Source: Bacteroidota bacterium | GTDB taxonomy: Bacteria; Bacteroidota; Ignavibacteria; UBA10030; UBA6906 | Assembly: GCA_019637975.1 (NCBI GenBank) | Contig: JAHBUR010000001.1 | Location: forward strand, 140,444-204,443 | DNA: 64,000 nt | Reading direction: 5' to 3' | Part shown: positions 1 to 64,000 of the stretch, piece after piece | How positions within the stretch are numbered: position 1 is the stretch's first letter | How the letters are laid out: the number at the start of each line of letters is the position of its first letter | Program-made: the position numbers and the translations under genes | The notes under the pieces: model-generated | Told to the model about the DNA's origin: nothing | Databases searched by the model: none | What the model saw: the letters and a program-made list of their open reading frames with translations, nothing else

Positions 1-25
1 GTAACAATCTGTTGTCACTCGTAAT

Positions 26-48
26 AGCCGTTGGCAAAACGGCTTTTT
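26..48 (+). terminator. Rho-independent terminator of a gene left of the window
   Basis: AGCCGTT (26-32) pairs perfectly with AACGGCT (38-44) around a 5-base loop and runs into TTTTT (44-48) on the plus strand. It would end a plus-strand gene lying off the left edge, convergent with the flagellin gene. Confidence 0.6.
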
Positions 49-71
49 GAGCCGGAAATCAGCAAAACCGA

Positions 72-101
72 CAGGGAGGTACCCTTTCGAGCACCTCCCT
101 G
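72..101 (-). terminator. Terminator downstream of flagellin
   Basis: AGGGAGGT (73-80) and ACCTCCCT (93-100) form a perfect 8-bp stem, extended to 9 bp by C72-G101, with a 12-base loop. On the minus strand it is followed by a short T-rich stretch (GGTTTTG). It starts about 22 bases after the flagellin stop, so it is the likely 3' end of a monocistronic flagellin transcript. Confidence 0.6.
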
Positions 102-123
102 GTCAATACGCCGGTTGGTTGGC

Positions 124-951
124 TTAGCTTCGGAAGAGAGACAGGAACACCTGCGGCGCTTGATTTGCCTGCGCCAGCATAGACGTAGCTGTCTGCTGCA
201 AGATTTGGAGTTTTGCAGCTTTGATCTGTTCCTTTGCTATGTCGGCATCATAGATCCGGCTTTTTGCCGCTTCTGTGTTCGTGATAGCGTTGTTCAGGTT
301 CTCTTCCTTCGCGGAAAGACGATTCAACGAAGCCCCGATTGCGCCAATCGCCGAGTTCACAGTCCCAATGCCCGTGTCAACAGTCAAACCAACAATATTG
401 GCACTGGTAATGCTCCCTGCTGCCGTGCCAAGAAGAGAAGCCGACGAAACGCTTGCACTGAACGATACATTGAACAGTTCCGCGCTTGACTCGCCAACCT
501 GAAAGTCTTCGGAGTACGTACCGTTGAGCAACTGCACTCCGTTGAACTTGTTGTTGGCAACGATATCATCAATCTCCGACGCCAACGCCACAATCTCCGT
601 GGCAATGGCAGTCTTCTCATCACTCCCGAATGCCCCATTGATGAACCGTGTTTGCTTCTCTTTGATTTGCACCAACAGATCAGCGATTTTCTGGTAGGAA
701 CCCTCGGCAACGCCTAACGTGGATGATGCATCTCCGACGTTATCAATCGCCGAACTCATCGACCGAATACGACCTTCCATTTTCTTGGAGATCATATAGC
801 CGGATGGATCATCGGCTGATGAATTGATGCGCCTGCCTGTTGCAAGGCGTTCCTGGTGCATTCCCAGATCGCGATTAATGTTGTTCAACGCATTCACCGC
901 GTTCATCGCTGCAATATTGGTGTTTATCCTTGCACCACCTGTAAACGGCAT
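124..951 (-). CDS. fliC: Flagellin
   Basis: Structural subunit of the flagellar filament, 275 aa. The N-terminal D0/D1 region has the family signature RINSSADDPSGYMISKKMEG (about residues 41-60). The C-terminal D0/D1 helix carries SRIYDADIAKE and ends in MLAQANQAPQVFLSLFRS, the normal flagellin ending except that the last few residues are unusual. The central variable region is very small, so the filament surface would be compact, as in short 270-280 aa flagellins. The start is fixed by AAGGAGGT four bases upstream (956-963). A sigma-28 promoter lies about 80 bp upstream and a terminator hairpin follows the stop, so the gene is probably transcribed alone. The next genes upstream on the same strand are two glycosyltransferase genes, which suggests glycan decoration of the filament (inference). 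No other flagellar gene is in the window. Confidence 0.96.
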   Translation of the reverse strand: MPFTGGARINTNIAAMNAVNALNNINRDLGMHQERLATGRRINSSADDPSGYMISKKMEGRIRSMSSAIDNVGDASSTLGVAEGSYQKIADLLVQIKEKQTRFINGAFGSDEKTAIATEIVALASEIDDIVANNKFNGVQLLNGTYSEDFQVGESSAELFNVSFSASVSSASLLGTAAGSITSANIVGLTVDTGIGTVNSAIGAIGASLNRLSAKEENLNNAITNTEAAKSRIYDADIAKEQIKAAKLQILQQTATSMLAQANQAPQVFLSLFRS

Positions 952-955
952 AGTT

Positions 956-963
956 ACCTCCTT
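956..963 (-). promoter_or_regulatory. Strong Shine-Dalgarno of flagellin
   Basis: The minus strand reads AAGGAGGT, a full match to the 16S anti-Shine-Dalgarno core, four bases before ATG at 951. It supports the start and high translation. Confidence 0.8.
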
Positions 964-1032
964 GTAAGAATGTTGATACGATCGGGCGTCCTTGCCCTTT
1001 CATGAACTACGAACATAATTGTTCTGAAAGTA

Positions 1033-1059
1033 TTATCGGAATTTGTAGAAAACTCTTTA
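1033..1059 (-). promoter_or_regulatory. Sigma-28 (FliA-type) promoter of flagellin
   Basis: The minus strand reads TAAA (1059-1056), 15 bases, then TCCGATAA (1040-1033). The enterobacterial FliA consensus is TAAA-N15-GCCGATAA, so this matches with one mismatch and exact spacing. Transcription would start near 1026, giving a leader of roughly 75 bases before the flagellin ATG. The rest of the 289-bp gap (952-1240) shows no gene. Confidence 0.75.
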
Positions 1060-1240
1060 GTGCCCGATATGTCTGTTACTTGATGCAGGACAACGAGTTA
1101 GGGCAGGTCAGAAGTGTAATAGTTACAAAAAGGAGCCCTTGCGCACCCTTCAATCAAGCTCGATCGCCTTGTGCTGATGTTCCCTTTCTACAAACATGCA
1201 GCCATTTTCTGCAAGTCTTTTGCCGGGAAGTCCGACCTCT

Positions 1241-2818
1241 TCAAGGAGAAGTAGCGGCCGACATCCTTTCGGTGAGCGCTACAAGCCGATTCTTGATCGG
1301 CGAAAGATCAGCATCAGTGGTTTGCGACATCAGTTCAAGATGACGAAATGCGGCATTCACATTGCCTTTTTGCAGCGACAGTTGCAAGCCAGCCTTATGC
1401 AACTCAAAATCTCGGACGCCATTTTCCTCTGCCAATTCGAGAGTTCTTTCAGCGGAATGAACATCCCCCGCCTCAATCTTCCACCGAACAGCAAAGCCAT
1501 ACGCCTTGCTGTTTGCGGGCTGGGCAAGGAGTGTTTTGTCTATGAAATGAATGGCAGAATCCAAGTCATTCAGTTTCCGGTAATGCCACGCAAGCGGTAG
1601 CAAGAGCTCGCTACTGTTTGGATTTGCTTTTGCCAGATGCTTGAATTGATCAATCACAAAACGGGCATCCTCAACCTGCCCGGCACATTCCAACAATTCT
1701 ACCACTCCTTCTTTAGCTTGCGTCAGTTCAACAATGTTCGCATACTGTATCAGCGCATTCTTGAATTCTCCCGCCGCCATGTATGTCATTGCCATTCGTT
1801 TCATGACATCTTCCCTTCTCAGATGAAGATCCGAAGCAATTTGATTTGAACGTTGAGCACCCGGAATCCGCAACAGATACTCGATGGACTTCAACTGCTC
1901 AATCGCCTTCGCATATACCTTCAAATCGAAATACATGAGTGAGAGAAACCAATGCGCCATTAATTGTTTTGGAGCGAGTTGAAGTGATTCACGGCAGAGT
2001 TCGACCGCTCCAGCTATGTTCCCCCGTTTCACTTCAATTTCGGCAAGCAGGTTGTAACAGGAGGCCCGATTGGTCACATCAAGTTTGCCGTTCTTCAAGG
2101 CCAACTCGAGCACCGGACCGGCTTCTGCATAGCGTTGCAGTACAACAAGGGTGTTGCCAATCTGAAATTGCGTATACGCATCATCGCACTCTGCAGTAAG
2201 TTGGTTCTTTAACAGCTCAAGATTCCGCTCCGCTTTCTGTTTGACGACATCATACCCTTGACCATAACCGAGATGGTGGATAACAAGAGGTGAACGCTTC
2301 ACGGCAAGTTTCAGTCGCATCAACGAGGGCCACACTTGTTCATGCACTTTCCCCTCGAACTTCACTCCGGGCAATCTCCTGAACAATCTCGGATAGGTAT
2401 TTTCCTGGTTGAAGTTGCCTTGTCGCAGCGAGTGTGGATTTTCGATGAGAACATTATATGCGCCGACCCCCCCTGCTGAGATGAGCTTCCGCAGCAATTC
2501 TACTTGACCACCTGTAAGTCGTTCATCTGCATCAAGATACAGGACCCAATCGCCCGTACACCGCTCAAGTGAGTAGTTCCGTGCAGCAGAGAAGTCGCCG
2601 ATCCATTCAAAATCAAATATTCGCGCTCCGTACCGGGCCGCTATGACTTTCGTTGCATCGGTGGAACCTGTGTCAACGATGACAATCTCATCAACGATAC
2701 TTTTGACGCTCTCAAGACAGTCGGGCAGAAACTTCTCTTCATTCTTTACGATCATCGAGAGTGAGAGGGAACTCCCCCGGCCTCGTTTGCTCTTCGTCTT
2801 TGAATGCGGCGTTGTCAT
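1241..2818 (-). CDS. GT2 glycosyltransferase with TPR repeats
   Basis: A 525-aa cytoplasmic protein. Residues about 18-200 are a family 2 glycosyltransferase (GT-A fold): LSLSMIVKNEEKFLPDCLES at the start, nucleotide-binding DTGSTDAT, and the metal-binding DxD in LYLDADERL. From about residue 205 to the end the chain is helical with TPR-like repeats (for example ALIQYANIVELTQAKEGVVE). This domain order is common in SunS-like transferases that modify polypeptides. The start lies only 5 bases after the stop of the giant glycosyltransferase gene and has no clear ribosome-binding site, so translation is probably coupled to it. Flagellin is the next gene downstream, so transfer of sugar to flagellin is a reasonable guess. 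The acceptor cannot be read from sequence. Confidence 0.9.
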   Translation of the reverse strand: MTTPHSKTKSKRGRGSSLSLSMIVKNEEKFLPDCLESVKSIVDEIVIVDTGSTDATKVIAARYGARIFDFEWIGDFSAARNYSLERCTGDWVLYLDADERLTGGQVELLRKLISAGGVGAYNVLIENPHSLRQGNFNQENTYPRLFRRLPGVKFEGKVHEQVWPSLMRLKLAVKRSPLVIHHLGYGQGYDVVKQKAERNLELLKNQLTAECDDAYTQFQIGNTLVVLQRYAEAGPVLELALKNGKLDVTNRASCYNLLAEIEVKRGNIAGAVELCRESLQLAPKQLMAHWFLSLMYFDLKVYAKAIEQLKSIEYLLRIPGAQRSNQIASDLHLRREDVMKRMAMTYMAAGEFKNALIQYANIVELTQAKEGVVELLECAGQVEDARFVIDQFKHLAKANPNSSELLLPLAWHYRKLNDLDSAIHFIDKTLLAQPANSKAYGFAVRWKIEAGDVHSAERTLELAEENGVRDFELHKAGLQLSLQKGNVNAAFRHLELMSQTTDADLSPIKNRLVALTERMSAATSP

Positions 2819-2823
2819 GTCAT

Positions 2824-5800
2824 TTACTTGTTTGCTGTCACGTATTCAATAAGCGAGTTCTCATCGGAAGGCAACCCAAGATGTTCGTTCACCTTGGCGA
2901 GCCCGTTTGTTGCCATTGTATTCTCCTCGTCATACACAACAGCATACTCAAACATAACCTTCGCTTCTTTGTCCTTTCCACACAAGTAGAGGACTTCGCC
3001 CAATCCCGCACATGCTTCCGATGAATCCGGTGTCAGATTCAGGGCCTCTTCGAAGCTCGCTTTCGCATTCTCCATATCGTTGAGACGAAGATAGCACGCA
3101 CCTCTGAGATTGGCATGGTCTGTTTGAGATGTTTGCGAAGCATTGTCACTGACCTTAGCTCCGGGGTCAAGCAATTCTGCGAGAGAATCCTTGAACCTCC
3201 CGAGCCTGAATAAATCAAGAGACTTCCCAAGCTTCTCCTGTAAATACTCATCTCCAGGTTGTTGTTGTGAAAACCGGAGAATAGGTTTGTTCGACAATTC
3301 ATCTATTCGTTTGCGGCATTTTGCGCCGGCGTGCTTCCAAGTCCATTGGCTGTGCGCATCTTTGCTGGCTTGTTGTCCAAGAGTCTTAAGATCGTCAGCA
3401 TGTTGTACTGCAAATGTCATCCTCTCGGCAAGTTCCTTCCTGTTCACTTCAAGCAGCCACGGAAAATCAACCGTCTCGTCATGGCCGATGTATTTTGAAG
3501 GGAGTTGTAGTCTGCTTGCTGAAACAAGAATACTGTTCTTCTGATTGCAAAAATCGAGAACCGCGCCGCCATTTGTGACAATTGCCGGGGTTCCGCACGC
3601 CATTGATTCGAGAATCGGCATCCCGAATCCTTCGCCACGGTACGGATGAACGAGTACGTTACATGCAGTGTAGAGCCCTGCAAGTTCCTGTTCAGAAAGA
3701 ATCTCATCGATGTATTGAATTTCCGGCATGCCGGGTTTCTTTTGAAGTTCGAGAATGACATCACGGAACGTTTGACCCTTGTAGAATGAATCCCCTCCCA
3801 TATCCTTGATCACAAGACACACATCATCAGTACTTCTGAATGTTTGTGTGTAAGTCTCCAGGAGAATATCGATCCCTTTTCTGTATATCGTTCCCCCAAC
3901 GAACAAGAACCTGAAGTGTTTCTTCGTCTTTAGTCTGAACGGCCTTACGTCAGGATGGAATTTTCCTGGGTCGAAGCCCGGCGGCACAATATGCACTCGC
4001 TCTGCCGGAATGCCGCTGCTGATATATACCTGGCGAACATACTCGGTGTACGCCCACACTTCATCCACGCGAGATGCGAAAGCCTCAACCCAGGATTTTG
4101 GCAGGCTGCCGAACTCCCACGGTTGCATTACAACCCAACGCCCTTCCCCAGGTGGCGTTAGGTTCGGTGGCCAGTGGTGACGAACGTGAATGTCAGTAGA
4201 AGAAAGTGACTTGTTTCGTCTTGCTTGAACAGCAGCAAACCGACTATTCTTCCCCGGCTTGAAATCATCCTCCCCGAATGGCACAACAGACATGTCACAA
4301 CCATGAACGAGAAGTTCTGCGCACAACTCACGGTTGATTACGGAAAGGGAATGATGGGCAAACGGCGTCCCTTCCCAAACAACAGCTACCGATTTCTTCC
4401 CTGCAGGTTGAATTGCATCAGTCTGGCGGGAAACAATCGCTGTCTTTATCTCATTCAATCGATTGATAATGATCTCGCTCACCCTCGTTTGACTGTAGTG
4501 TTCGACAATGTCGCGCCTTGCCTGTCTGCCTTTTTCCTTGGCCTCTTCCTGATGCTCAATCACGTGTCGCATCAGTTTGCGAAGGTGATTAATGGAAGGA
4601 TTCGCCCATTTGTGTCCTGTGTAGATCGGGTTCTCCATTTTATCAACATCACACAGGCCGTCAGATTTTATCAAATAGGAATTTGCCTGATTCATGAACT
4701 CTGTGTTGCCGCTCCAATCTGTGCCAATAACAGGTAGTTCCATTGCCATTGCCTCCATGAACGGCCTCCCCCAACCTTCACCGCGGCTTGGCAAAACGAA
4801 CGCATCAAACGTCTTGTACAACGCCGGAAGCTCCGATGTGGCTATTTGATCATCAATAACCTCGATGGCAGGGAGTGAACTTCTTTCTCTTCCCAGGCGA
4901 TCGGCGAATTCTCTAACACGTCTCATCACTTCGTCACGCACACGCAAGTCGGGGTGCATAGGAAAGCTGGTGCGCAAGAACAAGCACACATCGTCGCTTG
5001 CCGAGAATTCAGAGAAATATGCCCGGAGCAAAATGTCCCAACCTTTTCGTGCCGACCACTCAAAAACCGAGAGAAAGTTAAACTGCTTCGTGTTCTCAAT
5101 TCCGAACGCTGGGGTTGTTGCCGGATCAAACAGGCGGGAATTGATTGACCCCGGAATCTTCATAAGTTTCTGTCTACTGACACCCGATTTCGCAAACGTC
5201 TGCATGTTAAACTCAGTAGGCACCCACACTTCATCCATCTGGTTGCATCGTTCAACCCACTCTTCAGGAATCCGGTCGGTTTCGAACATCGTCCTGCCAA
5301 TACAGTACGCTGAATCTTTGTTGCGGAAGAAGCCAAGCGGATTCTGGTGACACACCACGATAGGCCCGTCTGCCCAGAATGATTGATCCTTGAACGGCAA
5401 GCCATTGAGCGACCGTGTATAGTCAAGCTGCTGAAGCGTCGTTCTTGTGTCTGCCGGTAATCCGGCCACAAATTGAGATGAATAGATGGTGTTGGCGTGA
5501 TAGATACGCAGCGGTACTTCATTCGAAAGCGATTCCACGAATTGAATTGCTTCGCTTGCATAACCGCTTGGATTGTAGAACGGCGCGAACCACAGCACCG
5601 GAGTCTTCCCTTCAGGCGTCTTCCCGATGTCCGTTCGTTCAGGAAGAAAGTTCTCCGCAGAGAACGCGGACAAATCAGATTTCGTAATCGCTGCTTGGGT
5701 GGACGGGCGGCCGTGAATATCAACTCCCTCAATCTGCCTCATATCATCGAGAACGGCCTTGGCGATCACATCCCATGTATAGCGTGAGAGGATTGTGCTG

Positions 5801-8800
5801 CGGGCGACGCTTCCCTTCCAACGGCTTGTCAGGCGGTTATCCGCTATGTGACGCATCAATTCTCTCAAGTGATCTTCATCGATTCCGGTCGTTCCTCCAC
5901 GCTTGCGCTGCCTTACTACATAGGATAGTGTTTCGGAAACGTAATCCGCCTGACCGCCGGCGGTTGTAGTGATTACCGGAAGCCCGGTGGCAAGCGCCTC
6001 AAGTACCGGCCGGCCGAAATATGAATCCGTGTACGGTTGCACAACGGCGTCGGCGCCGGCATAGTACAGCGGCATCATGTTCGCATCAAACGTGCGGTAG
6101 TCGATGCGGACTGCGTTGTAGTACTCCGACGGGATATCCCGGTGCGCCCTGATGAACTTTGCCGTCAACTCATCGAATTGCTGTTGTTGCTTCTTGACAT
6201 CATTTCTGAAATCCAAGGATCGGAGAAGCAGGCACGTACGGGGATCCCCTTTGAACTCCTTGACGAACGCCGAAAATACACTCTCCCATCCACTTCTCGC
6301 CGACCAGTCAGTCATACAGAGAAACACAAAAGGATCATCTTGACGTTGTTCGGCAACATTTGTCCCGTAATCAAGCGTACCGACTCCATACGGAACAATT
6401 TTGACCTTGTGCTCGTTCACACCGGCGGCAATCATCTTGGTTCTTACGTGACGGGACGGCACCCAGACAGCATCAATATCGGGCTTCCCGAGACGGCGCA
6501 CCGATGCCTTGTCAGTGTCATGTGCCATCACGACAACGAAGGATGCACCAGTCCGGCGTTCGAAGTAACGCAGAGGGCCGGGGAACACCTGGATGAATTT
6601 GTCCGCGAGAGGTTTCTGCTCAAGCTCCTTGAGGCAAGCCGCGTCGTTTTCGTTTATGACATTCTGAGGATCCGCACGATGCAGAAGTGGCCTAACTGCT
6701 ACTCCTGCCCCATGACGATGCAGCGCGAGTGCAAGCTCGCGGCAGGGATCATCCATTGCCCACACCGGGCCTTCCCACAGAATTGTGGCATCGGATTGTT
6801 GTTGAACCCTTGGTACTGCTCGGATGTTCTTGACGCTAAGCGCATACTCGGCATACTGTCGCGCAATCGAGCCAACATCGTTGCGTTCGTGCACGAAAGC
6901 CCGGGCCCGGGCTGATAATTCTCTTGCAAACACAGGATTGTCATGAATCTTGACAAGCGACTGCACAATCTCCTCTACTTCATTCTCAAACCCGATCTTG
7001 ACAACGCTATCGTCGGGAAACTCCTGATATTGAGCATACGATGATACAAGGGCCGGCTTGCCGCAACCGAGAACTTGAATCAGACTTGCAGATTCTTCAC
7101 CTCGCGAAGGGTACCGCAAGTTGACAGTGACATCTGCCGCAGACATGTAGGCGAAGAAATCATCTTCAGAGAGCCAACCTGTTATGCGAACCTTGCTCTG
7201 AAGTCCATGTTGCCTGATAAGGCCGTCAAGATACGCCTTGTACTGCGGACTGGCAGGCTCGCCGCCTAAAATCAGAACAGCATCGGGATGTGATTGAGAG
7301 AATTCCGCAAACGCCGCAACCGTAACGTGGTTTCTCTTGTGGGGCTGCACCAATCCCAGCGACAGTATGACAAATGCTTCGCGAGGAATATGTAGCCTCT
7401 CCCGTACACCATCCCTGTCTTGATGAGCCGCATCCAACGCTTGCGATGCAAGGAGAAGCGGAATCACTCGTATCGGCTTGTCAGGAAAGGCGGAGTGCAG
7501 AAGATTGTACGAGTGCTGATTATGAACGACTATGCCCGTGCTTTGCCGCAGCACAGTCTCGAGCACTTTCCGGTTGTTCGGTTCGGCGCTGCATCCCTTG
7601 ATTTCATATTCGTGAACTACGGCAATGCCGGGCATCTTTCTCGCTTGGTCACAGATCGCCGTATGAAAGCGGTTGTTTCCGAGATGATAGATAATCTGAT
7701 CGTACCGGTGAATCCAATTGACATATTCGAGATCGGTAATCGAATGCACCAGGTATTTTCTGAACACATCTTCATGGCTGGGGACATAGTCGTCCACGAA
7801 GAGGTCGACCCGGGCGTGCCGTGAAAGGTTCGGGAGAAGTTCCTGCACATGATCAGCAATGCCGGTTTTCAGCGGAGCGAGGGGCGCAACCATCGCAAGT
7901 CGCGGCAAGTCACTATCCGGGCAGGCAAGTTCATCAGTTTTGTACCACGCATATTCGTCGGAGATGATATCGTTCTCCCAGCGATCAAGAAACAGCTTGT
8001 AGTTGTTGTCCGACGCATTGTGCCCTTCTTGGCCCGCGTTGCGTATCGAAACGGATTCGAAATGATACAACTCGCTTTGAGGGCAGTACACCACCTCCTT
8101 TCCGATCCTTCGCACTTTGAAGCAGAGGTCAAGGTCTTCGCCGCCGTTCTTGTACTTCGTATCAAAGCCGTTCACTTCTTTGAACGTTGTCTTCGAGATG
8201 AAGAGTGCTGCGCCCGTTACCGCTTGCACAGTTCTCTCCCGATTCACAAACGGCTGCCCGGCGAGACAGAACTTATACAGGTGAAGTGATCCCTTCTGAT
8301 CGTTGAATGCGATTCCACAATGCTGCACACGCTCCGGTTTCCCGCTCTGTGTTGTGTCGGGAAAAACGAGCTTCGAGCCGGCAATGCCGGCGGCGGGGTT
8401 CTTCTCGACGACATCGACAAGCGCATCAAGCCAGCCCTGTTTCTTCGGCACTGTATCATTGTTCAGGAAAAACAGGTACTTCCCCTTTGCTTCGACTGCC
8501 CCGGCATTGCATGCACGGGCAAAACCACCGTTCTGATCCAGCGAGATGAACCGACAGTTTTTGTATTGTTTTGAGACTTCTGAGAGGAAATCCGCCGTTT
8601 CATCCGTTGAGCAATCATCAACCACAATGATCTCAAAGGATCGTTTTGGCGGAAACGAAGTATAAATCCCTTCAAGACACTTCCTCGTGTAATCCACATT
8701 GCCGAAAACAGGAATGATGATACTCACTTCAACTCCCGGCGGCACTCCCCCTTCTCTGACTTTTTCGACCGCTTCGCACGGACTGGATACTTCCTCCCCG

Positions 8801-11181
8801 ATTGCGTTCTCTCCATCGGTCACAAGACCCAGTTGCTCCTCCAACGCCTTCACCATCTCTTGAATAGCTGTTTCCGCGGGATTGACTTTCGCAAGCTTAC
8901 GGAAGCAGACCAGGGCATCCTCAAATTGCTGCTCCTGCAAATACAGGCATGCCAGTTCCGTTTGTGCTTCAATATCATCCGGAGTGATTTTGACTATCGT
9001 CAGAAGTTGTTCGATTGCCTTTTCTCTCTGGCCGGACTGAGTGAGTACGTCGGCAAGATTTTTCCGTGCGGCAATGCAGTTGCTGTCCGCAGCAATAGCC
9101 CGCCGAAAATACTCTACTGCTTCATCGCATTGTTGCTGCTGAAACGCGATGACGCCGCTATCGTTGAGCGCCAGCGCGTGCATCGGATTCGTTTTCAGGA
9201 TCAAGCGTAATTGTTCGAACGCAGCGTCATTCTCTCCTTCGTTCATGAGAAGAGCGGCCAACGAGTACCGTGCAGATTCGAAACCCGGCTCCACTGCAAG
9301 CGCTTCAACAAGATCTCCCCTTGCTTCTTCCTGCCGATTCAGGGACAGCCGGAGTTCAGCCCTTTTCACCAACACATCAGCCTGGCGTGTATTCTTCGCG
9401 AGATATCTGGTGAGAACGGCGTCGCCCTTTTCAGCCTGACCTGATTTGAAGAGCGTGTCAGCCAAACGCATATATTCGTTTTTGAAATCACGCCGCGAAA
9501 GCTCCACTTCTTCCAATTCTTTCCGTAATACCTCCACATCCCGCACCCGACTGAGTGGGTCGGGGTCGGCCATAAGTGAAGCAAAATCAACAAATTCGGG
9601 GTAATATAACGCCAGTGCTGCAACAACAACTCCCATCGAATACACATCATCAAAACTGCCGTCCGACGGACGACCCTCGTTGCCAAGTCCGTCGGGGACA
9701 AATGACGACACTTCTGCGGAGGTCGCCCAGCCGAAGTCGATCAAGACCGGATGGCCTTCACGTACCAATATGTTCTCTGCTCTGATGTCCCGATGAGTTA
9801 TCTCCCTTTCCTGCAATTCACCAACTATATCGATACACTCACGAATAAAGTGTTTCACCGAAGCAGAGTCATGTTCGGCGCAAAACCTGTCAATGTTCGT
9901 CAAAGGATATCCTTCAACAAACTCCATTTCGCATGTTGAGTACCCGTCTTGCGATTTCGATTCGTACACTCGCGGGAAATGAGCACCGGACAGTCGGGAG
10001 AGGAAGTAATGTTCCAACTGTGCAAGGTTCGACGTTGCCTGCTTGACGACTCGTTTCGTTCCGTTTTCTTCAAGAAGGTAGATTCTGCTTTGATAGGGAA
10101 TACCGTCATGAACCGTAAGCTGCCTGCTGTAGAGAACGGATTCAACCGGATGAATGAAGGGGAGTTTCGGCAACACGGAAAGATCGGTTGGCTCAACCGG
10201 GTCCAGATGCTGTTGCTTCAGAATCGATGCGCAGTATCCGAGTGCATTCACGCTTGCAGCATCGAAGGACATTCCAGCGGATCCGGCAACTTCGACAAGC
10301 TTCTCCGCATAGTCCTTCCCCATCACCCCCTTGTGATACACGACGTGATAGAGAAGGGCGAGGAAATGATCTTCCGATGAGGGAACGTAGAAATTCCTAT
10401 ACTTCTCTCTCCGGGAAAGAAGCCGGTGTGAAAACCACCCGGGGTAGTAGCCGTCATCAGTTGTTCTGAGATCTACAAGAATGTACGTTTGATCGCCGTT
10501 CGGTCCTAAAACAGGAATCTTTCGCTGAACACGGTACGGCTCCTTCTGCGTTCGCATACCCCGCCACAACGAATCGAATTTCCCGACATGCTGGGGATGG
10601 ATCAGAAGATCAAGATCACTATGCGGCCCGACTTCGATGTTGTCCGGCAGGTTTTCCCAGTTTCTTAAAACAACATAGAGAATGTTGTTGTCGTCGAGAA
10701 ACTGCAACAGTGCCTCGACTGAGTGAAGCGAATGCGCATTGAATTTGTCGCATGCCGCCCGTACGGTTCCGGCAAATCTGAGGAAATCGTTATTCGCCAT
10801 CTCAACACGCAGGTCGCGATAGTGCATGTGAACGAATGTATCTTCCTCGAGAAAATGCGAATCTTTGGAGGTTTCATGTGTTTTGTACAGATTCTCACAT
10901 ACCTCGATTTTGAAATCATCGGGTGTGCAGATGGGGTTGGCAATCCGCATTCTCCCCATCTCAAAATGCGGGGCTGAGGATGGAGATCCGGCATTCCGCC
11001 AGTTGTGAAGCGCTTGCTCGAATGTCGCTACAAAGTCTAGGAAATTCTCATGTGTAAGTTCGAGCCTGAGATTTCGCCAGTGAAAATGGAATGTCTCGCA
11101 ACATTCAATTACAAATCGCTTATCGAAAATTGTTTTCTTCGGAATCTTCGCTGCTACAAGCGGAAGAAGCGTTTTACCCAT
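2824..11181 (-). CDS. Giant multidomain glycosyltransferase with nucleotidyltransferase-like, kinase-like and TPR domains
   Basis: A single uninterrupted frame of about 2,785 aa. I chose ATG at 11181 because GGAG lies five bases upstream; an in-frame TTG at 11235 would add 18 residues but has no such signal. Approximate domains: 20-150, two copies of an unrecognised module (core HFHWRNLRLEL and VHMHYRDLRVEM); 160-300, a nucleotidyltransferase-like domain (LRNWENLP, SDLDLLIHP); 375-565, a protein-kinase-like domain with VVKQA, HRDIRAENILV and LIDFGWA; 570-780, TPRs; 815-1045, a GT2 domain (VSIIIPVFGN, FLNNDT); then four GT4-type domains near 1090-1445, 1460-1820, 1858-2250 and 2264-2627; 2645-2775, TPRs. 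Domains 3 and 4 keep the E-x7-E nucleotide-sugar motif (EGWGRPFME, EGFGMPILE); 1 and 2 are degenerate. No signal peptide or membrane segment is seen. It probably assembles an oligosaccharide in one polypeptide. Position upstream of flagellin suggests flagellar or cell-surface glycan as product (inference). Confidence 0.9.
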   Translation of the reverse strand: MGKTLLPLVAAKIPKKTIFDKRFVIECCETFHFHWRNLRLELTHENFLDFVATFEQALHNWRNAGSPSSAPHFEMGRMRIANPICTPDDFKIEVCENLYKTHETSKDSHFLEEDTFVHMHYRDLRVEMANNDFLRFAGTVRAACDKFNAHSLHSVEALLQFLDDNNILYVVLRNWENLPDNIEVGPHSDLDLLIHPQHVGKFDSLWRGMRTQKEPYRVQRKIPVLGPNGDQTYILVDLRTTDDGYYPGWFSHRLLSRREKYRNFYVPSSEDHFLALLYHVVYHKGVMGKDYAEKLVEVAGSAGMSFDAASVNALGYCASILKQQHLDPVEPTDLSVLPKLPFIHPVESVLYSRQLTVHDGIPYQSRIYLLEENGTKRVVKQATSNLAQLEHYFLSRLSGAHFPRVYESKSQDGYSTCEMEFVEGYPLTNIDRFCAEHDSASVKHFIRECIDIVGELQEREITHRDIRAENILVREGHPVLIDFGWATSAEVSSFVPDGLGNEGRPSDGSFDDVYSMGVVVAALALYYPEFVDFASLMADPDPLSRVRDVEVLRKELEEVELSRRDFKNEYMRLADTLFKSGQAEKGDAVLTRYLAKNTRQADVLVKRAELRLSLNRQEEARGDLVEALAVEPGFESARYSLAALLMNEGENDAAFEQLRLILKTNPMHALALNDSGVIAFQQQQCDEAVEYFRRAIAADSNCIAARKNLADVLTQSGQREKAIEQLLTIVKITPDDIEAQTELACLYLQEQQFEDALVCFRKLAKVNPAETAIQEMVKALEEQLGLVTDGENAIGEEVSSPCEAVEKVREGGVPPGVEVSIIIPVFGNVDYTRKCLEGIYTSFPPKRSFEIIVVDDCSTDETADFLSEVSKQYKNCRFISLDQNGGFARACNAGAVEAKGKYLFFLNNDTVPKKQGWLDALVDVVEKNPAAGIAGSKLVFPDTTQSGKPERVQHCGIAFNDQKGSLHLYKFCLAGQPFVNRERTVQAVTGAALFISKTTFKEVNGFDTKYKNGGEDLDLCFKVRRIGKEVVYCPQSELYHFESVSIRNAGQEGHNASDNNYKLFLDRWENDIISDEYAWYKTDELACPDSDLPRLAMVAPLAPLKTGIADHVQELLPNLSRHARVDLFVDDYVPSHEDVFRKYLVHSITDLEYVNWIHRYDQIIYHLGNNRFHTAICDQARKMPGIAVVHEYEIKGCSAEPNNRKVLETVLRQSTGIVVHNQHSYNLLHSAFPDKPIRVIPLLLASQALDAAHQDRDGVRERLHIPREAFVILSLGLVQPHKRNHVTVAAFAEFSQSHPDAVLILGGEPASPQYKAYLDGLIRQHGLQSKVRITGWLSEDDFFAYMSAADVTVNLRYPSRGEESASLIQVLGCGKPALVSSYAQYQEFPDDSVVKIGFENEVEEIVQSLVKIHDNPVFARELSARARAFVHERNDVGSIARQYAEYALSVKNIRAVPRVQQQSDATILWEGPVWAMDDPCRELALALHRHGAGVAVRPLLHRADPQNVINENDAACLKELEQKPLADKFIQVFPGPLRYFERRTGASFVVVMAHDTDKASVRRLGKPDIDAVWVPSRHVRTKMIAAGVNEHKVKIVPYGVGTLDYGTNVAEQRQDDPFVFLCMTDWSARSGWESVFSAFVKEFKGDPRTCLLLRSLDFRNDVKKQQQQFDELTAKFIRAHRDIPSEYYNAVRIDYRTFDANMMPLYYAGADAVVQPYTDSYFGRPVLEALATGLPVITTTAGGQADYVSETLSYVVRQRKRGGTTGIDEDHLRELMRHIADNRLTSRWKGSVARSTILSRYTWDVIAKAVLDDMRQIEGVDIHGRPSTQAAITKSDLSAFSAENFLPERTDIGKTPEGKTPVLWFAPFYNPSGYASEAIQFVESLSNEVPLRIYHANTIYSSQFVAGLPADTRTTLQQLDYTRSLNGLPFKDQSFWADGPIVVCHQNPLGFFRNKDSAYCIGRTMFETDRIPEEWVERCNQMDEVWVPTEFNMQTFAKSGVSRQKLMKIPGSINSRLFDPATTPAFGIENTKQFNFLSVFEWSARKGWDILLRAYFSEFSASDDVCLFLRTSFPMHPDLRVRDEVMRRVREFADRLGRERSSLPAIEVIDDQIATSELPALYKTFDAFVLPSRGEGWGRPFMEAMAMELPVIGTDWSGNTEFMNQANSYLIKSDGLCDVDKMENPIYTGHKWANPSINHLRKLMRHVIEHQEEAKEKGRQARRDIVEHYSQTRVSEIIINRLNEIKTAIVSRQTDAIQPAGKKSVAVVWEGTPFAHHSLSVINRELCAELLVHGCDMSVVPFGEDDFKPGKNSRFAAVQARRNKSLSSTDIHVRHHWPPNLTPPGEGRWVVMQPWEFGSLPKSWVEAFASRVDEVWAYTEYVRQVYISSGIPAERVHIVPPGFDPGKFHPDVRPFRLKTKKHFRFLFVGGTIYRKGIDILLETYTQTFRSTDDVCLVIKDMGGDSFYKGQTFRDVILELQKKPGMPEIQYIDEILSEQELAGLYTACNVLVHPYRGEGFGMPILESMACGTPAIVTNGGAVLDFCNQKNSILVSASRLQLPSKYIGHDETVDFPWLLEVNRKELAERMTFAVQHADDLKTLGQQASKDAHSQWTWKHAGAKCRKRIDELSNKPILRFSQQQPGDEYLQEKLGKSLDLFRLGRFKDSLAELLDPGAKVSDNASQTSQTDHANLRGACYLRLNDMENAKASFEEALNLTPDSSEACAGLGEVLYLCGKDKEAKVMFEYAVVYDEENTMATNGLAKVNEHLGLPSDENSLIEYVTANK

Positions 11182-11431
11182 ACTGTCTCCGGATTTTTTG
11201 CGCGCAAATCGGATGTATTGAAGCCTGATGTGCAACCATCGTGCCGCTCAAAATCCCGCAAAAAGCCCGACGTATGCCGCCCCAAGAATCCCGTTGGTGG
11301 CTACTATTGTGCACTCGGTTGCTTTTCCGGGCCGGCACAATTCCTTTGCTTCTGCTCCCCCAACTTGGTATTTTTTGAAGGTTGAGGAGCATCCGATCTG
11401 CCCTCAACGAAATCAACCATTACAGCGCCCT
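11182..11431. other. Divergent intergenic region
   Basis: A 250-bp gap between the divergently read giant glycosyltransferase and class V aminotransferase genes. It must hold both promoters, but I see no convincing -35/-10 pair or operator. The aminotransferase frame stays open upstream to 11228 without a ribosome-binding site or family-like sequence, so I treat that extension as non-coding. Confidence 0.4.
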
Positions 11432-12634
11432 ATGCACGCGGTTCTTGAACAAGAGAAGGCAGAGTTGCTTACTGAAAAGTTTCTGGCAGAAGCTAGAACC
11501 CTGTTCCCCCACACAAAAACCGGCACGATCTATCTTAATCATGCAGGAACGTCTCCCCTCTCAACTCGAGTCGTTAACGCGATGAAGCTTCACCTGCAGG
11601 AACGATCAGAAGGCTCAATTGATACATACTTGTCTCTTGATGTGCCGAAAATTGCAGAATGCAGAGAACGCGTAAAGGCCCTGATACGTGCAGAATCAAC
11701 CGAGCGTATAGCCCTTTTGACGAACACTTCGGATCCGCTGAATGTTGTCGCTTCGGGGCTGAAGTGGAAAAGCGGGGATAGGGTTCTTTTGCATGAGGAT
11801 GAGTTTCCGGCAAATGTGTGGCCGTACCTCAATTTGAAGCGTCTCGGAGTCGAAATCGATGTCATTCCGAGAGGCAAAGGCCACCCAACCCCGCAGTTGA
11901 TTGCTGATTCGATTTCCGGGAGAACAACACTGGTGGCATTGAGCGCCGTTCAATTTCTCACCGGTTACCGTGCAGACCTTGCTGCAATCGGTTCACTTTG
12001 CCGGGACAAAGGGATTGTTTTTGTGGTGGATGGAATCCAGGCTGCGGGCGCGGTTCGTTTGGATGTTCAGCACATGAAGATTGACGCACTCGCGGCGGGG
12101 TGCCAAAAATGGCAGATGGGTCCGCACGGCTCGGGTTGGCTGTATGTTACAGAAGAACTACAGTCCAAAATTCAGCCGGAACACGTTGGTTGGCTTTCCG
12201 TCGAAGAACCGTGGAATTTCTTCGACTACGAACAGTCCTTAGCCTCATCGGCAAGACGATTTGAGGGAGGAACGAAGAACATCCCCTCGTTGTGGGGAAT
12301 GGAGGCAGCCCTCTCTACGCTGCTGGAATTCGGACTCGAAGAAATCGAGGGGCACATCCTCACCCTGACGCAGTTGCTTCTTGAGGGCCTCCGTTCGATT
12401 GACGGTGTGAGGGTTTTGACGCCGGACGAGATGAACCATAGGGCAGGGATTGTCACTGTTGAATTCGCTCAAGGGATGAATGCCGAATCCGTTTTCCGGC
12501 AACTCGAACGCCGTGATATGACTATCGCGTTGCGGGATGGCAAGCTCCGTTATGCGCCGCATTTCTACAATTCTGCAACTGAAATTGAGCTTGCGATTTC
12601 CGCAACTCAGGAAGCTATTCAACAACTGAACTAA
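11432..12634 (+). CDS. Class V PLP-dependent aminotransferase / cysteine desulfurase-like enzyme
   Basis: A fold-type I PLP enzyme of about 400 aa. Visible family marks are YLNHAGTSPLS near the N-terminus, TNTSDPLNVVASGL (cofactor phosphate region), FVVDGIQAAGAVRLDV with the Asp that contacts the pyridine nitrogen, and the Schiff-base lysine in AAGCQKWQMGPHGSGWLYV. The C-terminal small domain follows, with RFEGGTKNIPS. It resembles the isopenicillin-N-epimerase/cysteine desulfurase group. The exact reaction (desulfuration, epimerisation, kynureninase-like cleavage) cannot be assigned. I chose ATG at 11432 because family similarity begins just after it, though its ribosome-binding site is poor. 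A receiver-domain gene follows after 15 bases and is probably cotranscribed. Confidence 0.85.
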   Translation: MHAVLEQEKAELLTEKFLAEARTLFPHTKTGTIYLNHAGTSPLSTRVVNAMKLHLQERSEGSIDTYLSLDVPKIAECRERVKALIRAESTERIALLTNTSDPLNVVASGLKWKSGDRVLLHEDEFPANVWPYLNLKRLGVEIDVIPRGKGHPTPQLIADSISGRTTLVALSAVQFLTGYRADLAAIGSLCRDKGIVFVVDGIQAAGAVRLDVQHMKIDALAAGCQKWQMGPHGSGWLYVTEELQSKIQPEHVGWLSVEEPWNFFDYEQSLASSARRFEGGTKNIPSLWGMEAALSTLLEFGLEEIEGHILTLTQLLLEGLRSIDGVRVLTPDEMNHRAGIVTVEFAQGMNAESVFRQLERRDMTIALRDGKLRYAPHFYNSATEIELAISATQEAIQQLN

Positions 12635-12649
12635 ACCACCGGGGGAATC

Positions 12650-13057
12650 ATGAACTCACAAAACACAAATGCCATGAAACCTGAACTGAAGATTCTCCTC
12701 ATCGATGATAATGAAGAGTTTCGTGTCGCCCTCAAGCATCTCCTTGCTTCCAATAAGTTCGACATTATCGAGGCGGGAAACGGCGAACAAGCCCTCGAAC
12801 TCATGAACACCGACGTGCCCGACATGGCCATTGTCGATCTTGATATGCCGAAGATGAACGGGATTGAGTTTTCCCGAAAGGCCAAAAAGGAACGCCCCGG
12901 GTTCCCGATTATCATGGTAACGGCGTACTCACAGTTCTATTCATCGAAAGAAATCATCGCTGCGGGAATTGACGCATTCCTGCAGAAGCCGATAGATGGT
13001 GATACGCTTGTTGCAGTGATTCAGCAGTTGCGGCAAGCAGCAAGCAGGATGAATTAG
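12650..13057 (+). CDS. Stand-alone response-regulator receiver domain
   Basis: 135 aa, a single CheY-like receiver with no output domain. The acidic pocket is DD at 19-20, the likely phosphorylation site is Asp63 (MAIVDLDMPKMNG), the switch Thr lies in IMVTAYS, and the conserved Lys is in FLQKPID. A GGGGGAATC ribosome-binding region precedes the ATG. It lies 15 bases after the aminotransferase gene and is convergent with the PorV-like gene. A partner kinase is not adjacent, so the output must act through protein contact. Whether it feeds into chemotaxis or another phosphorelay is unknown. Confidence 0.9.
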   Translation: MNSQNTNAMKPELKILLIDDNEEFRVALKHLLASNKFDIIEAGNGEQALELMNTDVPDMAIVDLDMPKMNGIEFSRKAKKERPGFPIIMVTAYSQFYSSKEIIAAGIDAFLQKPIDGDTLVAVIQQLRQAASRMN

Positions 13058-13070
13058 CTTCCTCTTCGTC

Positions 13071-14117
13071 CTACTTTATTCCTAACTGAAGTGAAACGCG
13101 GTGGGCGGCACTCAGTAGTTCCATCTTCGTGAAGGCATAGTCCACGCCGATATCGAAACCTTGAACAGTTGTCCGCACACCGGCACCCACAGACAATCCC
13201 TCGATTGTGCTGTTGACGGCCGCACGGGATGAGTTGCCGCCGTCATCCGTTCCCGAGTAGTTGAATTTCCACCCTCCCCGAAAGGAAATCATATTCATGA
13301 ACGTGTACTCTACACCGCTGAAGAAATACTGCGGCCCGTCCTGGGGTTTCACTGCGTCAAGAGCGAACATCAGTTCATGCTCGTCCGACTTGAGGGGAGA
13401 GATTGCCGTTCCTATGCTGAAGGAAAGCGGTAAGCCGTAGGCAATGTCATAGAATTTGAGGTCCGAGCCGAGATTGCTGAACCGCGCCGCAATCTTCCAG
13501 TCTAAAACACCGATCGCATACACCGAGCCTGCATCGAAAGCAAGAACCCCCGTGCTCAAGCCGTCGATTGACTGAGAGACGATTTTCGCCGTAATGCCGA
13601 GCGAAAGCCTGTCCGTGAAGTAGCGCGCAAAGCTGAGTTGAAATGCAACATCCCGGTAGTCATACGTTGCCGAGGCATTCCGGTCAATCTGAAATTGGAT
13701 CAGCGCCGGATCGACAGGTACATCCCGGTCGGCGGGGATGCCGGAAATGCCGAACGAAATAAATCCCGCTGCAACCGTTCCGACATTCTCCCAATTGTAA
13801 GAAACCGCGGCACTGTGATGGCCAAGGTCTGCTATCCATTTATTGTACCCGAATGTCGCCTGCACGAGTGCGTCACCGGGCCGCAATGCAATCCCCGCGG
13901 GGTTCCAGAACATCTGGTTTACATCACCAGTCAATGCTGTTGCTGCCGAACCAAATCCCACTGCCCTTGCTCCGACACCGATTTTGAGAAACGCAGCTCC
14001 GGTAAGGCCTGCTTTTCGGGTTTGAGCATATACTGACGCGACAGAGAGTACTCCCGTTGCCAGCATCACCCCGATGAACAGACGGGACGGTAACGAACTT
14101 TGTATCAGCGCTTTCAT
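13071..14117 (-). CDS. PorV/PorQ-family outer-membrane protein
   Basis: About 348 aa with a signal peptide ending near VYAQ, followed by the family start GLTGAAFLKIGVGARAVGFG and MFWNPAGIAL, typical of the FadL-like beta-barrel PorV/PorQ (UPF0164) group. In type IX secretion, PorV receives cargo after it crosses the outer membrane; many Ignavibacteria carry several paralogues next to their cargo. ATG at 14117 has GAGG nine bases upstream; a GTG at 14132 overlapping the previous stop is the alternative. It follows the secreted-protein gene by 11 bases and forms a TonB receptor, cargo, PorV train. Type IX involvement is inferred from family and neighbours. Confidence 0.88.
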   Translation of the reverse strand: MKALIQSSLPSRLFIGVMLATGVLSVASVYAQTRKAGLTGAAFLKIGVGARAVGFGSAATALTGDVNQMFWNPAGIALRPGDALVQATFGYNKWIADLGHHSAAVSYNWENVGTVAAGFISFGISGIPADRDVPVDPALIQFQIDRNASATYDYRDVAFQLSFARYFTDRLSLGITAKIVSQSIDGLSTGVLAFDAGSVYAIGVLDWKIAARFSNLGSDLKFYDIAYGLPLSFSIGTAISPLKSDEHELMFALDAVKPQDGPQYFFSGVEYTFMNMISFRGGWKFNYSGTDDGGNSSRAAVNSTIEGLSVGAGVRTTVQGFDIGVDYAFTKMELLSAAHRVSLQLGIK

Positions 14118-14128
14118 GCTTGTTGACC

Positions 14129-16588
14129 TCACCTCAGAATCGACAAATAGCCGACATGCTTCCCGCCGTCGTATTCTACAACGTACACGTAGAGGCCGCT
14201 TGCTACTTCGATTCCATCCTTCGAAAACAAATCCCAGAACACGCTTCCGTTGTTCGGGTCGTTGCTTTCGAAGCGAATCTCTTTGACAATCTGCCCCGAT
14301 ACATCAAGGATAGTGATCTTCGCCCTTGCAGGCAGATTGTAAAACGTAACTTTGTGGTCGAACGGATCAACGGCGCTGTCGAACAGCGCTTTCTTTTTGT
14401 AGGGATTCGGTTTGACGGAAATCCGGGCCGCTCCGCTTGCAAGTGTGCCGGGGTCGGAGACAGCCGACTTCACAACGAAACCGGCGCCAATAGCTTTTTG
14501 ACCAGCAGCCGTTTTCGGGAAGAAGCTGTTCAAATCCGCAAACGGATACGTGTCCATCCACAGCCCGCTTGCACCATTGCGGTTCAGGTTCGATGTTTCA
14601 AGCGTGCTTGTTGCCGGGTTGTTCAATCCCGCATACGAAGGTCCCAAATCCACCGGCGTTGTCTCGTGAGTATAGGCCGCAACGTAGTACCAATACTTGA
14701 AACCAAGATCCACCTGCTTGTCTTCCCACGTGTACGTATAGCCGTGCGACGAAGGATCTGTTACAGACCCCAACTGCGCAGCCGGGATTATCGCAGCGAG
14801 TTCATACGGCCCCCACGAATCGGGAACGCCGTTCCGTCCCTCAACAAAACTCTGTGCGGCAAAATTGGGATTTGCGGGAGAGAGAAGACTCTGCGGGGTT
14901 GCTCCGGGGGTTGTATTCATCCAATACAAATCCAGTCCGCGCATTCCGGCCTCAAGCCAATTGATTTGTTTGGCGAGCGATGCTTTGTAAATCTTGTAGC
15001 CCGCAAAACGGGGATGCGCGTTTGCCCGATCGTCCCATCGAATCTTCACAGATTTCGAGAGGGTGTTCTCAACCAGCAAGTCCGGTACGGGTGGCGGCTC
15101 GGGAACAGCGTACCCGTTCTCAAACGCCCATCGTGCCGCGGCAATTGCATTTTGAATCCCCTGTAACCGGAAACCACCCGCTTCAGCCCATACAACCGTT
15201 ATGCTCTCCCCCTCGTGAAGGGAAAACGGCCCCACGCCACTGAACATATCGCCATCAAAGTTGTTCGGGGCGCTGAAACCTTTTGTCCAGCCCGGCTCAT
15301 ACGAATTCACCTCAAAAGCGGCAGGGTTTTCATCTGAAAAGAGTTTCCGGTCGCCGTTTGGTCGCAACGGGTTTGATTTGGGGATGAATGTCGTTGGATT
15401 GCCTGACGTTCCGCCAGCAAAAAATTCAGGATTCGGATCAAGGCGTAGCGGATGCGAATCGTCCCTGGTTTTTCCCCCGTCACGGTACCACACGCCCATA
15501 GCGGCCGTATGAATGCTTCGCGGATCGTTGTGGCTGAATTCGCGAACATTCAGGCCGCGGCCTTGTCCGCCCGAAATGTACCAACCCCGCCTGCTTCCTG
15601 TACCGATTGGATGGGTGCCGTACAACGTTTGTTTGTCGGCGAGAAGATGAAGGGAATCAGACCTGCTGCTCCCCTGCTTTACTGCAAGCCAGCTCCAACC
15701 GCTCCACACATCAGTATAGAACCGCAACGGAAAATCATTCAAGCCCATGTCTTTCAAACCGGCGCCGCTTTCTCCCGGAAATCCAACCATCATATCCCAC
15801 GGCGAACCATTCGGATCGTTATCGCCAACATAGCCGATGGCCCGCGTTGCGCCGAAGCGGTTCGAACGTCCGGCTGAACGACCGAGATTGTAGGAACACA
15901 TGAACTCGCCATTCACCATCAGCGTAAGCGCCCGGATATTGTTGCCTGTTCGTTCAGCAACACCGTCGGCGTTCAGATCGAGAATACCGGTATTCTTGAA
16001 CGTAAATTCAACAATGATGAAGTCGTTGAAGTTGTTCCAGTTGAGGGAGAATTGATGAACTCTGATCTTCACATCAACGCCGATATTCGTGGGCCAACCT
16101 GCCTCGTAGAGCGCGTGATGGCGTTTTGCGGCATCCACCCATCGCGTTTCGGCAGTGTAGTTCCGGTTGGGATCGTTCGCACCGACGACAGTTGATTTAT
16201 ATGCGCCAAACGCATAGTAACTTCCCGAAGTTGCTTTATACGCGGGGTTTGGTTGGCCGCCAATCTCGGGAGGGTTCCAAGTGGAATCGGGATTGTATTC
16301 CGTGAGCCAGGTATTCTTTCCCCAGAAATTGCCGTTTGTCCAGCCGCCGGGCCACATGTGTGTCGGGGTTGACCAGGTTCGATCGACGTTTCCCATTCGG
16401 AGGATGTTCGCAATGACAGGTTGATTCGCTTCGACATACAGTGCCCCTGCATTCGGCGGGTGAAACGAATCCCACAATTCGCCACCCACCATAATCCCTG
16501 CTCCGTTTGCGGGAACAAGAAACGATTGCGAAAACGAGACAGACAATTCCAATACGATCAGAAACAGTATGACGACAACCGTTCGCAT
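14129..16588 (-). CDS. Large secreted protein with FlgD/type IX-like C-terminal module
   Basis: 819 aa with a clear signal peptide (hydrophobic residues 3-18, cleavage near SFSQS). The body has no family I recognise. The last 95 residues form a beta-rich module beginning VKPNPYKKKALFD and continuing ITILDVSGQIVKEI, GLYVYVVEYDGGKHVGYLSI. This resembles the FlgD-like/type IX C-terminal modules common in Ignavibacteria and related lineages. It lies one base after the end of the broken TonB receptor and 11 bases before the PorV-like gene, so the three are probably one operon. A surface or exported role is likely. Substrate and function are unknown. Confidence 0.8.
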   Translation of the reverse strand: MRTVVVILFLIVLELSVSFSQSFLVPANGAGIMVGGELWDSFHPPNAGALYVEANQPVIANILRMGNVDRTWSTPTHMWPGGWTNGNFWGKNTWLTEYNPDSTWNPPEIGGQPNPAYKATSGSYYAFGAYKSTVVGANDPNRNYTAETRWVDAAKRHHALYEAGWPTNIGVDVKIRVHQFSLNWNNFNDFIIVEFTFKNTGILDLNADGVAERTGNNIRALTLMVNGEFMCSYNLGRSAGRSNRFGATRAIGYVGDNDPNGSPWDMMVGFPGESGAGLKDMGLNDFPLRFYTDVWSGWSWLAVKQGSSRSDSLHLLADKQTLYGTHPIGTGSRRGWYISGGQGRGLNVREFSHNDPRSIHTAAMGVWYRDGGKTRDDSHPLRLDPNPEFFAGGTSGNPTTFIPKSNPLRPNGDRKLFSDENPAAFEVNSYEPGWTKGFSAPNNFDGDMFSGVGPFSLHEGESITVVWAEAGGFRLQGIQNAIAAARWAFENGYAVPEPPPVPDLLVENTLSKSVKIRWDDRANAHPRFAGYKIYKASLAKQINWLEAGMRGLDLYWMNTTPGATPQSLLSPANPNFAAQSFVEGRNGVPDSWGPYELAAIIPAAQLGSVTDPSSHGYTYTWEDKQVDLGFKYWYYVAAYTHETTPVDLGPSYAGLNNPATSTLETSNLNRNGASGLWMDTYPFADLNSFFPKTAAGQKAIGAGFVVKSAVSDPGTLASGAARISVKPNPYKKKALFDSAVDPFDHKVTFYNLPARAKITILDVSGQIVKEIRFESNDPNNGSVFWDLFSKDGIEVASGLYVYVVEYDGGKHVGYLSILR

Positions 16589-16589
16589 A

Positions 16590-19536
16590 TTAGAAAGTGA
16601 TGTTCATACCGAAGTAAAACTCACGAGGATTATCGTACACCATCGACCCGTCCTGCGTAACCGCCCGGTTGATTTTCGAGCCGCCCGTCGGGTCGCCGTA
16701 TTTTTCCCATGCCTCCTGCCCAAGAGTCGAAGAATTGTATGCTGCAATGTTCGTCCAATTGAATGCATTCATAATATCAACATACAGAGCGATGCGGGCG
16801 ATACGTTCGACGGTGAAGACTTTTTCTACGCGCAAATCAATCCGCCGGTTCCATGGGGCAACGCCAAGTTCGCGTGCACGAGGATCGCCCAGTGTGAGCG
16901 GATAGTAGAATCCACTTTGAAACATCCCGACACCGGACAATGAGATGCCGAGCGGAAATCGAAAGAGTAGATTGAAGGCAATTCTGTGTGTCCGATCGTA
17001 GCCACCCGTTAGCGTGCTACTTCCCCCCAACACATTGCGTTCGATAGTATTGAATGAACGAATGTCATCAAAAGGCAGTTGGCCGTTGTAGCGGGCACTA
17101 TCGCTCGCCGAGGAGAATGTCGTGACATTGCCTCCGGCGTACACGGCCTGTTTGATATAGCTGTATGAATAGGATACTCTTCCTCCCAATGTGAGCCAAT
17201 CAAGAACCGCCGTCGGATGTGAACGAACAGTAAACTCTACGCCACGGGAGTCAGCATAGCCGAAATTCGTGCTTATGTTGTACCCGCGCCACGGAGAGCG
17301 AGGTGTTACGGAGAACATGATCGTCCCGTAGTTCTCTATGTCTTTGTAGTAGGCATTGATGTCAATGCCGTAGTTGTCCGCAAACATCCATTGAATTCCC
17401 AAATCATAGTTGGTGGAACGGATCGGGTCCTGATTCGTCCGGGTTGTGACTTGGGGAGAGACGGGTTGCCGAAGTCGTTATAGTTGCTGTACAGCCTCAA
17501 CAGTTGCGACTGTTGCTGGCTTTCAAAGACGAGAAGTACAGTGCCGCTCTATCACTTATCGGATGTGAAACACCAAGCCGCGGAGAAAACAAGATTTTCG
17601 ATGAGGCATTGTCGGTTCGAACGGGAAGGCGCCGGAGATCCGTGACACTGCCGTTCACCAACGTCGTGTCATCACGAAACGGCGCGAAATAGTCTGCGTA
17701 GTCGCCGGCAGAGAGATCCAGGACATCAAGACGAAATCCGAGATTCAGTATCAACCCTTCCAGCTCTATTCTGTCTTCAGCATACAAGCCGTACTCCTTC
17801 GGTTTGATGTTCCAGATCTCTTCCACATAATTCTTGTACTGCGGAAACACACCGCCGATATATGCAGCGCGGAGTGTCCGGGCAAGGTTGTGAAATCGAA
17901 ACTGGGCTCCCGCTTTGAGTTGATGATGTGTGGAAAGCCTGCTCGACACATCTCCTTTCAGAGTGAAGACAGAATTCACGAATCGCTCATAAAAAATACC
18001 CGGACGGGCGAGTTTCCAGGGTATGTTGCCGCCCAGCGTTGTCTCGCTTCCGATTTCGTTGCGCGGTTTTGGGGTGAAGAATTTTTCGAACTGGGTTCCG
18101 TCATTGGCGGCCATGTATCTGTTTACCTGCGCGGTATCTCCGAAGGTAAGAAAGTCGCCATCTTCATCCAGTGCAATAATACCGTCATTATTGTCGTCGG
18201 AGAATCCCCGACGCATCAGATCACGCACGAAACTCGCTTGAACTTCATAGAGCAGATTTGATGTGAGAACTTGCGAGAACTTCACGCTGCCGACAACATT
18301 CACTCCATCCCACTTCGGCACCCCTTCAAGAAAATAACGGAAATCGTCGGCATAGTCCCGGTTCTTCCATCCCAACATGCGGCCCCTGTCCTCCACAATC
18401 AGCAAACCTGTGAGATTCATCTCATCAGCAGGTCGAACGTTCATCCGTACGGTGGAATTGATTCGCCTCGTAAATTCATTCGGCAATCTGCCATACGAAT
18501 TGAAGAAGCGTGTTGTAAGGAAGATTCCTCCCTCGTCAAACTCTCTTCCGAACGAGAATTCGGCATCGAAAGTGGGCCGTTCTCCGTATGAGTATTTTCC
18601 CGGCGTGTAGGTGTATAGTTTTGCTTTCGTAGAGTCGGCGGCGGTATTTTTGTTTAACAACCCGGCACGTTCACGAGTATAGATTGAATCATCATTGTAG
18701 ATTCGTGGACCGGCATGAGCAAGGCCAAACTGACTTAAGCTCACATTCACTTTCGCTGTCCATTCCGGCGCAGGAGCCTGAAGATTGTACTCGATTACCC
18801 CGCCTGTCGCGCTTGCGTACTCGGAGCTTGTCGTTCCTGCCAACACATTCGTCTCGTCAACCGATAGTGCATTCAGGCTGACAAGCGACGAGCGGTTCGC
18901 CTGTGATTGTCGCATAATTGCGTTATACACCATGTAAGGGGTAACGGAAACTTGATCGCTTGCGGCCGCGTGAAATTGATCCGTCACATCCACGCCATCT
19001 ATCAATGTCTTCGTCTCATATTGCCGTCCGCCGCGGACGAACCCCTTGTAGAGGGAGGGACTTACCGTTAGAGCGGATTCTTGAGATCGGAGCGGAAGAC
19101 TGCTGATATCGCCCTTGGTGAGAGTTGTTTTGGGTGTTGTTCGGCCCGGGTCGACGACTGGTGAATATGCAATCACCTCGTCCGGAAATTCCACTTCCTT
19201 CTCAATCAGGGCAAAGTCAACTGTGACTGTTTCGGAAACTCCAACCCGGATCAAACGCAATACAGTTCCGTATCCTACATGCGTAACCTGGATTGTGTAA
19301 CTGCCTGGCTGGATTTCGTCGAGTGAGTAAAAACCCTGTGAATCGGTGATGGTGCCGCGCAGGGTATTCTTGAGAAGAACGGTAGCGCCAACCAGCGGTC
19401 CTTGCGAGCCGGCATCTGTTATTCTGCCGGAAATATTTCCGTTGGCAGCAATAGCTATGTGACCGGCTGCACCGGAGATGCAGAGGCAAACGAAGAGCCT
19501 TCCTACCAGACGTCGGGTGAGTAATGAGACGGACAT
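16590..19536 (-). pseudogene. TonB-dependent receptor, interrupted by two one-base gaps
   Basis: Together the pieces describe a protein of about 980 aa. It has a signal peptide (residues 1-30), a carboxypeptidase-regulatory-like domain (NISGRITDAGSQGPLVGATV), a plug domain (about 120-260) and a beta-barrel ending FYFGMNITF with a terminal aromatic. The first frame (19536 to 17497) reads into a stop after SSLKASNSRNC. Adding one base near 17525 restores FESQQQSQLLRLYSNYNDFG in the next frame. A second added base in the CCCC run at 17453-17456 restores VTTRTNQDPIRSTNYDLG and the rest of the barrel. Both lesions sit in short homopolymers and everything else is intact, so sequencing error is as likely as true mutation. 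Neighbours are a secreted protein and a PorV-like protein. Confidence 0.85.
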
Positions 19537-19680
19537 AAAGGCAGCAAACTGATACGTTGTGCTGGCCTAAGATAACAAAATCATATCAAAAGAGAAATCC
19601 CAACAAGCTACTTTCAATTTGAAAAGCCGTTCATTATCATAAACCCATCGTATTCGTCCGAATAACACACTTGGGCACAC

Positions 19681-20637
19681 ATGAAACGCATTCTCTCGTA
19701 TCTGCAAGAATACTTTGATGAACAATGGAATATCCGGCTGTTTGCCTCAACCGGAATTTTTCTGGCACTTTGCTTTGCAGTCAACTACGGGTTTGATGCA
19801 GAAGTTGCCGCCCTTCGGAAACTCGCCCATCCGCTTCATCAGTTTATTTTCTACTTTTTCTTCTACAGTATCCCCTATGGTGTGACTGTTTGTTTGTACG
19901 CAATCTTTACTCATGAACGGAGGTTCTTTCGTGAGAGGAATTTCTACTTGCTTGCCGTGTTCGGCTTTGCTTTGCTCGCACTCTACGTAACGCTGCACAA
20001 CGTTCCTGCATATACTGTACGGCAGTCTCCTTCTCTGTTTGGTGAAATCGCCTTGCCGTATCTTTGGTATTTTGCGCGATACGCCTCCAACCTGCTGCCG
20101 GGACTTGGCATCATCATCCCACTTGCTCTGTACTGGCACGTACACGATAGAAGCCGTTCCCGTTTCTATGGTTTCAGTTCATCCAACATCAACCTGAAAA
20201 CATACTTCGCCATATTACTCTTTCTCGTTCCCGTGGTTCTTGCCGCTTCTTTCGGCGCGGATTTCCAGTCGGCGTATCCCAGGTTCAAGTTCGGATTGCC
20301 CGCAAGTGCTGCCGGCATTGAGAAAGCGTTGCTTATCGGATTCTTTGAGGTGTGCTACGGAGTGGATTTTGTTTTTGTAGAACTGATTTTTCGCGGGTTT
20401 CTCGTGATGGCATTTGCCCGGTACCTTGGTTCAGGGGCGATTTTGCCGATGGTGGTAGTGTATGCATTCATTCATTTTCAGAAGCCGATGGGAGAGGCTA
20501 TCGGATCGATTGTTGGAGGGATGGTGTTGGGAGTGATCTCGTATCGCACGAACTCCATCTACGGCGGAGTGATTCTGCATCTTGGCGTTGCCTACCTTAT
20601 GGAAGTGGCGGGAACATTGCAGATGTTTGTGAGATAA
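19681..20637 (+). CDS. CPBP-family intramembrane metalloprotease
   Basis: 318 aa, a polytopic membrane protein with about eight hydrophobic segments. The C-terminal third carries CPBP (Abi/Rce1-like) motifs: VFVELIFRGFL, matching the E-x3-R glutamate/arginine motif; VVYAFIHFQKP with the zinc-ligand histidine; and a third polar motif near VILHLGVAYLMEV. These enzymes cleave substrates within the membrane, but the substrate is unknown here. The N-terminal half is an extra membrane region seen in longer members. The gene stands alone, divergent from the TonB receptor across a 144-bp gap and convergent with the jelly-roll gene (one base between stops). Confidence 0.82.
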   Translation: MKRILSYLQEYFDEQWNIRLFASTGIFLALCFAVNYGFDAEVAALRKLAHPLHQFIFYFFFYSIPYGVTVCLYAIFTHERRFFRERNFYLLAVFGFALLALYVTLHNVPAYTVRQSPSLFGEIALPYLWYFARYASNLLPGLGIIIPLALYWHVHDRSRSRFYGFSSSNINLKTYFAILLFLVPVVLAASFGADFQSAYPRFKFGLPASAAGIEKALLIGFFEVCYGVDFVFVELIFRGFLVMAFARYLGSGAILPMVVVYAFIHFQKPMGEAIGSIVGGMVLGVISYRTNSIYGGVILHLGVAYLMEVAGTLQMFVR

Positions 20638-20638
20638 T

Positions 20639-21676
20639 TCATCTGAAAATCCAATCAAACCAATCCTGCTTTGACGAATTCCTCCATTTCAAATATTTCT
20701 CACGGGTAACAATACCGATCGGGCCCTGGTAAATTCCTCCATCCCTGTATCCATCAAACACCCGAATGGCGAGCACGTTTTCCCCGCCTTCGATGAGGGT
20801 ACCGGAAGGAATCGTATACGAACGCATCTCCTGCCATGTATTTGAATGGCGGACATTCTCACCCATCGTCCCCGTCTTGCCGATGAGGGTGCCGTTGAGA
20901 TACGTCTCGTCGAAGTCGTCAATCATTCCGAGAAGAAGTATCAACCGTTTGGCTGCCATTCCGGTCGGGACACGAAAGCGTGTTCTGTACCATGCGTATC
21001 CGTCGTAATCCGCATGGCCTTGCGGCTCCCAATATCCCGGAACGCTGATCTTCGGCCAGTTACTGTCGTTGACGTTCAGATTCTTCCACGACATATCATC
21101 TCCTGTCAAGAATCGCCATTCTCCCGCAAGCTGAATTTCAGGCGTCAGCGCCTTAACGTCTTCATATATCCCCAACCTTCCTTCATACATGCCACCGCCA
21201 AGTTGATCATCGTACACACGGACGGCAATCACGTTATCACCGGCAATGTTCAAGTACGACGCCGGAAGATAGTACTCACGTTCCCAATGGTACGCAGTTT
21301 CGTAGGCCGGGGGAAACGACCCCGACGAACCGACGAACTTTCCATTCACATACACCTGATCGACATCATCAATCCGCCCGAGACGAAGATACAGCGATTT
21401 GTCCTTCCAATTCGCTTCTGCACGGAAGTGTTTGCGATACCAGGCATAGCCGTCATACCCCGGAAAACCTTCATCCTCCCATTTTGACGGAGCGTAAATT
21501 GATTCCCATTTGCTGTCATCAAATGCAGCCTCTGCGCGCTGTTTTCCGTCACCCAACTCGAACTTCCAGTTCCCCCTCAAGTCATGAAGCAGCCGAAGTT
21601 CTTGAGCATATGAGTTCACCGTTGTGAGGGTGAACGTCAAGAGAAAAACTGTGCGGTATACGATCTGACGCTTCAT
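20639..21676 (-). CDS. Secreted tandem jelly-roll (glycoside hydrolase 2-type) protein
   Basis: About 345 aa with a signal peptide (MKRQIVYRTVFLL to SYAQ). Two similar halves (about residues 30-180 and 185-335) each look like the sugar-binding beta-sandwich that opens family 2 glycoside hydrolases. Shared marks are GNWKF/GEWRF, YDGYAWYRKHFRA/YDGYAWYRTRFRV, LRLGRIDDVDQVYVNG/LLGMIDDFDETYLNG, and NVIAVRVYDD/NVLAIRVFDG. No catalytic barrel is attached. It may bind a glycan or be an accessory to another enzyme. I chose ATG at 21676 because it begins the signal peptide; ATG at 21709 is possible. The last segment ends WRNSSKQDWFDWIFR. Confidence 0.75.
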   Translation of the reverse strand: MKRQIVYRTVFLLTFTLTTVNSYAQELRLLHDLRGNWKFELGDGKQRAEAAFDDSKWESIYAPSKWEDEGFPGYDGYAWYRKHFRAEANWKDKSLYLRLGRIDDVDQVYVNGKFVGSSGSFPPAYETAYHWEREYYLPASYLNIAGDNVIAVRVYDDQLGGGMYEGRLGIYEDVKALTPEIQLAGEWRFLTGDDMSWKNLNVNDSNWPKISVPGYWEPQGHADYDGYAWYRTRFRVPTGMAAKRLILLLGMIDDFDETYLNGTLIGKTGTMGENVRHSNTWQEMRSYTIPSGTLIEGGENVLAIRVFDGYRDGGIYQGPIGIVTREKYLKWRNSSKQDWFDWIFR

Positions 21677-21793
21677 ATTGGTTTCACATTCGATCTGCCT
21701 GTACGTCATTCCTGTTCATTAGAAAGATACAATACTTCAGACATACGGATGTCGCTTTGCGGTCACTGAATGTAAAAAGATGTCACCAACAAC

Positions 21794-22237
21794 CTACTTC
21801 CCGATCGCGCTGGCTATCAATGCGCTCATTCTGCTTGCCAGCACTGAAAACAACTCATCGGGCGATTCATAGCTTGTCCGGGCCTCGCCGGAGAATAATT
21901 CGGGATTCCGGAGTACGTTGCTTACCAGATATGCCTTATAACGAATTTCCGGTGACGGGTTCGTTCCGGCAACCACGTCAACCGCGGGCGCTACCAATGC
22001 AAAGTCTCTTTCCGGGTTCATCAGTTTCAGCAATGCAACGTGAGCAAGCGCAGATTCAACCACGCCGTCGTTCGCCGATTTCAGGCAGTTAGCATACTGC
22101 TTCTCTGCCTTTGCCAGATTCGCCCCTCTGACAGAACTCGCCTCTGAAAAGTAGGTGCCGGAATTGGTTTGGGAGAAAGCTGCAACCGAAAGTGTTGACA
22201 TTACCAACACTGCATAGGCCATTTTCTTTGTTTTCAT
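21794..22237 (-). CDS. Secreted protein of unknown function
   Basis: About 147 aa, with a signal peptide (KKMAYAVLVMSTLSVAAFSQ) and a helical mature part. It contains NLAKAEKQYANCLKSANDGV and a helical segment that recalls HEAT-like helices. I do not recognise a named family. The start at 22237 is set by GGAGG five bases upstream; an ATG four codons earlier overlaps that ribosome-binding site. It stands alone, with 150 bp to the response regulator upstream of which it lies. Confidence 0.7.
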   Translation of the reverse strand: MKTKKMAYAVLVMSTLSVAAFSQTNSGTYFSEASSVRGANLAKAEKQYANCLKSANDGVVESALAHVALLKLMNPERDFALVAPAVDVVAGTNPSPEIRYKAYLVSNVLRNPELFSGEARTSYESPDELFSVLASRMSALIASAIGK

Positions 22238-22387
22238 GACATCCTCCATTGGGTTTGTGCAATTGCTTAGTTGGAACTTCTGCCATAATCTACGGGCAGG
22301 AATTGTGGAAGATGTCCAAACAGCGTTAGCAATTGTAAAAGAATGTCACTCAGGAAATTGGACGTGATGATGCAACAGGCATCTCTT

Positions 22388-23071
22388 CTACACGATCAGC
22401 TTGTAGCCTGTTCCATGAATAGTGATGATGTGTCGGGGATGTGACGGATCGGCCTCAAGTTTTTGTCGCAGTTTGAGGACAAAATTATCAACCGTGCGAG
22501 TGCTGATGGACTCGTCATATCCCCACACATTTGTGAGGAGTTGGTCGCGGCTTACCACAGTGTTGCGATGCTGCCAGAGAAACTTGAGAATTTCGAATTC
22601 TTTCGGCGTCATCGCCACTTCCTTGCCGTCGCGTGTTGCGGTGTATGCCGCGAAATCAATTGCTGCATCGCCGAGCTTCATCTGAACAGACAACGCCTGA
22701 GCGCCCGACTGTTGCCTTCGTAACACCGCTTTTACGCGGGCAATCAACTCGCGGAGACTGAACGGCTTCGTCATGTAGTCATCGGCACCGAGTTCCAATC
22801 CAAGAACCTTGTCGATCTCCTCCCCTTTCGCCGTCAACATGATGACGGGCGTGCCGATCCCCTTTTCACGGGCTTTTTTCAAGACATCGAAACCCGACAT
22901 CTGCGGAAGCATCACGTCGAGCACAACAAGGTCGTACGAATTGTTGATGAGTTCCTCCAATCCGGATTTTCCGTTATTCACGACATTTACGTCGTATCCT
23001 TCAAATTCGAGATTGTCTCTCAGGCCGATTTGCATTGTCGGCTCGTCTTCAACTACAAGGATTTTTGCCAT
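22388..23071 (-). CDS. OmpR/PhoB-family response regulator
   Basis: 227 aa: an N-terminal receiver with acidic residues 8-10, phosphorylation site Asp52 (LVVLDVMLPQMSG), and Lys near 101 (YMTKPFSL). A C-terminal winged-helix DNA-binding domain follows (about 130-227; MTPKEFEILKFLWQH, SISTRTVDNFVLKLRQKLE). It lies 9 bases after the sensor kinase gene, so the two form a two-component pair, with a dipeptidase gene first in the same train. The gene regulates unknown targets. No terminator hairpin was noted in the 150 bp downstream. Confidence 0.95.
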   Translation of the reverse strand: MAKILVVEDEPTMQIGLRDNLEFEGYDVNVVNNGKSGLEELINNSYDLVVLDVMLPQMSGFDVLKKAREKGIGTPVIMLTAKGEEIDKVLGLELGADDYMTKPFSLRELIARVKAVLRRQQSGAQALSVQMKLGDAAIDFAAYTATRDGKEVAMTPKEFEILKFLWQHRNTVVSRDQLLTNVWGYDESISTRTVDNFVLKLRQKLEADPSHPRHIITIHGTGYKLIV

Positions 23072-23080
23072 GCTTCTGAC

Positions 23081-24655
23081 TCAGGTTTTCTTCCGGAGAT
23101 GTTTGTTCGGAAACACAAGTCTGAACGTGCTTCCTTTGCCTATCGTGCTGTCGAGCTCCACCTTTCCGCCGTGAGCGTCCATAATATGTTTCACGAGGGA
23201 AAGCCCCAGGCCGCTTCCTTTCGTATTGTGGACAAGTCCTTCAGACACACGATAAAATGTATCGAAGATTTTCTTCTGATGTTCGGGTGCAATCCCGGCA
23301 CCATGATCCTCAACTTCCACTGCAATGCCGGAAGCAACCATCTTCGTCTCGATACGCAAGAACTTCTCTTCTTTGCTATACTTGATTGCATTATCAATCA
23401 GATTGATAACAGCCTCCGTTACTGCTTCGGAGTCTGCTGTAATAACCGGCAACCCGTCAGCAAGACGGACAAGCGGCTCGATGCCGTGATTCTGCAGATG
23501 ATAACTGTATGTGTTGAGTACGGAACCGACAACGGTATTGATGTCGGTTTGCCCGAAGGTGTATTGTTTCTTGCCCGCCTCCATTCTGGAGAAATCGAGG
23601 ATATTGTTCACGAGTCGAGTCAGCCGTTCCGATTCCTTCACGATCGTGCCGTAGTACTCCGTCTTCTTCTCCTCACTGCGAAGTCTTCCCATCTCCAACG
23701 TTTCCGCAAACATGCGAATCAGCGCAAGGGGAGTCCGCAATTCGTGGGAAACATTCGATACGAAATCCGACTTCAGCCGCACGAGTTCCATTTCATGGCG
23801 AACCGTCCGGTACAAGAGCCATGCACCGGTAATCACGACGAGATTGAGGATGATAATGAGAACAGTGTTCTGCGTTGTTCGTTCACGAACAATATCCGCA
23901 ACTGTTGTTCCCTTCAGGCGGATGCCCAGCGAATGATCCGGAAAAAGCCACAAGGCTCTTTGCTGCTTGAGTTCCGCGGCAGTAACAGGGCTTGTGTTGA
24001 CGACAGGCTCTCTGTTCCCTTTCGAAAGAACACCGAGTACAAATTCGTTCCCCGCAACGTCAAGAAGCTTCGGAGCGATCACGATGCGAATGAATGCATC
24101 GGCACGTATCACGAAACCGGCTGCGGATATCTCCTGTTGGTCTGCCAGCGCAAACGCCACGATAACGTCCTGATGATTTCGTCGGAAATCTTCTGCACCG
24201 ATCGGCTCAAGCTTCCGGTAGCCGCTTTTGACGTAGCGCGCAAGTCGTTGGAAGTGCCCGGATTGGCGGGAAAGCGTACCGGCGAGGTCAACAGAATCTG
24301 CAGGCAGCATCTCTGAATTCCCGGCTGTGCGAGAGAGATGAAGAATTCTCCCAAGGGAGTCGGCAAAGAACAGTGCCGAGATTGCGGATGCCTGCGCGCC
24401 AAGCAAGGGTAGCACTGAATCCGGCCGGCCTTCGACGTTCTGCGCCACAGTGTTCGCCCAACTGTTGACAACATCCCAGGCATGCTGGTTCACGGAAAAA
24501 AGAATTGCATCAAGCTGGCGTGTATAGATTTCGTCCAGCAATTGCTCGGTGGTGCTGAGCGATGTCAACTCGTACACAGTGAACATCAACGCGGGGACAA
24601 GCACCAGCAATAGCAGGACTATTGCGAGGCGTGCAGGCTTTGCAAGTGTTTTCAC
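23081..24655 (-). CDS. Membrane sensor histidine kinase
   Basis: 524 aa. A first membrane segment (about 12-29) is followed by a roughly 220-residue extracytoplasmic sensor region, a second membrane segment (about 253-273, VLIIILNLVVITGAWLLY), then the kinase core. The phospho-acceptor His is in SNVSHELRTPLALIRMF (about residue 302); the ATPase domain has LIDNAIKYS (N box), VEDHGAGI (G1) and KGSGLGLSLVKH (G2). No HAMP domain is evident between membrane and core. The start codon is GTG at 24655, six bases after the dipeptidase stop and without a good ribosome-binding site, so it is probably translationally coupled. Its partner is the regulator just downstream. Confidence 0.93.
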   Translation of the reverse strand: MKTLAKPARLAIVLLLLVLVPALMFTVYELTSLSTTEQLLDEIYTRQLDAILFSVNQHAWDVVNSWANTVAQNVEGRPDSVLPLLGAQASAISALFFADSLGRILHLSRTAGNSEMLPADSVDLAGTLSRQSGHFQRLARYVKSGYRKLEPIGAEDFRRNHQDVIVAFALADQQEISAAGFVIRADAFIRIVIAPKLLDVAGNEFVLGVLSKGNREPVVNTSPVTAAELKQQRALWLFPDHSLGIRLKGTTVADIVRERTTQNTVLIIILNLVVITGAWLLYRTVRHEMELVRLKSDFVSNVSHELRTPLALIRMFAETLEMGRLRSEEKKTEYYGTIVKESERLTRLVNNILDFSRMEAGKKQYTFGQTDINTVVGSVLNTYSYHLQNHGIEPLVRLADGLPVITADSEAVTEAVINLIDNAIKYSKEEKFLRIETKMVASGIAVEVEDHGAGIAPEHQKKIFDTFYRVSEGLVHNTKGSGLGLSLVKHIMDAHGGKVELDSTIGKGSTFRLVFPNKHLRKKT

Positions 24656-24661
24656 ATCATG

Positions 24662-25882
24662 CTATTGGGATTGAAGCGAACGTGCCAGGGCCTCCACTTC
24701 AGACCATACGCGCATAGTATTCTCCCCGCAAATTTTCCTGATGTCTGCTTCGGAATATCCGGATTTTTGAAGCTCACGGATGAGGTTCGGATACTGGGAC
24801 ACATCCTTCAATCCGGTCGGAAGCGAGTCGCCGACGCCGTCGAAATCGGAGCCGAGACCGACGTGGTCAACACCGACAAGCTTGACGACATGATCGATGT
24901 GGGCTACGACATCCGACACATCGGCGAACAGCGGCGGATTTTCTTCCCTGAATTTTCGGGCGTACGCGACAGCTTCGGCATCTGTTCGCTTCAGCTTGTG
25001 TTCTTCGTAGTATTTGTTCAGCGCTGTACGGCGTTCCTCCGATCGTTTACGAACATCATCCCGCAGAAACTCCGATCCGAAATTGATCTGGATGACACCG
25101 CCGTTCTTTGCCAACGCGACAATCATCTCGTCACTCATATTTCGTTCCCATTCCGGAGTGAAATGCCTGCACGATGAATGGGAAGCAATTACAGGCGCTT
25201 TCGTCTGTCGGATGACCTGGTAGAAGGCACTGTCGGAAATATGCGACACGTCAATCATGATACCGAGGCGATTCATCTCGTCAACGACTTGCTTCCCGAA
25301 CGGACTCAAACCATTCCATTTCCGTTTCGGGTCGTAGGATGAATCACAGATATGATTGTTGCGTGAATGGGCCAGCGTGATGTACCGGATTCCCCGTCGA
25401 TAAAAATGCTTGAGATTCTCCAGCTTTCCTTCAATCGGCGTTCCGTTTTCCATTCCCATGGCAAGGGCAATGCGCCCGTTCGACACGTGATTTCTGACAT
25501 CCGCCACGGAATGCGCAACAGCAAACTTGTCGGGCGCGTCGGTTGCAAACTTCTCCACCATATCAATCAGACGGTCTGCGAACTTCTTGCCGCCTCCCTT
25601 TTCCTCATATGATGCAGGTACATAGATGGACATGAACGGCACATTCAAGCCGCCATCTTTGGCACGCGGATAATCGAAATCGCCTCCGGATGTGCGGACG
25701 GAAATATCCTCCATCTTCTCCTGAAGGCGATAGGGCACATCAATATGCGTATCGACAATGAGAAAGGGAGTCGAAGGCTCCGTGCCGGATCGTTCTGCTT
25801 CGGATTGGATTTCCTTCTTTGCATCAGAACACACAGTGACAACAAACGAAATCGAAAGAACAGCAAGAATCTTTGCAGACAA
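24662..25882 (-). CDS. Membrane dipeptidase (peptidase M19), probable lipoprotein
   Basis: 406 aa, related to renal dipeptidase, a binuclear zinc enzyme that cleaves dipeptides, including D-containing ones. Zinc-site marks are VDTHIDVPYR, MGMENGTP (bridging Glu), VIASHSSCRHFTPEWERNMS and VGLGSDFDGVGD. The start is TTG at 25882, supported by GGAGAG about seven bases upstream. The first 19 residues are a signal peptide ending in a lipobox-like VTVC, so the enzyme is probably a membrane-anchored periplasmic lipoprotein. It is first in a train with a sensor kinase and regulator, suggesting a link between peptide turnover and signalling (inference). Confidence 0.9.
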   Translation of the reverse strand: MSAKILAVLSISFVVTVCSDAKKEIQSEAERSGTEPSTPFLIVDTHIDVPYRLQEKMEDISVRTSGGDFDYPRAKDGGLNVPFMSIYVPASYEEKGGGKKFADRLIDMVEKFATDAPDKFAVAHSVADVRNHVSNGRIALAMGMENGTPIEGKLENLKHFYRRGIRYITLAHSRNNHICDSSYDPKRKWNGLSPFGKQVVDEMNRLGIMIDVSHISDSAFYQVIRQTKAPVIASHSSCRHFTPEWERNMSDEMIVALAKNGGVIQINFGSEFLRDDVRKRSEERRTALNKYYEEHKLKRTDAEAVAYARKFREENPPLFADVSDVVAHIDHVVKLVGVDHVGLGSDFDGVGDSLPTGLKDVSQYPNLIRELQKSGYSEADIRKICGENTMRVWSEVEALARSLQSQ

Positions 25883-26017
25883 TTTCTCTCTCCGAAATAT
25901 TCAAGAATGCGTGAGTTAAACGGAGCAACTTCCGTACAGGCCGACGAACCCGGCATTTTGCTGTTCAAAGGTAGAAATTTGCAGTAGATGAAGCAACACC
26001 GGATTCGTGCAGGAGCT

Positions 26018-28519
26018 TCAGAAATTGATACTGAATCCGAGTGAGGGAAAGATGGGAATGCCGTTTATTGTTCGTGTGCGCAGAGAACCCGATTCATCAA
26101 CAAAGTAATTCTGGTTTTGAACGTTTTTCCTGTTAAGCACATTCTGCACGTCGAGATAGAATGCCCATCGCAGCCCCCACCACGAGGGATATGTTGTCAG
26201 TCGAACATCAAGCGATTGGTAGGGGTCGAGTCTGCCTGAAAACCTGTCGCGTTCATAGTCAACGTCAAGAAGAACTCTCTCCCGCGAATCGGTTTGCAAT
26301 ACCGGAGTTTCCACGCCATTGATTGTCGCAACCACAACCCTTGGCTTCACGCCTAATGCAATAGCGTACGGCCTGCCTGAGCGCAGCGTGTACCGTATGC
26401 CGACATCCCAGGCGTCGGCAAACCGGAAGTTTCCGACAACATTCATTGCATGTCGCTGATCGAACAGAAACGGAGAGCGTACTCCATCACGATCCCGATC
26501 GGCATACGACAGCGCGTAACTGACCCATCCCGTCAGTCTGTCGGTCGGCTGTCCGCTGATTTTCTGCAACATGACTTCAAAGCCGTACGACCGGCCCGTC
26601 GCATCATTGACTGGAACGGAGGTGAGGGAATCACTGGGAATCTTGACTGGAGTAGTCCACCCGCGAACGCTTCGGAGGCTGTCACCGGTCGGTTGGGAAT
26701 ACCACCGGGATCCGGTCATTTTCTGCGCTGCAATCACATTCCTGAACCCTTTGTAATATCCTTCCAGCTTGAATTGCCACGCAGGCGAAACCATTCTGTC
26801 AAACCCAAGAATCACATGCCGGGCCTCTTCCGGCACAAGCGTTGCAAATGCCTGATCATTATACGTGATTGGGGCTTGGAAATTCTGCTTCTCCATCCCC
26901 GGCGATTGGTAGTATGTTCCGTACGCGGCCCGCAGGGTTGTCAGTTCATTCAGTTTGTAGGAAATGTTGATGCGGGGCGAAACATGCACAGTCTTTTTCA
27001 AGAAGGGATACACATCAAACCTCACCCCCGGCTGAATGAACAGGCGGTCATCAATTGAAATGCGATCTTGCAAGAACGCATTGTAGCGAGTGTAACGGAC
27101 CGTTTCTGTCTCGTCAGTTGGAATGGCAAACCCGCGTTGAACAATGAAGTCTCTCAATGTCTTGTCGATCTGAAAATACCGTATGAAATCCGTGCGAAGG
27201 AAATCAACCCCGTACCCTCCTTCGATGGTGTGACTGCCGGAGTTCCAGAACAACCGCTGGGCCAGCGAGGTTTTTGTGTAGATGTAATCATAATCCACCG
27301 CAAACCGGACGAACCTCAGATTCAGCGTATCGCCCCTCCCGATACTGCCGGAGTTCTGCGAAGGATCGACGAAGGTGCCGTCGAAAGCGCCTGCGCCTGT
27401 GTTTTGATAGAACGAAACCTGCGTGTTGACAATCAGGTTCTTGCTGGGATTGAACTGCCACGTTGCACCAACCATTGAGTTGTAGGATTCATCAAAGAAG
27501 CTTACGCTGTCGGCGCGGTCACGTTCGGCTCCGGAAATGAGTGAGACGCCGTCACGTGACGTGAGGGCATTGAGAATTATCTTGTTCGATTCGCCGAAGG
27601 GCACGCTTGCCCTGAATTGCAGGTCACGGAAATTCGGCAAAGCAACATCCCCGTCCACAAGCTTGTTCCTCTTGAGAACCGGACCGAGGATAAGGTCGTA
27701 GTATGTTCTTCGAAGAGAAAGCAGATACGACGACCCGTCGAACGGCAATGCGCCCTCGAGGATTACGTTCATGTTGGTGAGACTGAAATTAAGCTTAGCG
27801 GCCAGCGGCACGTCGCTGCGACCTTCACGGTTCTTCACATCAATTACTGCAGAAAGCCGGTCGCCATACTGCGCAGCGAAGCCGCCTGTTTGCAGGCTGA
27901 TGTCACTGACAGTTTCGGGATTGAACATCGAAACCACTCCGTACAGCCGGTACGGATTGATGACTTCGAATCCGTCAATCATAATCAAATTCTGATCCGG
28001 CCCCGAGCCGCGCACAACGAGCTGGGACGAGAAATCGCTGACGCTGGTAACACCCGGCAGTGCCTGCAAACCGCGCAACACATCTTCGGCAGCACCCGGA
28101 AGGTACTTTGCGTCTTTCGGTGTCATGGAAGTGACGCTTGCTCTCGTATCCTCGGCCGCCTGTCGCCTGCTTCCTGTAATGAGTATCTGGGCAAGTTCTA
28201 TTTCGTTCTCACGCAGGCTCACGGAAACAGTCGAGGTTTCGTTTGCGCGGACACGAACAACAGCAAGCTCGCCCTGATCATACCCGATCAATCTCACTTT
28301 GAGCCTGTACGTTCCGGGAGGAACATTGTCAATCACAAACGACCCGCCTTCAGTCGTCGCGGCGCCAAACCGGGTATCTTCAAGAGTAACAATTGCATTG
28401 GGAGCAGCATCTTCGTTGGGAAGAAAGACCTTGCCTGCTATCGTTCCCGATACAGGTTGCGACATCCCAACAACTGGCAGGAGAAGAATGAAAAGGCTGA
28501 TAATCCGGCGAATCGGCTT
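26018..28519 (-). CDS. TonB-dependent receptor
   Basis: About 833 aa. Signal peptide (RIISLFILLLPVVGMSQ), a carboxypeptidase-regulatory-like domain (about 22-105; IAGKVFLPNEDAAPNAIVTL), a plug domain (about 120-240; LRGLQALPGVTSVSDFSSQL, VRGSGPDQNLIMIDG), then a 22-strand-type barrel with the C-terminal aromatic in LGFSINF. It would import a ligand across the outer membrane using TonB energy. There is no SusD-type partner gene beside it, so it is not a classical polysaccharide utilisation pair. The substrate is unknown. ATG at 28519 begins the signal peptide; ATG at 28552 would add 11 residues. It lies 103 bp downstream of the SLC13 gene. Confidence 0.9.
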   Translation of the reverse strand, partial: KPIRRIISLFILLLPVVGMSQPVSGTIAGKVFLPNEDAAPNAIVTLEDTRFGAATTEGGSFVIDNVPPGTYRLKVRLIGYDQGELAVVRVRANETSTVSVSLRENEIELAQILITGSRRQAAEDTRASVTSMTPKDAKYLPGAAEDVLRGLQALPGVTSVSDFSSQLVVRGSGPDQNLIMIDGFEVINPYRLYGVVSMFNPETVSDISLQTGGFAAQYGDRLSAVIDVKNREGRSDVPLAAKLNFSLTNMNVILEGALPFDGSSYLLSLRRTYYDLILGPVLKRNKLVDGDVALPNFRDLQFRASVPFGESNKIILNALTSRDGVSLISGAERDRADSVSFFDESYNSMVGATWQFNPSKNLIVNTQVSFYQNTGAGAFDGTFVDPSQNSGSIGRGDTLNLRFVRFAVDYDYIYTKTSLAQRLFWNSGSHTIEGGYGVDFLRTDFIRYFQIDKTLRDFIVQRGFAIPTDETETVRYTRYNAFLQDRISIDDRLFIQPGVRFDVYPFLKKTVHVSPRINISYKLNELTTLRAAYGTYYQSPGMEKQNFQAPITYNDQAFATLVPEEARHVILGFDRMVSPAWQFKLEGYYKGFRNVIAAQKMTGSRWYSQPTGDSLRSVRGWTTPVKIPSDSLTSVPVNDATGRSYGFEVMLQKISGQPTDRLTGWVSYALSYADRDRDGVRSPFLFDQRHAMNVVGNFRFADAWDVGIRYTLRSGRPYAIALGVKPRVVVATINGVETPVLQTDSRERVLLDVDYERDRFSGRLDPYQSLDVRLTTYPSWWGLRWAFYLDVQNVLNRKNVQNQNYFVDESGSLRTRTINGIPIFPSLGFSINF

Positions 28520-28622
28520 CATAAATATTCGTTGTTCAGAACGGTTCTTCATCTATAAAATTCAAACAAACAAGCAAAGGCTGCCGGTTCCGTTCTACGA
28601 AAAAAAAGGGGGAAAGTTGATT

Positions 28623-30182
28623 TCACAGCGAGAATACTCCGAATATGAACCAGCCGAAAATCACCAGAATGCCGATCGTAAACAGCCACCCCAGAATGTC
28701 GAGAATGAAACCGGCCTTGATCATATCCTTGAGCCGGATGTAGCCCGTCCCGTACACGAGCGCGTTGGGGGGAGTTGCAACCGGAAGCATGAATGCCATC
28801 GACGAGGCAAGCGCGGCAGCAATGGAAAGCGCGACCGGATTCTCGCCCGTAGTTTGTGCAATGGCGATAACCACCGGCGTCATCATCGAAATGACGGCCG
28901 AGTTCGTGGCTACTTCGGTCAACAGATCAATAAAGAGTACAATGGCGAACATCATTTCTATCGTTGTCGGCGAGCCGAACAGCGAGACAAACGTTGACGC
29001 AAGCCACGCAGCAAATCCGGTTTTGAACATGCCATCCGACAGGGCAATGCCGCCTCCGACAATCGCCAGTGCACCCCATTCGACATACTTGAAGTCCTTC
29101 CAATGAAGAAGAAACGTGCGCCCGCGAAAGCTGACGGGAATTAGGAATAAGGAGATTCCGGCAAAGAGTCCGGTTGTATATTCATCCAGCCACGTAATAT
29201 GAATGAGAATATGTCGGGGAAGAAGTTGCTCACGGAAAGGCAGAGTCAGCCATAAAAAAACGGCACAGAAGAAAACCACGATCGAACCCTTTTCCCCCGT
29301 TGTCATCGGGCCGAGTGCGCGGAATTCTTCCATCAATCTCTTTTTCCCGCCTTCGAAGGATGAGACTTCGGGAGGAAAGACTTTCAGGAGAACAAACCAC
29401 GCCACAGGAAGAAAGAGGATCACGTAAGGAACTCCAAATTTCATCCAGTCAAGAAACGTGATGCGCTGGTATGCCGGATCGCCTGCAAATGCGGTATTGA
29501 GAATTCCAACCGCGATGCCGTTCGGAGGCGTTCCAATCAACGTTCCCATCCCGCCGATTGATGCAGCCCACGCAATCCCTAACATCAACGCTTTGCCGAA
29601 ATTTGATTTGCCGGGCTCGGCTCCGATGTACGCGAGAATACCTACGCTCAGAGGCAGCAACATGGCACAGGTTGCGGTATTCGAAATCCACATCGAAGAA
29701 ATCGCCGATACCACCATCATTCCGAATAACGTCTTGCGGGAATCTTCAGCGAGCCGACCACGCGTCAGAATCCAGAGCGTCAGCCTGCGGTCAAGTTTCC
29801 ACCGACGCATTGCGCCCGCGAGCAAGAACCCGCCAAAGAACAGCATCACGACGGGACTGAAGTAGTTCTTTGCCGTATTGACCACACCGAATTCATGCAC
29901 TTGATTGTTGCTTAGTCCGATAACGCCGAACAAGGGAAGGATGGCGAGAGGAAGCAAAGCCGTGTGTGCAAGCTTCATCACTTCGGTAATCCACCAGATC
30001 ACCATCAAGCCCATCAACCCTGAAACGAGTTGCATCGATCGGGCAAGGGTGTCAATATGGGCGGCATGCTGATCGCCGGCGAACTGTTGCGCCGCTGTGC
30101 GGAACGTTTCGAAAGGAGGCAAAAACGCCAACACGGCAAAGACGGTTGCTCCAAGCAGCGCGCCAAATGTTCGTTTGTTCAT
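28623..30182 (-). CDS. SLC13/DASS-family sodium-coupled anion symporter
   Basis: 519 aa with about 11-12 membrane segments. Family marks are WISNTATCAMLLPLSVGIL and ATNSAVISMMTPVVIAIA, the two SNT-type substrate and sodium motifs, plus GGMGTLIGTPPNGIAVGIL. Members carry dicarboxylates, citrate or sulfate with sodium; the substrate cannot be told from sequence. A 30-residue extracytoplasmic loop follows the first membrane segment. It is last in a train MOSC protein, Gfo/Idh/MocA oxidoreductase, symporter (22-bp gap to the oxidoreductase). Confidence 0.88.
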   Translation of the reverse strand: MNKRTFGALLGATVFAVLAFLPPFETFRTAAQQFAGDQHAAHIDTLARSMQLVSGLMGLMVIWWITEVMKLAHTALLPLAILPLFGVIGLSNNQVHEFGVVNTAKNYFSPVVMLFFGGFLLAGAMRRWKLDRRLTLWILTRGRLAEDSRKTLFGMMVVSAISSMWISNTATCAMLLPLSVGILAYIGAEPGKSNFGKALMLGIAWAASIGGMGTLIGTPPNGIAVGILNTAFAGDPAYQRITFLDWMKFGVPYVILFLPVAWFVLLKVFPPEVSSFEGGKKRLMEEFRALGPMTTGEKGSIVVFFCAVFLWLTLPFREQLLPRHILIHITWLDEYTTGLFAGISLFLIPVSFRGRTFLLHWKDFKYVEWGALAIVGGGIALSDGMFKTGFAAWLASTFVSLFGSPTTIEMMFAIVLFIDLLTEVATNSAVISMMTPVVIAIAQTTGENPVALSIAAALASSMAFMLPVATPPNALVYGTGYIRLKDMIKAGFILDILGWLFTIGILVIFGWFIFGVFSL

Positions 30183-30204
30183 TGCCGTTGGTGGAGTGAC
30201 GGGG

Positions 30205-31203
30205 TTAGTGAAGCGCCATTGTCTGATCCAGTACGTGCTGGTTCTTGACGGCGTTTTCGGCGGTCAGCAAAGGTCCGGTGTTGTTGATGATACAATCGGA
30301 GAAGAGGTTTACTTCTTCGGTGTAGAGATTTGGAATATCAAACTCCTCGACAACACTATCGTGTGTACCGTCGAGATTTCGTCTCTCGATCCGTAATTGG
30401 GATTGGCGTCCGCTTACCGTGAAATCAACGGCGGATATTCTTGACTCTGTCCCGATGAGTTCAATCCGGCTCTCACGAATCGGCGACGCATACGATGAAA
30501 AGATTGTCGCTATTGTGCCGCGCGAGAAACGCAGGAGAAGCTGTGACGAACTCTCGGTATGATTCATGTCGGGAACCGGTTCCAATTCGCCTTTCACCGA
30601 AATCACTTCATCATCCAGAACGAATCTCAATGTGTCGAGGCAATGGACACCGACATCGAATGTCGGACCGCCTCCGGCCACCCTTCTGTCGAGAAGCCAC
30701 GCGCGGGAACTCAGCCTGCCATCATACACAAAATCCGATTCCGCACGGACAAGCTTTCCTAATGCATCGGATTGGACAAGCTCTTTCATTCTTTTCACAA
30801 GAGGCGAAAGCCTGACCATGTGCCCCACCATCAACTTGACGTTATTCCGCTTGCAGGCTTCCATCATGCGTTCACATTCCGCAACATTCATTGCCATTGG
30901 TTTTTCACAGAGAACGTGCTTTCCCGCTTCGGCCGTCAGAATGGCTTCTTCGCAGTGAGCTGAATTCGCAGACACGATAAACACAGCATCGACATCGGGA
31001 TGGGCAGCAAGATCGGCAACAGAATCGAATGCGAGCGGAATATTCAATGCGGCTGCCGCGACTTTCGCTTTTGCTACCGACCGGTTGTGAATTGCGACAA
31101 GTGTTGAATTGTGAGATTGTCGGATCGCGGGAGCAATTGCTTTTTCCGCGAAGCGGCCAAACCCCGTGATTCCGTATCGAATCTTCCGTTGCGGAGAGTT
31201 CAT
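30205..31203 (-). CDS. Gfo/Idh/MocA-family oxidoreductase
   Basis: 332 aa. The N-terminal Rossmann fold has YGITGFGRFAEKAIAPAI with the NAD(P) glycine motif, and the family signature CEKPMAMNVAE (about 95-105). The C-terminal beta-sheet domain starts near 125, with RRVAGGGPTFDVGVHCLDTL carrying the catalytic-region Asp/His. These enzymes oxidise or reduce sugars, inositols or related polyols; the substrate is open. Its ATG overlaps the MOSC gene's stop (ATGA, 31200-31203), so the two are translationally coupled. Confidence 0.9.
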   Translation of the reverse strand: MNSPQRKIRYGITGFGRFAEKAIAPAIRQSHNSTLVAIHNRSVAKAKVAAAALNIPLAFDSVADLAAHPDVDAVFIVSANSAHCEEAILTAEAGKHVLCEKPMAMNVAECERMMEACKRNNVKLMVGHMVRLSPLVKRMKELVQSDALGKLVRAESDFVYDGRLSSRAWLLDRRVAGGGPTFDVGVHCLDTLRFVLDDEVISVKGELEPVPDMNHTESSSQLLLRFSRGTIATIFSSYASPIRESRIELIGTESRISAVDFTVSGRQSQLRIERRNLDGTHDSVVEEFDIPNLYTEEVNLFSDCIINNTGPLLTAENAVKNQHVLDQTMALH

Positions 31204-31997
31204 CGAATCACCCGTACCTCGTCACCGACCCGTATTCTGCCGGGAGCAGCGTGAATGACATTCTGGCCAAACATCACTTGATTTCCAACGGAACGGAATG
31301 TTGCAAGGGTCCGCAACGGTTCCTGCCCCTTCGTCCCCGTCGCCGTGTCAACGGTTGTAATCGTACAGCGGGCGCAGGGTTTCACAACATACATATGGAC
31401 GCCGCCGATTACGATTTCCTTCCACGTATCCTCGGCGAAAGGCTCGCAGCCATCCACAACAAGATTCGGACGAAAGCGCTTCATCGGTACCGGAACTTCA
31501 AGTCGTTCATTCAGATCGGCAAGCGAAGCCTCTGAAATCAACAGCATCGGGAACCCGTCTGCAAAGCTGACAACATTTTCCCCGGTGTCGTAGTTCTTGT
31601 CAACGGGTCGAACCGATCGTTCCGTCATAACAACAAGTTTGCAACGCACACCGAGAAATTCGCTGAACCACTCGGCAGTCTTCCCGTCGACCGGCATGGC
31701 TTCGAGACTGTCATCCCATATCACGACAGGGAGATGTTCGCGGCGGTCGGGCTTAAACGGCACTAAGAGCGGCTCCATCTCCGGCGCTTGCACAAACAGG
31801 CAGTCGGATTTCACCTGAACCGAAACCAGTGTCATGCGGGGGAAGTCGCGTTGCGTCATAAACATCCCCCCATCATCCACAACAAGCCAGCGACGATCAT
31901 GTCGTAAGCCTCGAGGCTCAAGGTCGGCTTCGTGCAACGATATTAGCCCGCACGACTTAATGGGATAGATATTGAGTTCTGACAATCTCATCGACAT
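31200..31997 (-). CDS. MOSC-domain protein (YcbX/mARC-like)
   Basis: 265 aa. A MOSC N-terminal beta-barrel (residues 1-120; LNIYPIKSCGLISLHEADLE) is followed by a MOSC domain with the conserved molybdenum-ligand cysteine in VVKPCARCTITTVDTATG. YcbX and mARC enzymes use molybdenum cofactor to reduce N-hydroxylated compounds. Here it could serve detoxification or cofactor sulfur handling. The gene is first in the train with the oxidoreductase and symporter. Molybdenum enzymes also appear at 38-42 kb (xanthine dehydrogenase), so the cell makes the cofactor. Confidence 0.85.
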   Translation of the reverse strand: MSMRLSELNIYPIKSCGLISLHEADLEPRGLRHDRRWLVVDDGGMFMTQRDFPRMTLVSVQVKSDCLFVQAPEMEPLLVPFKPDRREHLPVVIWDDSLEAMPVDGKTAEWFSEFLGVRCKLVVMTERSVRPVDKNYDTGENVVSFADGFPMLLISEASLADLNERLEVPVPMKRFRPNLVVDGCEPFAEDTWKEIVIGGVHMYVVKPCARCTITTVDTATGTKGQEPLRTLATFRSVGNQVMFGQNVIHAAPGRIRVGDEVRVIR

Positions 31998-32063
31998 GAC
32001 CGAAAGAGTACTACAAACGTTGACAATATATCTGATTCATGTCTCAGTCTCAATCAAATAAGA

Positions 32064-32091
32064 ATCCCGGTCGACATTTGTCAACCGGGAT
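32064..32091 (-). terminator. Terminator of the M13 peptidase gene
   Basis: ATCCCGGTCGAC (32064-32075) pairs with GTCAACCGGGAT (32080-32091) with one mismatch-like step and a 4-base loop. On the minus strand it is followed by TTCTTATTTG. It lies about 25 bases after the peptidase stop. Confidence 0.6.
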
Positions 32092-32115
32092 CGGGTTTTG
32101 GTTTGCAGTTCGATT

Positions 32116-34167
32116 CTACCAGATCTTGACCTGCTTGTCAGCGGTACGCACCATCGAGTCGCCACCCTTGCAGCCGAACGCCTCAAAGAACTGCGGCATG
32201 TTCGCAATCGGGCCGTTTGCCCGGAAGACGCTCGGAGAATGCGGATCCGTTACAAGACGCTGTTTCAGATTCGCGGGAGTATAATTCCGCCGCCACATTT
32301 GCGCCCACGCCAGGAAGAAACGCTGCTCCGGCGTGAACCCGTCAATCTTCTCTGTCGTCTTCCCCTGCTGCGCCTTTTTTAGGGCATGATACGCAATTGC
32401 AAGTCCGCCGAGATCGGCGATATTCTCGCCCAACGTCAGTTTTCCGTTCACTCTCAGCGTATCAATCGCGACATATTGATTGAATTGTTCCTCAACTCTC
32501 CTTGCACGCTCGATGAATCGAGTTGCATCTTCTTCCGTCCACCAATCGGAGAGATTACCTTTTGCATCAAATTGCCGGCCCTGATCGTCGAAGCCGTGCG
32601 TAATTTCATGCCCGATCACTGCGCCCATGCCGCCGTAGTTCACAGCATCGTCTGCATCGGGATCGAAGAACGGCGGCTGGAGAATTCCCGCAGGAAACAC
32701 AATCTCGTTCAGTAGCGGATTATAGTACGCGTTCACAGTGGAGGGAGTCATGAACCACTCCGTCCGGTCAACGGGCTTGCCGACTTTTTCCAGCTGCCGG
32801 CGTGTTTCGAATTCATTCGCCCGATGCACGTTCAGCACGTACGCTCCGTTGTCGATCTTCAATCCGTCATACGTTTTCCATTTGTCGGTATAGCCAATCT
32901 TCGGAACAAACGAATCGAGCTTTTCAAGAGCCTTCTTTCGTGTAGCATCACTCATCCAATCGAGCGACTGAAGCCGTTCCCGGAACGCCGCCTGAAGGTT
33001 GTGCACCATTTCTAATGCACGGGCTTTGGCCTCCGGCCTGAATGTTTTTGCGGTGTACAACTGGCCGAGCGCATCACCAATCGTCCGGTCAATTGTCCGG
33101 AGAACTCTTCGCCACCGCGGCTGAAGTTCTTTTTGCCCGTTCAGCACGGTACCGTGAAAAGCAAAGTGGGCATTCACATACTTGCTGCCGAGGTACTGCG
33201 CAACCTCGTCAATCAAATGCCAGCGCAGATATGTTTTCCATTCTTTGATTGGAACGGAAGTCAGCATTGCATTGACTTCCTTCATGAATTCCGGCTGGGC
33301 AACGTTCAGCGAAGCCACGTTCCGGAGATTCATATCCTTCAAGTAAGTATCCCAGCCAAAGGAAGGAACGAGCTTCTTCAGATCACTAACGGCCATTCTG
33401 TTGTACACTTTCGAGGGATCACGTAATTCCACTCGCGTCATCGATGCGTGCGCAAGACGTGTTTCGATGGTCATTACAATCTTCGCATTCGCCTCTGCCG
33501 CTGCCTGCTTATCTCCAAGCATCCTGAAAATCTTCACCATGTAGTCGTGATATTCCTGCCGGATATTCTTGTACCGATCATCCTCCTTCACGTAGAAATC
33601 ACGATCCGGTAATGTCAATCCCGCCTGATCGATGCTCGCAATAACTTCTTCACTGTTCTTGAAATCCTGCTGCGACGAAATCATAAAGAAGGGATTGCCG
33701 ATGGAAAGATGGAAATGCGCTATCACTTTTTGCAGATCGGAGAGAGTGTTGATTGATTCGACCTTCCTGAATTCTTCCCGCAACGGCGCGATACCCGATA
33801 CCTCTGCGGCCGCGGAATCCATACCGCTTGCATAGAAATCTCCCACGAGCTGGTACGAAGTTCCCCTCGGGGCATCCTTCTTTGCTTGTGATTCTTCAAG
33901 GATGGAGCGGAGAATCTCGTCATTGCGAACCGTCAGCTCGCTGAAACTCCCCCAATTGCTGTATGCCGCCGGAACGGGATTCCTGTCCACCCAGCCGCCG
34001 TTGGCGTAGCGGTAGAAATCCGAGCACGCCGTGACGCTCATATCCATATTTGCGGGATCGAGCGGCTTGGATTGATTGTAACCGGATTGCGCGTGAAGCG
34101 AGCCCATCATGACAAAGCATGATATGAGCATTCCTATCCGGCGTTGTACCGAAGGCATGTACTTCAT
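32116..34167 (-). CDS. M13-family metallopeptidase (neprilysin/PepO-like)
   Basis: 683 aa with a signal peptide (MLISCFVMMGSLHAQ), so secreted to the periplasm or beyond. The zinc-binding HExxH is in VIGHEITHGFDDQGRQFD (about residues 517-534), and the third ligand Glu is in ENIADLGGLAIAYHAL. The substrate-positioning NAYYNPLLNEIVFPAGILQP is present, and the C-terminus ends VKIW, as in this family. It degrades oligopeptides. AAGGA seven bases upstream supports ATG at 34167. The gene lies 114 bp after the 5'-nucleotidase gene and is followed by a hairpin terminator. Confidence 0.94.
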   Translation of the reverse strand: MKYMPSVQRRIGMLISCFVMMGSLHAQSGYNQSKPLDPANMDMSVTACSDFYRYANGGWVDRNPVPAAYSNWGSFSELTVRNDEILRSILEESQAKKDAPRGTSYQLVGDFYASGMDSAAAEVSGIAPLREEFRKVESINTLSDLQKVIAHFHLSIGNPFFMISSQQDFKNSEEVIASIDQAGLTLPDRDFYVKEDDRYKNIRQEYHDYMVKIFRMLGDKQAAAEANAKIVMTIETRLAHASMTRVELRDPSKVYNRMAVSDLKKLVPSFGWDTYLKDMNLRNVASLNVAQPEFMKEVNAMLTSVPIKEWKTYLRWHLIDEVAQYLGSKYVNAHFAFHGTVLNGQKELQPRWRRVLRTIDRTIGDALGQLYTAKTFRPEAKARALEMVHNLQAAFRERLQSLDWMSDATRKKALEKLDSFVPKIGYTDKWKTYDGLKIDNGAYVLNVHRANEFETRRQLEKVGKPVDRTEWFMTPSTVNAYYNPLLNEIVFPAGILQPPFFDPDADDAVNYGGMGAVIGHEITHGFDDQGRQFDAKGNLSDWWTEEDATRFIERARRVEEQFNQYVAIDTLRVNGKLTLGENIADLGGLAIAYHALKKAQQGKTTEKIDGFTPEQRFFLAWAQMWRRNYTPANLKQRLVTDPHSPSVFRANGPIANMPQFFEAFGCKGGDSMVRTADKQVKIW

Positions 34168-34281
34168 AATGTGTTCCTTTGTGTGTGATGTGAATTGCCA
34201 AACGAGATGGAATGTGACCGTCTTCTGATACGTAGAGCCCGAGGAAAAGTTGACCCCGAATCCTGCCGGCTGGCGGCAAGA

Positions 34282-35859
34282 TCAATTGTTCTTCAAGAAA
34301 TCGATGACGGCGAGACGAATGTCCTTCCTCAAGTCGTTAGCGTTGGAAAGATCATGTTCCGCAACTGAAACGACATCCCGATCATCCTTATGGAAAAACT
34401 CTATTCCCGTCTCCCGCCCGGAAAAAAGAAAATCCGACACAATGACCCAATACCGGGCTTGCACCTCAATTGCTTTTCCATCAACAACCCACGTTCGTTT
34501 CGTGGAATCGAAAGCCACGCCATCGTATTGCAGGAATCCACCTCTCCCGACGTTCTTCTGACCCGCATCGAGAACCCGCTTCAGCAGACTGCCTTTCATC
34601 TCAACTTCAACCAGTTTGCCGCCGAACGGAAGCGTACGAATGATGTCGTATTGTGTGACTGTTCCTGCAAGCTGGTCATCAAGACGAATCGATCCGCTGT
34701 TGAAGATTGCAATACGGGATTTCGATGCCGACGCACGCATCGATTGCGCAATGACCAAGCCGAGATTTGTTTGACGATAGCGGATTGAGCTTTCCCGCCC
34801 GTCAAGCGGCTCACGAAGCGTCGTCACAACTTCAGCAGGATCAAATCCTCTTTCCTGAAATCCCTTATACGCCCTTGCCGTCCACTCGTGTACAATGTTC
34901 GCCGTCGACGGTTCTTCGGGAATTGTGTTGTCGATAGTCTTCACTTCCGAGAGAGTCGAAAGCAATTTCGTGGAAGCCGACCAACGGAGGCGGTGGATAT
35001 ATACCGTTCGAGCATTTGCATCAGCCTTTGAGATAATCGTCTCTCCCACTTTGAACATCATGTTAGTATGCTCATGTCCGCCAAGAATGAGCTTCACGTC
35101 GGGAAGCAGTTCCGCCAATTTTTTGTCCTCATCTATTGAGAGATGTGTGAGGGCGATAACAATGTCGGTTTTTGTCTTGAGATCTGCATACACCCGCTGT
35201 GCCGACTCGAAAGGATCGGTCCAGACAACAAACTGAGGCTGATTGCTCCCAATCGTCAAGCCAATAATACCAACGCGGACTTCCATCCCTGCACTGTTCT
35301 TTGCCCGAACAATGTAGGATTCCGGCAGTGGCTGCGCAACGCCATTCACTACTTTTTCGAATGGCGCGACAAATCCTTCTACCGACGGCGTGTACTGGAT
35401 GTTCGACGAAATCCACGTGAATTTCGATTGGTTGATGCGATCCTGCAACACCTCGTAACCGAGATCAAACTCGTGATTGCCGAACGTGACGAAATCAACC
35501 CCGGCACTGTTCATTGCATCGATCATCTGAGCGCCATTGATGCGTTTTCCATCAAACGTCGCTGTACCAAGCGCCGAGGGGCTGATGAAATCACCCGCCA
35601 GTACAGTGAACGTATTGGGATTTTCTTTCAGCAGATTCTGCCGCACAGCAGCGACACGGGCCATGCCGCCGTACTTGCCGTTTTCAACCGGCGCAATTTC
35701 GTACACATCATTCAGTTGAAGAAACGTCAGATCAACGATGTCGCTGCTTGCAGAAAGCTTTGCCGTCTCTGCCGCCTTGTCTGCGCCCGTCCGCACACTG
35801 ACACTGCATGCTGAAAAAGCAAACGATAGTATGACGACGAGAGACTTAAGGGATCTCAT
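34282..35859 (-). CDS. 5'-nucleotidase / UDP-sugar hydrolase family lipoprotein
   Basis: About 525 aa. ATG at 35859 has GGAG five bases upstream and begins a lipoprotein signal with lipobox FSAC, so the enzyme is anchored in the envelope. The N-terminal metallophosphatase domain has LQLNDVYEIAP, VLAGDFISPS, TFGNHEFDLG and LGGHEHTN (two-metal site). The C-terminal nucleotide-binding domain begins near 330 (AIFNSGSIRLDDQLAG, ISDFLFSG region). It would dephosphorylate external nucleotides for salvage. It sits 16 bases after murB in a train xdhC, murB, nucleotidase; this fits with purine salvage and catabolism next door. Confidence 0.9.
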   Translation of the reverse strand: MRSLKSLVVILSFAFSACSVSVRTGADKAAETAKLSASSDIVDLTFLQLNDVYEIAPVENGKYGGMARVAAVRQNLLKENPNTFTVLAGDFISPSALGTATFDGKRINGAQMIDAMNSAGVDFVTFGNHEFDLGYEVLQDRINQSKFTWISSNIQYTPSVEGFVAPFEKVVNGVAQPLPESYIVRAKNSAGMEVRVGIIGLTIGSNQPQFVVWTDPFESAQRVYADLKTKTDIVIALTHLSIDEDKKLAELLPDVKLILGGHEHTNMMFKVGETIISKADANARTVYIHRLRWSASTKLLSTLSEVKTIDNTIPEEPSTANIVHEWTARAYKGFQERGFDPAEVVTTLREPLDGRESSIRYRQTNLGLVIAQSMRASASKSRIAIFNSGSIRLDDQLAGTVTQYDIIRTLPFGGKLVEVEMKGSLLKRVLDAGQKNVGRGGFLQYDGVAFDSTKRTWVVDGKAIEVQARYWVIVSDFLFSGRETGIEFFHKDDRDVVSVAEHDLSNANDLRKDIRLAVIDFLKNN

Positions 35860-35875
35860 ATGTGCTCCATTCCTT

Positions 35876-36943
35876 TTACTGAACAAGAACCGGTTCCCGC
35901 TCCAGCAGGATTCCGAATTTCTCAATGATGGCGGATTGTATTTCGTTTGCAAGCGACAGCAACTCCTTTGTTGTGCCACCATAGTTCACTAGCGCAAGCG
36001 TGTGATTCGCGGAGACACCGACGCCTCCCTTTCTGAACCCCTTCTGAAAGCCCGCCTTCTCAAGCAACCATGCCGCCGGAACCTTTACACCCTCACCCGA
36101 CGGGAAGGTAGGCGGCGAGTCGTCAATACGGTTCATTCTGCAGCGTTCCAGGAGTTGAAGGAACTTGTCCTGCGTGAGAACCGGGTTCTTGAAAAATGAA
36201 CCTGCCGATTGCGTGTTGGGATCCGCTTCATCGATAACCATTGATTTCTTTCTCCGAAGCGCAAGCACGGCACTGCGTATTGCTTCGAGCTTATCTATTC
36301 CGCCTGCGAGTTTCCCTACATCAACAGATGATGCGATAACATTCTGCAATTCTGCGTACCGGATTTCGGGCTGAACGGCAGGATCAAACCTGAACGCCAC
36401 CTCTGTTATGATGAACCTGCCGCTATCTTCTTGATTGAAGCGGCTCCTGCGATACGCGAAGTTGCACTCGCTGTTTCCGAAACGGACTGTACGCAGTGAA
36501 AAACGATCAATTGCTTTCACTTCAAAGATCGTCTCTGCCACCTCCTGCCCGTACGCCCCGACATTCTGAATCGGCGTTGCCCCGGCAAGTCCGGGGATGC
36601 CGGAGAGACATTCCACACCGGCCAACCCCGACCTGATGCAGAATCTGACGAAATCATCCCACTGCTCGCCTGCGGCAACAACAATCGTGACGCTTCCCGG
36701 CTCCCGAACGAACTGAATTCCTCTTGATGCAATTTTCAGCACAAGTCCGTCAAAGCCGTCGTCGGGAAAGATCGTGTTGCTGCCACCGCCGAGTATATGG
36801 TACCGGACCTTCTTTGACTCCGCCACATGTATTGCTGCAAGAATCTCATCGGTATTCCTGCACTCGGCAAAGTAGCGGGCATTTCCCCCGAGTTTGAAGG
36901 TGGTAAGACTGGCAAGGGGAATGTTCTCGCGGAATTCCGTCAT
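35876..36943 (-). CDS. murB: UDP-N-acetylenolpyruvoylglucosamine reductase
   Basis: 355 aa. An FAD enzyme reducing UDP-GlcNAc-enolpyruvate to UDP-MurNAc in peptidoglycan synthesis. FAD-binding half: ILGGGSNTIF and GLAGVECLSGIPGLAGATPI, QNVGAYGQEV. Type I MurB loop: FAYRRSRF with the catalytic-region Tyr/Arg. Proton-donor Ser in SAGSFFKNP; the end contains REPVLVQ with the conserved Glu. Its ATG overlaps the stop of xdhC (ATGA at 36940-36943), an unusual setting, because murB usually lies with other mur or fts genes. Confidence 0.95.
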   Translation of the reverse strand: MTEFRENIPLASLTTFKLGGNARYFAECRNTDEILAAIHVAESKKVRYHILGGGSNTIFPDDGFDGLVLKIASRGIQFVREPGSVTIVVAAGEQWDDFVRFCIRSGLAGVECLSGIPGLAGATPIQNVGAYGQEVAETIFEVKAIDRFSLRTVRFGNSECNFAYRRSRFNQEDSGRFIITEVAFRFDPAVQPEIRYAELQNVIASSVDVGKLAGGIDKLEAIRSAVLALRRKKSMVIDEADPNTQSAGSFFKNPVLTQDKFLQLLERCRMNRIDDSPPTFPSGEGVKVPAAWLLEKAGFQKGFRKGGVGVSANHTLALVNYGGTTKELLSLANEIQSAIIEKFGILLEREPVLVQ

Positions 36944-37908
36944 CCGGCAATCTGATTCTTTGTTTTGATGATCTCTGCGGCGATGCTAATAGCGATCTCC
37001 TCGGGGGTGTGGCTCTCTATTGGAATGCCGATCGGATTTCTGATGCGACGCAACTGCGCTTCGGAAATTCCCTCAGAAATCAAATCTTCAAGAATGTGTC
37101 TTGTTTTCGCGGCACTCCCCATTAACCCGACATACTGAACATTCTTGACAAGAATACTCTTCAGCGCCGCTTCGTCGGATTTGTACGCTGTTGTCACAAC
37201 TGCAACGTACTCACGGCCCGTTCCGGAGATCAACGATCCAATCTGATCATAACGGCAATGGACTTTCTCGTGAGCATAATTGTTTGAAGCGAACGTCGGT
37301 GCATCGGCTCTGTCGTCGATTATAACCACACGGAAGTCGAGCGTCACCATGATACGCGAAAGGGCAAGCCCGACATGGCCGCTTCCCACAATAAAAACCG
37401 TATCAAGAATACCAATATTTTCGTCATATTGCCACTGCTTCTCATTCGCAAAGGAGAATACCGAGTCCGGTCCTCTTCTTCTCTTGCTGTGACACGTGAA
37501 CTCCAAAGGAGTAACCGTCAGGTTTGCACAGTCGTGTTTCTCGAATGTGCGAACGATTTCGCTGACAGCCCCGAGATTCCCGGACGACAACGGTTTGAGG
37601 AGAATTGTTTGCGATCCTGAACAGATGAGACCTGAAGACTCGTGCGTTGTCTCCTTCGAATGGAACAGTTGTCGCACCGTTGGTGTCGTGTTGCCGGCTG
37701 CCAGGCGCCGCTGCGACTCTTCGATCAAGGCAAGTTCCATTACGCCGCCTCCGATGGTTCCTCGTCGATCGCCATTCGCGACAACAACCATCTTGAATCC
37801 CGCCCGACCCGGCGACGAGCCATGACTTTCAACGACGATCAAGAGCATCGCGGGAATATGATTGCTCAAGTACGTGCTGACGAATGTCCAGAATTCTTTT
37901 TCTCTCAT
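36940..37908 (-). CDS. xdhC: XdhC/CoxI-family molybdenum-cofactor insertion protein
   Basis: 322 aa. XdhC binds molybdenum cofactor, helps add its terminal sulfur, and delivers it to xanthine dehydrogenase. The N-terminal XdhC/CoxI domain contains SHGSSPGRAGFKMVVVANGD and RGTIGGGVMELALI. A C-terminal Rossmann domain (about 180-320) contains FIVGSGHVGLALSRI and VGLMGSAAKTRHILEDL. It is divergent from xdhA across about 126 bp, so both may answer to the same signal. On its own strand it is first in a train with murB and the nucleotidase. Confidence 0.92.
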   Translation of the reverse strand: MREKEFWTFVSTYLSNHIPAMLLIVVESHGSSPGRAGFKMVVVANGDRRGTIGGGVMELALIEESQRRLAAGNTTPTVRQLFHSKETTHESSGLICSGSQTILLKPLSSGNLGAVSEIVRTFEKHDCANLTVTPLEFTCHSKRRRGPDSVFSFANEKQWQYDENIGILDTVFIVGSGHVGLALSRIMVTLDFRVVIIDDRADAPTFASNNYAHEKVHCRYDQIGSLISGTGREYVAVVTTAYKSDEAALKSILVKNVQYVGLMGSAAKTRHILEDLISEGISEAQLRRIRNPIGIPIESHTPEEIAISIAAEIIKTKNQIAG

Positions 37909-38034
37909 AGTTGGTGAAAGCGCATTCGATTTGTGGCTATACGGCTATTTGATAGTAACGAGGATTTTGTTTAGTTTCCATCAGAATCTTGATGATTTCC
38001 CACCACCAACAAGGACCTTCCGTGAGGAGTGACG
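37909..38034. promoter_or_regulatory. Divergent xdhC / xdhA intergenic region
   Basis: 126 bp that must contain the promoters of both xdhC (minus) and xdhAB (plus). A weak plus-strand candidate is TTTG followed by 19 bases and TAGTAA near 37930-37958, which only partly fits Bacteroidota-type promoters. AGGAG at 38025-38029 is the xdhA ribosome-binding site. No clear operator palindrome was found. Confidence 0.35.
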
Positions 38035-39486
38035 ATGCGTTCGTCCATTTCATTTGTACTTGATGGCAAGGTTGTTACCGAGGATTTCTCAAAACCGTCC
38101 GTTACTCCCACAACAACTGTTCTGAATTACCTCCGTTCACTACCAACACATAGAGGTGTAAAAGAAGGGTGCGCTGAAGGCGACTGCGGCGCGTGTACTG
38201 TTGTCCTTGGAGAATGCGCTGCAAATAATACGATCCGCTACAAGGCGGTGGATTCGTGCCTTGTGTTCCTGCCGATGATTCACGGAAAACAACTGATTAC
38301 CGTTGAGAATCTGAAGACTGACGCCGTATTGCATCCCGTGCAACAAGCGATGGTTGACACCGGAGGCAGCCAGTGCGGCTATTGTACCCCGGGTATCGTC
38401 ATGTCGTTGTTTGCGTTGTACAAGAATCACGACCATCCTGATCGGGATGTTATTGATGACGCGCTTACGGGAAACCTCTGCCGCTGTACGGGCTACAAAC
38501 CGATTGTAGAGGCTGCAGCACGTTCCTGTGTTCATCAGGAAATTGACCCTTCGTCGAAAGACGAAAACCGAATTGCCGGATTGTTGCAAAGCATTCCGCG
38601 ACATTCCGCATACATTCAAACAGTCCATACCACATACTATCAGCCTCGCACGCTTCTTGAGGCACTCACGCTGAAGCATCAACATCCCGAAGCAATCGTC
38701 ATCGGCGGCTCAACCGATGTGGCATTGCGCGTGACAAAAAATCATGAAGAGTTGAGACAATTGCTGGATGTTTCATTAGTGGATGAACTCCATACGATTG
38801 ACAATTCTGACGGATACCCGTCGATCGGAGCGGGGGTTGTTCTCAGCGATGTTCGGCCCGCTGTCGAAGGAGAGTTTCCGGCCCTCGCCGACATGTTGAC
38901 AGTGTTTGGTTCGCTTCAAATCAAAAATCTTGCGACACTCGGGGGAAATATCGGTTCTGCATCCCCTATTGGGGATACGCTGTCGGCGCTGATGCCCTAC
39001 GATGCCCGGGTTGTGCTGGAAAGTGTATCAGGGCGACGGGAAGTGGAGTTGAACCAGTTCGTTACAGGCTACCGAAAAACCGTCCGCAAGCCTGACGAGT
39101 TGATTGTGGAGATTGTTCTTCCGAAACCAAAACACCATAGCGTTGTGAAGTGGTACAAAGTGTCCAAGCGAAAAGATCTCGATATCTCCACCGTCAGCGG
39201 GGGATTCCGAATCGACTTTGGCGAAAGGAATCGGATTCATCATGCCACGCTGGTGTTCGGAGGCATGGCTGAGCGTGTGAAGCGATCATCAACCGCCGAA
39301 GCCTTCCTGCAGGGCAAGCTCTGGACAAGGGAAACCGTCGAAGCAGCAATGCCTTTGATTGACAACGATTTCACTCCAATTTCGGATGCGCGGGGCAGCG
39401 CCGAATTTCGCCGCGTTGCAGCACGAAACCTCTTATTGAAATTCTGGGATGATACAAGAAATGGAACGAACGGTGCCGCGGCATAA
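38035..39486 (+). CDS. xdhA: Xanthine dehydrogenase, iron-sulfur/FAD subunit
   Basis: About 483 aa. ATG at 38035 has AGGAG five bases upstream; a GTG at 38029 overlaps that site. The first [2Fe-2S] domain has GCAEGDCGACTVVLG, and the second has CGYCTPGIVMSLFAL and LCRCTGYKPI. The FAD domain (about 200-370) has AIVIGGSTDVALRV and TLGGNIGSASPIGD, followed by the CO-dehydrogenase flavoprotein C-terminal domain. Together with the next gene it would oxidise hypoxanthine and xanthine to urate, passing electrons through Fe-S to FAD and NAD. It overlaps xdhB by about 38 bases. Confidence 0.96.
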   Translation: MRSSISFVLDGKVVTEDFSKPSVTPTTTVLNYLRSLPTHRGVKEGCAEGDCGACTVVLGECAANNTIRYKAVDSCLVFLPMIHGKQLITVENLKTDAVLHPVQQAMVDTGGSQCGYCTPGIVMSLFALYKNHDHPDRDVIDDALTGNLCRCTGYKPIVEAAARSCVHQEIDPSSKDENRIAGLLQSIPRHSAYIQTVHTTYYQPRTLLEALTLKHQHPEAIVIGGSTDVALRVTKNHEELRQLLDVSLVDELHTIDNSDGYPSIGAGVVLSDVRPAVEGEFPALADMLTVFGSLQIKNLATLGGNIGSASPIGDTLSALMPYDARVVLESVSGRREVELNQFVTGYRKTVRKPDELIVEIVLPKPKHHSVVKWYKVSKRKDLDISTVSGGFRIDFGERNRIHHATLVFGGMAERVKRSSTAEAFLQGKLWTRETVEAAMPLIDNDFTPISDARGSAEFRRVAARNLLLKFWDDTRNGTNGAAA

Positions 39487-41845
39487 ACACCGGCATGAAC
39501 CGGCTAACAACGTCGTGCCTCATGAATCTGCTTCGAAGCACGTCACCGGTGAAGCAGTGTACGTCGATGACATTCCTGTGAACGGACAACTCCTCGTTGG
39601 ACGAGTTGTGTATTCGCAGCATGCACATGCAAGAATCACCTCATTCGACCTTTCGGACGCACGATGTGTTCCCGGTGTTCATGCTGTACTTTCGTACAAC
39701 GATATTCCCGGACACAATCAGATGGGACCGGTCGTCAAGGATGAGGTTTGTCTTGCTGAAGGTGAAGTCATGTGCATCGGGCAAGCGATGTTTCTGATTG
39801 CAGCGGAAACAGACGAACAGGCACGCGAAGCTGAACGACTAATCCGGATTGAGTACGAACATCTTTCCACGATCCTCACCATTGACGAAGCAATTGCACA
39901 CAATAGCTTTCTCGGCCCACCCCGGACAATGCAACGAGGCAATCCTGATCACGAGATGCAAAATGCTCAACATCGCCTCAGAGGAGAACTCAGAACCGGA
40001 GCGCAAGAACATTGGTATCTCGAATCGCAGGTTTGTCTCTGCATTCCGGGTGAAGAAAAAGAGATGAACGTCTTCTCTTCAACGCAACATCCCTCTGAAA
40101 CTCAGGCGCTGATTGCCGAAGTTCTCGGCATCCCTAAAAACGAAGTGGTTGTGGAGACTCGCCGCATGGGGGGAGCATTTGGCGGAAAAGAGACTCAGGC
40201 AAACCATACCGCGTGCTGGACTGCGCTGCTGTGCAATGCAACCCGGCGTCCGGTGAAGATCCGTCTCTTCCGTGATGATGATATGAAGATGACGGGAAAG
40301 CGGCATCGGTTTCTTTCGCGGTATGAAGTTGGATTTGATGATGAAGGAAATTTGCTTGCAGTCAACATCGAGTTGAACAGCGACGGCGGCTGTGCAACGG
40401 ATCTTTCCTTCGCCATCATGGAGCGGGCAATGCTGCATGTCGACAATGCTTACTTCATTCCGAACGTCCACGTGTTAGCCCGTGTCTGCAAGACGAACCT
40501 TCCGTCCAATACCGCATTCCGGGGGTTCGGCGGCCCTCAGGGCATGGCGGTTATCGAACATATCATGGACCGAGTTGCCCGGTTCCTGCACGCAGACCCG
40601 ATTAAGATCAGGCGCAGGAATTTTTACGGCATCGATTCGCGGAATGTAACGCATTACGGCCAGACGGTTGAACACAACCGGCTTCACATCATATACGAGC
40701 AACTCGTAACCTCGTCGGAATATTATGAGCGCAGAAAGACAATTGCCGCGTTCAACTCTTCTAGCGAGTTTGCGAAGAAAGGCATTGCCCTGACTCCGGT
40801 GAAGTTTGGAATCTCCTTCACAACAACGTTTCTCAATCAAGCGGGGGCACTTGTCAACATCTATAAGGACGGAACAATCCTGGTCAACCATGGCGGCACA
40901 GAAATGGGACAAGGGCTGCACACAAAAATGCAGCAAGTCGCCGCCGCCGAGTTCGGAGTCAGCCTTGACAACGTGAAAGTGAGCGCTACCAACACGTCGA
41001 AAGTACCGAACACGTCTGCAACAGCCGCCTCGGCAGGAACTGATCTGAACGGCATGGCAGTGAAGAATGCAGTCGATACGTTGAAATCCCGCATTGCGGA
41101 GTCGCTAGCGCAATATTGGTCAGAGCAGAACCCCGATACTCCAACGTCGCCGCATTCTGTATGTTTTGAGAATGATTTGATATTCGATAGCGAACACCCT
41201 GCCCGACGGATTTCGTTCGCCGATGCAATGCCGTTGATGAACCTCCGCCAAGTGAGTCTGAGTGCAACGGGCTTTTACAGAACGCCGAACATCGGGTGGG
41301 AGAAGCAGAAAGGGTTGGGAAAGCCATTCCACTACTACGCGTTTGGAATGGCGTGCACTGAGGTGCTGGTTGACACGCTCACCGGCCACCACACGATTTT
41401 GCGAACAGACATTCTGCACGATGTTGGCGATTCCCTCAACCCGCAAATCGATCTTGGCCAGGTGGAAGGCGGATACATTCAAGGAAACGGCTGGGTGACA
41501 ACGGAGGAAATCAAGTGGGACGACAAGGGTATCCTGCTGACTCATTCGCCTGATACGTACAAGATTCCTTCAGTACGGGATATTCCGAAGGACTTCAGGG
41601 TTCATTTGCTTCAGAACGTCCCCAATCCGAACACGATCCGCAAAAGCAAAGCGGTTGCCGAGCCGCCGTTCATGCTGGCGCTTTCAACATGGCTGGCGAT
41701 CAAGGATGCTGTCTCGGCAGTCGGTCATCACAAGTTCGAACCTGAGTTTTCGCTGCCTGCGACCAACGAAGTAATTGTGCTTGCAACCGAGAATCTGAAG
41801 AGAAGATTGCGGGAGACCTCGCCCGCCGAAGTGCCTCTACGTTAG
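39449..41845 (+). CDS. xdhB: Xanthine dehydrogenase, molybdopterin-binding subunit
   Basis: 798 aa. Molybdenum-cofactor subunit: GGAFGGKETQAN (about 240), the substrate-pocket Glu in KMTGKRHRFLSRYEVGF, and the substrate Arg in LPSNTAFRGFGGPQGMAVIE. Also present are GQGLHTKMQQVAA, DVGDSLNPQIDLGQVEGGYI, and the catalytic Glu in AEPPFMLALS. The Glu and Arg match true xanthine dehydrogenases, not aldehyde oxidases, so xanthine/hypoxanthine is the probable substrate. The start is uncertain between ATG at 39449 and ATG at 39461, neither with a strong ribosome-binding site; translation is likely coupled to xdhA. Confidence 0.96.
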   Translation: MIQEMERTVPRHKHRHEPANNVVPHESASKHVTGEAVYVDDIPVNGQLLVGRVVYSQHAHARITSFDLSDARCVPGVHAVLSYNDIPGHNQMGPVVKDEVCLAEGEVMCIGQAMFLIAAETDEQAREAERLIRIEYEHLSTILTIDEAIAHNSFLGPPRTMQRGNPDHEMQNAQHRLRGELRTGAQEHWYLESQVCLCIPGEEKEMNVFSSTQHPSETQALIAEVLGIPKNEVVVETRRMGGAFGGKETQANHTACWTALLCNATRRPVKIRLFRDDDMKMTGKRHRFLSRYEVGFDDEGNLLAVNIELNSDGGCATDLSFAIMERAMLHVDNAYFIPNVHVLARVCKTNLPSNTAFRGFGGPQGMAVIEHIMDRVARFLHADPIKIRRRNFYGIDSRNVTHYGQTVEHNRLHIIYEQLVTSSEYYERRKTIAAFNSSSEFAKKGIALTPVKFGISFTTTFLNQAGALVNIYKDGTILVNHGGTEMGQGLHTKMQQVAAAEFGVSLDNVKVSATNTSKVPNTSATAASAGTDLNGMAVKNAVDTLKSRIAESLAQYWSEQNPDTPTSPHSVCFENDLIFDSEHPARRISFADAMPLMNLRQVSLSATGFYRTPNIGWEKQKGLGKPFHYYAFGMACTEVLVDTLTGHHTILRTDILHDVGDSLNPQIDLGQVEGGYIQGNGWVTTEEIKWDDKGILLTHSPDTYKIPSVRDIPKDFRVHLLQNVPNPNTIRKSKAVAEPPFMLALSTWLAIKDAVSAVGHHKFEPEFSLPATNEVIVLATENLKRRLRETSPAEVPLR

Positions 41846-41862
41846 GAACCGGTTCGGGACCC

Positions 41863-42207
41863 TCAACTCCCCCGATATGTCGAGTACCCGAACGGACTCA
41901 AGAGCAAGGGCACGTGGTAGTGACCTCCATTTTTTACTGCAAACTCCACAACAACTCTCGTGTAGAAACTATCCCGATTCATGAGTCTAAAATACTCCGC
42001 GGTAAGGAACGTAATCCGGTAGATTCCGACGGCAAGATGAAAATCTTCGGGCAGCAAATCGGCAACCCGGCCATCGCTATTTGAGACGCCGCGGCCGAGT
42101 TCATTCCATGCACCATCCACCTGCTTCATCTCCAACACGACCGGAATGCCTTCTGCGGGCCTTCCGAGTGCAGTATCAAGAATATGGGTTGTGACAGGAC
42201 TCCTCAT
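41863..42207 (-). CDS. uraH: 5-hydroxyisourate hydrolase (transthyretin-like)
   Basis: 114 aa. Hydrolyses 5-hydroxyisourate, the first product of urate oxidation, to OHCU. Family marks are THILDTALGRPAEGIPVVL at the start, SDGRVADLL in the middle and the hallmark C-terminus FGYSTYRGS. AGGAG five bases upstream fixes ATG at 42207, which overlaps the stop of the SGNH hydrolase gene (42204-42207). It is last in the minus-strand ureide train and convergent with xdhB (17-bp gap). Confidence 0.96.
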   Translation of the reverse strand: MRSPVTTHILDTALGRPAEGIPVVLEMKQVDGAWNELGRGVSNSDGRVADLLPEDFHLAVGIYRITFLTAEYFRLMNRDSFYTRVVVEFAVKNGGHYHVPLLLSPFGYSTYRGS

Positions 42208-42920
42208 TTCTTCTCCTTTTCTATCGCAATACCGAGAGCTGTGCATGCCTTCGGTTCGATGAGTTCCCCCCAATACTTGTATTGAACACCTGAAGGATGA
42301 AGTCCGTCGGACGCGATAAGTTCAGGATACCGTTCAACTTCACGTGAGAGTGGAGTAATGTCAACGTATTGAACTCCCGCCCGAACGGATTCTTCCCAAT
42401 TTATAGCATTAAACATGTCTATCTCTTTCGCAATCTTCATTCGATCTCTTCCTTCAGCAAACGGCATTACGCCCCAGTCGGGAATCGACACCACAACAAC
42501 ATGTGATGCCTCGCCGTTTGCGAACCGTATTGCACGTTGCAGCAGTTGTTTAAATTCACCCCGATACTCATCCGCACTTCTGCCACGATATTGATTGTTG
42601 ACGCCGATAAGCAACGTAACAAGATCGAACGGCCCGCGGGAGTCACTTGTATCAATTGCAGCGCTCAACTCGTCCGTCGTCCAACCCGTACGGGCAACAA
42701 TCACCGGGTCGGCAATGGAAACATTTCGCTTCCTGAGACTTGAAACGAGTTGCACGGGCCAGCGTTCGGTTTCTGCAACTGCTTCACCGATTGTGTATGA
42801 ATCGCCGAGGGCGAGAAATGTTCGGGTCTGATGGTTCATTGAATTCCGCTCGTTGTCATTTTGGGAGAATGCAAGTGAACTGAGTGCTGAGAGAATGCCA
42901 AGGCAAGCGATGAAGCTCAT
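42204..42920 (-). CDS. SGNH/GDSL-family hydrolase
   Basis: 238 aa. The N-terminal segment ([20 protein letters not shown]) looks like a signal peptide. SGNH blocks are [12 protein letters not shown] with nucleophile Ser, [11 protein letters not shown] with the oxyanion Asn, and [11 protein letters not shown] with the Asp and His. The fold hydrolyses esters or acetyl groups. It is embedded between the TrpF-like gene and uraH with 4-base stop/start overlaps on both sides, so it is transcribed with ureide catabolism. If exported, it could release a substrate outside the cytoplasm; its natural substrate is unknown. Confidence 0.88.
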
Positions 42921-43582
42921 TGTACCTCATTGAAGAATGCAGCGAGCTTGCTTTCATCGAGTACGCCATCCGTTCGGACACCGCTGCACAGATCGACGGC
43001 AAACGGGCGAACTTCTCTTATTGCCTCGGCGACATTCTCAGCTTTCAAGCCACCCGCGAGATAAACTGGTATTCTCACCGATTCCACAATCTGTTTGCTG
43101 AGATTCCAATCGTGTGTGCGGCCCGTACCGCCGAGTTCTTTCACAGGAAGAGATTGATTCCCTGAGTCCAACAGGATTGCATCCACAAATTCCGACACCG
43201 CTATCGCTTCAACAATGGATTCCTCTCCCGTTACATGCACGACTTGCACGAGCCCGATGCCGGGCAATTCCCTCCGGAGTTCTTGATATACATGAACGGA
43301 AATCCTGTCAACCAACTGCAGGGTATTCGTCCGGCAGCGCCGGTGTTGCTTGATGATCGAATCAGCGTCCTGCTTCGATGTCAGCAAAAATGAAGCTACG
43401 CCGGGCGGAATCACAGCGGCTATGTCGGCGATCAATTCCTCGGGGATGGGGCCGGGGCCGCTCGGCATCGCAGACACGAGTCCCAACGCTGATGCCCCGT
43501 AACGGATGGCAAGCCGGGCTTCCTCAATACTGCTGATACAGCAGATCTTGACTCTTGTTTTCATCCTGTCACCTGTTGACAT
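42917..43582 (-). CDS. TrpF-like (phosphoribosylanthranilate isomerase family) barrel protein
   Basis: 221 aa, a TIM barrel. It keeps the catalytic-type Cys at the end of strand 1 ([20 protein letters not shown]) and Asp in AILLDSG, followed by [22 protein letters not shown] and [13 protein letters not shown]. By homology it should isomerise phosphoribosylanthranilate in tryptophan synthesis. However, no other trp gene is near, and it overlaps the SGNH gene by 4 bases inside a ureide-degradation train. Either the trp genes are scattered in this genome, or this copy has another role. The start at 43582 has GGAGG four bases upstream; a second ATG lies six codons in. Confidence 0.82.
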
Positions 43583-43656
43583 TTTTCCTCCACCGGCTTG
43601 ATTTTATGAAACCCGGAATGCTGTACAAAATCGTCTGATGAATCACTCGCCGAATG

Positions 43657-45102
43657 CTATGCCGTTCTTCTCCCATCTAATATCCTGAGAAACGACCTGC
43701 TGCGCAGCTCTTCAAGCGTCAAGCCGGTAGCCGATGCTTCTTCCTCGGTGATTGCCCTGCAACTCATCCCGCGCAAGAAATAATTCAACAACCCTTGCCC
43801 CGTCGCTGCATCATCAAATACATCGCCGATGAGCGTGGCCTGCGCTGCTTTTTCCATGAACGATCTGAGTCTCAATGTTGCAAGATCGAGCCCTTCGAGG
43901 AAGAACGCATACACCGCCGCGTAGCGAACACACAACTGCGCCGGATGCAGATCCCATCCCTGATAGAAACCGTGCTTCAGTGAGTGCATTGTATCATCGA
44001 ACGCATGTTTCCAGGCACGATGAACAGCCGCGTTATTCTCGGCAAGTTGTCGTGCCGATAGCTTCTTCCCCTTCGCTGCACGATGCGGCCCGACAGGCAT
44101 GATGTTCGTTGCGCCGTCGGAGATGTTGATACCGGTCTGGGCAAGCGCCACTTTCATTATGTGACGGGCAAAGTCGCACGCAGGGTGGCGCATGGATTGG
44201 TGTGCTGCCGTGATTTCGCAGAGCGCCGTGTAATCGTACACGCCGAAATGCATCCCGACAATTCGACCCTTACCGGCGAGGGCAAGCAACGGAATGTGAG
44301 ATTCGCCGTTCGCATTGAAGATGGACTGAGGCGTTTCAATCATCAACTCCAACCTCAAAGAACCGGAATCGAGGCCGGTTGTGCGTTCAAGAATATTGCA
44401 AAGTTCGACAACAGCCGTAACGTGTTGCGGAATAGTGACTTTCGGAATCGTGATAACGAAGTGTGCGGGAAGTATGCCACCGGTTTCTGCGAGAAGGGTC
44501 GTGACAAAAATATTCGTCGTCCGGAGGCTGCGCGCTTTTAGTTCCTCCGTCATCGGCTTAATGCGTATGCCGATGAACGGAGGGAGGGTTCGCTCACGCA
44601 TGCCGCGTGCAACTTCCTTTGCAGTGAACGCGGCATGGCTATCTTCCTCGTTGTCAAGGCGATTACCGTAGCCATCCTCAAAATCAATCCTGAAATCTTC
44701 AACAGGTTCAGATTTCAGTTTTTCAATGATGCGGTTGTAGATGGTGAATGCAAGCCAGGCAGCGCGGCGTTGTGTTTTTGCCATGGCGGAATTTCTCTTG
44801 AGCATGCCGGTGAGTGCTGCAATGTGCCTTGCAGATTTCGGAAATGACTCAAAGCCCGGCAACTGAATCGCCCGGGCAAACGCAACAAAATCCGGAGCAT
44901 TCTCAAGAAAAGCACGCAACCCGACTTCGCCCAACTTTTTTGCCGTGTCCGACTTGAAGATTTGCGCACCGCCGTACACGGTGTGAACCGGTTGGCGTAA
45001 CCCCGTATCGCCGGGATACCGCGCAGCAAACGCATAGTTTGCTTCACGAAGGTTGGAGAGAATGTCGTCAGCCTCAATGAGGCGCTGTTCGTGTGATTGC
45101 AT
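43657..45102 (-). CDS. DUF6986-type HpcH/HpaI aldolase-fold protein
   Basis: 481 aa. The chain belongs to the aldolase/citrate lyase/malate synthase-like TIM-barrel group. A metal-binding-type acidic loop (DFRIDFEDGYGNRLDNEEDS) and a second motif MIETPQSIFNANGE are visible, then GRIVGMHFGVYDYTALCEI and GWDLHPAQLCVRYAAVYAFF. I believe the family is DUF6986, sometimes found in purine-degradation clusters. The substrate is not established as far as I know. The partner could be glyoxylate, the end product of this pathway, because related barrels (malate synthase, citryl-CoA lyases) work on 2-oxo acids; this is inference. It lies 35 bp downstream of uraD and 74 bp upstream of the TrpF-like gene. 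Confidence 0.8.
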   Translation of the reverse strand: MQSHEQRLIEADDILSNLREANYAFAARYPGDTGLRQPVHTVYGGAQIFKSDTAKKLGEVGLRAFLENAPDFVAFARAIQLPGFESFPKSARHIAALTGMLKRNSAMAKTQRRAAWLAFTIYNRIIEKLKSEPVEDFRIDFEDGYGNRLDNEEDSHAAFTAKEVARGMRERTLPPFIGIRIKPMTEELKARSLRTTNIFVTTLLAETGGILPAHFVITIPKVTIPQHVTAVVELCNILERTTGLDSGSLRLELMIETPQSIFNANGESHIPLLALAGKGRIVGMHFGVYDYTALCEITAAHQSMRHPACDFARHIMKVALAQTGINISDGATNIMPVGPHRAAKGKKLSARQLAENNAAVHRAWKHAFDDTMHSLKHGFYQGWDLHPAQLCVRYAAVYAFFLEGLDLATLRLRSFMEKAAQATLIGDVFDDAATGQGLLNYFLRGMSCRAITEEEASATGLTLEELRSRSFLRILDGRRTA

Positions 45103-45137
45103 GCGATCAGTACTGCAGAAGATGAATGTAGATATGT

Positions 45138-45650
45138 TTACGATTCAACCGAGAACAGTTTTTGTAACCGGAGCCTCGTGATGCTTGCCTGTTCGGAGGC
45201 AGCAATCAGAATTTCCTTATCAGGAGGATTGGACATTCGACGATTGAGAATTGCCAGCATTTCATTTGCAGATTTCCCTGTTGCGCAAACGATGAAGATA
45301 TAGCCAAACTTCACTTCGTATTGTTGATTTCCATCAGCTAAACTCCTGAGAATGTTCTCGCTCGCTGTCGCAACGCTGGCTTGTTCACTTGAGGCCCAGC
45401 GTGCAGTAGACGAGAGTTGTTTTTGCAGGCTCGTCACGTCGCCGATCTTCGGATGACGGGCAAATGCTTCCTTCCAATCCGATTCTGAGAGACTCTGCCA
45501 AATCTCATCTGCAGCGGCAAGCACTTGATCCTGCGTCGAAAAGGGGCGGCATTCAGCCATTTGCTTCACCCAACGGGTTGAGCCGCAGCAACGGCGAAGT
45601 TCGTCCATTGCTGTCGCAGTACTGAGACTGTTCAATTCTCGCAGAGTCAT
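45138..45650 (-). CDS. uraD: OHCU decarboxylase
   Basis: 170 aa. Converts 2-oxo-4-hydroxy-4-carboxy-5-ureidoimidazoline to S-allantoin. The catalytic His lies in the family signature FARHPKIGD. The substrate-binding segment ends KFGYIFIVCATGKSANEMLAILNRRM shortly before the C-terminus (here split as FGYIFIVCATGKSA and MLAILNRRM). It begins 7 bases after the allantoicase stop. With uraH it makes the HIU to allantoin branch complete. Confidence 0.95.
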   Translation of the reverse strand: MTLRELNSLSTATAMDELRRCCGSTRWVKQMAECRPFSTQDQVLAAADEIWQSLSESDWKEAFARHPKIGDVTSLQKQLSSTARWASSEQASVATASENILRSLADGNQQYEVKFGYIFIVCATGKSANEMLAILNRRMSNPPDKEILIAASEQASITRLRLQKLFSVES

Positions 45651-45657
45651 GCTTCAG

Positions 45658-46680
45658 TCATTCGGAAGCAAGATATCCCAACACTCGCATTCTGCTGACG
45701 CCGCCATCAGGATAGACATTCAGCCGAACATGCGTACAACGGTCAACCGGCTTCAATTCCTTTTCGAAGAGATGCTGCGTATCCGCGTGCAACCCGGTTT
45801 GAGGAAGAATCTCCTTCCATTGAAATTGATGCCAACTCAATGCATCAACCGTTGAACCAGGGGCACTCAATGCATCGATGGAGCAACTGTCGGGATAGTT
45901 ACCTTTGAAATGGCCGGTATCCACCTCGATCCTTTGAATTCTCCCTAATGCGCCCAGTTGAAGAATAGCCCAATCGTGACCAAGGCCGCGACGGCGCTTT
46001 GTTTCCCAGCCGTCTCCCATATTGACTGCCCGTCCTGGCATGATAAGATTTTCCTTGTTGCCGAAAAACATATCGCTTGCAGCTACAACTTTTCCGCCTG
46101 AGCCGATGTATGCAAGGTCAATCAGTCCCTCTTGCTTCAAGCTATTCCAATCAGGAACAACATTTCCATAAATTCTCAGCCGTGCGACACCGCCGTCGGG
46201 AAAAATGTTGAGACGAACATGAGTCCACACCATCTGGTCTGCAACTGAAAAAAGATTCTGGGTACCGGGGCGTAGTGGCGACTTCGGTAAAATTACAGAC
46301 CATTGTGTTTCGGGTCCCGGCAACGGGCCGTTCGATGCATCGCCTATGATGCTGCATGCTTCAATTGACGCATAGGCGGGATTGTTTCCGAGAAAATGAT
46401 TCGTGTCGATATCGACGCCTTTGATAATCCCGCTAAATCCAAGCTTGACAATACACCAGTCATGCCCCGGGGTACGCTTTCGACGTGATTCCCACCCGTC
46501 CATCCATTTGCCGCGATCGGTGTACTTGTCCGGAATAAAAATCCCGCGACCGGGCTTCAGAAGGTTTTCCTTTTCGGCGAAGAACTCATCACTCGCGATG
46601 AGAGCCTTGCCGCCCAATCGCTCGGAAGCAAGATCGGTAAAGCCGGAGAAAGCGGCTGCGGTTTCATTCTCTGAAGACAT
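45658..46680 (-). CDS. alc: Allantoicase
   Basis: 340 aa. Hydrolyses allantoate to ureidoglycolate and urea. Two tandem jelly-roll allantoicase repeats are visible: residues about 15-165 (DLASERLGGKALIASDEFFA, GWESRRKRTPGHDWCIVKLG, VDIDTNHFLGNNP) and 185-335 (DLAYIGSGGKVVAASDMFFG, GWETKRRRGLGHDWAILQLG, VDTGHFKGNYP). Length is normal. It follows allantoinase by about 36 bp and precedes uraD by 7 bases. The released urea implies urease or export elsewhere in the genome. Confidence 0.95.
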   Translation of the reverse strand: MSSENETAAAFSGFTDLASERLGGKALIASDEFFAEKENLLKPGRGIFIPDKYTDRGKWMDGWESRRKRTPGHDWCIVKLGFSGIIKGVDIDTNHFLGNNPAYASIEACSIIGDASNGPLPGPETQWSVILPKSPLRPGTQNLFSVADQMVWTHVRLNIFPDGGVARLRIYGNVVPDWNSLKQEGLIDLAYIGSGGKVVAASDMFFGNKENLIMPGRAVNMGDGWETKRRRGLGHDWAILQLGALGRIQRIEVDTGHFKGNYPDSCSIDALSAPGSTVDALSWHQFQWKEILPQTGLHADTQHLFEKELKPVDRCTHVRLNVYPDGGVSRMRVLGYLASE

Positions 46681-46716
46681 CGAAATCTGGAGAATTTGGG
46701 ATTATGAGGCGATGGA

Positions 46717-48051
46717 CTATGCGTTACGTGAAAGAACTCTGCCAGCCGCTACTGAAAATCTCCCCTCTTCAAATACTTTGGTACCCCGAACGTATGTTGC
46801 CAGCACGTTGCCGTACAAGGTTCGTCCCTCGTACGGAGTTACTTTGTGACGGTGATGAAGTAACGAGGGCCCGACAGAAAATGATTCATCCGGATTCCAT
46901 ACAACAAAATCGGCATCATACCCCGGTGCGATTCTGCCTTTCCTGCCTTCAAGCCCGACGAGTGTTGCCGGATTTGCCGACATCAACCTGCTAATATCAG
47001 AAATCGAAAATCCTCTTCCACGCATTTCCGTCCACATAATTGAAAGGCCGAATTGAAGGGATGCTATTCCACCCCATGCCTTCATGAAATCGCCAGCTTC
47101 CATCACCTTCATTGCGGGAGGACAAGGCGAATGATCCGATGCAATGAAATCTATGACGCCTTCACGCAACGCCTCCCAGAGTTTGTCGTTGTTCTCCATC
47201 TCGCGAATAGGCGGAGCACATTTGAACTGCGTAGCTCCCTCAGGAATCTCCTCTGCAGAGAATGTGAGATAATGGGGACACGTTTCCGCTGTTATCTTCA
47301 CGCCACATGATTTCGCTTCCCGCAACACGGGAACAACTTCTGATGAAGATAAGTGAACAATGTGTACTCTGCAACCGATTTCTTCGGAAAGGCGAATCAA
47401 CATGGAAATGGCATCATTCTCCCAACGCTTTGGTCGGGAATTGAGATATGCGGCGTAACTTCGTGAATGCCGAGGCGCAGCTTGAAGAGGCAAAGTCTGC
47501 AACTCTGCATGAACAAGAAGTGGCAAGCCGGCCTTTGCTATTACCGGCATTGCGGCGCGTAGGTTCTCTTCCGATGTCGGAGGGAATTCATCAATCCCCG
47601 AATCGATAAGAAAGGTCTTTACTCCAAGCACGCCCGATCCCGCCAAAGACTCCATCAACGACGCATTGCCGGGGACAAGTCCTCCGTGAAATCCGCAATC
47701 TACATGCAACTTTCCTTGGGCAGCGCTCAATTTCCTTTCAAGAGCATCGACCGTTGTCGTAACCGGAGAGCTATTTAACGGCATGTCAACAAGCGTGGTT
47801 ATTCCCCCCGCGGCAGCGGCTCTTGTTGCGCTTTCAAATCCTTCCCATTCAGTCCGTCCGGGCTCGTTAATGTGAACGTGAGGATCAACAAGTCCGGGAG
47901 CAACAACCACATCACTAACATCTTTGACATCGGCACCGGAAGGGATTTCGCCCGGATTGATGATATCGCTAATTCTGCCGTCATTCACGATGATTGCGGC
48001 ATCGCGCATACCATCAGGAGTGATAATGCGCCGGGACCGTAAGATGAACAT
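46717..48051 (-). CDS. allB: Allantoinase
   Basis: 444 aa, a cyclic amidohydrolase opening allantoin to allantoate. The binuclear metal site is visible in GLVDPHVHINEPGRTEWEGF (HxH), the later histidines in LLVHAEL, VHIVHLSS and AETCPHYLTFS, and the catalytic Asp in FIASDHSPCPPAMK. It is first in the minus-strand train allB, alc, uraD, DUF6986, TrpF-like, SGNH, uraH, so the operon promoter should lie in the 94 bp upstream. The ribosome-binding site is weak. Confidence 0.96.
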   Translation of the reverse strand: MFILRSRRIITPDGMRDAAIIVNDGRISDIINPGEIPSGADVKDVSDVVVAPGLVDPHVHINEPGRTEWEGFESATRAAAAGGITTLVDMPLNSSPVTTTVDALERKLSAAQGKLHVDCGFHGGLVPGNASLMESLAGSGVLGVKTFLIDSGIDEFPPTSEENLRAAMPVIAKAGLPLLVHAELQTLPLQAAPRHSRSYAAYLNSRPKRWENDAISMLIRLSEEIGCRVHIVHLSSSEVVPVLREAKSCGVKITAETCPHYLTFSAEEIPEGATQFKCAPPIREMENNDKLWEALREGVIDFIASDHSPCPPAMKVMEAGDFMKAWGGIASLQFGLSIMWTEMRGRGFSISDISRLMSANPATLVGLEGRKGRIAPGYDADFVVWNPDESFSVGPSLLHHRHKVTPYEGRTLYGNVLATYVRGTKVFEEGRFSVAAGRVLSRNA

Positions 48052-48082
48052 CTGCTTGTTGGTAAATGATATGATATGAATT

Positions 48083-48108
48083 GGAGGCAGAATTCAACCT
48101 CTGCCTCC
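48083..48108. terminator. Hairpin between the Spy-like gene and allB
   Basis: GGAGGCAG (48083-48090) pairs with CTGCCTCC (48101-48108) around a 10-base loop. It lies about 40 bases after the Spy-like stop. The T-tract on the minus strand is weak (AATTCATAT), so it may be an inefficient terminator or an operator for allB. Confidence 0.4.
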
Positions 48109-48145
48109 GCTTCAGGTTGGAGTACATCGGATCGGAAGAAATGCG

Positions 48146-48619
48146 CTACATGTCGCCCGTTCTTCCGCGGCGGCGCTGTTGGGATTCACGGACTGCCTCG
48201 CGCAATTCCTTTTCAAACCTGCGCTCGAAGAGCAGCAACTTTGCCTGCTGCTCAGCCGTGAGTAAATCGCCGAGTCCGTTGAAGAACTTCTGCCTCTCTT
48301 CCCCGATTTGTCTGTTGAGAGACTCGACTTCAGGGAAGAGTTTCTCGTACTCTTTTGCATCCGCCTTGTTGCGAATGAGGCGCTCGATCTTGTCGAGTAC
48401 TTCATCGCGTTGCTTCTCCAGTGCACGCCGGTTGGTTTCCATCTCGGTGTGACGGGCGAAGAAGCGAACGGATTGTTCCTCTTTCAACTCCAACATCTCC
48501 ACCATGCGCATTTTTTTGAACCGTTCAATTCGCTCAAATCCGGGTCCGCCCATGGGAGGCTGGGCATAGACGAATGTTGTGCAGAACAATAGGATGAATG
48601 TTGCGGATAGAGTTCTCAT
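48146..48619 (-). CDS. Spy/CpxP-like periplasmic protein
   Basis: About 157 aa with a signal peptide (TLSATFILLFCTTFVYAQ). The mature part is almost all charged helix: RIERFKKMRMVEMLELKEEQ, then heptad-like stretches and LTAEQQAKLLLFERRF, an LTxxQ-type motif. Spy and CpxP are periplasmic stress chaperones with this composition. It lies 27 bases after the anti-sigma gene in the ECF sigma operon, so it is probably both a target and a member of an envelope-stress response (inference). ATG at 48619 begins the signal peptide; another ATG lies eight codons upstream. Confidence 0.75.
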   Translation of the reverse strand: MRTLSATFILLFCTTFVYAQPPMGGPGFERIERFKKMRMVEMLELKEEQSVRFFARHTEMETNRRALEKQRDEVLDKIERLIRNKADAKEYEKLFPEVESLNRQIGEERQKFFNGLGDLLTAEQQAKLLLFERRFEKELREAVRESQQRRRGRTGDM

Positions 48620-48646
48620 ACTCGATGACTCCTGTTGTTTCATGAT

Positions 48647-49180
48647 TCAGAGATCCGTTGAACGGGATTCAAGGATTGCGGCGACTTCTGTCACCTGTTG
48701 CTGCGGAAGTGTTTCCAAGATACTCGCCGGCATTCCCGATGCAAAATAGAACTCAGCCAGCTGGACATTCGAAACACCAAGGACATCACCAGGTATTTCG
48801 GACGCAATGGAACCTGACGCAGCCGATGATTCATACAGAAGCGAATCGATCACACCTGCCGGAAGGGCACGTACAACTTCCGCCATCGAGCTTTGCCGAC
48901 TGTTGCTTCCGGGCCCGTAGTAATGCAATCCGATGAAGAAGAAGAGAATTGCCACGACACCGGGCACAGCGACTCGTGCCAGCCAACTGATGGAAAGCGC
49001 TGCGCCGCTGGTGACATGATCGATGCGATGATTCGTTCTGACTATCAGATTGGCAAAATGAGTGGACGAGGGAATCGACATCCCTGATTCTGTCGCTTCC
49101 GATGCAAGACGCCGCACGGCTGCTTCTGCTTCGTGTTCCGCCGAATCGGTTATTTCAATCTTTGATCGTCGCAGTTTCAT
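48647..49180 (-). CDS. Membrane anti-sigma factor candidate
   Basis: 177 aa. A cytoplasmic, charged N-terminal part (1-64) precedes one membrane segment (about 66-87, LARVAVPGVVAILFFFIGLH) and an extracytoplasmic tail of about 90 residues. This layout, plus its 26-base overlap with the ECF sigma gene upstream, marks it as the cognate anti-sigma factor. I see no zinc HxxxCxxC motif, so it is not a ZAS-type anti-sigma factor. The tail is rich in Ser/Ala and could receive periplasmic signals or proteolysis. Confidence 0.75.
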   Translation of the reverse strand: MKLRRSKIEITDSAEHEAEAAVRRLASEATESGMSIPSSTHFANLIVRTNHRIDHVTSGAALSISWLARVAVPGVVAILFFFIGLHYYGPGSNSRQSSMAEVVRALPAGVIDSLLYESSAASGSIASEIPGDVLGVSNVQLAEFYFASGMPASILETLPQQQVTEVAAILESRSTDL

Positions 49181-49718
49181 CTTTCAAATACTCCTGCACC
49201 TTTTTCAGTGCATGAAAATAGTTCGCCTTCAGCCCGCCTACCGATGTTTTGAGAACTTCGGAAATCTCTTCGTAGTTCATCTCCTCATAGTATCGCATCA
49301 CAAAAACCGCCTTTTGCTTTTCCGGCAACAGTGCCACAGCCCGCTGCAGCTTCGATTCCAGTTCCTTCGCTTCCAACTCTGCTTGAGGATTATCCTTCGC
49401 GGGCAGCAGAGACAAGATCATCGGGCTTTCCCGCAGGTAATTCACAACCTGCTGCTTGCGAATTGTGTTGAGCGACAGATTCACCGCAATCCTATACAAC
49501 CATGTGAAAAATCCCGAGTCGCCCCGAAAATCACCTAACGCGAGATATGCCTTCACAAACGTCTCCTGCGCAATATCATCTGCATCGTCATGATTGCCCA
49601 CAATTCGACGGGCGACCCAGTATACGCGTTGCTGGTATCGCCGCATCAGTTCCGTATAAGCTTCTCGCTTTCCGTTCCGAACTTGTTGAACAAGATCGAG
49701 GTCGGTCAGTGGGTTCAT
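49155..49718 (-). CDS. ECF (RpoE-like) RNA polymerase sigma factor
   Basis: 187 aa, sigma-70 group IV. Region 2 has DADDIAQETFVKAYLAL and FFTWLYRIAVNLSLNTIRK. Region 4 has LPEKQKAVFVMRYYEEMNYE, EISEVLKTSVGGLKANYFHA as the -35-binding helix-turn-helix. AAGGTAC precedes the ATG. With the overlapping anti-sigma gene and the Spy-like gene it forms an envelope-stress module. Such sigma factors are usually autoregulated; I could not pick out the target promoter by eye. Confidence 0.94.
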   Translation of the reverse strand: MNPLTDLDLVQQVRNGKREAYTELMRRYQQRVYWVARRIVGNHDDADDIAQETFVKAYLALGDFRGDSGFFTWLYRIAVNLSLNTIRKQQVVNYLRESPMILSLLPAKDNPQAELEAKELESKLQRAVALLPEKQKAVFVMRYYEEMNYEEISEVLKTSVGGLKANYFHALKKVQEYLKDETATIKD

Positions 49719-49764
49719 GTACCTTTGTCGTCTACTGTATTAGACAAGGCTTTCGGGAGAATGT

Positions 49765-50316
49765 TTAACGCTTAGGCGAGCCGTTCTGCTGTTGCTTCTT
49801 GCGTTTGATGCCATCAGCCTGTTTGAAAGCCCTGCGCAATTTCAGCATCGTTGTTCGCATATCTTCGGAAATCACCTTCGTATCGGAGAGAACAGGCATG
49901 AAGTTCGTATCACCGTTCCAGCGGGGTACAATGTGGAAGTGGACGTGCCCTTTGACGCCGGCTCCGGCAACACGGCCGAGATTAGCGCCAAAATTGAAGC
50001 CCTCAGGCTTCATGTTCTTGTCAAGAGCGTTGATACTGATGCGTACCAGTTTCATGGCTTCGGCAATCTCGGCATCAGAAAGGCGGTCAAAGCGCCCTGT
50101 TTGCTTGTACGGCACAACCATCAGGTGCCCGCTGTTGTAGGGGTACAGATTCAGAATAACGAAACAATGCTTGCCCCGATGAACGATAAAGTGCTTGTCG
50201 TCGTCATTCTCCTCCAACGCCCGGATAAAAATACTCTTTCGCGATTTGCTTTTCTTGGGCGGATCTTTGAACGTCTCCAAATACGCCGAACGCCACGGCG
50301 ACCACATGCGTTTCAT
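49765..50316 (-). CDS. HIT-family nucleotide hydrolase (Ap4A phosphorylase-like)
   Basis: About 183 aa. ATG at 50316 has AGGAG six bases upstream. The histidine triad is GHVHFHIVPRWNGD, and the N-terminal MWSPWRSAYLETF resembles bacterial HIT/AP-4-A phosphorylase-like proteins. GHLMVVPYKQTGRFDRLSD lies in the middle of the domain. It cleaves dinucleoside polyphosphates or AMP-X compounds; the exact substrate is uncertain. The C-terminus is a Lys/Arg/Gln-rich tail. It is separated from the EF-G-like gene by a terminator, so it is expressed separately. Confidence 0.9.
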   Translation of the reverse strand: MKRMWSPWRSAYLETFKDPPKKSKSRKSIFIRALEENDDDKHFIVHRGKHCFVILNLYPYNSGHLMVVPYKQTGRFDRLSDAEIAEAMKLVRISINALDKNMKPEGFNFGANLGRVAGAGVKGHVHFHIVPRWNGDTNFMPVLSDTKVISEDMRTTMLKLRRAFKQADGIKRKKQQQNGSPKR

Positions 50317-50390
50317 GTACTCTCCTGAAATAGAGTGAACAGCTTCCTGCATCCCCCCCCCAACGGCCCGCAAAATATGAAAGTTTGATA

Positions 50391-50426
50391 CAAAGAAAAA
50401 GGTTGGGGCTTTCGGCACCAACCTTT
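50391..50426 (-). terminator. Terminator of the EF-G-like gene
   Basis: On the minus strand AAAGGTTGG and CCAACCTTT (plus coordinates 50398-50406 and 50418-50426) form a perfect 9-bp stem with an 11-base loop, followed by TTTTTCTTTG. It starts about 20 bases after the stop of the EF-G-like gene. Confidence 0.8.
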
Positions 50427-50445
50427 CTCCGGAAAAACAACACAA

Positions 50446-52554
50446 TTACGCTTCCTGCTCTTTGTTCTTGTTCTTATCTGATGCCGCGATGATCTTCTCC
50501 ACCTGTTCTCTCGGCACTTCCTCGTAATGCGACATGCTGGCACTGAACACGCCTCGTCCGCCGGTCTTCGAACGAAGAACCGTTGCATACTTGTGCAGTT
50601 CGGCTTGCGGCACTTGCGCCCGGATGATCTGATAATGACCGGCACTGTCCATTCCGAGAATTTTCCCGCGCCTGCCGGAAATATCGCCCATTACTTCACC
50701 CATTGCATCTTCCGGAACCTTCACTTCGATGTTGTAGATTGGTTCAAGCAGAATCGGTTTTGCTTCCATGAACCCTTTCTTGAATGCTTGCGACCCGGCA
50801 ATCTTGAACGCCATTTCGGACGAATCCACATCGTGATACGAACCGTAATGCAGCGCCACGCGCACGTCCACAACGGGATAGCCGGCAAGCACGCCATCCT
50901 TCATCGTCTCGACGACACCCTTTTCCACCGCCGGGATGAATTTTCCGGGGACAACGCCTCCGACAATCTCATCGAGGAATTCAAACCCCTGTCCCCGCTT
51001 CAACGGCTCAAGACGGAGATGAACGTGGCCGTATTGTCCGTGACCGCCGCTTTGTTTCTTGTGCTTGTACTCGGCATCTTTTGCAATGGTTTTTATGGTT
51101 TCACGATACGCGACTTTCGGTTCAACGAGGTCAACATCAACATTAAATTTCTGTTTGAGCCTTTTCACAATCACTTGGAGATGAAGCTCGCCCTGTCCGC
51201 TGATAATCGTCTGGTGCAACTCGGCATCCACACGGAACACGAATGTCGGATCTTCCTGATGAAGCGAATGGAGTCCGTTGGCAATCTTGTCTTCATCCCC
51301 CTTCGATCTCGGAACGATACCGAGATGATACACGGGCTCCGGAAAGGCAATCGGGGCATACACAACGGGAAACGCTTTGCTGCTGAGCGTATCGTTGGTG
51401 TGCGTATCCTTCAACTTCACTACTGCACCGATATCGCCCGCCATTAATTTGTTGACGTCCTTCCGTTCCTTGCCGTTCATAATGTAGATTTGTGCGAGAC
51501 GCTCGGGTTTGCCGTTTGCCTCGTTGATCATATCCATACCCGGCGTAACCGTGCCCGAATACACGCGAAAGAACGAGAGTTCGCCCACGTGGGCCTCCGA
51601 CACGGTTTTGAAGACGAACAGCGACGGCTCACCCTTCGGATCGGGTTTCACGGTCACATCGTTGTTGCCATTCGTTACGCTGACAGGCCGAGCATGCGTA
51701 TCTCCGATTTCCGGCGGTGCGGGACAATCCTCAACGACAAAATCCAGAATATCCGTCACGCCGATGTTGTGGGCTGCCGAGCAGCAGAGAATCGGGAAGA
51801 GATTCCTCTCATGAATCCCGCGATGCAACCCTGCTTTCAGTTCTTCGTCCGTAAGTGTGCCTGTCTCGAAATATTTGTTCATCCACGCTTCGTCGAGCTC
51901 GGCAACGGCATCAAGCAGCTTGCGGCGATAGGTATCGGCCTTTTCTTTGACTTCGGCGGGGATTTCCGACTCCGCGTACTTCCCATTGCCGCCGCGCTGG
52001 TACTTCAGAGCTTTCATCTTGATAACATCGATCACCGTATCAAATGCAAGTCCCTGATTGAGAGGAAACTGCACGACTTCGACCTCATGACTCACATAGT
52101 CGTGGCATTGTTGCACGACTCTGTCGAAATCCGAGTTCTCGTTGTCGAGTTTGTTGACGACAAAGACAACGCCGGTCTTGTATTCATTCGTGTACTTGCC
52201 GACGATTTCCGTGCCGACTTCGATACCTTCAACAGCCTTGACGAGAACAAGCGCCGTATCTGCAACCCGCAATGCACTTTTCACCTCACCGGTAAAATCC
52301 GTGTAGCCCGGGGTGTCGAGGATATTGATTTTTGTTGATTTCCATTCGCAGAAGAGTACAGAGGTATTGATCGAGATTTGCCGTTCGACTTCGTCCGGAT
52401 GGTAGTCGGAAAGTGTATTCCCTTCCTCAACCTTGCCGAGGCGCGTAGTACTGCCCGCAGAGAAGAGCAGAGCCTCGGCCAACGAAGTCTTCCCCGCCCC
52501 TCCGTGGCCGATGAGGGCCACATTGCGAATGTTCTCAGGTGTAAATTCTTTCAT
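50446..52554 (-). CDS. EF-G-like translational GTPase (second-type fusA paralogue)
   Basis: 702 aa with all EF-G domains. The G1 loop is GHGGAGKTSLAEALL, unlike the AHIDAGKTT of canonical EF-G; then DTPGYTDF (G3) and VNKLD (G4). Domain IV has GGHGQYGHVHLRLEP, and domain V ends in GRGVFSASMSHYEEVP. This G1 variant marks the EF-G-like (fusA2-type) group, which accompanies a normal EF-G in many genomes and whose role is less clear. It has its own terminator and a 260-bp upstream region, so it is monocistronic and not in the str operon. Confidence 0.92.
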   Translation of the reverse strand: MKEFTPENIRNVALIGHGGAGKTSLAEALLFSAGSTTRLGKVEEGNTLSDYHPDEVERQISINTSVLFCEWKSTKINILDTPGYTDFTGEVKSALRVADTALVLVKAVEGIEVGTEIVGKYTNEYKTGVVFVVNKLDNENSDFDRVVQQCHDYVSHEVEVVQFPLNQGLAFDTVIDVIKMKALKYQRGGNGKYAESEIPAEVKEKADTYRRKLLDAVAELDEAWMNKYFETGTLTDEELKAGLHRGIHERNLFPILCCSAAHNIGVTDILDFVVEDCPAPPEIGDTHARPVSVTNGNNDVTVKPDPKGEPSLFVFKTVSEAHVGELSFFRVYSGTVTPGMDMINEANGKPERLAQIYIMNGKERKDVNKLMAGDIGAVVKLKDTHTNDTLSSKAFPVVYAPIAFPEPVYHLGIVPRSKGDEDKIANGLHSLHQEDPTFVFRVDAELHQTIISGQGELHLQVIVKRLKQKFNVDVDLVEPKVAYRETIKTIAKDAEYKHKKQSGGHGQYGHVHLRLEPLKRGQGFEFLDEIVGGVVPGKFIPAVEKGVVETMKDGVLAGYPVVDVRVALHYGSYHDVDSSEMAFKIAGSQAFKKGFMEAKPILLEPIYNIEVKVPEDAMGEVMGDISGRRGKILGMDSAGHYQIIRAQVPQAELHKYATVLRSKTGGRGVFSASMSHYEEVPREQVEKIIAASDKNKNKEQEA

Positions 52555-52787
52555 AGATATTTCTGTGCCTCCAATAAGGAGATGTTATGATATGATGTTC
52601 GGGTAACAGATGACTTCCCTACAGAAATCCGGTACACGCCGGCGTTCCACATGCGTGCCGCCACGAGGGAAGACGTGAAATGAGGGAATGTTTCTCTTAT
52701 CAACCACGATGGTTCGCTCTTGAAAATCCACTCGTATTGCCGGGTGCAGAGATTCGGAGAGTTTGCAAAGAGATTCTTACAAAGAAC

Positions 52788-52814
52788 AAAAAACCCCTGT
52801 CTTGCGAACAGAGG
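52788..52814 (-). terminator. Terminator directly after the DUF948-like gene
   Basis: The minus strand forms CCTCTGT-tcgcaag-ACAGGGG (plus 52794-52814), a 7-bp stem with one G-T pair, followed by TTTTTT (52788-52793). The stem abuts the stop codon. The remaining 230 bp (52555-52787) upstream of the EF-G-like gene shows no gene. Confidence 0.75.
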
Positions 52815-53201
52815 CTACGCTCGAAGGCGGGACGTAAATGCTTTTACGCCCTTGACGAGTGCCGCGATCAGAGCCACAGTGTCAAGGATGGGGCCTTCAA
52901 TCCGTGACTGTACCTGTCGTTCGAGCGCGACGATATTGTCGGCAATCTCCCTTATTGAGCCCATCGACTCGCGTACCATCAACACCTGATCGTCGATGTT
53001 GTCGGTGATGTTCTTGACACGCGAGGAAATATAATCGATATTCTCGAGCACAGGCATCGTCCGCTCCGTCACTGCCGAGATATCACGCTCGATCTTGCTC
53101 AGCATTTCCCGCACGCGAATGAGAACCAGAATGAGAAAGATACACACGGCAGTTACCGCGACAAGCGCCACCAGTTGGGCAATCAAGAGTGCAGTTTCCA
53201 A
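52815..53201 (-). CDS. DUF948-like membrane protein
   Basis: 128 aa. One N-terminal membrane segment (about 6-28, IAQLVALVAVTAVCIFLILV) is followed by a long amphipathic helix with small-polar periodicity (MLSKIERDISAVTERTMPVL, SSRVKNITDNIDDQVLMVRE). This matches the DUF948 pattern, found beside YtxH-type proteins in many bacteria, including here (25-bp gap). The C-terminus KAFTSRLRA is basic. Function is unknown; membrane-associated stress or structural roles have been suggested for such pairs. Confidence 0.75.
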   Translation of the reverse strand: METALLIAQLVALVAVTAVCIFLILVLIRVREMLSKIERDISAVTERTMPVLENIDYISSRVKNITDNIDDQVLMVRESMGSIREIADNIVALERQVQSRIEGPILDTVALIAALVKGVKAFTSRLRA

Positions 53202-53225
53202 AGTGTAGTTCCTTTGCTTGTTCGA

Positions 53226-53621
53226 TTACGAGCGGTTGCGCTCCTGCTTGAATGCGTCAACTCCCGCCTTTACAGCATCCTTCACTTTGATACTTTCGTC
53301 GATGATTGAAGAAGAACGCTGCTTCACATTCGTCAGCACGCGGTCGGCATCGTGCATCAGGGTGTCTGCTTGCGATTTTGCGTCCGAAATCACCCGCTCC
53401 GATCGTTTTTTGGCTTCGCTGGCAATTTCGGGAATCTTCGTTCTCGCCCTCTCTACCATTCCTTCCGCATCATCAATCAGCTCATCGGTTTTTGCTTTGA
53501 TATCTGCACGCAATTCTCTGCCGCTCTTGGGTGCGTACAGAAGGGCAAGCATGGCGCCGATGGCGCTTCCGGCCAACAGTCCGAAAATGAATCCTTTTGT
53601 CGCTCCGTTGTTATCAGCCAT
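53226..53621 (-). CDS. YtxH-domain protein
   Basis: 131 aa. A glycine-rich membrane segment (about 7-27, GFIFGLLAGSAIGAMLALLY) with the family continuation APKSGRELRADIK is followed by about 100 residues of charged helix (ERARTKIPEIASEAKKRSER). ATG at 53621 has GGAGG five bases upstream. It is cotranscribed with the DUF948-like gene. YtxH proteins are general-stress associated in Bacillus; the role here is unknown. Confidence 0.85.
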   Translation of the reverse strand: MADNNGATKGFIFGLLAGSAIGAMLALLYAPKSGRELRADIKAKTDELIDDAEGMVERARTKIPEIASEAKKRSERVISDAKSQADTLMHDADRVLTNVKQRSSSIIDESIKVKDAVKAGVDAFKQERNRS

Positions 53622-53753
53622 CACAACCTCCGCCAACAAATATGAAAAAAGTGCCTTTTGAACTTAGTTTCATGATATAAACTTCGTCGAAAAAAAGCAA
53701 CAAAATCGCCTGATCCTGCTCCCATAAGCACAATCTCTTCACCAACAAATACA

Positions 53754-53778
53754 AATCCCGCCGGGGTGTGGCGGGATT
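53754..53778 (-). terminator. Terminator of the COX24-type miniprotein gene
   Basis: AATCCCGCC and GGCGGGATT (53754-53762 and 53770-53778) form a perfect 9-bp stem with a 7-base loop. On the minus strand it is followed by TGTATTTG. It begins 8 bases after the stop codon of the 31-aa gene. Confidence 0.75.
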
Positions 53779-53786
53779 GTTGCATT

Positions 53787-53882
53787 CTAACGATTCTTCT
53801 TCTTGTGACGCTGTTTGCGCAGCCGCTTCTTGCGCTTGTGCGTTGCCATTTTGTGGCGTTTGCGCTTCTTACCGCTCGGCAT
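53787..53882 (-). CDS. COX24/AURKAIP1-type mini ribosomal protein
   Basis: 31 aa, almost only Lys, Arg and His (MPSGKKRKRHKMATHKRKKR, then a basic tail ending KKNR). AAGGAGGT lies five bases before ATG at 53882 and a strong terminator follows, so it is a real small gene that size cut-offs would miss. The sequence fits the AURKAIP1/COX24-domain miniproteins annotated in Bacteroidota, related to mitochondrial mS38 and mycobacterial bS22, which insert into the small ribosomal subunit. The ribosomal assignment is from family knowledge. Confidence 0.85.
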   Translation of the reverse strand: MPSGKKRKRHKMATHKRKKRLRKQRHKKKNR

Positions 53883-53910
53883 TCGACCTCCTTTCGTGAA
53901 AGATACTGTA

Positions 53911-54822
53911 TTAACCTGCTTGCCCGTGTTGTTCCATAATTGCCTTCGCCCGCCTGCCTAACTCTGATTCGGGATTCAAATCTGCCGCTTTCTTGAACCA
54001 CCGGTTCGATTCCGGCATGTTCCCCGAGAACAGATACACAATACCAAGATTGAACGCGCCTGCTTGATGTGAAGGTGACTCCTTTACCGCCCCAAGCATT
54101 TCATCAATGGCCATCGCGTAGAACCTCGCGGAGTGCAACGAATCGATTTTGCCAAGCTCAAAATAACAGATCCCTAAATCCACTCGAGCATTCGGATCGT
54201 TCGGGTTTTCCTTCAGGTAGACTTTGTATGCATCAATTGCGCGAGGTAAGAGAGCGGCATCGTGCATCGCGCCATCGTGCAGGGCATTTGCGAGAAGGAG
54301 TTTCGATCCGATATCGTTGGGGTTTTCCTTGACGGTACGTTGCAGCCTTTCAATAGCTGCAAGGATTTCCTTGGCATGCTCAGTTTGGGTTGCCGATTGT
54401 TGTGCCGGAGAGGAGGTTTGGGCTGTCTGCCGCGGAATTTCCCGCTGCGTCTCCACGTAGATGAACACTCCTACGACGGCAACTATCAGCGCGATGCCGA
54501 CATAGTGACGAGTCTGTAACTTAGGAGAGCCCGCGGATTGCTTGACCGGAGTCTTGGAGATTGGCGGAAGTTCAGGTTTCAGGGGAGCCTGTGCCGCGGC
54601 TGGAACCGACGCCCGGGGCAACTTGACACCGCACGCCTCACAGAACGAACCGCTATGCCTGTTTTCATGCCCGCAAACCTCGCATGTCAGAACCGCGGGA
54701 GTGGAGGCGGGCTCCGGCTTGTCGATTTGTTCCGCTACTTTTGCTCCGCATTGCGGGCAAAACTTATCGGAATGCGATATCTTGCTGTTACACTCACGAC
54801 ACACCAAAACTGCCTCCGCCAT
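53911..54822 (-). CDS. Zinc-ribbon membrane protein with TPR repeats
   Basis: 303 aa. Two N-terminal zinc ribbons: CRECNSKISHSDKFCPQCG (residues 8-26) and CEVCGHENRHSGSFCEACG (about 49-67). A Pro/Ala-rich linker follows, then one membrane segment (about 107-125, YVGIALIVAVVGVFIYV), then TPR-like repeats to the end (AIDAYKVYLKENPNDPNARV, NLGIVYLFSGNMPES). The ribbons would be cytoplasmic and the TPRs on the other side, or the reverse if no signal is used. It probably scaffolds a membrane complex. It is 4 bases downstream of the HU gene, so it is cotranscribed with it. Confidence 0.85.
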   Translation of the reverse strand: MAEAVLVCRECNSKISHSDKFCPQCGAKVAEQIDKPEPASTPAVLTCEVCGHENRHSGSFCEACGVKLPRASVPAAAQAPLKPELPPISKTPVKQSAGSPKLQTRHYVGIALIVAVVGVFIYVETQREIPRQTAQTSSPAQQSATQTEHAKEILAAIERLQRTVKENPNDIGSKLLLANALHDGAMHDAALLPRAIDAYKVYLKENPNDPNARVDLGICYFELGKIDSLHSARFYAMAIDEMLGAVKESPSHQAGAFNLGIVYLFSGNMPESNRWFKKAADLNPESELGRRAKAIMEQHGQAG

Positions 54823-54825
54823 TCA

Positions 54826-55134
54826 TCACCCTCCGGACACTTGGGGCAATTTCGAGAGATTTTCGTTCACTGCCTGTTTCACTTCTTTCGACACTTTAAA
54901 GAGCGGCACCCAATGTTCGTCAACCATCACTTGCTCGCCTGTTCTGGGGTTGCGGGCAACACGCCCTTTGCGCTTCTTGACCTTGAAACTCCCGAATCCC
55001 CGGATCTCGATATTCTTCCCCTCCTTCATTGCATCAATTACGGTCAGGATGAAACCATCCACCACTGCCTCTGTATCGACTTTGGTCAGACCTGTTCCTG
55101 TCGCAATGCGGTCAACAATATCGGCTTTGGTCAA
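54826..55134 (-). CDS. hup: HU-family DNA-binding protein, TTG start
   Basis: 102 aa. LTKADIVDRIATGTGLTKVD starts the HU/IHF fold; GFGSFKVKKRKGRVARNPRT is the core signature, with the DNA-binding beta-arm following (GEQVMVDEHWVPLFKVSKEV). The start is TTG at 55134, set by AGGAGG seven bases upstream (55142-55147). The open frame continues further upstream to 55311 but that part overlaps sppA and does not look like HU. HU compacts and bends DNA. It is followed closely by the zinc-ribbon/TPR gene. Confidence 0.93.
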   Translation of the reverse strand: MTKADIVDRIATGTGLTKVDTEAVVDGFILTVIDAMKEGKNIEIRGFGSFKVKKRKGRVARNPRTGEQVMVDEHWVPLFKVSKEVKQAVNENLSKLPQVSGG

Positions 55135-55141
55135 CTCAAAC

Positions 55142-55147
55142 CCTCCT
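55142..55147 (-). promoter_or_regulatory. Shine-Dalgarno deciding the HU TTG start
   Basis: AGGAGG on the minus strand, seven bases before TTG at 55134-55132. It shows that HU begins at LTKADIV and not at an upstream start within the long open frame. Confidence 0.75.
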
Positions 55148-55192
55148 GTATTGTGGTGATGAAATAGCGTTCTTTGGTTTCTGCGTAACGAC

Positions 55193-56101
55193 TCAATAAG
55201 GCCCCGTAAAACGATACGACATGATCGGCTTCTGTAAGATCGCCTCTTTGATATCCGAGATGCTTTCGCCGACGTCTCCAAACATTCTGTCGAAGAACTT
55301 CTTCTTCTCACGCTCTTTCACAATCGCCGGCTCACCTTCGATGCCCGAAAGGCCTGCGGCAATGCGAACGGCATCTTCGTACGTTCCGAGCGTGTCAACA
55401 AGGCCCAACCCGATTGCCTGTTCGCCTGTGTACACCCGCCCATCAGAAAGCGCAACGGCATCGGAGTGTTTCAGTTTCCGTTCCTGCTCAACAACTGTCA
55501 CAAACTGCCGGTGCACATCATCCAGCAACCATTGGAAGTACTTTTCCGCTTCGTCGGTCATGTTGCGCATCGGGGTGCCCGCATCCTTCAACTTGCCTGA
55601 TTTCACTGTCTTGACATCAACACCTAACTTCTTCATCGCTTCCTGCAGTTGCAGGAACTCGGCGATCACGCCGACACTTCCTGTGAGTGTGCCGCGATTC
55701 GCAACGAGCTTCGAGGCGCCGACCGCAACATAGTAGCCTCCGCTTGCAGCAAGTGACCCCATTGAAACCACAACGGGTTTTACGTCGCGGGTCTTGCGAA
55801 CTTCCTCATACATTTCCTGACTCGGAACAACCGCTCCACCGGGAGAATCAATACGAAGAAGAATTCCTTTGATGGATGAGTCTTCACGATACTTTTTCAG
55901 TTGCCTGATAATATCTTCGGAGGATCGGATTTCGCCGACCAGTTCCACGAGGGCTAGTTTCGCTCCGCGCCCGACCGTGACAACCTCCTTTGAACCGTCA
56001 CTCACCGACCTGATTGCTGAATAGAAGAGAAATGAGAACACAACACCAACGACCATCAGCATGCTGAAAATGAACAGAAACCATTTTGTCGATTTTGACA
56101 T
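55193..56101 (-). CDS. sppA: Signal peptide peptidase SppA (S49 protease)
   Basis: 302 aa, short form. A membrane anchor at 7-29 (FLFIFSMLMVVGVVFSFLFY) precedes the S49 domain. ILLRIDSPGGAVVPSQEMYE is the family entry motif; the nucleophile Ser lies in VVSMGSLAASGGYYVAVGAS and the general-base Lys in TVKSGKLKDAGTPMRNMT. It degrades cleaved signal peptides in the membrane. It is transcribed toward the HU gene with a 58-bp gap. Length fits the Gram-positive-like SppA of about 300 aa, not the doubled E. coli form. Confidence 0.93.
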   Translation of the reverse strand: MSKSTKWFLFIFSMLMVVGVVFSFLFYSAIRSVSDGSKEVVTVGRGAKLALVELVGEIRSSEDIIRQLKKYREDSSIKGILLRIDSPGGAVVPSQEMYEEVRKTRDVKPVVVSMGSLAASGGYYVAVGASKLVANRGTLTGSVGVIAEFLQLQEAMKKLGVDVKTVKSGKLKDAGTPMRNMTDEAEKYFQWLLDDVHRQFVTVVEQERKLKHSDAVALSDGRVYTGEQAIGLGLVDTLGTYEDAVRIAAGLSGIEGEPAIVKEREKKKFFDRMFGDVGESISDIKEAILQKPIMSYRFTGPY

Positions 56102-56205
56102 ATCAGAGAAGGGAGCGAAGTGCTGTAAGTGATTATTTTACACAGCATTGTACGAAACTAAGAGGTGAAAGTCAACGAATCCAGACAGGTACATTCAGAA
56201 TTGAA

Positions 56206-56235
56206 AAAGGCGCCATCTTTTCAGACGACGCCTTT
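56206..56235 (-). terminator. Terminator of lon
   Basis: AAAGGCG (56206-56212) pairs with CGCCTTT (56229-56235) around a 16-base loop. On the minus strand the T-tract is TTTTTC. It starts about 28 bases after the lon stop. Confidence 0.65.
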
Positions 56236-56263
56236 CATCTCACCAACGGAAGTTCGGCACTCT

Positions 56264-58639
56264 TCAGTTCACTGCAACCGCCTCGAGACTGAACTCGCCC
56301 ATCCGGTTCTTTACAGAGTCTTCTTTGGAATGGAGTGCCAGTTTCAACACATCCGCCATCTCTTTCACAAAATGGAATGTCATCCCTTCCAACGCGCTCT
56401 TCGGAACATCATCAAGATCGAGCTTGTTGCGCTCGGGCAGTATCAAAGTCTTGATGCCGGCACGGTTGGCGGCAATCACTTTTTCTTTCACACCGCCGAT
56501 CGGCAGTACGGCTCCGCGCAGTGTTATCTCTCCCGTCATCGCGAGATCATTTCGAACCAGGCGATCCGTGAACAGCGATGTCAATGCTGTCAACATCGTC
56601 ACCCCGGCAGACGGGCCATCCTTCGGGATTGCGCCCGCGGGGACATGCACGTGAATGTCCGTTTCGTTCCGGAAATTCTCATCCAACCCGAGTTCTCTTG
56701 CGTGAGAGGAGATGAAACTCATCGCCGCCTGAACTGATTCTTTCATCACATCACCGAGTTGCCCGGTGAGCGTGAGATTGCCTTTCCCTTTCATCTTCGT
56801 TGCTTCGATGAAAAGAATATCGCCGCCCACAGGAGTCCAGGCAAGCCCCACAGCGATACCCGGCCGATTGATGCGTTCGGCAACATCGGGAAAGAATTTC
56901 TGTTGACCAAGATACTTGGTGAGATTGTCCCTGGCGATGGTTGCCTTCGTTATCGTTCCTTCGGCGATGTCCTTTGCAACGCCACGGGCAACGGCAGCTA
57001 TTTTTCGTTCGAGATTCCGGACACCAGCCTCACGTGTGTAGCCGGCGATGATCCCCCTCAAGGCATCATCCGTGAACCGGATTTGCTCGGCTTGCAAACC
57101 ATGTTCTTTCGCCTGTTTCGGCAACAGAAATCGTGTTGCAATGTGAAGCTTCTCGTCCTCGACGTAGCTTGGAATCTCGATAATCTCCATCCTGTCGCGC
57201 AACGCCGGAGGCACAGGTTCAATCATGTTCGCGGTTGCAATGAACATGACTTTCGAAAGATCGAACGGAATCTCAAGATAGTGGTCGCTGAATGTTGAAT
57301 TCTGTTCGGGATCAAGAACCTCAAGCAAAGCCGCAGAGGGATCGCCGCGAAAATCATTTCCGACCTTGTCTACCTCATCTAACATGAGGACAGGGTTGTT
57401 GGAGCCTGCCTTGCGCAATCCTTGAATAATCCTGCCGGGCAATGCTCCAATATAGGTTCGCCGGTGACCGCGGATCTCCGCCTCGTCGTGCACGCCGCCG
57501 AGCGAAATGCGAACGAATTTCCTGCCGAGCGCATTGGCAATCGAGCGCCCAAGGGATGTCTTGCCGACGCCGGGCGGGCCGACAAACACGAGGATCGGGC
57601 CGCGCATATCGTTTTTCAACTTCCGAACGGCAAGGTACTCCAGAATTCTCTTCTTTACATTCTCCAAACCGTAATGATCATTCTCGAGAACTTCTTTCGC
57701 CTTCTTGATGTCAAGATTATCTTCCGTGCCTATACTCCACGGCAAGTCGAGAATCCAATCGAGATACGTTCTGCTGACGGTATACTCGGCAGAGGCCTGG
57801 TTCATTTGCGCGAGTCGTTTCAGTTCCTTTTCGGCAACTTTCAAGGCTTCATCGGGAAGATGAGCCTCATCGATGCGCTTGCGAAGTTCGGTCAGTTCGA
57901 CCCCTTCATCATCCTCTCCCAGCTCTCTCTTGATTGCTTTCATCTGCTCGCGGAGGTAGTATTCCCGCTGAGATTTGTTGATTCCGTCCTGTACTTCGGA
58001 TTGGATCTTGCTCCCTAACTCGAGTTTCTGGACGAGTTTCGTCAACAAAAGCGTCAGTTCTTCCAATCGCCTCCGAAAATCGAATGTCTCCAGAATCTTC
58101 TGCTTCTCTTCGACAGACACCGGCAACAGCGATGTGGCGATATCCGCCATGCCTCCGTGCTCCTCGGCGTTCAGGATAACCGAGAGATGTTCTTCCGTCA
58201 GATTAGGGGAAAGCTCGACAACTTTCCTGAACAAGTTCTTGATATTCGTTGCCATCGCGTCTATTTCCATTCCGCTTTCGGCTGGTTCGTCGAGGGACCG
58301 GACAACGGCACGGAGGTACGGTTCGGCATGCAGAATGGAAAGAAGCTGTACCCGCTCAATCCCCTGCATGAGCACGCTGCGTGTGCCGTCGGCAAGAGTG
58401 AATTGCTTCAACACTTTGGCGAGCGTTCCGACCCAATGGATATCCTTCTCCGTTGGTTTTTCGATGTTTCCATCGGTTTGAGCAACGATGACGATGTGGC
58501 CGTCATCTTTCAATGCTTCCTCAATAACGCGGATGCTGCTTTCCCGTCCAACGGATAACGGCATGATTTGGCCGGGGAAAAACACCGAATTTCGGAGCGG
58601 CAATATCGCCAGGGCCTGCGGGACTTGTGTTCTCTTCAT
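56264..58639 (-). CDS. lon: ATP-dependent Lon protease
   Basis: 791 aa. N-terminal substrate domain (LAILPLRNSVFFPGQIMPLS), a coiled-coil linker, the AAA+ module with Walker A FVGPPGVGKTSLGRSIA and Walker B LMLDEVDKVG, then the S16 protease domain. The catalytic Ser is in PKDGPSAGVTML (about 675) and Lys in GGVKEKVIAANRAGI (about 718). It removes misfolded and regulatory proteins in the cytoplasm. It stands 173 bp from three Hsp20 genes on the same strand, separated by a strong terminator, so a shared heat-shock theme is suggested, not a shared transcript. Confidence 0.97.
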   Translation of the reverse strand: MKRTQVPQALAILPLRNSVFFPGQIMPLSVGRESSIRVIEEALKDDGHIVIVAQTDGNIEKPTEKDIHWVGTLAKVLKQFTLADGTRSVLMQGIERVQLLSILHAEPYLRAVVRSLDEPAESGMEIDAMATNIKNLFRKVVELSPNLTEEHLSVILNAEEHGGMADIATSLLPVSVEEKQKILETFDFRRRLEELTLLLTKLVQKLELGSKIQSEVQDGINKSQREYYLREQMKAIKRELGEDDEGVELTELRKRIDEAHLPDEALKVAEKELKRLAQMNQASAEYTVSRTYLDWILDLPWSIGTEDNLDIKKAKEVLENDHYGLENVKKRILEYLAVRKLKNDMRGPILVFVGPPGVGKTSLGRSIANALGRKFVRISLGGVHDEAEIRGHRRTYIGALPGRIIQGLRKAGSNNPVLMLDEVDKVGNDFRGDPSAALLEVLDPEQNSTFSDHYLEIPFDLSKVMFIATANMIEPVPPALRDRMEIIEIPSYVEDEKLHIATRFLLPKQAKEHGLQAEQIRFTDDALRGIIAGYTREAGVRNLERKIAAVARGVAKDIAEGTITKATIARDNLTKYLGQQKFFPDVAERINRPGIAVGLAWTPVGGDILFIEATKMKGKGNLTLTGQLGDVMKESVQAAMSFISSHARELGLDENFRNETDIHVHVPAGAIPKDGPSAGVTMLTALTSLFTDRLVRNDLAMTGEITLRGAVLPIGGVKEKVIAANRAGIKTLILPERNKLDLDDVPKSALEGMTFHFVKEMADVLKLALHSKEDSVKNRMGEFSLEAVAVN

Positions 58640-58733
58640 TTGCTTCAGCCTTTCAATATGTCTTCACTGCATAAAACATCGTCCTGAATCAATTCGTTCT
58701 CTCCATTCGACTCTACTCTTACGGACAAACAAT

Positions 58734-58778
58734 AACGGGCACCGATGCAATCCCACCATACAAGCATCGGCGCCCGTT
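58734..58778 (-). terminator. Terminator of the Hsp20 operon
   Basis: AACGGGCaCCGATGC (58734-58748) and GCATCGGcGCCCGTT (58764-58778) make a 15-bp stem with one G-T-type step and a 15-base loop. TTATTGTTTG follows on the minus strand. It lies about 35 bases after the last Hsp20 stop. Confidence 0.8.
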
Positions 58779-58812
58779 GTCGGAATGTACTGCAGCCTGC
58801 GCTCTTCACGCG

Positions 58813-59283
58813 TTACCGGACTTTCACCTCGATCTGCTTGCGCTTCGCCTCTTCGGCTTTGGGCAGACTGATCGTCAGGATGCCGTCCTTGTACTGTGCT
58901 TCGACTTTGTCCGCCTTGACCATTGTCGGAAGCGTGAAGGATCGCTGGAATGACCCGTAGCTTCGTTCGAGACGATGATAGCTGGATTGTTTCGTTTCTT
59001 TCTCTTCCTTCTTTTCGCCGCGGAGGGTGAGAATGTTGTCCTGCAGCGTAATCTTCACGTCGTCTTTGTTGACGCCGGGAAGCTCGACGTGCGCAACAAA
59101 CTCGTCATCTTTCTCAACGAGGTCGACCGCAGGCAGCCACGCGGTCGGCATGATGTCGCCTTCCTCCGGCGTACCGCCCCGGAAGAAGCGGTCGAACAGG
59201 TGATTGATCTCCTTCTGCATGCCTAAAATGTCAGAAGGGAAGGTCGCCAAATCGCGAACCGGGTTCCAACGTATGAGTGACAT
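58813..59283 (-). CDS. Small heat-shock protein Hsp20 (copy 1)
   Basis: 156 aa. N-terminal MSLIRWNPVRDLATFPSDI, the typical class A bacterial Hsp20 opening, followed by the alpha-crystallin domain (about 48-145) with VHVELPGVNKDDVKITLQDN and the A-x-x-x-n-G-v-L signature in AQYKDGILTISLPK. The C-terminal I-x-V tail motif is in KQIEVKVR. It holds unfolding proteins without ATP. It is last of three tandem hsp20 genes (54-bp gap to the middle copy). Confidence 0.95.
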   Translation of the reverse strand: MSLIRWNPVRDLATFPSDILGMQKEINHLFDRFFRGGTPEEGDIMPTAWLPAVDLVEKDDEFVAHVELPGVNKDDVKITLQDNILTLRGEKKEEKETKQSSYHRLERSYGSFQRSFTLPTMVKADKVEAQYKDGILTISLPKAEEAKRKQIEVKVR

Positions 59284-59337
59284 AATAAGCCTCCTTCCTG
59301 ATTGACTATTGTGTTATTGTATGAATCTGATTACTGG

Positions 59338-59733
59338 TTATCGAATCCGAATCTCTCGTGGTCTCAACTGTTCTTTCTTCAACAACTTCACCATCAGCAC
59401 GCCGTTCTCGTATCGTGCATCAACATTGTCACGGTTGATGCCGTCGGTAAGGTTGAATGCCCGCTGAAAGCCGACGCCGGGAATTTCGTTGAACAGAAGC
59501 GTTGCATTTTCTCTCACATAACCCTCGACATTTGCCCGAATCACAAGTGACGATTGATCCATAGTAATACTGATCGAGTCCTTTGTAGCCCCGGGCAAAT
59601 CGAGCAAGAGTACGTACGCATCGGATGTTTCGTAAATGTCAGTCAGCGGCGTGACGGTGGCAACCGGGTCGGGTTTTCGCATCAGAGCTGTGTTATCCTG
59701 CTGCACGACTGTGACATCATTGTTGGTTGACAT
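59338..59733 (-). CDS. Small heat-shock protein Hsp20 (copy 2)
   Basis: 131 aa, the most divergent copy. The alpha-crystallin domain covers about 32-125: LLLDLPGATKDSISITMDQS and DARYENGVLMVKLLKKEQ; C-terminal I-x-I in REIRIR. The N-terminal arm is very short and polar (MSTNNDVTVVQQDNTALMRK), so its oligomers may differ. It is the middle gene of the train (28 bp after the copy upstream). Confidence 0.92.
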   Translation of the reverse strand: MSTNNDVTVVQQDNTALMRKPDPVATVTPLTDIYETSDAYVLLLDLPGATKDSISITMDQSSLVIRANVEGYVRENATLLFNEIPGVGFQRAFNLTDGINRDNVDARYENGVLMVKLLKKEQLRPREIRIR

Positions 59734-59761
59734 GAAATTTTCCTCCTTTCACTCGGCAATG

Positions 59762-60208
59762 TTATTGGACACGAATTTCACGCGGCTTTACTTCCTCGGC
59801 CTTCGGCAATACGATCTTCAACAGGCCGTTATGCATTTCAGCAGAAATTTTGCCGGCATCGGTTCCTTTTGGCAAGCGGATGGAGCGTGTGAATTGCCCG
59901 GTTCGAATTTCATTTCGTACCCATCGGGCTTTTTCGGGCAACTGGATTTCTTTGCGTGTGCCGGAAATAGTCAGAATTTCGTTTTCAACCGAAATCTTCA
60001 CGTCGTCCTTGCTCATCCCGGAAAGCGCTGTAACGACAAGCGTCTCGTTGCCGTTCTCGACAATATCCATCGGCGGAGCGTAGGTCCGGCTGACTTCCGG
60101 CTCGCCCGAAAGAAAACCATCAAACGCCTTTGCCACCTGGCGTTCGAAATCGGCGATCTCGCTCAAGAGCGGATTGAAAGTTGGATAGCGACGAACTTGT
60201 ACTACCAT
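59762..60208 (-). CDS. Small heat-shock protein Hsp20 (copy 3, first in operon)
   Basis: 148 aa. ATG at 60208 has AGGAGG seven to eight bases upstream. The N-terminal arm VVQVRRYPTFNPLLSEI is followed by the alpha-crystallin domain with VTALSGMSKDDVKISVENE and AEMHNGLLKIVLPKAEEV; C-terminal REIRVQ. As the first gene it should lie next to the operon promoter in the 304-bp region upstream. Confidence 0.94.
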   Translation of the reverse strand: MVVQVRRYPTFNPLLSEIADFERQVAKAFDGFLSGEPEVSRTYAPPMDIVENGNETLVVTALSGMSKDDVKISVENEILTISGTRKEIQLPEKARWVRNEIRTGQFTRSIRLPKGTDAGKISAEMHNGLLKIVLPKAEEVKPREIRVQ

Positions 60209-60512
60209 TGTTGTTCCTCCTGACTTTTTGTTTTGTTGAGTTGTGTTGTTCGGCCTATAAGTAATCAATGCTTATGCCATTCAATCTACTGTCGAGAAAG
60301 TCCTTGAAATTCAAAAGGTTATACCGTAGCATCATCTGACGCAGTTTTATGCGGTGTCACTTCGTCAGAAGAATGGTGAAATGATTTCAGAGGGGGATGA
60401 AAAAACGGCGGGTTGATATTGACATTTCGTCAAGTACGACAGGCACAAAAGCAGAGAAGGCGCTCACGCATGAACGTGGAAGCGCCCTCGTAAAAACAAC
60501 CACCCGAAATAT
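60209..60512. promoter_or_regulatory. Hsp20 upstream region and cupredoxin-gene terminator
   Basis: 304 bp without a gene. At 60459-60486 GGCGCT and AGCGCC (with inner CACG/CGTG) form a hairpin on either strand that could end the cupredoxin-like gene, which stops at 60513. At 60304-60314 lies TTGAAATTCAA, a perfect 11-base palindrome in an imperfect larger one; about 95-105 bases before the Hsp20 ATG, it could be an operator. No CIRCE element (TTAGCACTC-N9-GAGTGCTAA) was seen. Confidence 0.35.
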
Positions 60513-61349
60513 CTAATTCTTCACTATAGCTGCAGGTCTCAATTCGAGCATGAAGTCGACCGAGATATTTCCGTTGCGCTGAACAACAACTTCACGAATT
60601 TTCTCATACGGAGGCTCGTAGTAGTATACCTTCGCCTTTTTGCCATCCAATTCGGTTCGAGTCACATTCACACCCTCGTGCCACATTTTGAGCTTGTACG
60701 TTCCGGGCGGAACATCCCTGAGTTCGAACTTTCCGACCGGATTCGAGAGCACATAGTACGGATGTTCGGTTGCGATAACGTATGCACTCATCCACGGGTG
60801 GCCCGCATCGCAAGTGGCGTGATATGCACCCGGCATAGCAAATTGTGAGGCCTTCACCGGAAAGCGAACACCTTTTATCGGTTGGGCTATATTGAATATC
60901 GTCCTGCCGCTGCCTTCATAGGTATGCACGTTGTGAAGAACCGCATCGCTGTTCACAATCTCCAACGGCGAACCCATCGGAAGCAGCAGCACGTGAGGAA
61001 CATATTCGCATTTTCGCTGGTCGAGAATATATTTCCCGCCATAGAGGTGTTTCTTCCCTTCTGCAATCCCTACCAGCGAAATCACTGCGTTGGCAACGCC
61101 GTTGTTTTTTCCAACCACAAGGCGCGGCGACTTTTTCTTCGTCCCGCACCAATCGTTGTCTTTCGTGATGTCGAAATCCAGCTTCGGCAGACTTCCCTGC
61201 AATCGTACAACACCGGAGATCGTTCCCCCCTCCTTCACCACAATGGCTTTGTACGGTTGAGCAGCAAGGAGATTGACGGCAAATGCAACAATAGCTGTCA
61301 AAAGAATGGAGGCCCGTCGTTCAATGTTTCCTGCTTTCATGTCAGACAT
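60513..61349 (-). CDS. Secreted cupredoxin-like protein with probable type 1 copper site
   Basis: 278 aa with an N-terminal signal region (ASILLTAIVAFAVNLLAAQ). A Greek-key domain with type 1 copper-like ligands is visible: His in LHNVHTYEG (about 140) and the Cys-x3-His-x2-Met motif in HATCDAGHPWMSA (about 180-187), as in plastocyanin-like folds. A carboxypeptidase-regulatory-like beta domain follows (GKFELRDVPPGTYKLKMWHE). The early segment VKEGGTISGVVRLQG also looks like such a domain. It stands 12 bp after the cytochrome c frame, so electron transfer between the two is plausible (inference). GGAG lies only two bases before ATG at 61349; a second ATG is three codons in. Confidence 0.75.
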   Translation of the reverse strand: MSDMKAGNIERRASILLTAIVAFAVNLLAAQPYKAIVVKEGGTISGVVRLQGSLPKLDFDITKDNDWCGTKKKSPRLVVGKNNGVANAVISLVGIAEGKKHLYGGKYILDQRKCEYVPHVLLLPMGSPLEIVNSDAVLHNVHTYEGSGRTIFNIAQPIKGVRFPVKASQFAMPGAYHATCDAGHPWMSAYVIATEHPYYVLSNPVGKFELRDVPPGTYKLKMWHEGVNVTRTELDGKKAKVYYYEPPYEKIREVVVQRNGNISVDFMLELRPAAIVKN

Positions 61350-61361
61350 TGCTCCGGCTTA

Positions 61362-62441
61362 CTAATGCTCAGTCCCTGCCGGCGGAATCGGGTCATGCAC
61401 GGCGTTACGAATCGGCGGCAATGATTTGAGATATGCGAAGATCGCCTTCAAGTCTGCGTCGGTAAGCTTGGCAAAGTTCTCCCACGGCATCGGCGGAAGA
61501 ATCGGGCGGCCTTCTCCCATTTGCTTGCCCGTACGTAACGTCTTGATGAACATCTCTTCAGTCCAGCTGCCGAGTCCTGTTTCGATATCGGGCGTGAGAT
61601 TGCGGGCAAAACTGATGCCCCATGGACCGGCCCATGCTGCCAAGTGCCCGTTCGTGAGTGCCATCCACTTATCCGGAGCGAGAACGCCTTGTGGAACTTG
61701 CGGAATTGGTTCGTGTGCCGGTTGACCGGAGAGAAGCTTTGATTCGTCGAGCACAGGGCCATGCGGTCCCATTTTCTTGGGTGTATGACAATCATTGCAT
61801 CCACCGAAATTTACAAGGTACTCACCTCGTTCAATCAGTTTCTTGTTCGTGGCAGACTTCTGTTGCGCCGGTGAAGGCGTCTGTGCCAGAGAAACGAACG
61901 CTATAACACACAGGACGACAGTGCGTGAGACTTTCATGGAATTCTCCATTTTGTTGTTGGAAAGGTAAATGACGGATTGGTCCGTCTTCTGTTCGATTGA
62001 CCGTTGGGGTTGGCCCAGCTGCACACTGCCGAGCTTCCGGTACAGGAACGAAAGCGTTGCACCGAAACCCATGAGAAGAAGTCCAAAGATCGTGATTGCC
62101 AGAGGTACGTACTTGCCAAGCGACAGTGCATCCTCCTGAATTGGGGTGGGCAACATGGGAATAAGAACAATGAAAAGCAAGAGCCCGAAATACCCCCCCT
62201 TTGAAGTCCGGGAACCGGGCAAATGGCATCCTACAAGACTGAACAGAATTCCGCCTATTACACCGATTGAGGTCGAGAACACCAATGCCGCAATCGTCCC
62301 TTCGATGCTAAACGTCAGCGGCTGATGTGTGAAGAGTGCCAGCATGTGCATTGCAATGCGGCCGCCAATGCCGATGAAAATGAATGACGCAATAACGCCG
62401 CCGACAATCGCTGAACCCGTATGATGTATCCCTTTTAGCAT
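61362..62441 (-). CDS. Membrane domain continuous with monoheme cytochrome c
   Basis: 359 aa in one open frame. Residues 1-140 hold about four membrane segments (IVGGVIASFIFIGIGGRIAM, FGLLLFIVLIPMLPTPI). Residue 169 onward looks like an independent gene: ATG at 61937 has GGAG six bases upstream, followed by a signal peptide (VVLCVIAFVSLAQTPSPAQQ) and a cytochrome c with the heme site GGCNDCHTPKK and later Met-containing loop ILPPMPWENF (axial ligand). The cytochrome part alone is 191 aa (61362-61937). Either it is a fusion, or a stop between two genes was lost. The cytochrome would be periplasmic and may pass electrons with the cupredoxin-like protein. Confidence 0.78.
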   Translation of the reverse strand: MLKGIHHTGSAIVGGVIASFIFIGIGGRIAMHMLALFTHQPLTFSIEGTIAALVFSTSIGVIGGILFSLVGCHLPGSRTSKGGYFGLLLFIVLIPMLPTPIQEDALSLGKYVPLAITIFGLLLMGFGATLSFLYRKLGSVQLGQPQRSIEQKTDQSVIYLSNNKMENSMKVSRTVVLCVIAFVSLAQTPSPAQQKSATNKKLIERGEYLVNFGGCNDCHTPKKMGPHGPVLDESKLLSGQPAHEPIPQVPQGVLAPDKWMALTNGHLAAWAGPWGISFARNLTPDIETGLGSWTEEMFIKTLRTGKQMGEGRPILPPMPWENFAKLTDADLKAIFAYLKSLPPIRNAVHDPIPPAGTEH

Positions 62442-62708
62442 TTGACAACCGCCTTCTTCCCTGCACGTTCTTTTGACACATTACTGCTGGAGAACGCCCT
62501 TGTGTTCTTGCGCGCATTCCGTTTCAATCCCAACTTCACTGAACGCCTGTTGTCGGGCGTTCGTTGAGCATCGGCTCCGCGCTGAAGGAGAGGTACGAGA
62601 GAAAAGATTGCAAACATGGTTTTTCCTATTGCGATGGCTTTGGACAACTTGATTTTCAGAGAACACACAGGGTGCCGAACCAACCGGGTCGGCTCCGCCG
62701 CAAGAACA
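62442..62708. other. Intergenic region without supported gene
   Basis: 267 bp between the membrane/cytochrome frame and the beta-barrel gene. A hairpin GAACGCC/GGCGTTC (62541-62547, 62556-62562) has no T-tract on either strand. A minus-strand open frame of about 80 codons here is basic and low-complexity and is not supported. Confidence 0.4.
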
Positions 62709-63335
62709 TCAGAACGAAAAGCCTACAGCTACCGGAAGATGCGACGAATTTGCATTCTGCGTGAAGATCAACATATATTTCACGTCAACAAACAACTTCG
62801 TCCTGTGACCCAACCCGAACTCAACACCCGCGCCGAAGTTCATTCCAAAATTCGTGTCGCTTGATGGAGACGGAATGGTAAGCAGTGTATTGCCTGCGGC
62901 TACTACCTTCAGTTCACTTTGACTCAGGATGTGAAGTCCGAAGCCGATCATACCGTACGGAGTAACGGATGAATGCGTCGGAATCTTACCGATGCCATTC
63001 AACGAAATGCCGATAATCGAGACATTTCCGCCTGTGACTTCAAAGTTGTTCGTCGGATTCCCGTTCGGATCGGTAACCCTGAATTGAGTCTTCAGCTTCG
63101 TCTTGTCCGAAGGAAATGAGCTGTAATCAAAATTCAACCGGGTCGTCAAGAAGCTCGCGATATTCAAGTCTGCATGTGCGCCGCCGCCAAACCCGATTCC
63201 GTAGAAGTCCTTCACTCCTTGTGGAAACGATGAGAATGTCAGTCCGCCGTGCGGGCCGCCGCTGAATGAGAACTGTGCCTGCGCTGCCGAAACCGTCGCA
63301 GTCACAAATGTCAGGATAACCAGGAGTTTCTTCAT
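62709..63335 (-). CDS. Small outer-membrane beta-barrel protein
   Basis: 208 aa. ATG at 63335 has GAGG eight bases upstream and begins a signal peptide (MKKLLVILTFVTATVSAAQA). The mature chain alternates hydrophobic and polar residues as in eight-stranded barrels (FGGGAHADLNIASFL, LFVDVKYMLIFT) and ends in the outer-membrane insertion signal LPVAVGFSF with terminal Phe. Domain type resembles outer-membrane beta-barrel (OmpA-like/PorT-like) families. Ligand and role are unknown. It stands alone. Confidence 0.83.
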   Translation of the reverse strand: MKKLLVILTFVTATVSAAQAQFSFSGGPHGGLTFSSFPQGVKDFYGIGFGGGAHADLNIASFLTTRLNFDYSSFPSDKTKLKTQFRVTDPNGNPTNNFEVTGGNVSIIGISLNGIGKIPTHSSVTPYGMIGFGLHILSQSELKVVAAGNTLLTIPSPSSDTNFGMNFGAGVEFGLGHRTKLFVDVKYMLIFTQNANSSHLPVAVGFSF

Positions 63336-63461
63336 AGTGTGTACCTCATGTTTTGATGTTGATAAAGATAGTTGATTTGCCCCCGTTCTGTTACTACATC
63401 TCAATGTAGGTTAGACCACGTAGTACGACGCTGCCGCTCTGCATGCATCTTCATGTGGGTG

Positions 63462-64000
63462 TTACCAGCCCACCTTCACTTGAGCGAAATAGGATTTTTC
63501 GTCCGTGAACGTATCATGCGCAAAGGCGCCATCAATCTGCAGGAAGCGGAGCAGATTAAGCCCGAAGGTTTTGAGTCTTCCGCATACCGATTGCCTTTTC
63601 ATCCTCTTTGTTCGAGGGAAGAGAAAGGGAAAACGTCTCCCCGTGAAAACGTACTAGGGCAGAACTTCTTTCCGGCTGCTATAGTAACCGCCGGTCTGTG
63701 CAAAGCCTGCAACTGCCAGGCAGAAATTTGTGAAAGAGAGAATACTGAGTTTCATAGCGCGTAAGGTATCCTTCAAAGTGGAACTCGTTGAATTCTACCG
63801 TGCATAATCCGAAGTCGGTGGATGCAGCGGCGATATCGTTGACCACGACAGCGTTGCCGAATGATTGCCGAGCGGGACAGAGTGCGAACCGCCAACAATC
63901 CTGTTCTGTGAATCAATGTGGAATCTGAGTCCAGTCATCACGATTATCAACGGCATATCGAAAATGAGATTATTGACGGCGGAGGTGTAGGTCACACCCG
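63462..64000 (-). pseudogene. Decayed envelope-protein gene, running off the right edge
   Basis: Three protein-like fragments lie in different minus-strand frames. At the edge a frame reads VTYTSAVNNLIFDMPLIIVM (from about 63998). Near 63850-63870 sense continues in another frame (AVVVNDIAAASTDFG, VEFNEFHFEGY). At 63755-63654 a short frame begins MKLSILSFTNFCLAVAGFAQ, signal-peptide-like, and stops at TAG. At 63602-63462 a frame ends in FTDEKSYFAQVKVGW, like the last strand of an outer-membrane barrel. I read this as one or two damaged genes, partly outside the window. The reading of separate fragments is by eye, and the relation between them is uncertain. Confidence 0.4.

Follow-up and report, generated by a model that had tools for sequence, protein, structure and literature searches.

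Bacterial protein glycans are usually made by separate enzymes. In the window, which here means the whole stretch of 64,000 nucleotides that was analysed, a single gene placed ahead of flagellin encodes one polypeptide with five glycosyltransferase (GT) folds, and the question is what such a giant protein is for and how much of a glycan it could build. The reading favoured here, at a probability of about 0.7, is that of a cytoplasmic, modular assembly protein for the flagellin glycan, combining a fixed docking tail with interchangeable catalytic modules.

The frame starts with an ATG at position 11181, ends with a stop codon at 2824-2826 and runs over 8.4 kb of the minus strand (Table 1), so that the first-pass annotation, which had claimed an unbroken frame of about 2,785 aa, was exact on this point. 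This length, the many significant domain matches and the 70% protein identity that its final 924 residues share with a relative in synteny place it far beyond chance. Promoter and terminator scans gave a number of sites not above that in shuffled sequence. From the N- to the C-terminus the protein consists of two repeats, a nucleotidyltransferase (NTase) domain, an ePK-type kinase, TPRs, one GT2 domain, four GT4 domains and a C-terminal TPR. The domain search proposed along with the first-pass annotation returned from Pfam one GT2, four GT4, two TPR regions (about residues 590-795 and 2656-2785, in agreement with the two blocks seen earlier) and the kinase above the gathering cut-off.

Table 1. 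Features of the giant gene and of its neighbours on the flagellin side (positions in the window)
Feature	Position	Strand	Remark
Whole giant glycosyltransferase gene, 2,785 aa	2824..11181	minus	uninterrupted frame
N-terminal region, two related repeats (FHFHWRNLRLEL..., VHMHYRDLRVEM...), residues ~23-145	10747..11115	minus	
Pol-beta-type nucleotidyltransferase domain (PF14907-like), residues ~150-330	10192..10734	minus	weak match and model
Protein-kinase-fold domain, residues ~340-562	9496..10164	minus	K / E / HRD-N / DFG intact
First TPR block, residues ~590-795	8797..9414	minus	Pfam
GT2 domain, residues 834-1065	7987..8682	minus	DD / NND / ED motifs intact
GT4 domain a, residues ~1095-1510	6652..7899	minus	E-x7-E read as E-x7-Q
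GT4 domain b, residues ~1530-1860	5602..6594	minus	without conserved Lys and first Glu
GT4 domain c	4432..5571	minus	catalytic motifs intact; CHB1 DNA similarity restarts inside, ~5301
GT4 domain d	3292..4398	minus	catalytic motifs intact; 83% identical to CHB1
Constant C-terminal TPR module (motif SSEACAGLGEV...AKVMFEYAV)	2827..3234	minus	proposed flagellin/export dock
GT2-TPR protein, 525 aa, SunS-like	1241..2818	minus	start codon 5 bases past the giant gene's stop
Flagellin, 275 aa	124..951	minus	

In regard to the glycosyltransferase part, the five domains read earlier stand as folds, but only three of them (GT2, GT4c and GT4d) are clearly complete. The GT2 domain belongs to PF00535 (95.6 bits, cut-off 23.3), with VVDD at residue 853, NND at 907 and GEDLD at 1013. 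PF00534 and PF13692 each gave four stretches above the gathering score (177.7 and 172 bits), the Glycos_transf_1 match reaching E = 1.9e-52, and the conserved Lys together with E-x7-E is complete in GT4c and GT4d, not in all four. In GT4a, otherwise called slightly altered, Gln replaces the second Glu. GT4b has Ser at the first Glu and Ser at the conserved Lys and, as both are lost, is judged from its sequence to be probably inactive.

For the front of the protein, structure models were used as well. Its N-terminal repeats gave a weak DUF6686-like match (E = 0.012, under the cut-off), and in a first joint model of residues 1-585 their pLDDT was mostly below 50. The following region matched PF14907 (NTP_transf_5) at 18.7 bits, under the cut-off of 31.2 for family membership (E = 0.0014), and had no match in the PDB up to E = 1; its assignment as an NTase thus rests on the structure model and on relatives. 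The model (pLDDT 72, pTM 0.73), built on an alignment of six sequences that is shallow, like the one behind the kinase model, resembles most closely, among solved structures, MenT1 (Z 10.7, rmsd 3.8 over 150 aligned residues) and ANT(2'')-Ia (Z 9.8, rmsd 3.9 over 149); further matches include MenT3, LnuA and, below ANT and MenT, FKRP of the LicD/FKRP phospho-alditol transferases at Z 7.0. The catalytic acids are in place (D-L-D at 189-191 and VDL at 236-238, with D237 as the third acid), so that by the model the domain has a Pol-beta nucleotidyltransferase fold with DxD and third acid; the nucleotidyltransferase-like domain of the first-pass annotation is upheld by fold, relatives and acids, but not by its Pfam score. 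The kinase noticed at the same time is well founded: PF00069 (Pkinase) matched at 44.3 bits against a cut-off of 31.7 (E = 1.9e-11), with APH and RIO1 also matching, the motifs VVKQ, LEHYF, HRDIRAEN and DFG are intact, and the model superimposes on PknB (Z 17.9, rmsd 3.0, 202 aligned). Membership in the WaaP/Kdo sugar/LPS kinases (PF06293) failed, at 14.7 bits against 21.3.

Relatives of this front are few. With the N-terminal 590 aa as query, no relative turned up on genome contigs, and among 60 relatives of the source genome only the kinase region was matched outside the genome itself; a plasmid search gave kinases only, and a phage search with the NTase gave nothing. Of 391 genomes in the class, 5 have the NTase family, and giant proteins with an NTase-kinase front, or a remnant of it, number four in all, in the source genome, G162, G273 and G668. 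The G162 giant (2,294 aa), which shares 26% identity over 402 residues across NTase and kinase, continues with TPR, GT2, GT2, GT4 and methyltransferase domains; in the alignment its NTase has lost the third acid (N for D), and the gene does not lie beside flagellin, in a genome that bears flagellin. It also breaks in the middle of the GT4 and resumes in another frame (L100 3115-3139, G162:C125), an apparent frameshift. The G273 protein combines TPR, GT41, FkbM methyltransferase, NTase and kinase, has FliS and FliD as neighbours and comes from a genome with flagellin, while in G668 (L179, G668:C46) an 1,827-aa fragment with an unrecognisable kinase part directly follows genes resembling cheA and cheB; by eye, it contains methyltransferase-like, degenerate NTase and sulfotransferase-like parts. 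Furthermore, lone NTase genes, and one for a 742-aa protein that joins NTase and kinase but has no GT domain, occur in or near polysaccharide-type clusters. Two proteins joining NTase and kinase (L103 4092-6320, L101 8608-10335) have a middle part with RGGNW..GP and H-S/T-x-D that is also found in L102 and L106, adjoining polysaccharide genes; by eye it appeared nucleoside-diphosphate-kinase-like, but no such Pfam match was obtained, and this assignment is not made.

Such a front could also be a regulatory or toxin-antitoxin-like relic, in which NTase and kinase would control the GTs or the flagellar genes and not modify a glycan. The presence of MenT1 and MenT3 among the best folds of the NTase, the vicinity of the kinase to the Hanks-type Ser/Thr kinase PknB and its sequence matches, which are Ser/Thr kinases, point in this direction, as does the G162 NTase, which without its third acid suggests that the domain can be dispensable. 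On the other hand, the pair accompanies GTs, methyltransferase, sulfotransferase-like domains and polysaccharide clusters, with no antitoxins, and the fold searches give the sugar-modifying ANT(2'')-Ia and FKRP as well. We consider this explanation possible, although somewhat unlikely; it concerns the front of the protein only and leaves room for a flagellin-glycan role of the rest. A phospho step on the glycan is plausible in this member, and the modelled folds are compatible with sugar phosphorylation, with an ANT-like transfer of NMP onto a hydroxyl of the sugar or with an FKRP-like transfer of a phospho-alditol.

The association with flagellin is seen first in the window. The position of the gene upstream of a second GT2-TPR protein and flagellin was confirmed, and immediately beyond the edge of the window come a second flagellin, FliS, FliD and FlaG. 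The GT2-TPR neighbour matched TIGR04195 over the GT2 region (E = 1.5e-21) at 76.8 bits, well short of the cut-off of 350 for membership in the SunS family. The genes upstream of the giant one, for an aminotransferase-like protein and a response regulator, are read from the opposite strand. Neither polymerase, flippase nor lipid-linked priming transferase was found among the immediate neighbours.

Giant proteins beside flagellin in other genera have the C-terminal TPR module, with its clear motif, in common. When 84,980 genomes were scanned for the pattern of this module, with flagellin playing no part in the query, 65 loci came up, all but two from Ignavibacteria/Melioribacteraceae or Bacteroidetes/Chlorobi-group genomes. 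In 42 of the 63 Ignavibacteria-group loci flagellin lies within 10 kb, always downstream and on the same strand, at a median distance of 2.6 kb, bearing in mind that flagellin-linked examples went into the tail alignment and that the pattern sampling favours close relatives of the tail. Many of the remaining 21 loci terminate shortly past the match, and flagellin was found in all 12 checked genomes whose tail loci show none nearby. A GT2-TPR homologue is present in 57 of the 63, and the order giant GT, GT2-TPR, flagellin, fliS, fliD is repeated across Ignavibacteria. The same arrangement in other genomes, which the first-pass annotation had suggested looking for, is therefore present, and the refuting case, homologues without any link to flagellin, does not hold. 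For the best match at each locus, protein lengths have a median of 719 aa, but 30 exceed 1,000 aa, eight exceed 2,000 aa and five have at least 2,785 aa; tail-module proteins reach 3,461 aa and contain up to six GT2, or one GT2 and five GT4. Neither the length nor the five GT folds of our protein are thus exceptional in the group. Its domain combination had seemed unfamiliar, which holds for the rare NTase-kinase front alone, multi-GT giants beside flagellin being ordinary in the class. Giant mix-and-match, flagellin-linked enzymes appear as a widespread and undescribed set in Ignavibacteria, and they probably build a flagellar sugar coat.

With a strict E limit, the tail module was found in 9 of 60 relatives, and flagellated relatives such as G013, G016 and G029 were without it; flagella are patchy in the order, with flagellin and FlhA each present in 21 of 60 genomes. 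One relative, G006, has a 3,358-aa giant GT protein, open at the contig end (G006:C193, L107 9733-19809), in a genome in which neither flagellin nor FlhA was found. By eye, the start of this protein resembles the tail of an asparagine synthase, and response-regulator and histidine-kinase-like genes follow downstream in an order resembling the flagellar-gene neighbours of relatives. In six other loci, mostly from Melioribacteraceae (L118, L119, L120, L124, L130, L144), where flagellin is outside the flank examined, a protein of about 700 aa with five tail-like TPR stretches adjoins the GT2-TPR gene.

The G006 genome is also what a second explanation could draw on, namely that the giant protein makes a cell-surface polysaccharide (O-antigen, capsule or S-layer glycan) and that its adjacency to flagellin reflects co-regulation. 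Polysaccharide loci commonly contain GT2, GT4, NTase and kinase domains, and genes of the NTase family are found in such loci of other Bacteroidota (L102, L104, L106). However, the regular position ahead of flagellin on the same strand in two thirds of the group loci (42/63), an immediate neighbourhood in which polymerase, flippase and priming transferase were not seen, and TPR tails that suit a protein acceptor make this explanation quite unlikely.

The interchangeability of the catalytic modules is seen within one genus. The locus of CHB1 (G001), an uncultured Chlorobi bacterium (contig CAADGV010000007.1) of which a genome was described from anammox granules, is syntenic with the window, with DNA identity of 88% over window positions 18083-11337 and of 84% from 5301 on, reaching into the flagellar genes. 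The 6 kb in between (11337-5301) have no CHB1 counterpart except one 47-base match; CHB1 carries there an unrelated 2.5 kb with methyltransferase-like and kinase-like parts, so that the first ~2,000 residues of the giant protein are exchanged in frame. Base composition of the front is uniform and genome-like, with no signal of recent foreign origin. A third species, G002, shares the left flank, followed by NDP-sugar C-methyltransferase, GDP-mannose-dehydratase-like and RGP-like genes and then by at least 914 aa of a different giant GT that runs off the contig. One site in one genus thus has three different contents; its left edge is bounded in all three genomes by the aminotransferase-like gene and the small response regulator (window 11228-13057). 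The different front in CHB1, together with the fact that ours is seen in a single genome, could be taken for an assembly or cloning chimera, and an assembly join had been named at the outset as what would overturn the one-gene reading, but this is next to impossible given that both conserved flanks are syntenic and in frame, that composition is uniform, that G162 has the same NTase-kinase-TPR-GT2 run in one frame, and that giant proteins are common at the flagellin-linked site.

According to the favoured reading of a flagellin-glycan assembly protein, flagellin would be the substrate and the work would be done stepwise in the cytoplasm. The neighbouring GT2-TPR protein would put the first sugar directly on flagellin, the constant TPR tail would hold the giant protein on flagellin or on the export machinery, and its GT2 and GT4 domains would add further residues to this sugar singly, with nucleotide sugars as donors. 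The kinase, perhaps also the NTase, may place a phosphate-bearing group on the glycan or its precursor, and the completed flagellin would be exported and then polymerised. Swapping of the catalytic front between close relatives, with tail, flanks and flagellin fixed, would change the filament glycan. The first-pass annotation had seen a whole glycan assembly line: a multi-step builder tied to flagellin is borne out by the recurrent gene order, but the line is probably incomplete, because the first sugar is likely supplied by the GT2-TPR neighbour and the nucleotide-sugar genes would be situated elsewhere. Against this reading stand the giant without flagella in G006, the G162 giant away from flagellin, several flagellated relatives without the tail and the apparently dead GT4b; the G006 exception would mean that in some members the substrate is a different one or the protein has survived the loss of the flagellum. 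The generic nature of TPRs counts against the reading as well.

Several known systems provide models for individual steps. The proposed dock is drawn by analogy from FlmG of Caulobacter, whose TPR domain alone binds flagellins and which likewise has a TPR module steering a cytoplasmic flagellin glycosyltransferase, but which has 596 aa and a single GT of the GT-B superfamily (PMC7591256). Stepwise action is modelled after GT1-GT3 of C. difficile type B, which glycosylate flagellin directly and sequentially and of which GT2 carries a methyltransferase domain (PMC5207246); a modifying domain is thus fused to a GT there as well, but the genes are separate, the domains are of the PF00535 family only, and kinase or NTase are not reported. 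The idea of a phosphate-bearing glycan comes from FgtA (PA1091) of the PA1088-PA1091 island (Pseudomonas aeruginosa b-type flagellin), which is likewise flagellin-linked and in which a GT2 is fused to a phosphate-transferring domain, the flagellin glycan having a phosphodiester substituent; CD0240-CD0244 of C. difficile type A are grouped with it (PMC11833859, PMC10714395). These differ in having a TagF-like phosphotransferase and a separate CDP-forming enzyme for the nucleotidyl step, whereas in the giant protein five GT domains and two TPR blocks share the polypeptide with a Pol-beta NTase and an ePK-type kinase; TagF/Glyphos_transf is absent from the best 25 of its 38 Pfam matches. SunS-type GT2-TPR peptide glycosyltransferases resemble the 525-aa neighbour over the GT2 region, the neighbour being far under the family cut-off. 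Fold and logic, but no more than these, are also shared with mammalian POMK, a kinase phosphorylating a protein-linked sugar, and FKRP/fukutin, NTase-fold phospho-ribitol transferases acting on the same dystroglycan O-glycan (PMC6965139); these are separate enzymes. No paper describing flagellin glycosylation in Ignavibacteria was found in the literature searched.

A class of bacteria therefore appears to hold many glycan steps in one polypeptide beside flagellin. In its most far-reaching form, which is speculative and rather unlikely in full, flagellated Ignavibacteria would run a polyketide-synthase-like, one-polypeptide glycan line with a fixed TPR dock and a hypervariable array of modules, swapped in frame, that add sugars or decorate them, in which here kinase and NTase-fold domains would give a phosphorylated or nucleotidylated glycan in parallel to POMK/FKRP. 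With a constant tail and an exchangeable front, it becomes possible to ask whether the order of the domains specifies that of the sugars in the glycan and whether front swapping diversifies the filament surface, e.g. in evading phages or predators. The kinase-NTase front would offer a handle on phosphorylated protein glycans.

Elsewhere in the window, a TonB-dependent-receptor-like gene (16590-19536) is broken into frames of 679 aa and 270 aa on the same strand. Its CHB1 counterpart continues through the end part (L071 3-1493), and the split looks like a frameshift or an assembly slip.

Follow-up and report, generated by a model that had tools for sequence, protein, structure and literature searches.

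What does a protein with the fold of phosphoribosylanthranilate isomerase (PRAI, TrpF) do among genes of purine degradation? The question is raised by a single open reading frame of the window, that is, the whole stretch of 64,000 nucleotides analysed here, where a complete purine-to-ureide cluster surrounds the TrpF-like gene (Table 1). On the minus strand, the genes run from 5′ to 3′ in the order allB, allantoicase, uraD, DUF6986, TrpF-like, SGNH and uraH, whereas xdhA/xdhB lie on the plus strand and are convergent to them. An earlier note on this DNA had drawn attention to the motifs KICCIS and LLDSG, to an overlap of four bases with the SGNH gene and to the company of uraD, uraH and allantoinase, all of which were found again, together with an allantoicase and a DUF6986 gene that it did not mention. 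From this it had derived two possibilities: a paralogue that isomerises a phosphoribosyl or ureido intermediate, or a cell with simply scattered trp genes.

Table 1. Features of the TrpF-like locus, with positions in the window
Feature	Position	Strand	Evidence
TrpF-like (PRAI-fold) protein, 'KICC/MPSGPG' subfamily	42917..43582	-	221 aa; PF00697 71.3 bits
SGNH/GDSL hydrolase	42204..42920	-	PF13472 81.5 bits
uraH, hydroxyisourate hydrolase	41863..42273	-	TIGR02962 129.8 bits (cut-off 87.45)
DUF6986 protein, distant HpcH/HpaI relative	43657..45102	-	PF22484 585.7 bits
uraD, OHCU decarboxylase	45138..45650	-	TIGR03180 182.7 bits (cut-off 139.4)
allantoicase	45658..46680	-	TIGR02961 440.6 bits (cut-off 277.9)
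allB, allantoinase	46717..48051	-	TIGR03178 579.1 bits (cut-off 357.85)
xdhA, xanthine dehydrogenase small subunit	38029..39486	+	TIGR02963 540.8 bits (cut-off 467)
xdhB, xanthine dehydrogenase molybdopterin subunit	39449..41845	+	TIGR02965 1072.8 bits (cut-off 849.5)
XdhC-like maturation factor	36940..37908	-	PF13478 121.7 bits

The TrpF-like reading frame has an ATG start, with two in-frame ATGs (M1 and M7) as candidates, and the four bases that it has in common with the SGNH/GDSL reading frame (42204-42920) are 42917-42920. Comparison with a copy from the same genus gives a dN/dS of 0.065 (0.045/0.698), which indicates that the gene is real and under selection. In a Pfam scan (E ≤ 0.001) the protein matched only PF00697, the PRAI family, which covers its full length at 71.3 bits against a curated cut-off of 22.7, whereas the 13 NCBIfam TrpF models that match it all stay below their cut-offs (best, 128.3 bits vs 215). 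The PDB sequences matching the protein are PRAIs or TrpC-TrpF fusions only. An AlphaFold2 model built from a 34-row alignment also predicts a PRAI barrel (mean pLDDT 90.5), whose best structural match in the PDB is 1nsj (Z 27.3, rmsd 1.9 Å, 202 residues aligned). The top eleven rows of this comparison are all PRAIs or TrpC-TrpF fusions, followed by MJ1099 at Z 20.0, and non-PRAI barrels score Z 20 and lower; RpiA and RpiB are absent among the best 50 rows, an absence that excludes nothing. The gene is real and under selection, and its product belongs to a TrpF-fold subfamily of its own.

Such a gene could be a true TrpF that simply happens to be placed outside a trp operon. The PRAI fold with its catalytic Cys and Asp would agree with this, as would the fact that no other PF00697 match occurs in the window's genome (4.25 Mb, 98.65% complete), a count that the earlier note had regarded, together with restored tryptophan synthesis, as adverse to a special role. 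However, this genome holds no pathway to restore: no match was found in it for trpC, trpA or trpB, and for trpD only a partial one, at 34.5 bits vs a cut-off of 199. The TrpF-like gene is therefore not a scattered trp gene, and that suggestion has to be abandoned, whereas the idea of a TrpF-fold protein acting outside tryptophan synthesis proved right. Among the 34 genomes of the phylum that carry a subfamily copy, trpC is listed for 28 and not for six (G000, G055, G097, G176, G228 and G267). PF00697 proteins were counted in 12 of these carriers, seven with trpC and five without. The seven with trpC all hold a further PF00697 protein that outscores the subfamily copy, and this further PRAI adjoins trpC in G004, G019 and G255; in the five without trpC the subfamily protein is alone in four, and G228 has a second PF00697 protein. 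At the G228 locus (L047; no trpC match) a TrpB-like protein, which at 158 bits falls below the trpB cut-off, is encoded two genes from the TrpF-like one. In view of the absent pathway, the co-resident PRAIs, the sub-threshold TrpF models and the residue changes described below, a displaced but genuine TrpF is very improbable, and the gene is not a tryptophan gene.

The phylum-wide search, over 296 genomes, points in the same direction. Its 34 subfamily copies match at no less than 52% identity (E ≤ 1.7e-62) and are, in a 34-row alignment, 51-91% identical to the window protein, and the next match falls to 33% identity (E 2.7e-25), a bimodal distribution; the other PRAIs listed in this sample share at most 37% identity with the subfamily. 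In a tree of 79 rows, made with a quick method, the 42 subfamily rows lie on one side of a branch with an SH-aLRT of 99, although the root is not fixed and long branches meet there, a third group of five rows being the neighbour. A phylogeny relative to canonical TrpF, as proposed in the earlier note, hence places the copy on a branch of its own, in an unrooted tree. The third PRAI-fold group (L065-L069), from one family of the same class, forms its own clade and keeps the Asp and a QLHG motif, with the catalytic Cys replaced by Ala in all five.

Beyond the phylum, a scan of GTDB genomes gave at least 592 matching stretches and at least 569 confirmed loci, 80 of which were kept; among the groups represented are Acidobacteriota, Verrucomicrobiota, Planctomycetota, Cyanobacteriota, Myxococcota, Chloroflexota, Pseudomonadota, Cloacimonadota and archaeal bins. 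In a Pseudomonadota sample, the gene is carried by three of 398 genomes, one of them the chosen centre of the sample. Phyla are intermixed within the subfamily clade, where for instance a Heimdallarchaeota copy groups with a Cloacimonadota copy, and some copies reside on plasmids of Acaryochloris, Sphingomonas and Sphingobium. Judging by these sequence comparisons, the subfamily is sharply separate from canonical TrpF and widely shared across phyla. In the plasmid collection, 1808 records match at E 1e-5, mostly from Escherichia and Klebsiella at less than 60% identity, perhaps through a trpF fragment such as that beside blaNDM. No close phage match to the protein was found, the one IMG/VR contig (54% identity) being possibly cellular. 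Aidingimonas halophila (G300) has two subfamily copies (L226 and L227), and one match contains an in-frame TAG. Apparent domain fusions at L064, L121, L127, L136 and L145 were discarded, as the long upstream extensions of these reading frames look, by eye, like open-frame read-through.

In TrpF, Cys7 is the base and Asp126 the acid of the reaction, and glycine-rich loops of the kind found in this fold bind phosphate. Alignment of 114 subfamily rows (seven of them repeats of the same locus) with 32 other PRAIs, mostly from this phylum, pairs C14 of the window protein with T. maritima Cys7 and D139 with Asp126, residues kept in 99% and 100% of the subfamily rows, respectively; the glycine-rich stretches 151-154 and 177-178 are also retained. 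The remainder of the pocket has diverged: the Arg36 position is Gly (Gly44) in 100% of the subfamily rows and Arg in 31 of the 32 other PRAIs, whereas the Glu184 position is Arg (Arg203) in 99% and Glu in 32/32. In addition, Gly8 is replaced by Cys (99%), Gly84 by Asp and Phe139 by His (100% each), and His83 is lost. A simulation study of PRA-bound TrpF, in which Asp126 is named as catalytic, describes a salt bridge between Arg36 and Glu184 and a shielding of the anthranilate carboxylate by Arg36 (PMC9088769). In the subfamily, the two residues of this bridge have changed in concert; the acid-base pair appears to be intact and the aglycone pocket to be rebuilt. Arg203 might replace Arg36, and PRA isomerase activity would thus be possible as far as the residues go.

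The position of the gene among allB, allantoicase, uraD and uraH could also indicate a purine-ureide enzyme, such as an allantoin racemase or a substitute for the missing ureidoglycolate lyase, and the ureidoglycolate lyase AllA (PF04115) is indeed absent from the window's genome. However, of the seven genomes with allantoicase in the phylum sample of 296, none has AllA and only two carry the TrpF-like gene, so that this gene is not a general substitute for AllA. Within the phylum sample of 34 carriers, the gene lies in a purine cluster only in the window and in its sister species (G055); the other 32 carriers have no allantoicase, and at their loci none of ten other cluster genes was found at E 1e-5. 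In the five allantoicase genomes that are not carriers, allB, allantoicase, uraD, uraH, DUF6986 and xdhA/xdhB are grouped, the TrpF-like and SGNH genes are absent from all five clusters, and the phylum-wide search found no subfamily gene elsewhere in these genomes. A ureide step is therefore unlikely and was rejected as the role of the subfamily; that the protein is a general purine-ureide enzyme seems far-fetched, all the more so as DUF6986 is present in every one of the allantoicase clusters. Consequently, the ureido half of the intermediate proposed in the earlier note loses its footing, whereas the phosphoribosyl half gains some support from the nucleoside-degradation contexts of other phyla described below. 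Within open-licence PMC text, no paper was found on a PRAI-fold protein in an allantoin context (title or abstract start).

The DUF6986 family (PF22484) deserves a comment of its own, since it is found in 7/7 allantoicase clusters (43657-45102 in the window; L032 and L195-L199) and PF04115 in 0/7 of the genomes; it might supply the ureidoglycolate or glyoxylate step that is missing, and no paper naming it was found in open-licence PMC text.

In the five other clusters uraH adjoins DUF6986, and here the TrpF-like and SGNH genes lie between them, so that the pair looks like a two-gene insert. Such an insertion could have been neutral, with no metabolic role in this context, but the strong purifying selection on the TrpF-like gene and the occurrence of this gene order in the sister species as well make this improbable, and it would in any case say nothing about the activity of the enzyme itself. 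The SGNH gene was rejected as a conserved partner, as it was not seen beside other subfamily copies.

Across the subfamily, the neighbourhoods of the gene are heterogeneous. Leaving out seven duplicate loci, neither the clustering of neighbours at 113 loci nor the Pfam tallies of 96 adjacent genes revealed a conserved operon partner. Most of the adjoining genes are unrelated ones (GNAT, EamA, sigma factor, peptidases, DNase IV), the commonest family being GNAT acetyltransferases (8/96), in part from similar neighbourhoods within one bacterial family. In three Cloacimonadota loci, a DNase IV (nfo) homologue follows directly downstream with a 4-base overlap or a gap of a few bases, recognised by family model at L135 and by homology at L124 and L146. 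The lack of a conserved neighbour across phyla, the mixing of phyla in the tree, the plasmid copies and the DNase IV genes would all fit an accessory or repair isomerase that is bound to no particular pathway, which would use Amadori chemistry on a phosphoribosyl-amine (glycation-type) or another damaged phosphopentose and would have spread as a stand-alone gene.

Against this, five loci in other phyla are nucleoside-degradation clusters. In Pelagibius (L138), two ABC permease genes are followed by a cdd-like gene, purine nucleoside phosphorylase, deoC, deoA, deoB, PhyH, add, the TrpF-like gene and a 5′-nucleotidase, the last three being tightly coupled. At L102 the gene accompanies Bmp, an ABC permease, a purine nucleoside phosphorylase homologue, deoC and deoA; at L151, a pyrimidine nucleoside phosphorylase and a nucleoside transporter, which follow it in that order; at L122, a xanthine/uracil-type permease, deoC, an aldehyde dehydrogenase, ribokinase and nucleoside hydrolases; and at L103 it is tightly coupled to deoC and a nucleoside-deoxyribosyltransferase-like gene. 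Genes of E. coli K-12, used as queries, brought the cases beyond L103 and L138 to light. The PhyH-type dioxygenase of Pelagibius (PF05721; L138:6119-7027) sits inside that cluster, between deoB and add. No paper tying PRAI to deoxyribose-phosphate aldolase and a nucleoside context was found in open-licence PMC text (title or abstract start).

The frequency of such contexts was estimated in 108 loci (the window's genus and L227, a repeat of L105, left out), using 26 nucleoside/nucleobase queries and 61 others. The background consisted of 76 regions chosen arbitrarily in carrier genomes, 1.51 Mb in all, which gave 380 windows for the 1.5-kb comparison. Within 1.5 kb, the density of nucleoside genes is 29.2/Mb vs 2.6/Mb in the background, and that of the control genes 42.1 vs 36.4. 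One or more nucleoside genes are found at this distance in 6/108 loci vs 4/380 windows (p 0.010), and two or more in 3/108 vs 0/380 (p 0.011), for a category picked post hoc, after L103 and L138 had been seen; without these two discovery loci, the figures are 4/106 vs 4/380 (p 0.073). Within 5 kb, the corresponding values are 7/108 vs 1/76 (p 0.088) for at least one gene and 5/108 vs 0/76 (p 0.067) for at least two. The background regions (1.51 Mb) contain no deo, udp, rih or cdd genes, and 101 of the 108 loci have no nucleoside gene within 5 kb. On a 109-row tree, the seven rows with nucleoside or purine contexts, window's genus included, need six changes, three of them forced by well-supported branches, so that a single inherited event does not seem to explain the association. 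This enrichment, which would suggest a definite metabolic route for some members of the subfamily, leaves the accessory or repair isomerase as an unlikely reading, albeit one that deserves serious weight.

The explanation that we favour as the most economical one, tentatively and with somewhat less than even confidence, is that the subfamily would be a phosphopentose isomerase with the TrpF fold and acid-base pair, whose substrate would not be phosphoribosylanthranilate and which would perhaps serve nucleoside or nucleobase catabolism. A 5-phosphorylated pentose would be held by the retained phosphate loops, Asp139 would protonate the ring oxygen and open the ring, and Cys14 would then move the C2 proton, converting an aldose, or its C1-substituted form, into a ketose. 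With the anthranilate site apparently gone, the C1 group of the substrate would have to differ. That the sugar may come from nucleoside or nucleobase breakdown is suggested, more weakly, by at least five independent loci in deo-type clusters and by the purine-degradation cluster of the window. Of the two branches of nucleoside degradation, that of deoxyribose ends at DeoC and that of ribose needs an aldose-ketose isomerase, which makes ribose 5-phosphate the simplest candidate substrate. Ribose 1,5-bisphosphate, whose known isomerase likewise relies on a Cys/Asp pair (PMC5789824), or another C1-substituted phosphoribose would be the alternative candidate, and Arg203 could hold a second anion such as that of ribose 1,5-bisphosphate. 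Two further points count against this explanation: bacteria normally have RpiA/RpiB, and purine-cluster genes accompany the gene in the window's genus only, within the phylum sample.

A bolder proposal, which we regard as rather doubtful, is that of an unrecognised and widely transferred class of ribose-phosphate isomerases on the TrpF barrel, channelling nucleoside-derived ribose 5-phosphate or 1,5-bisphosphate to a ketose. If true, this would be an evolutionary invention independent of RpiA, RpiB and the eIF2B-type enzyme, and one that the public records examined list as a tryptophan enzyme. The three carriers with database annotation that were examined are all labelled phosphoribosylanthranilate isomerase, so that tryptophan prototrophy inferred from a 'trpF' match would be wrong in genomes such as that of the window. 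The subfamily combines a seemingly intact acid-base pair with a rebuilt aglycone pocket, counts at least 569 loci in GTDB and recurrently has nucleoside-cluster neighbours, which makes it a tractable target for enzyme discovery.

Among known systems, TrpF itself (PF00697; T. maritima 1nsj/1lbm) is the closest, with the same fold over the full length (Z 27.3 for the predicted model), the catalytic Cys7/Asp126 and the glycine-rich loops. The subfamily protein differs from it by Arg36 to Gly, Glu184 to Arg, Gly8 to Cys, the loss of His83 and Gly84, an extra Met in loop 2, a separate clade and a host without the Trp pathway. The HisA/PriA phosphoribosyl isomerases combine the same type of barrel with Amadori-type chemistry, but as structural matches they are much weaker than PRAI (HisAP/PriA rows at Z about 18 and 13-16% identity); in open-licence PMC text, the papers found on TrpF-like proteins or TrpF paralogues concern HisA/PriA. 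Ribose-1,5-bisphosphate isomerase, of the eIF2B family, is described in two reports as using a catalytic Cys/Asp pair to convert a phosphopentose into a ketose in nucleoside catabolism (PMC5789824, PMC9700705). The TrpF-like protein shares such a pair with it and belongs to an unrelated family, matching PF00697 alone. Finally, AdeK, which is a paralogue of PriA, offers an earlier example of a phosphoribosyl isomerase relative that has taken on a different function (PMC13055916). Unlike the TrpF-like protein, it is a member of the HisA/PriA family from Actinomycetota and has been recruited to specialised metabolism.
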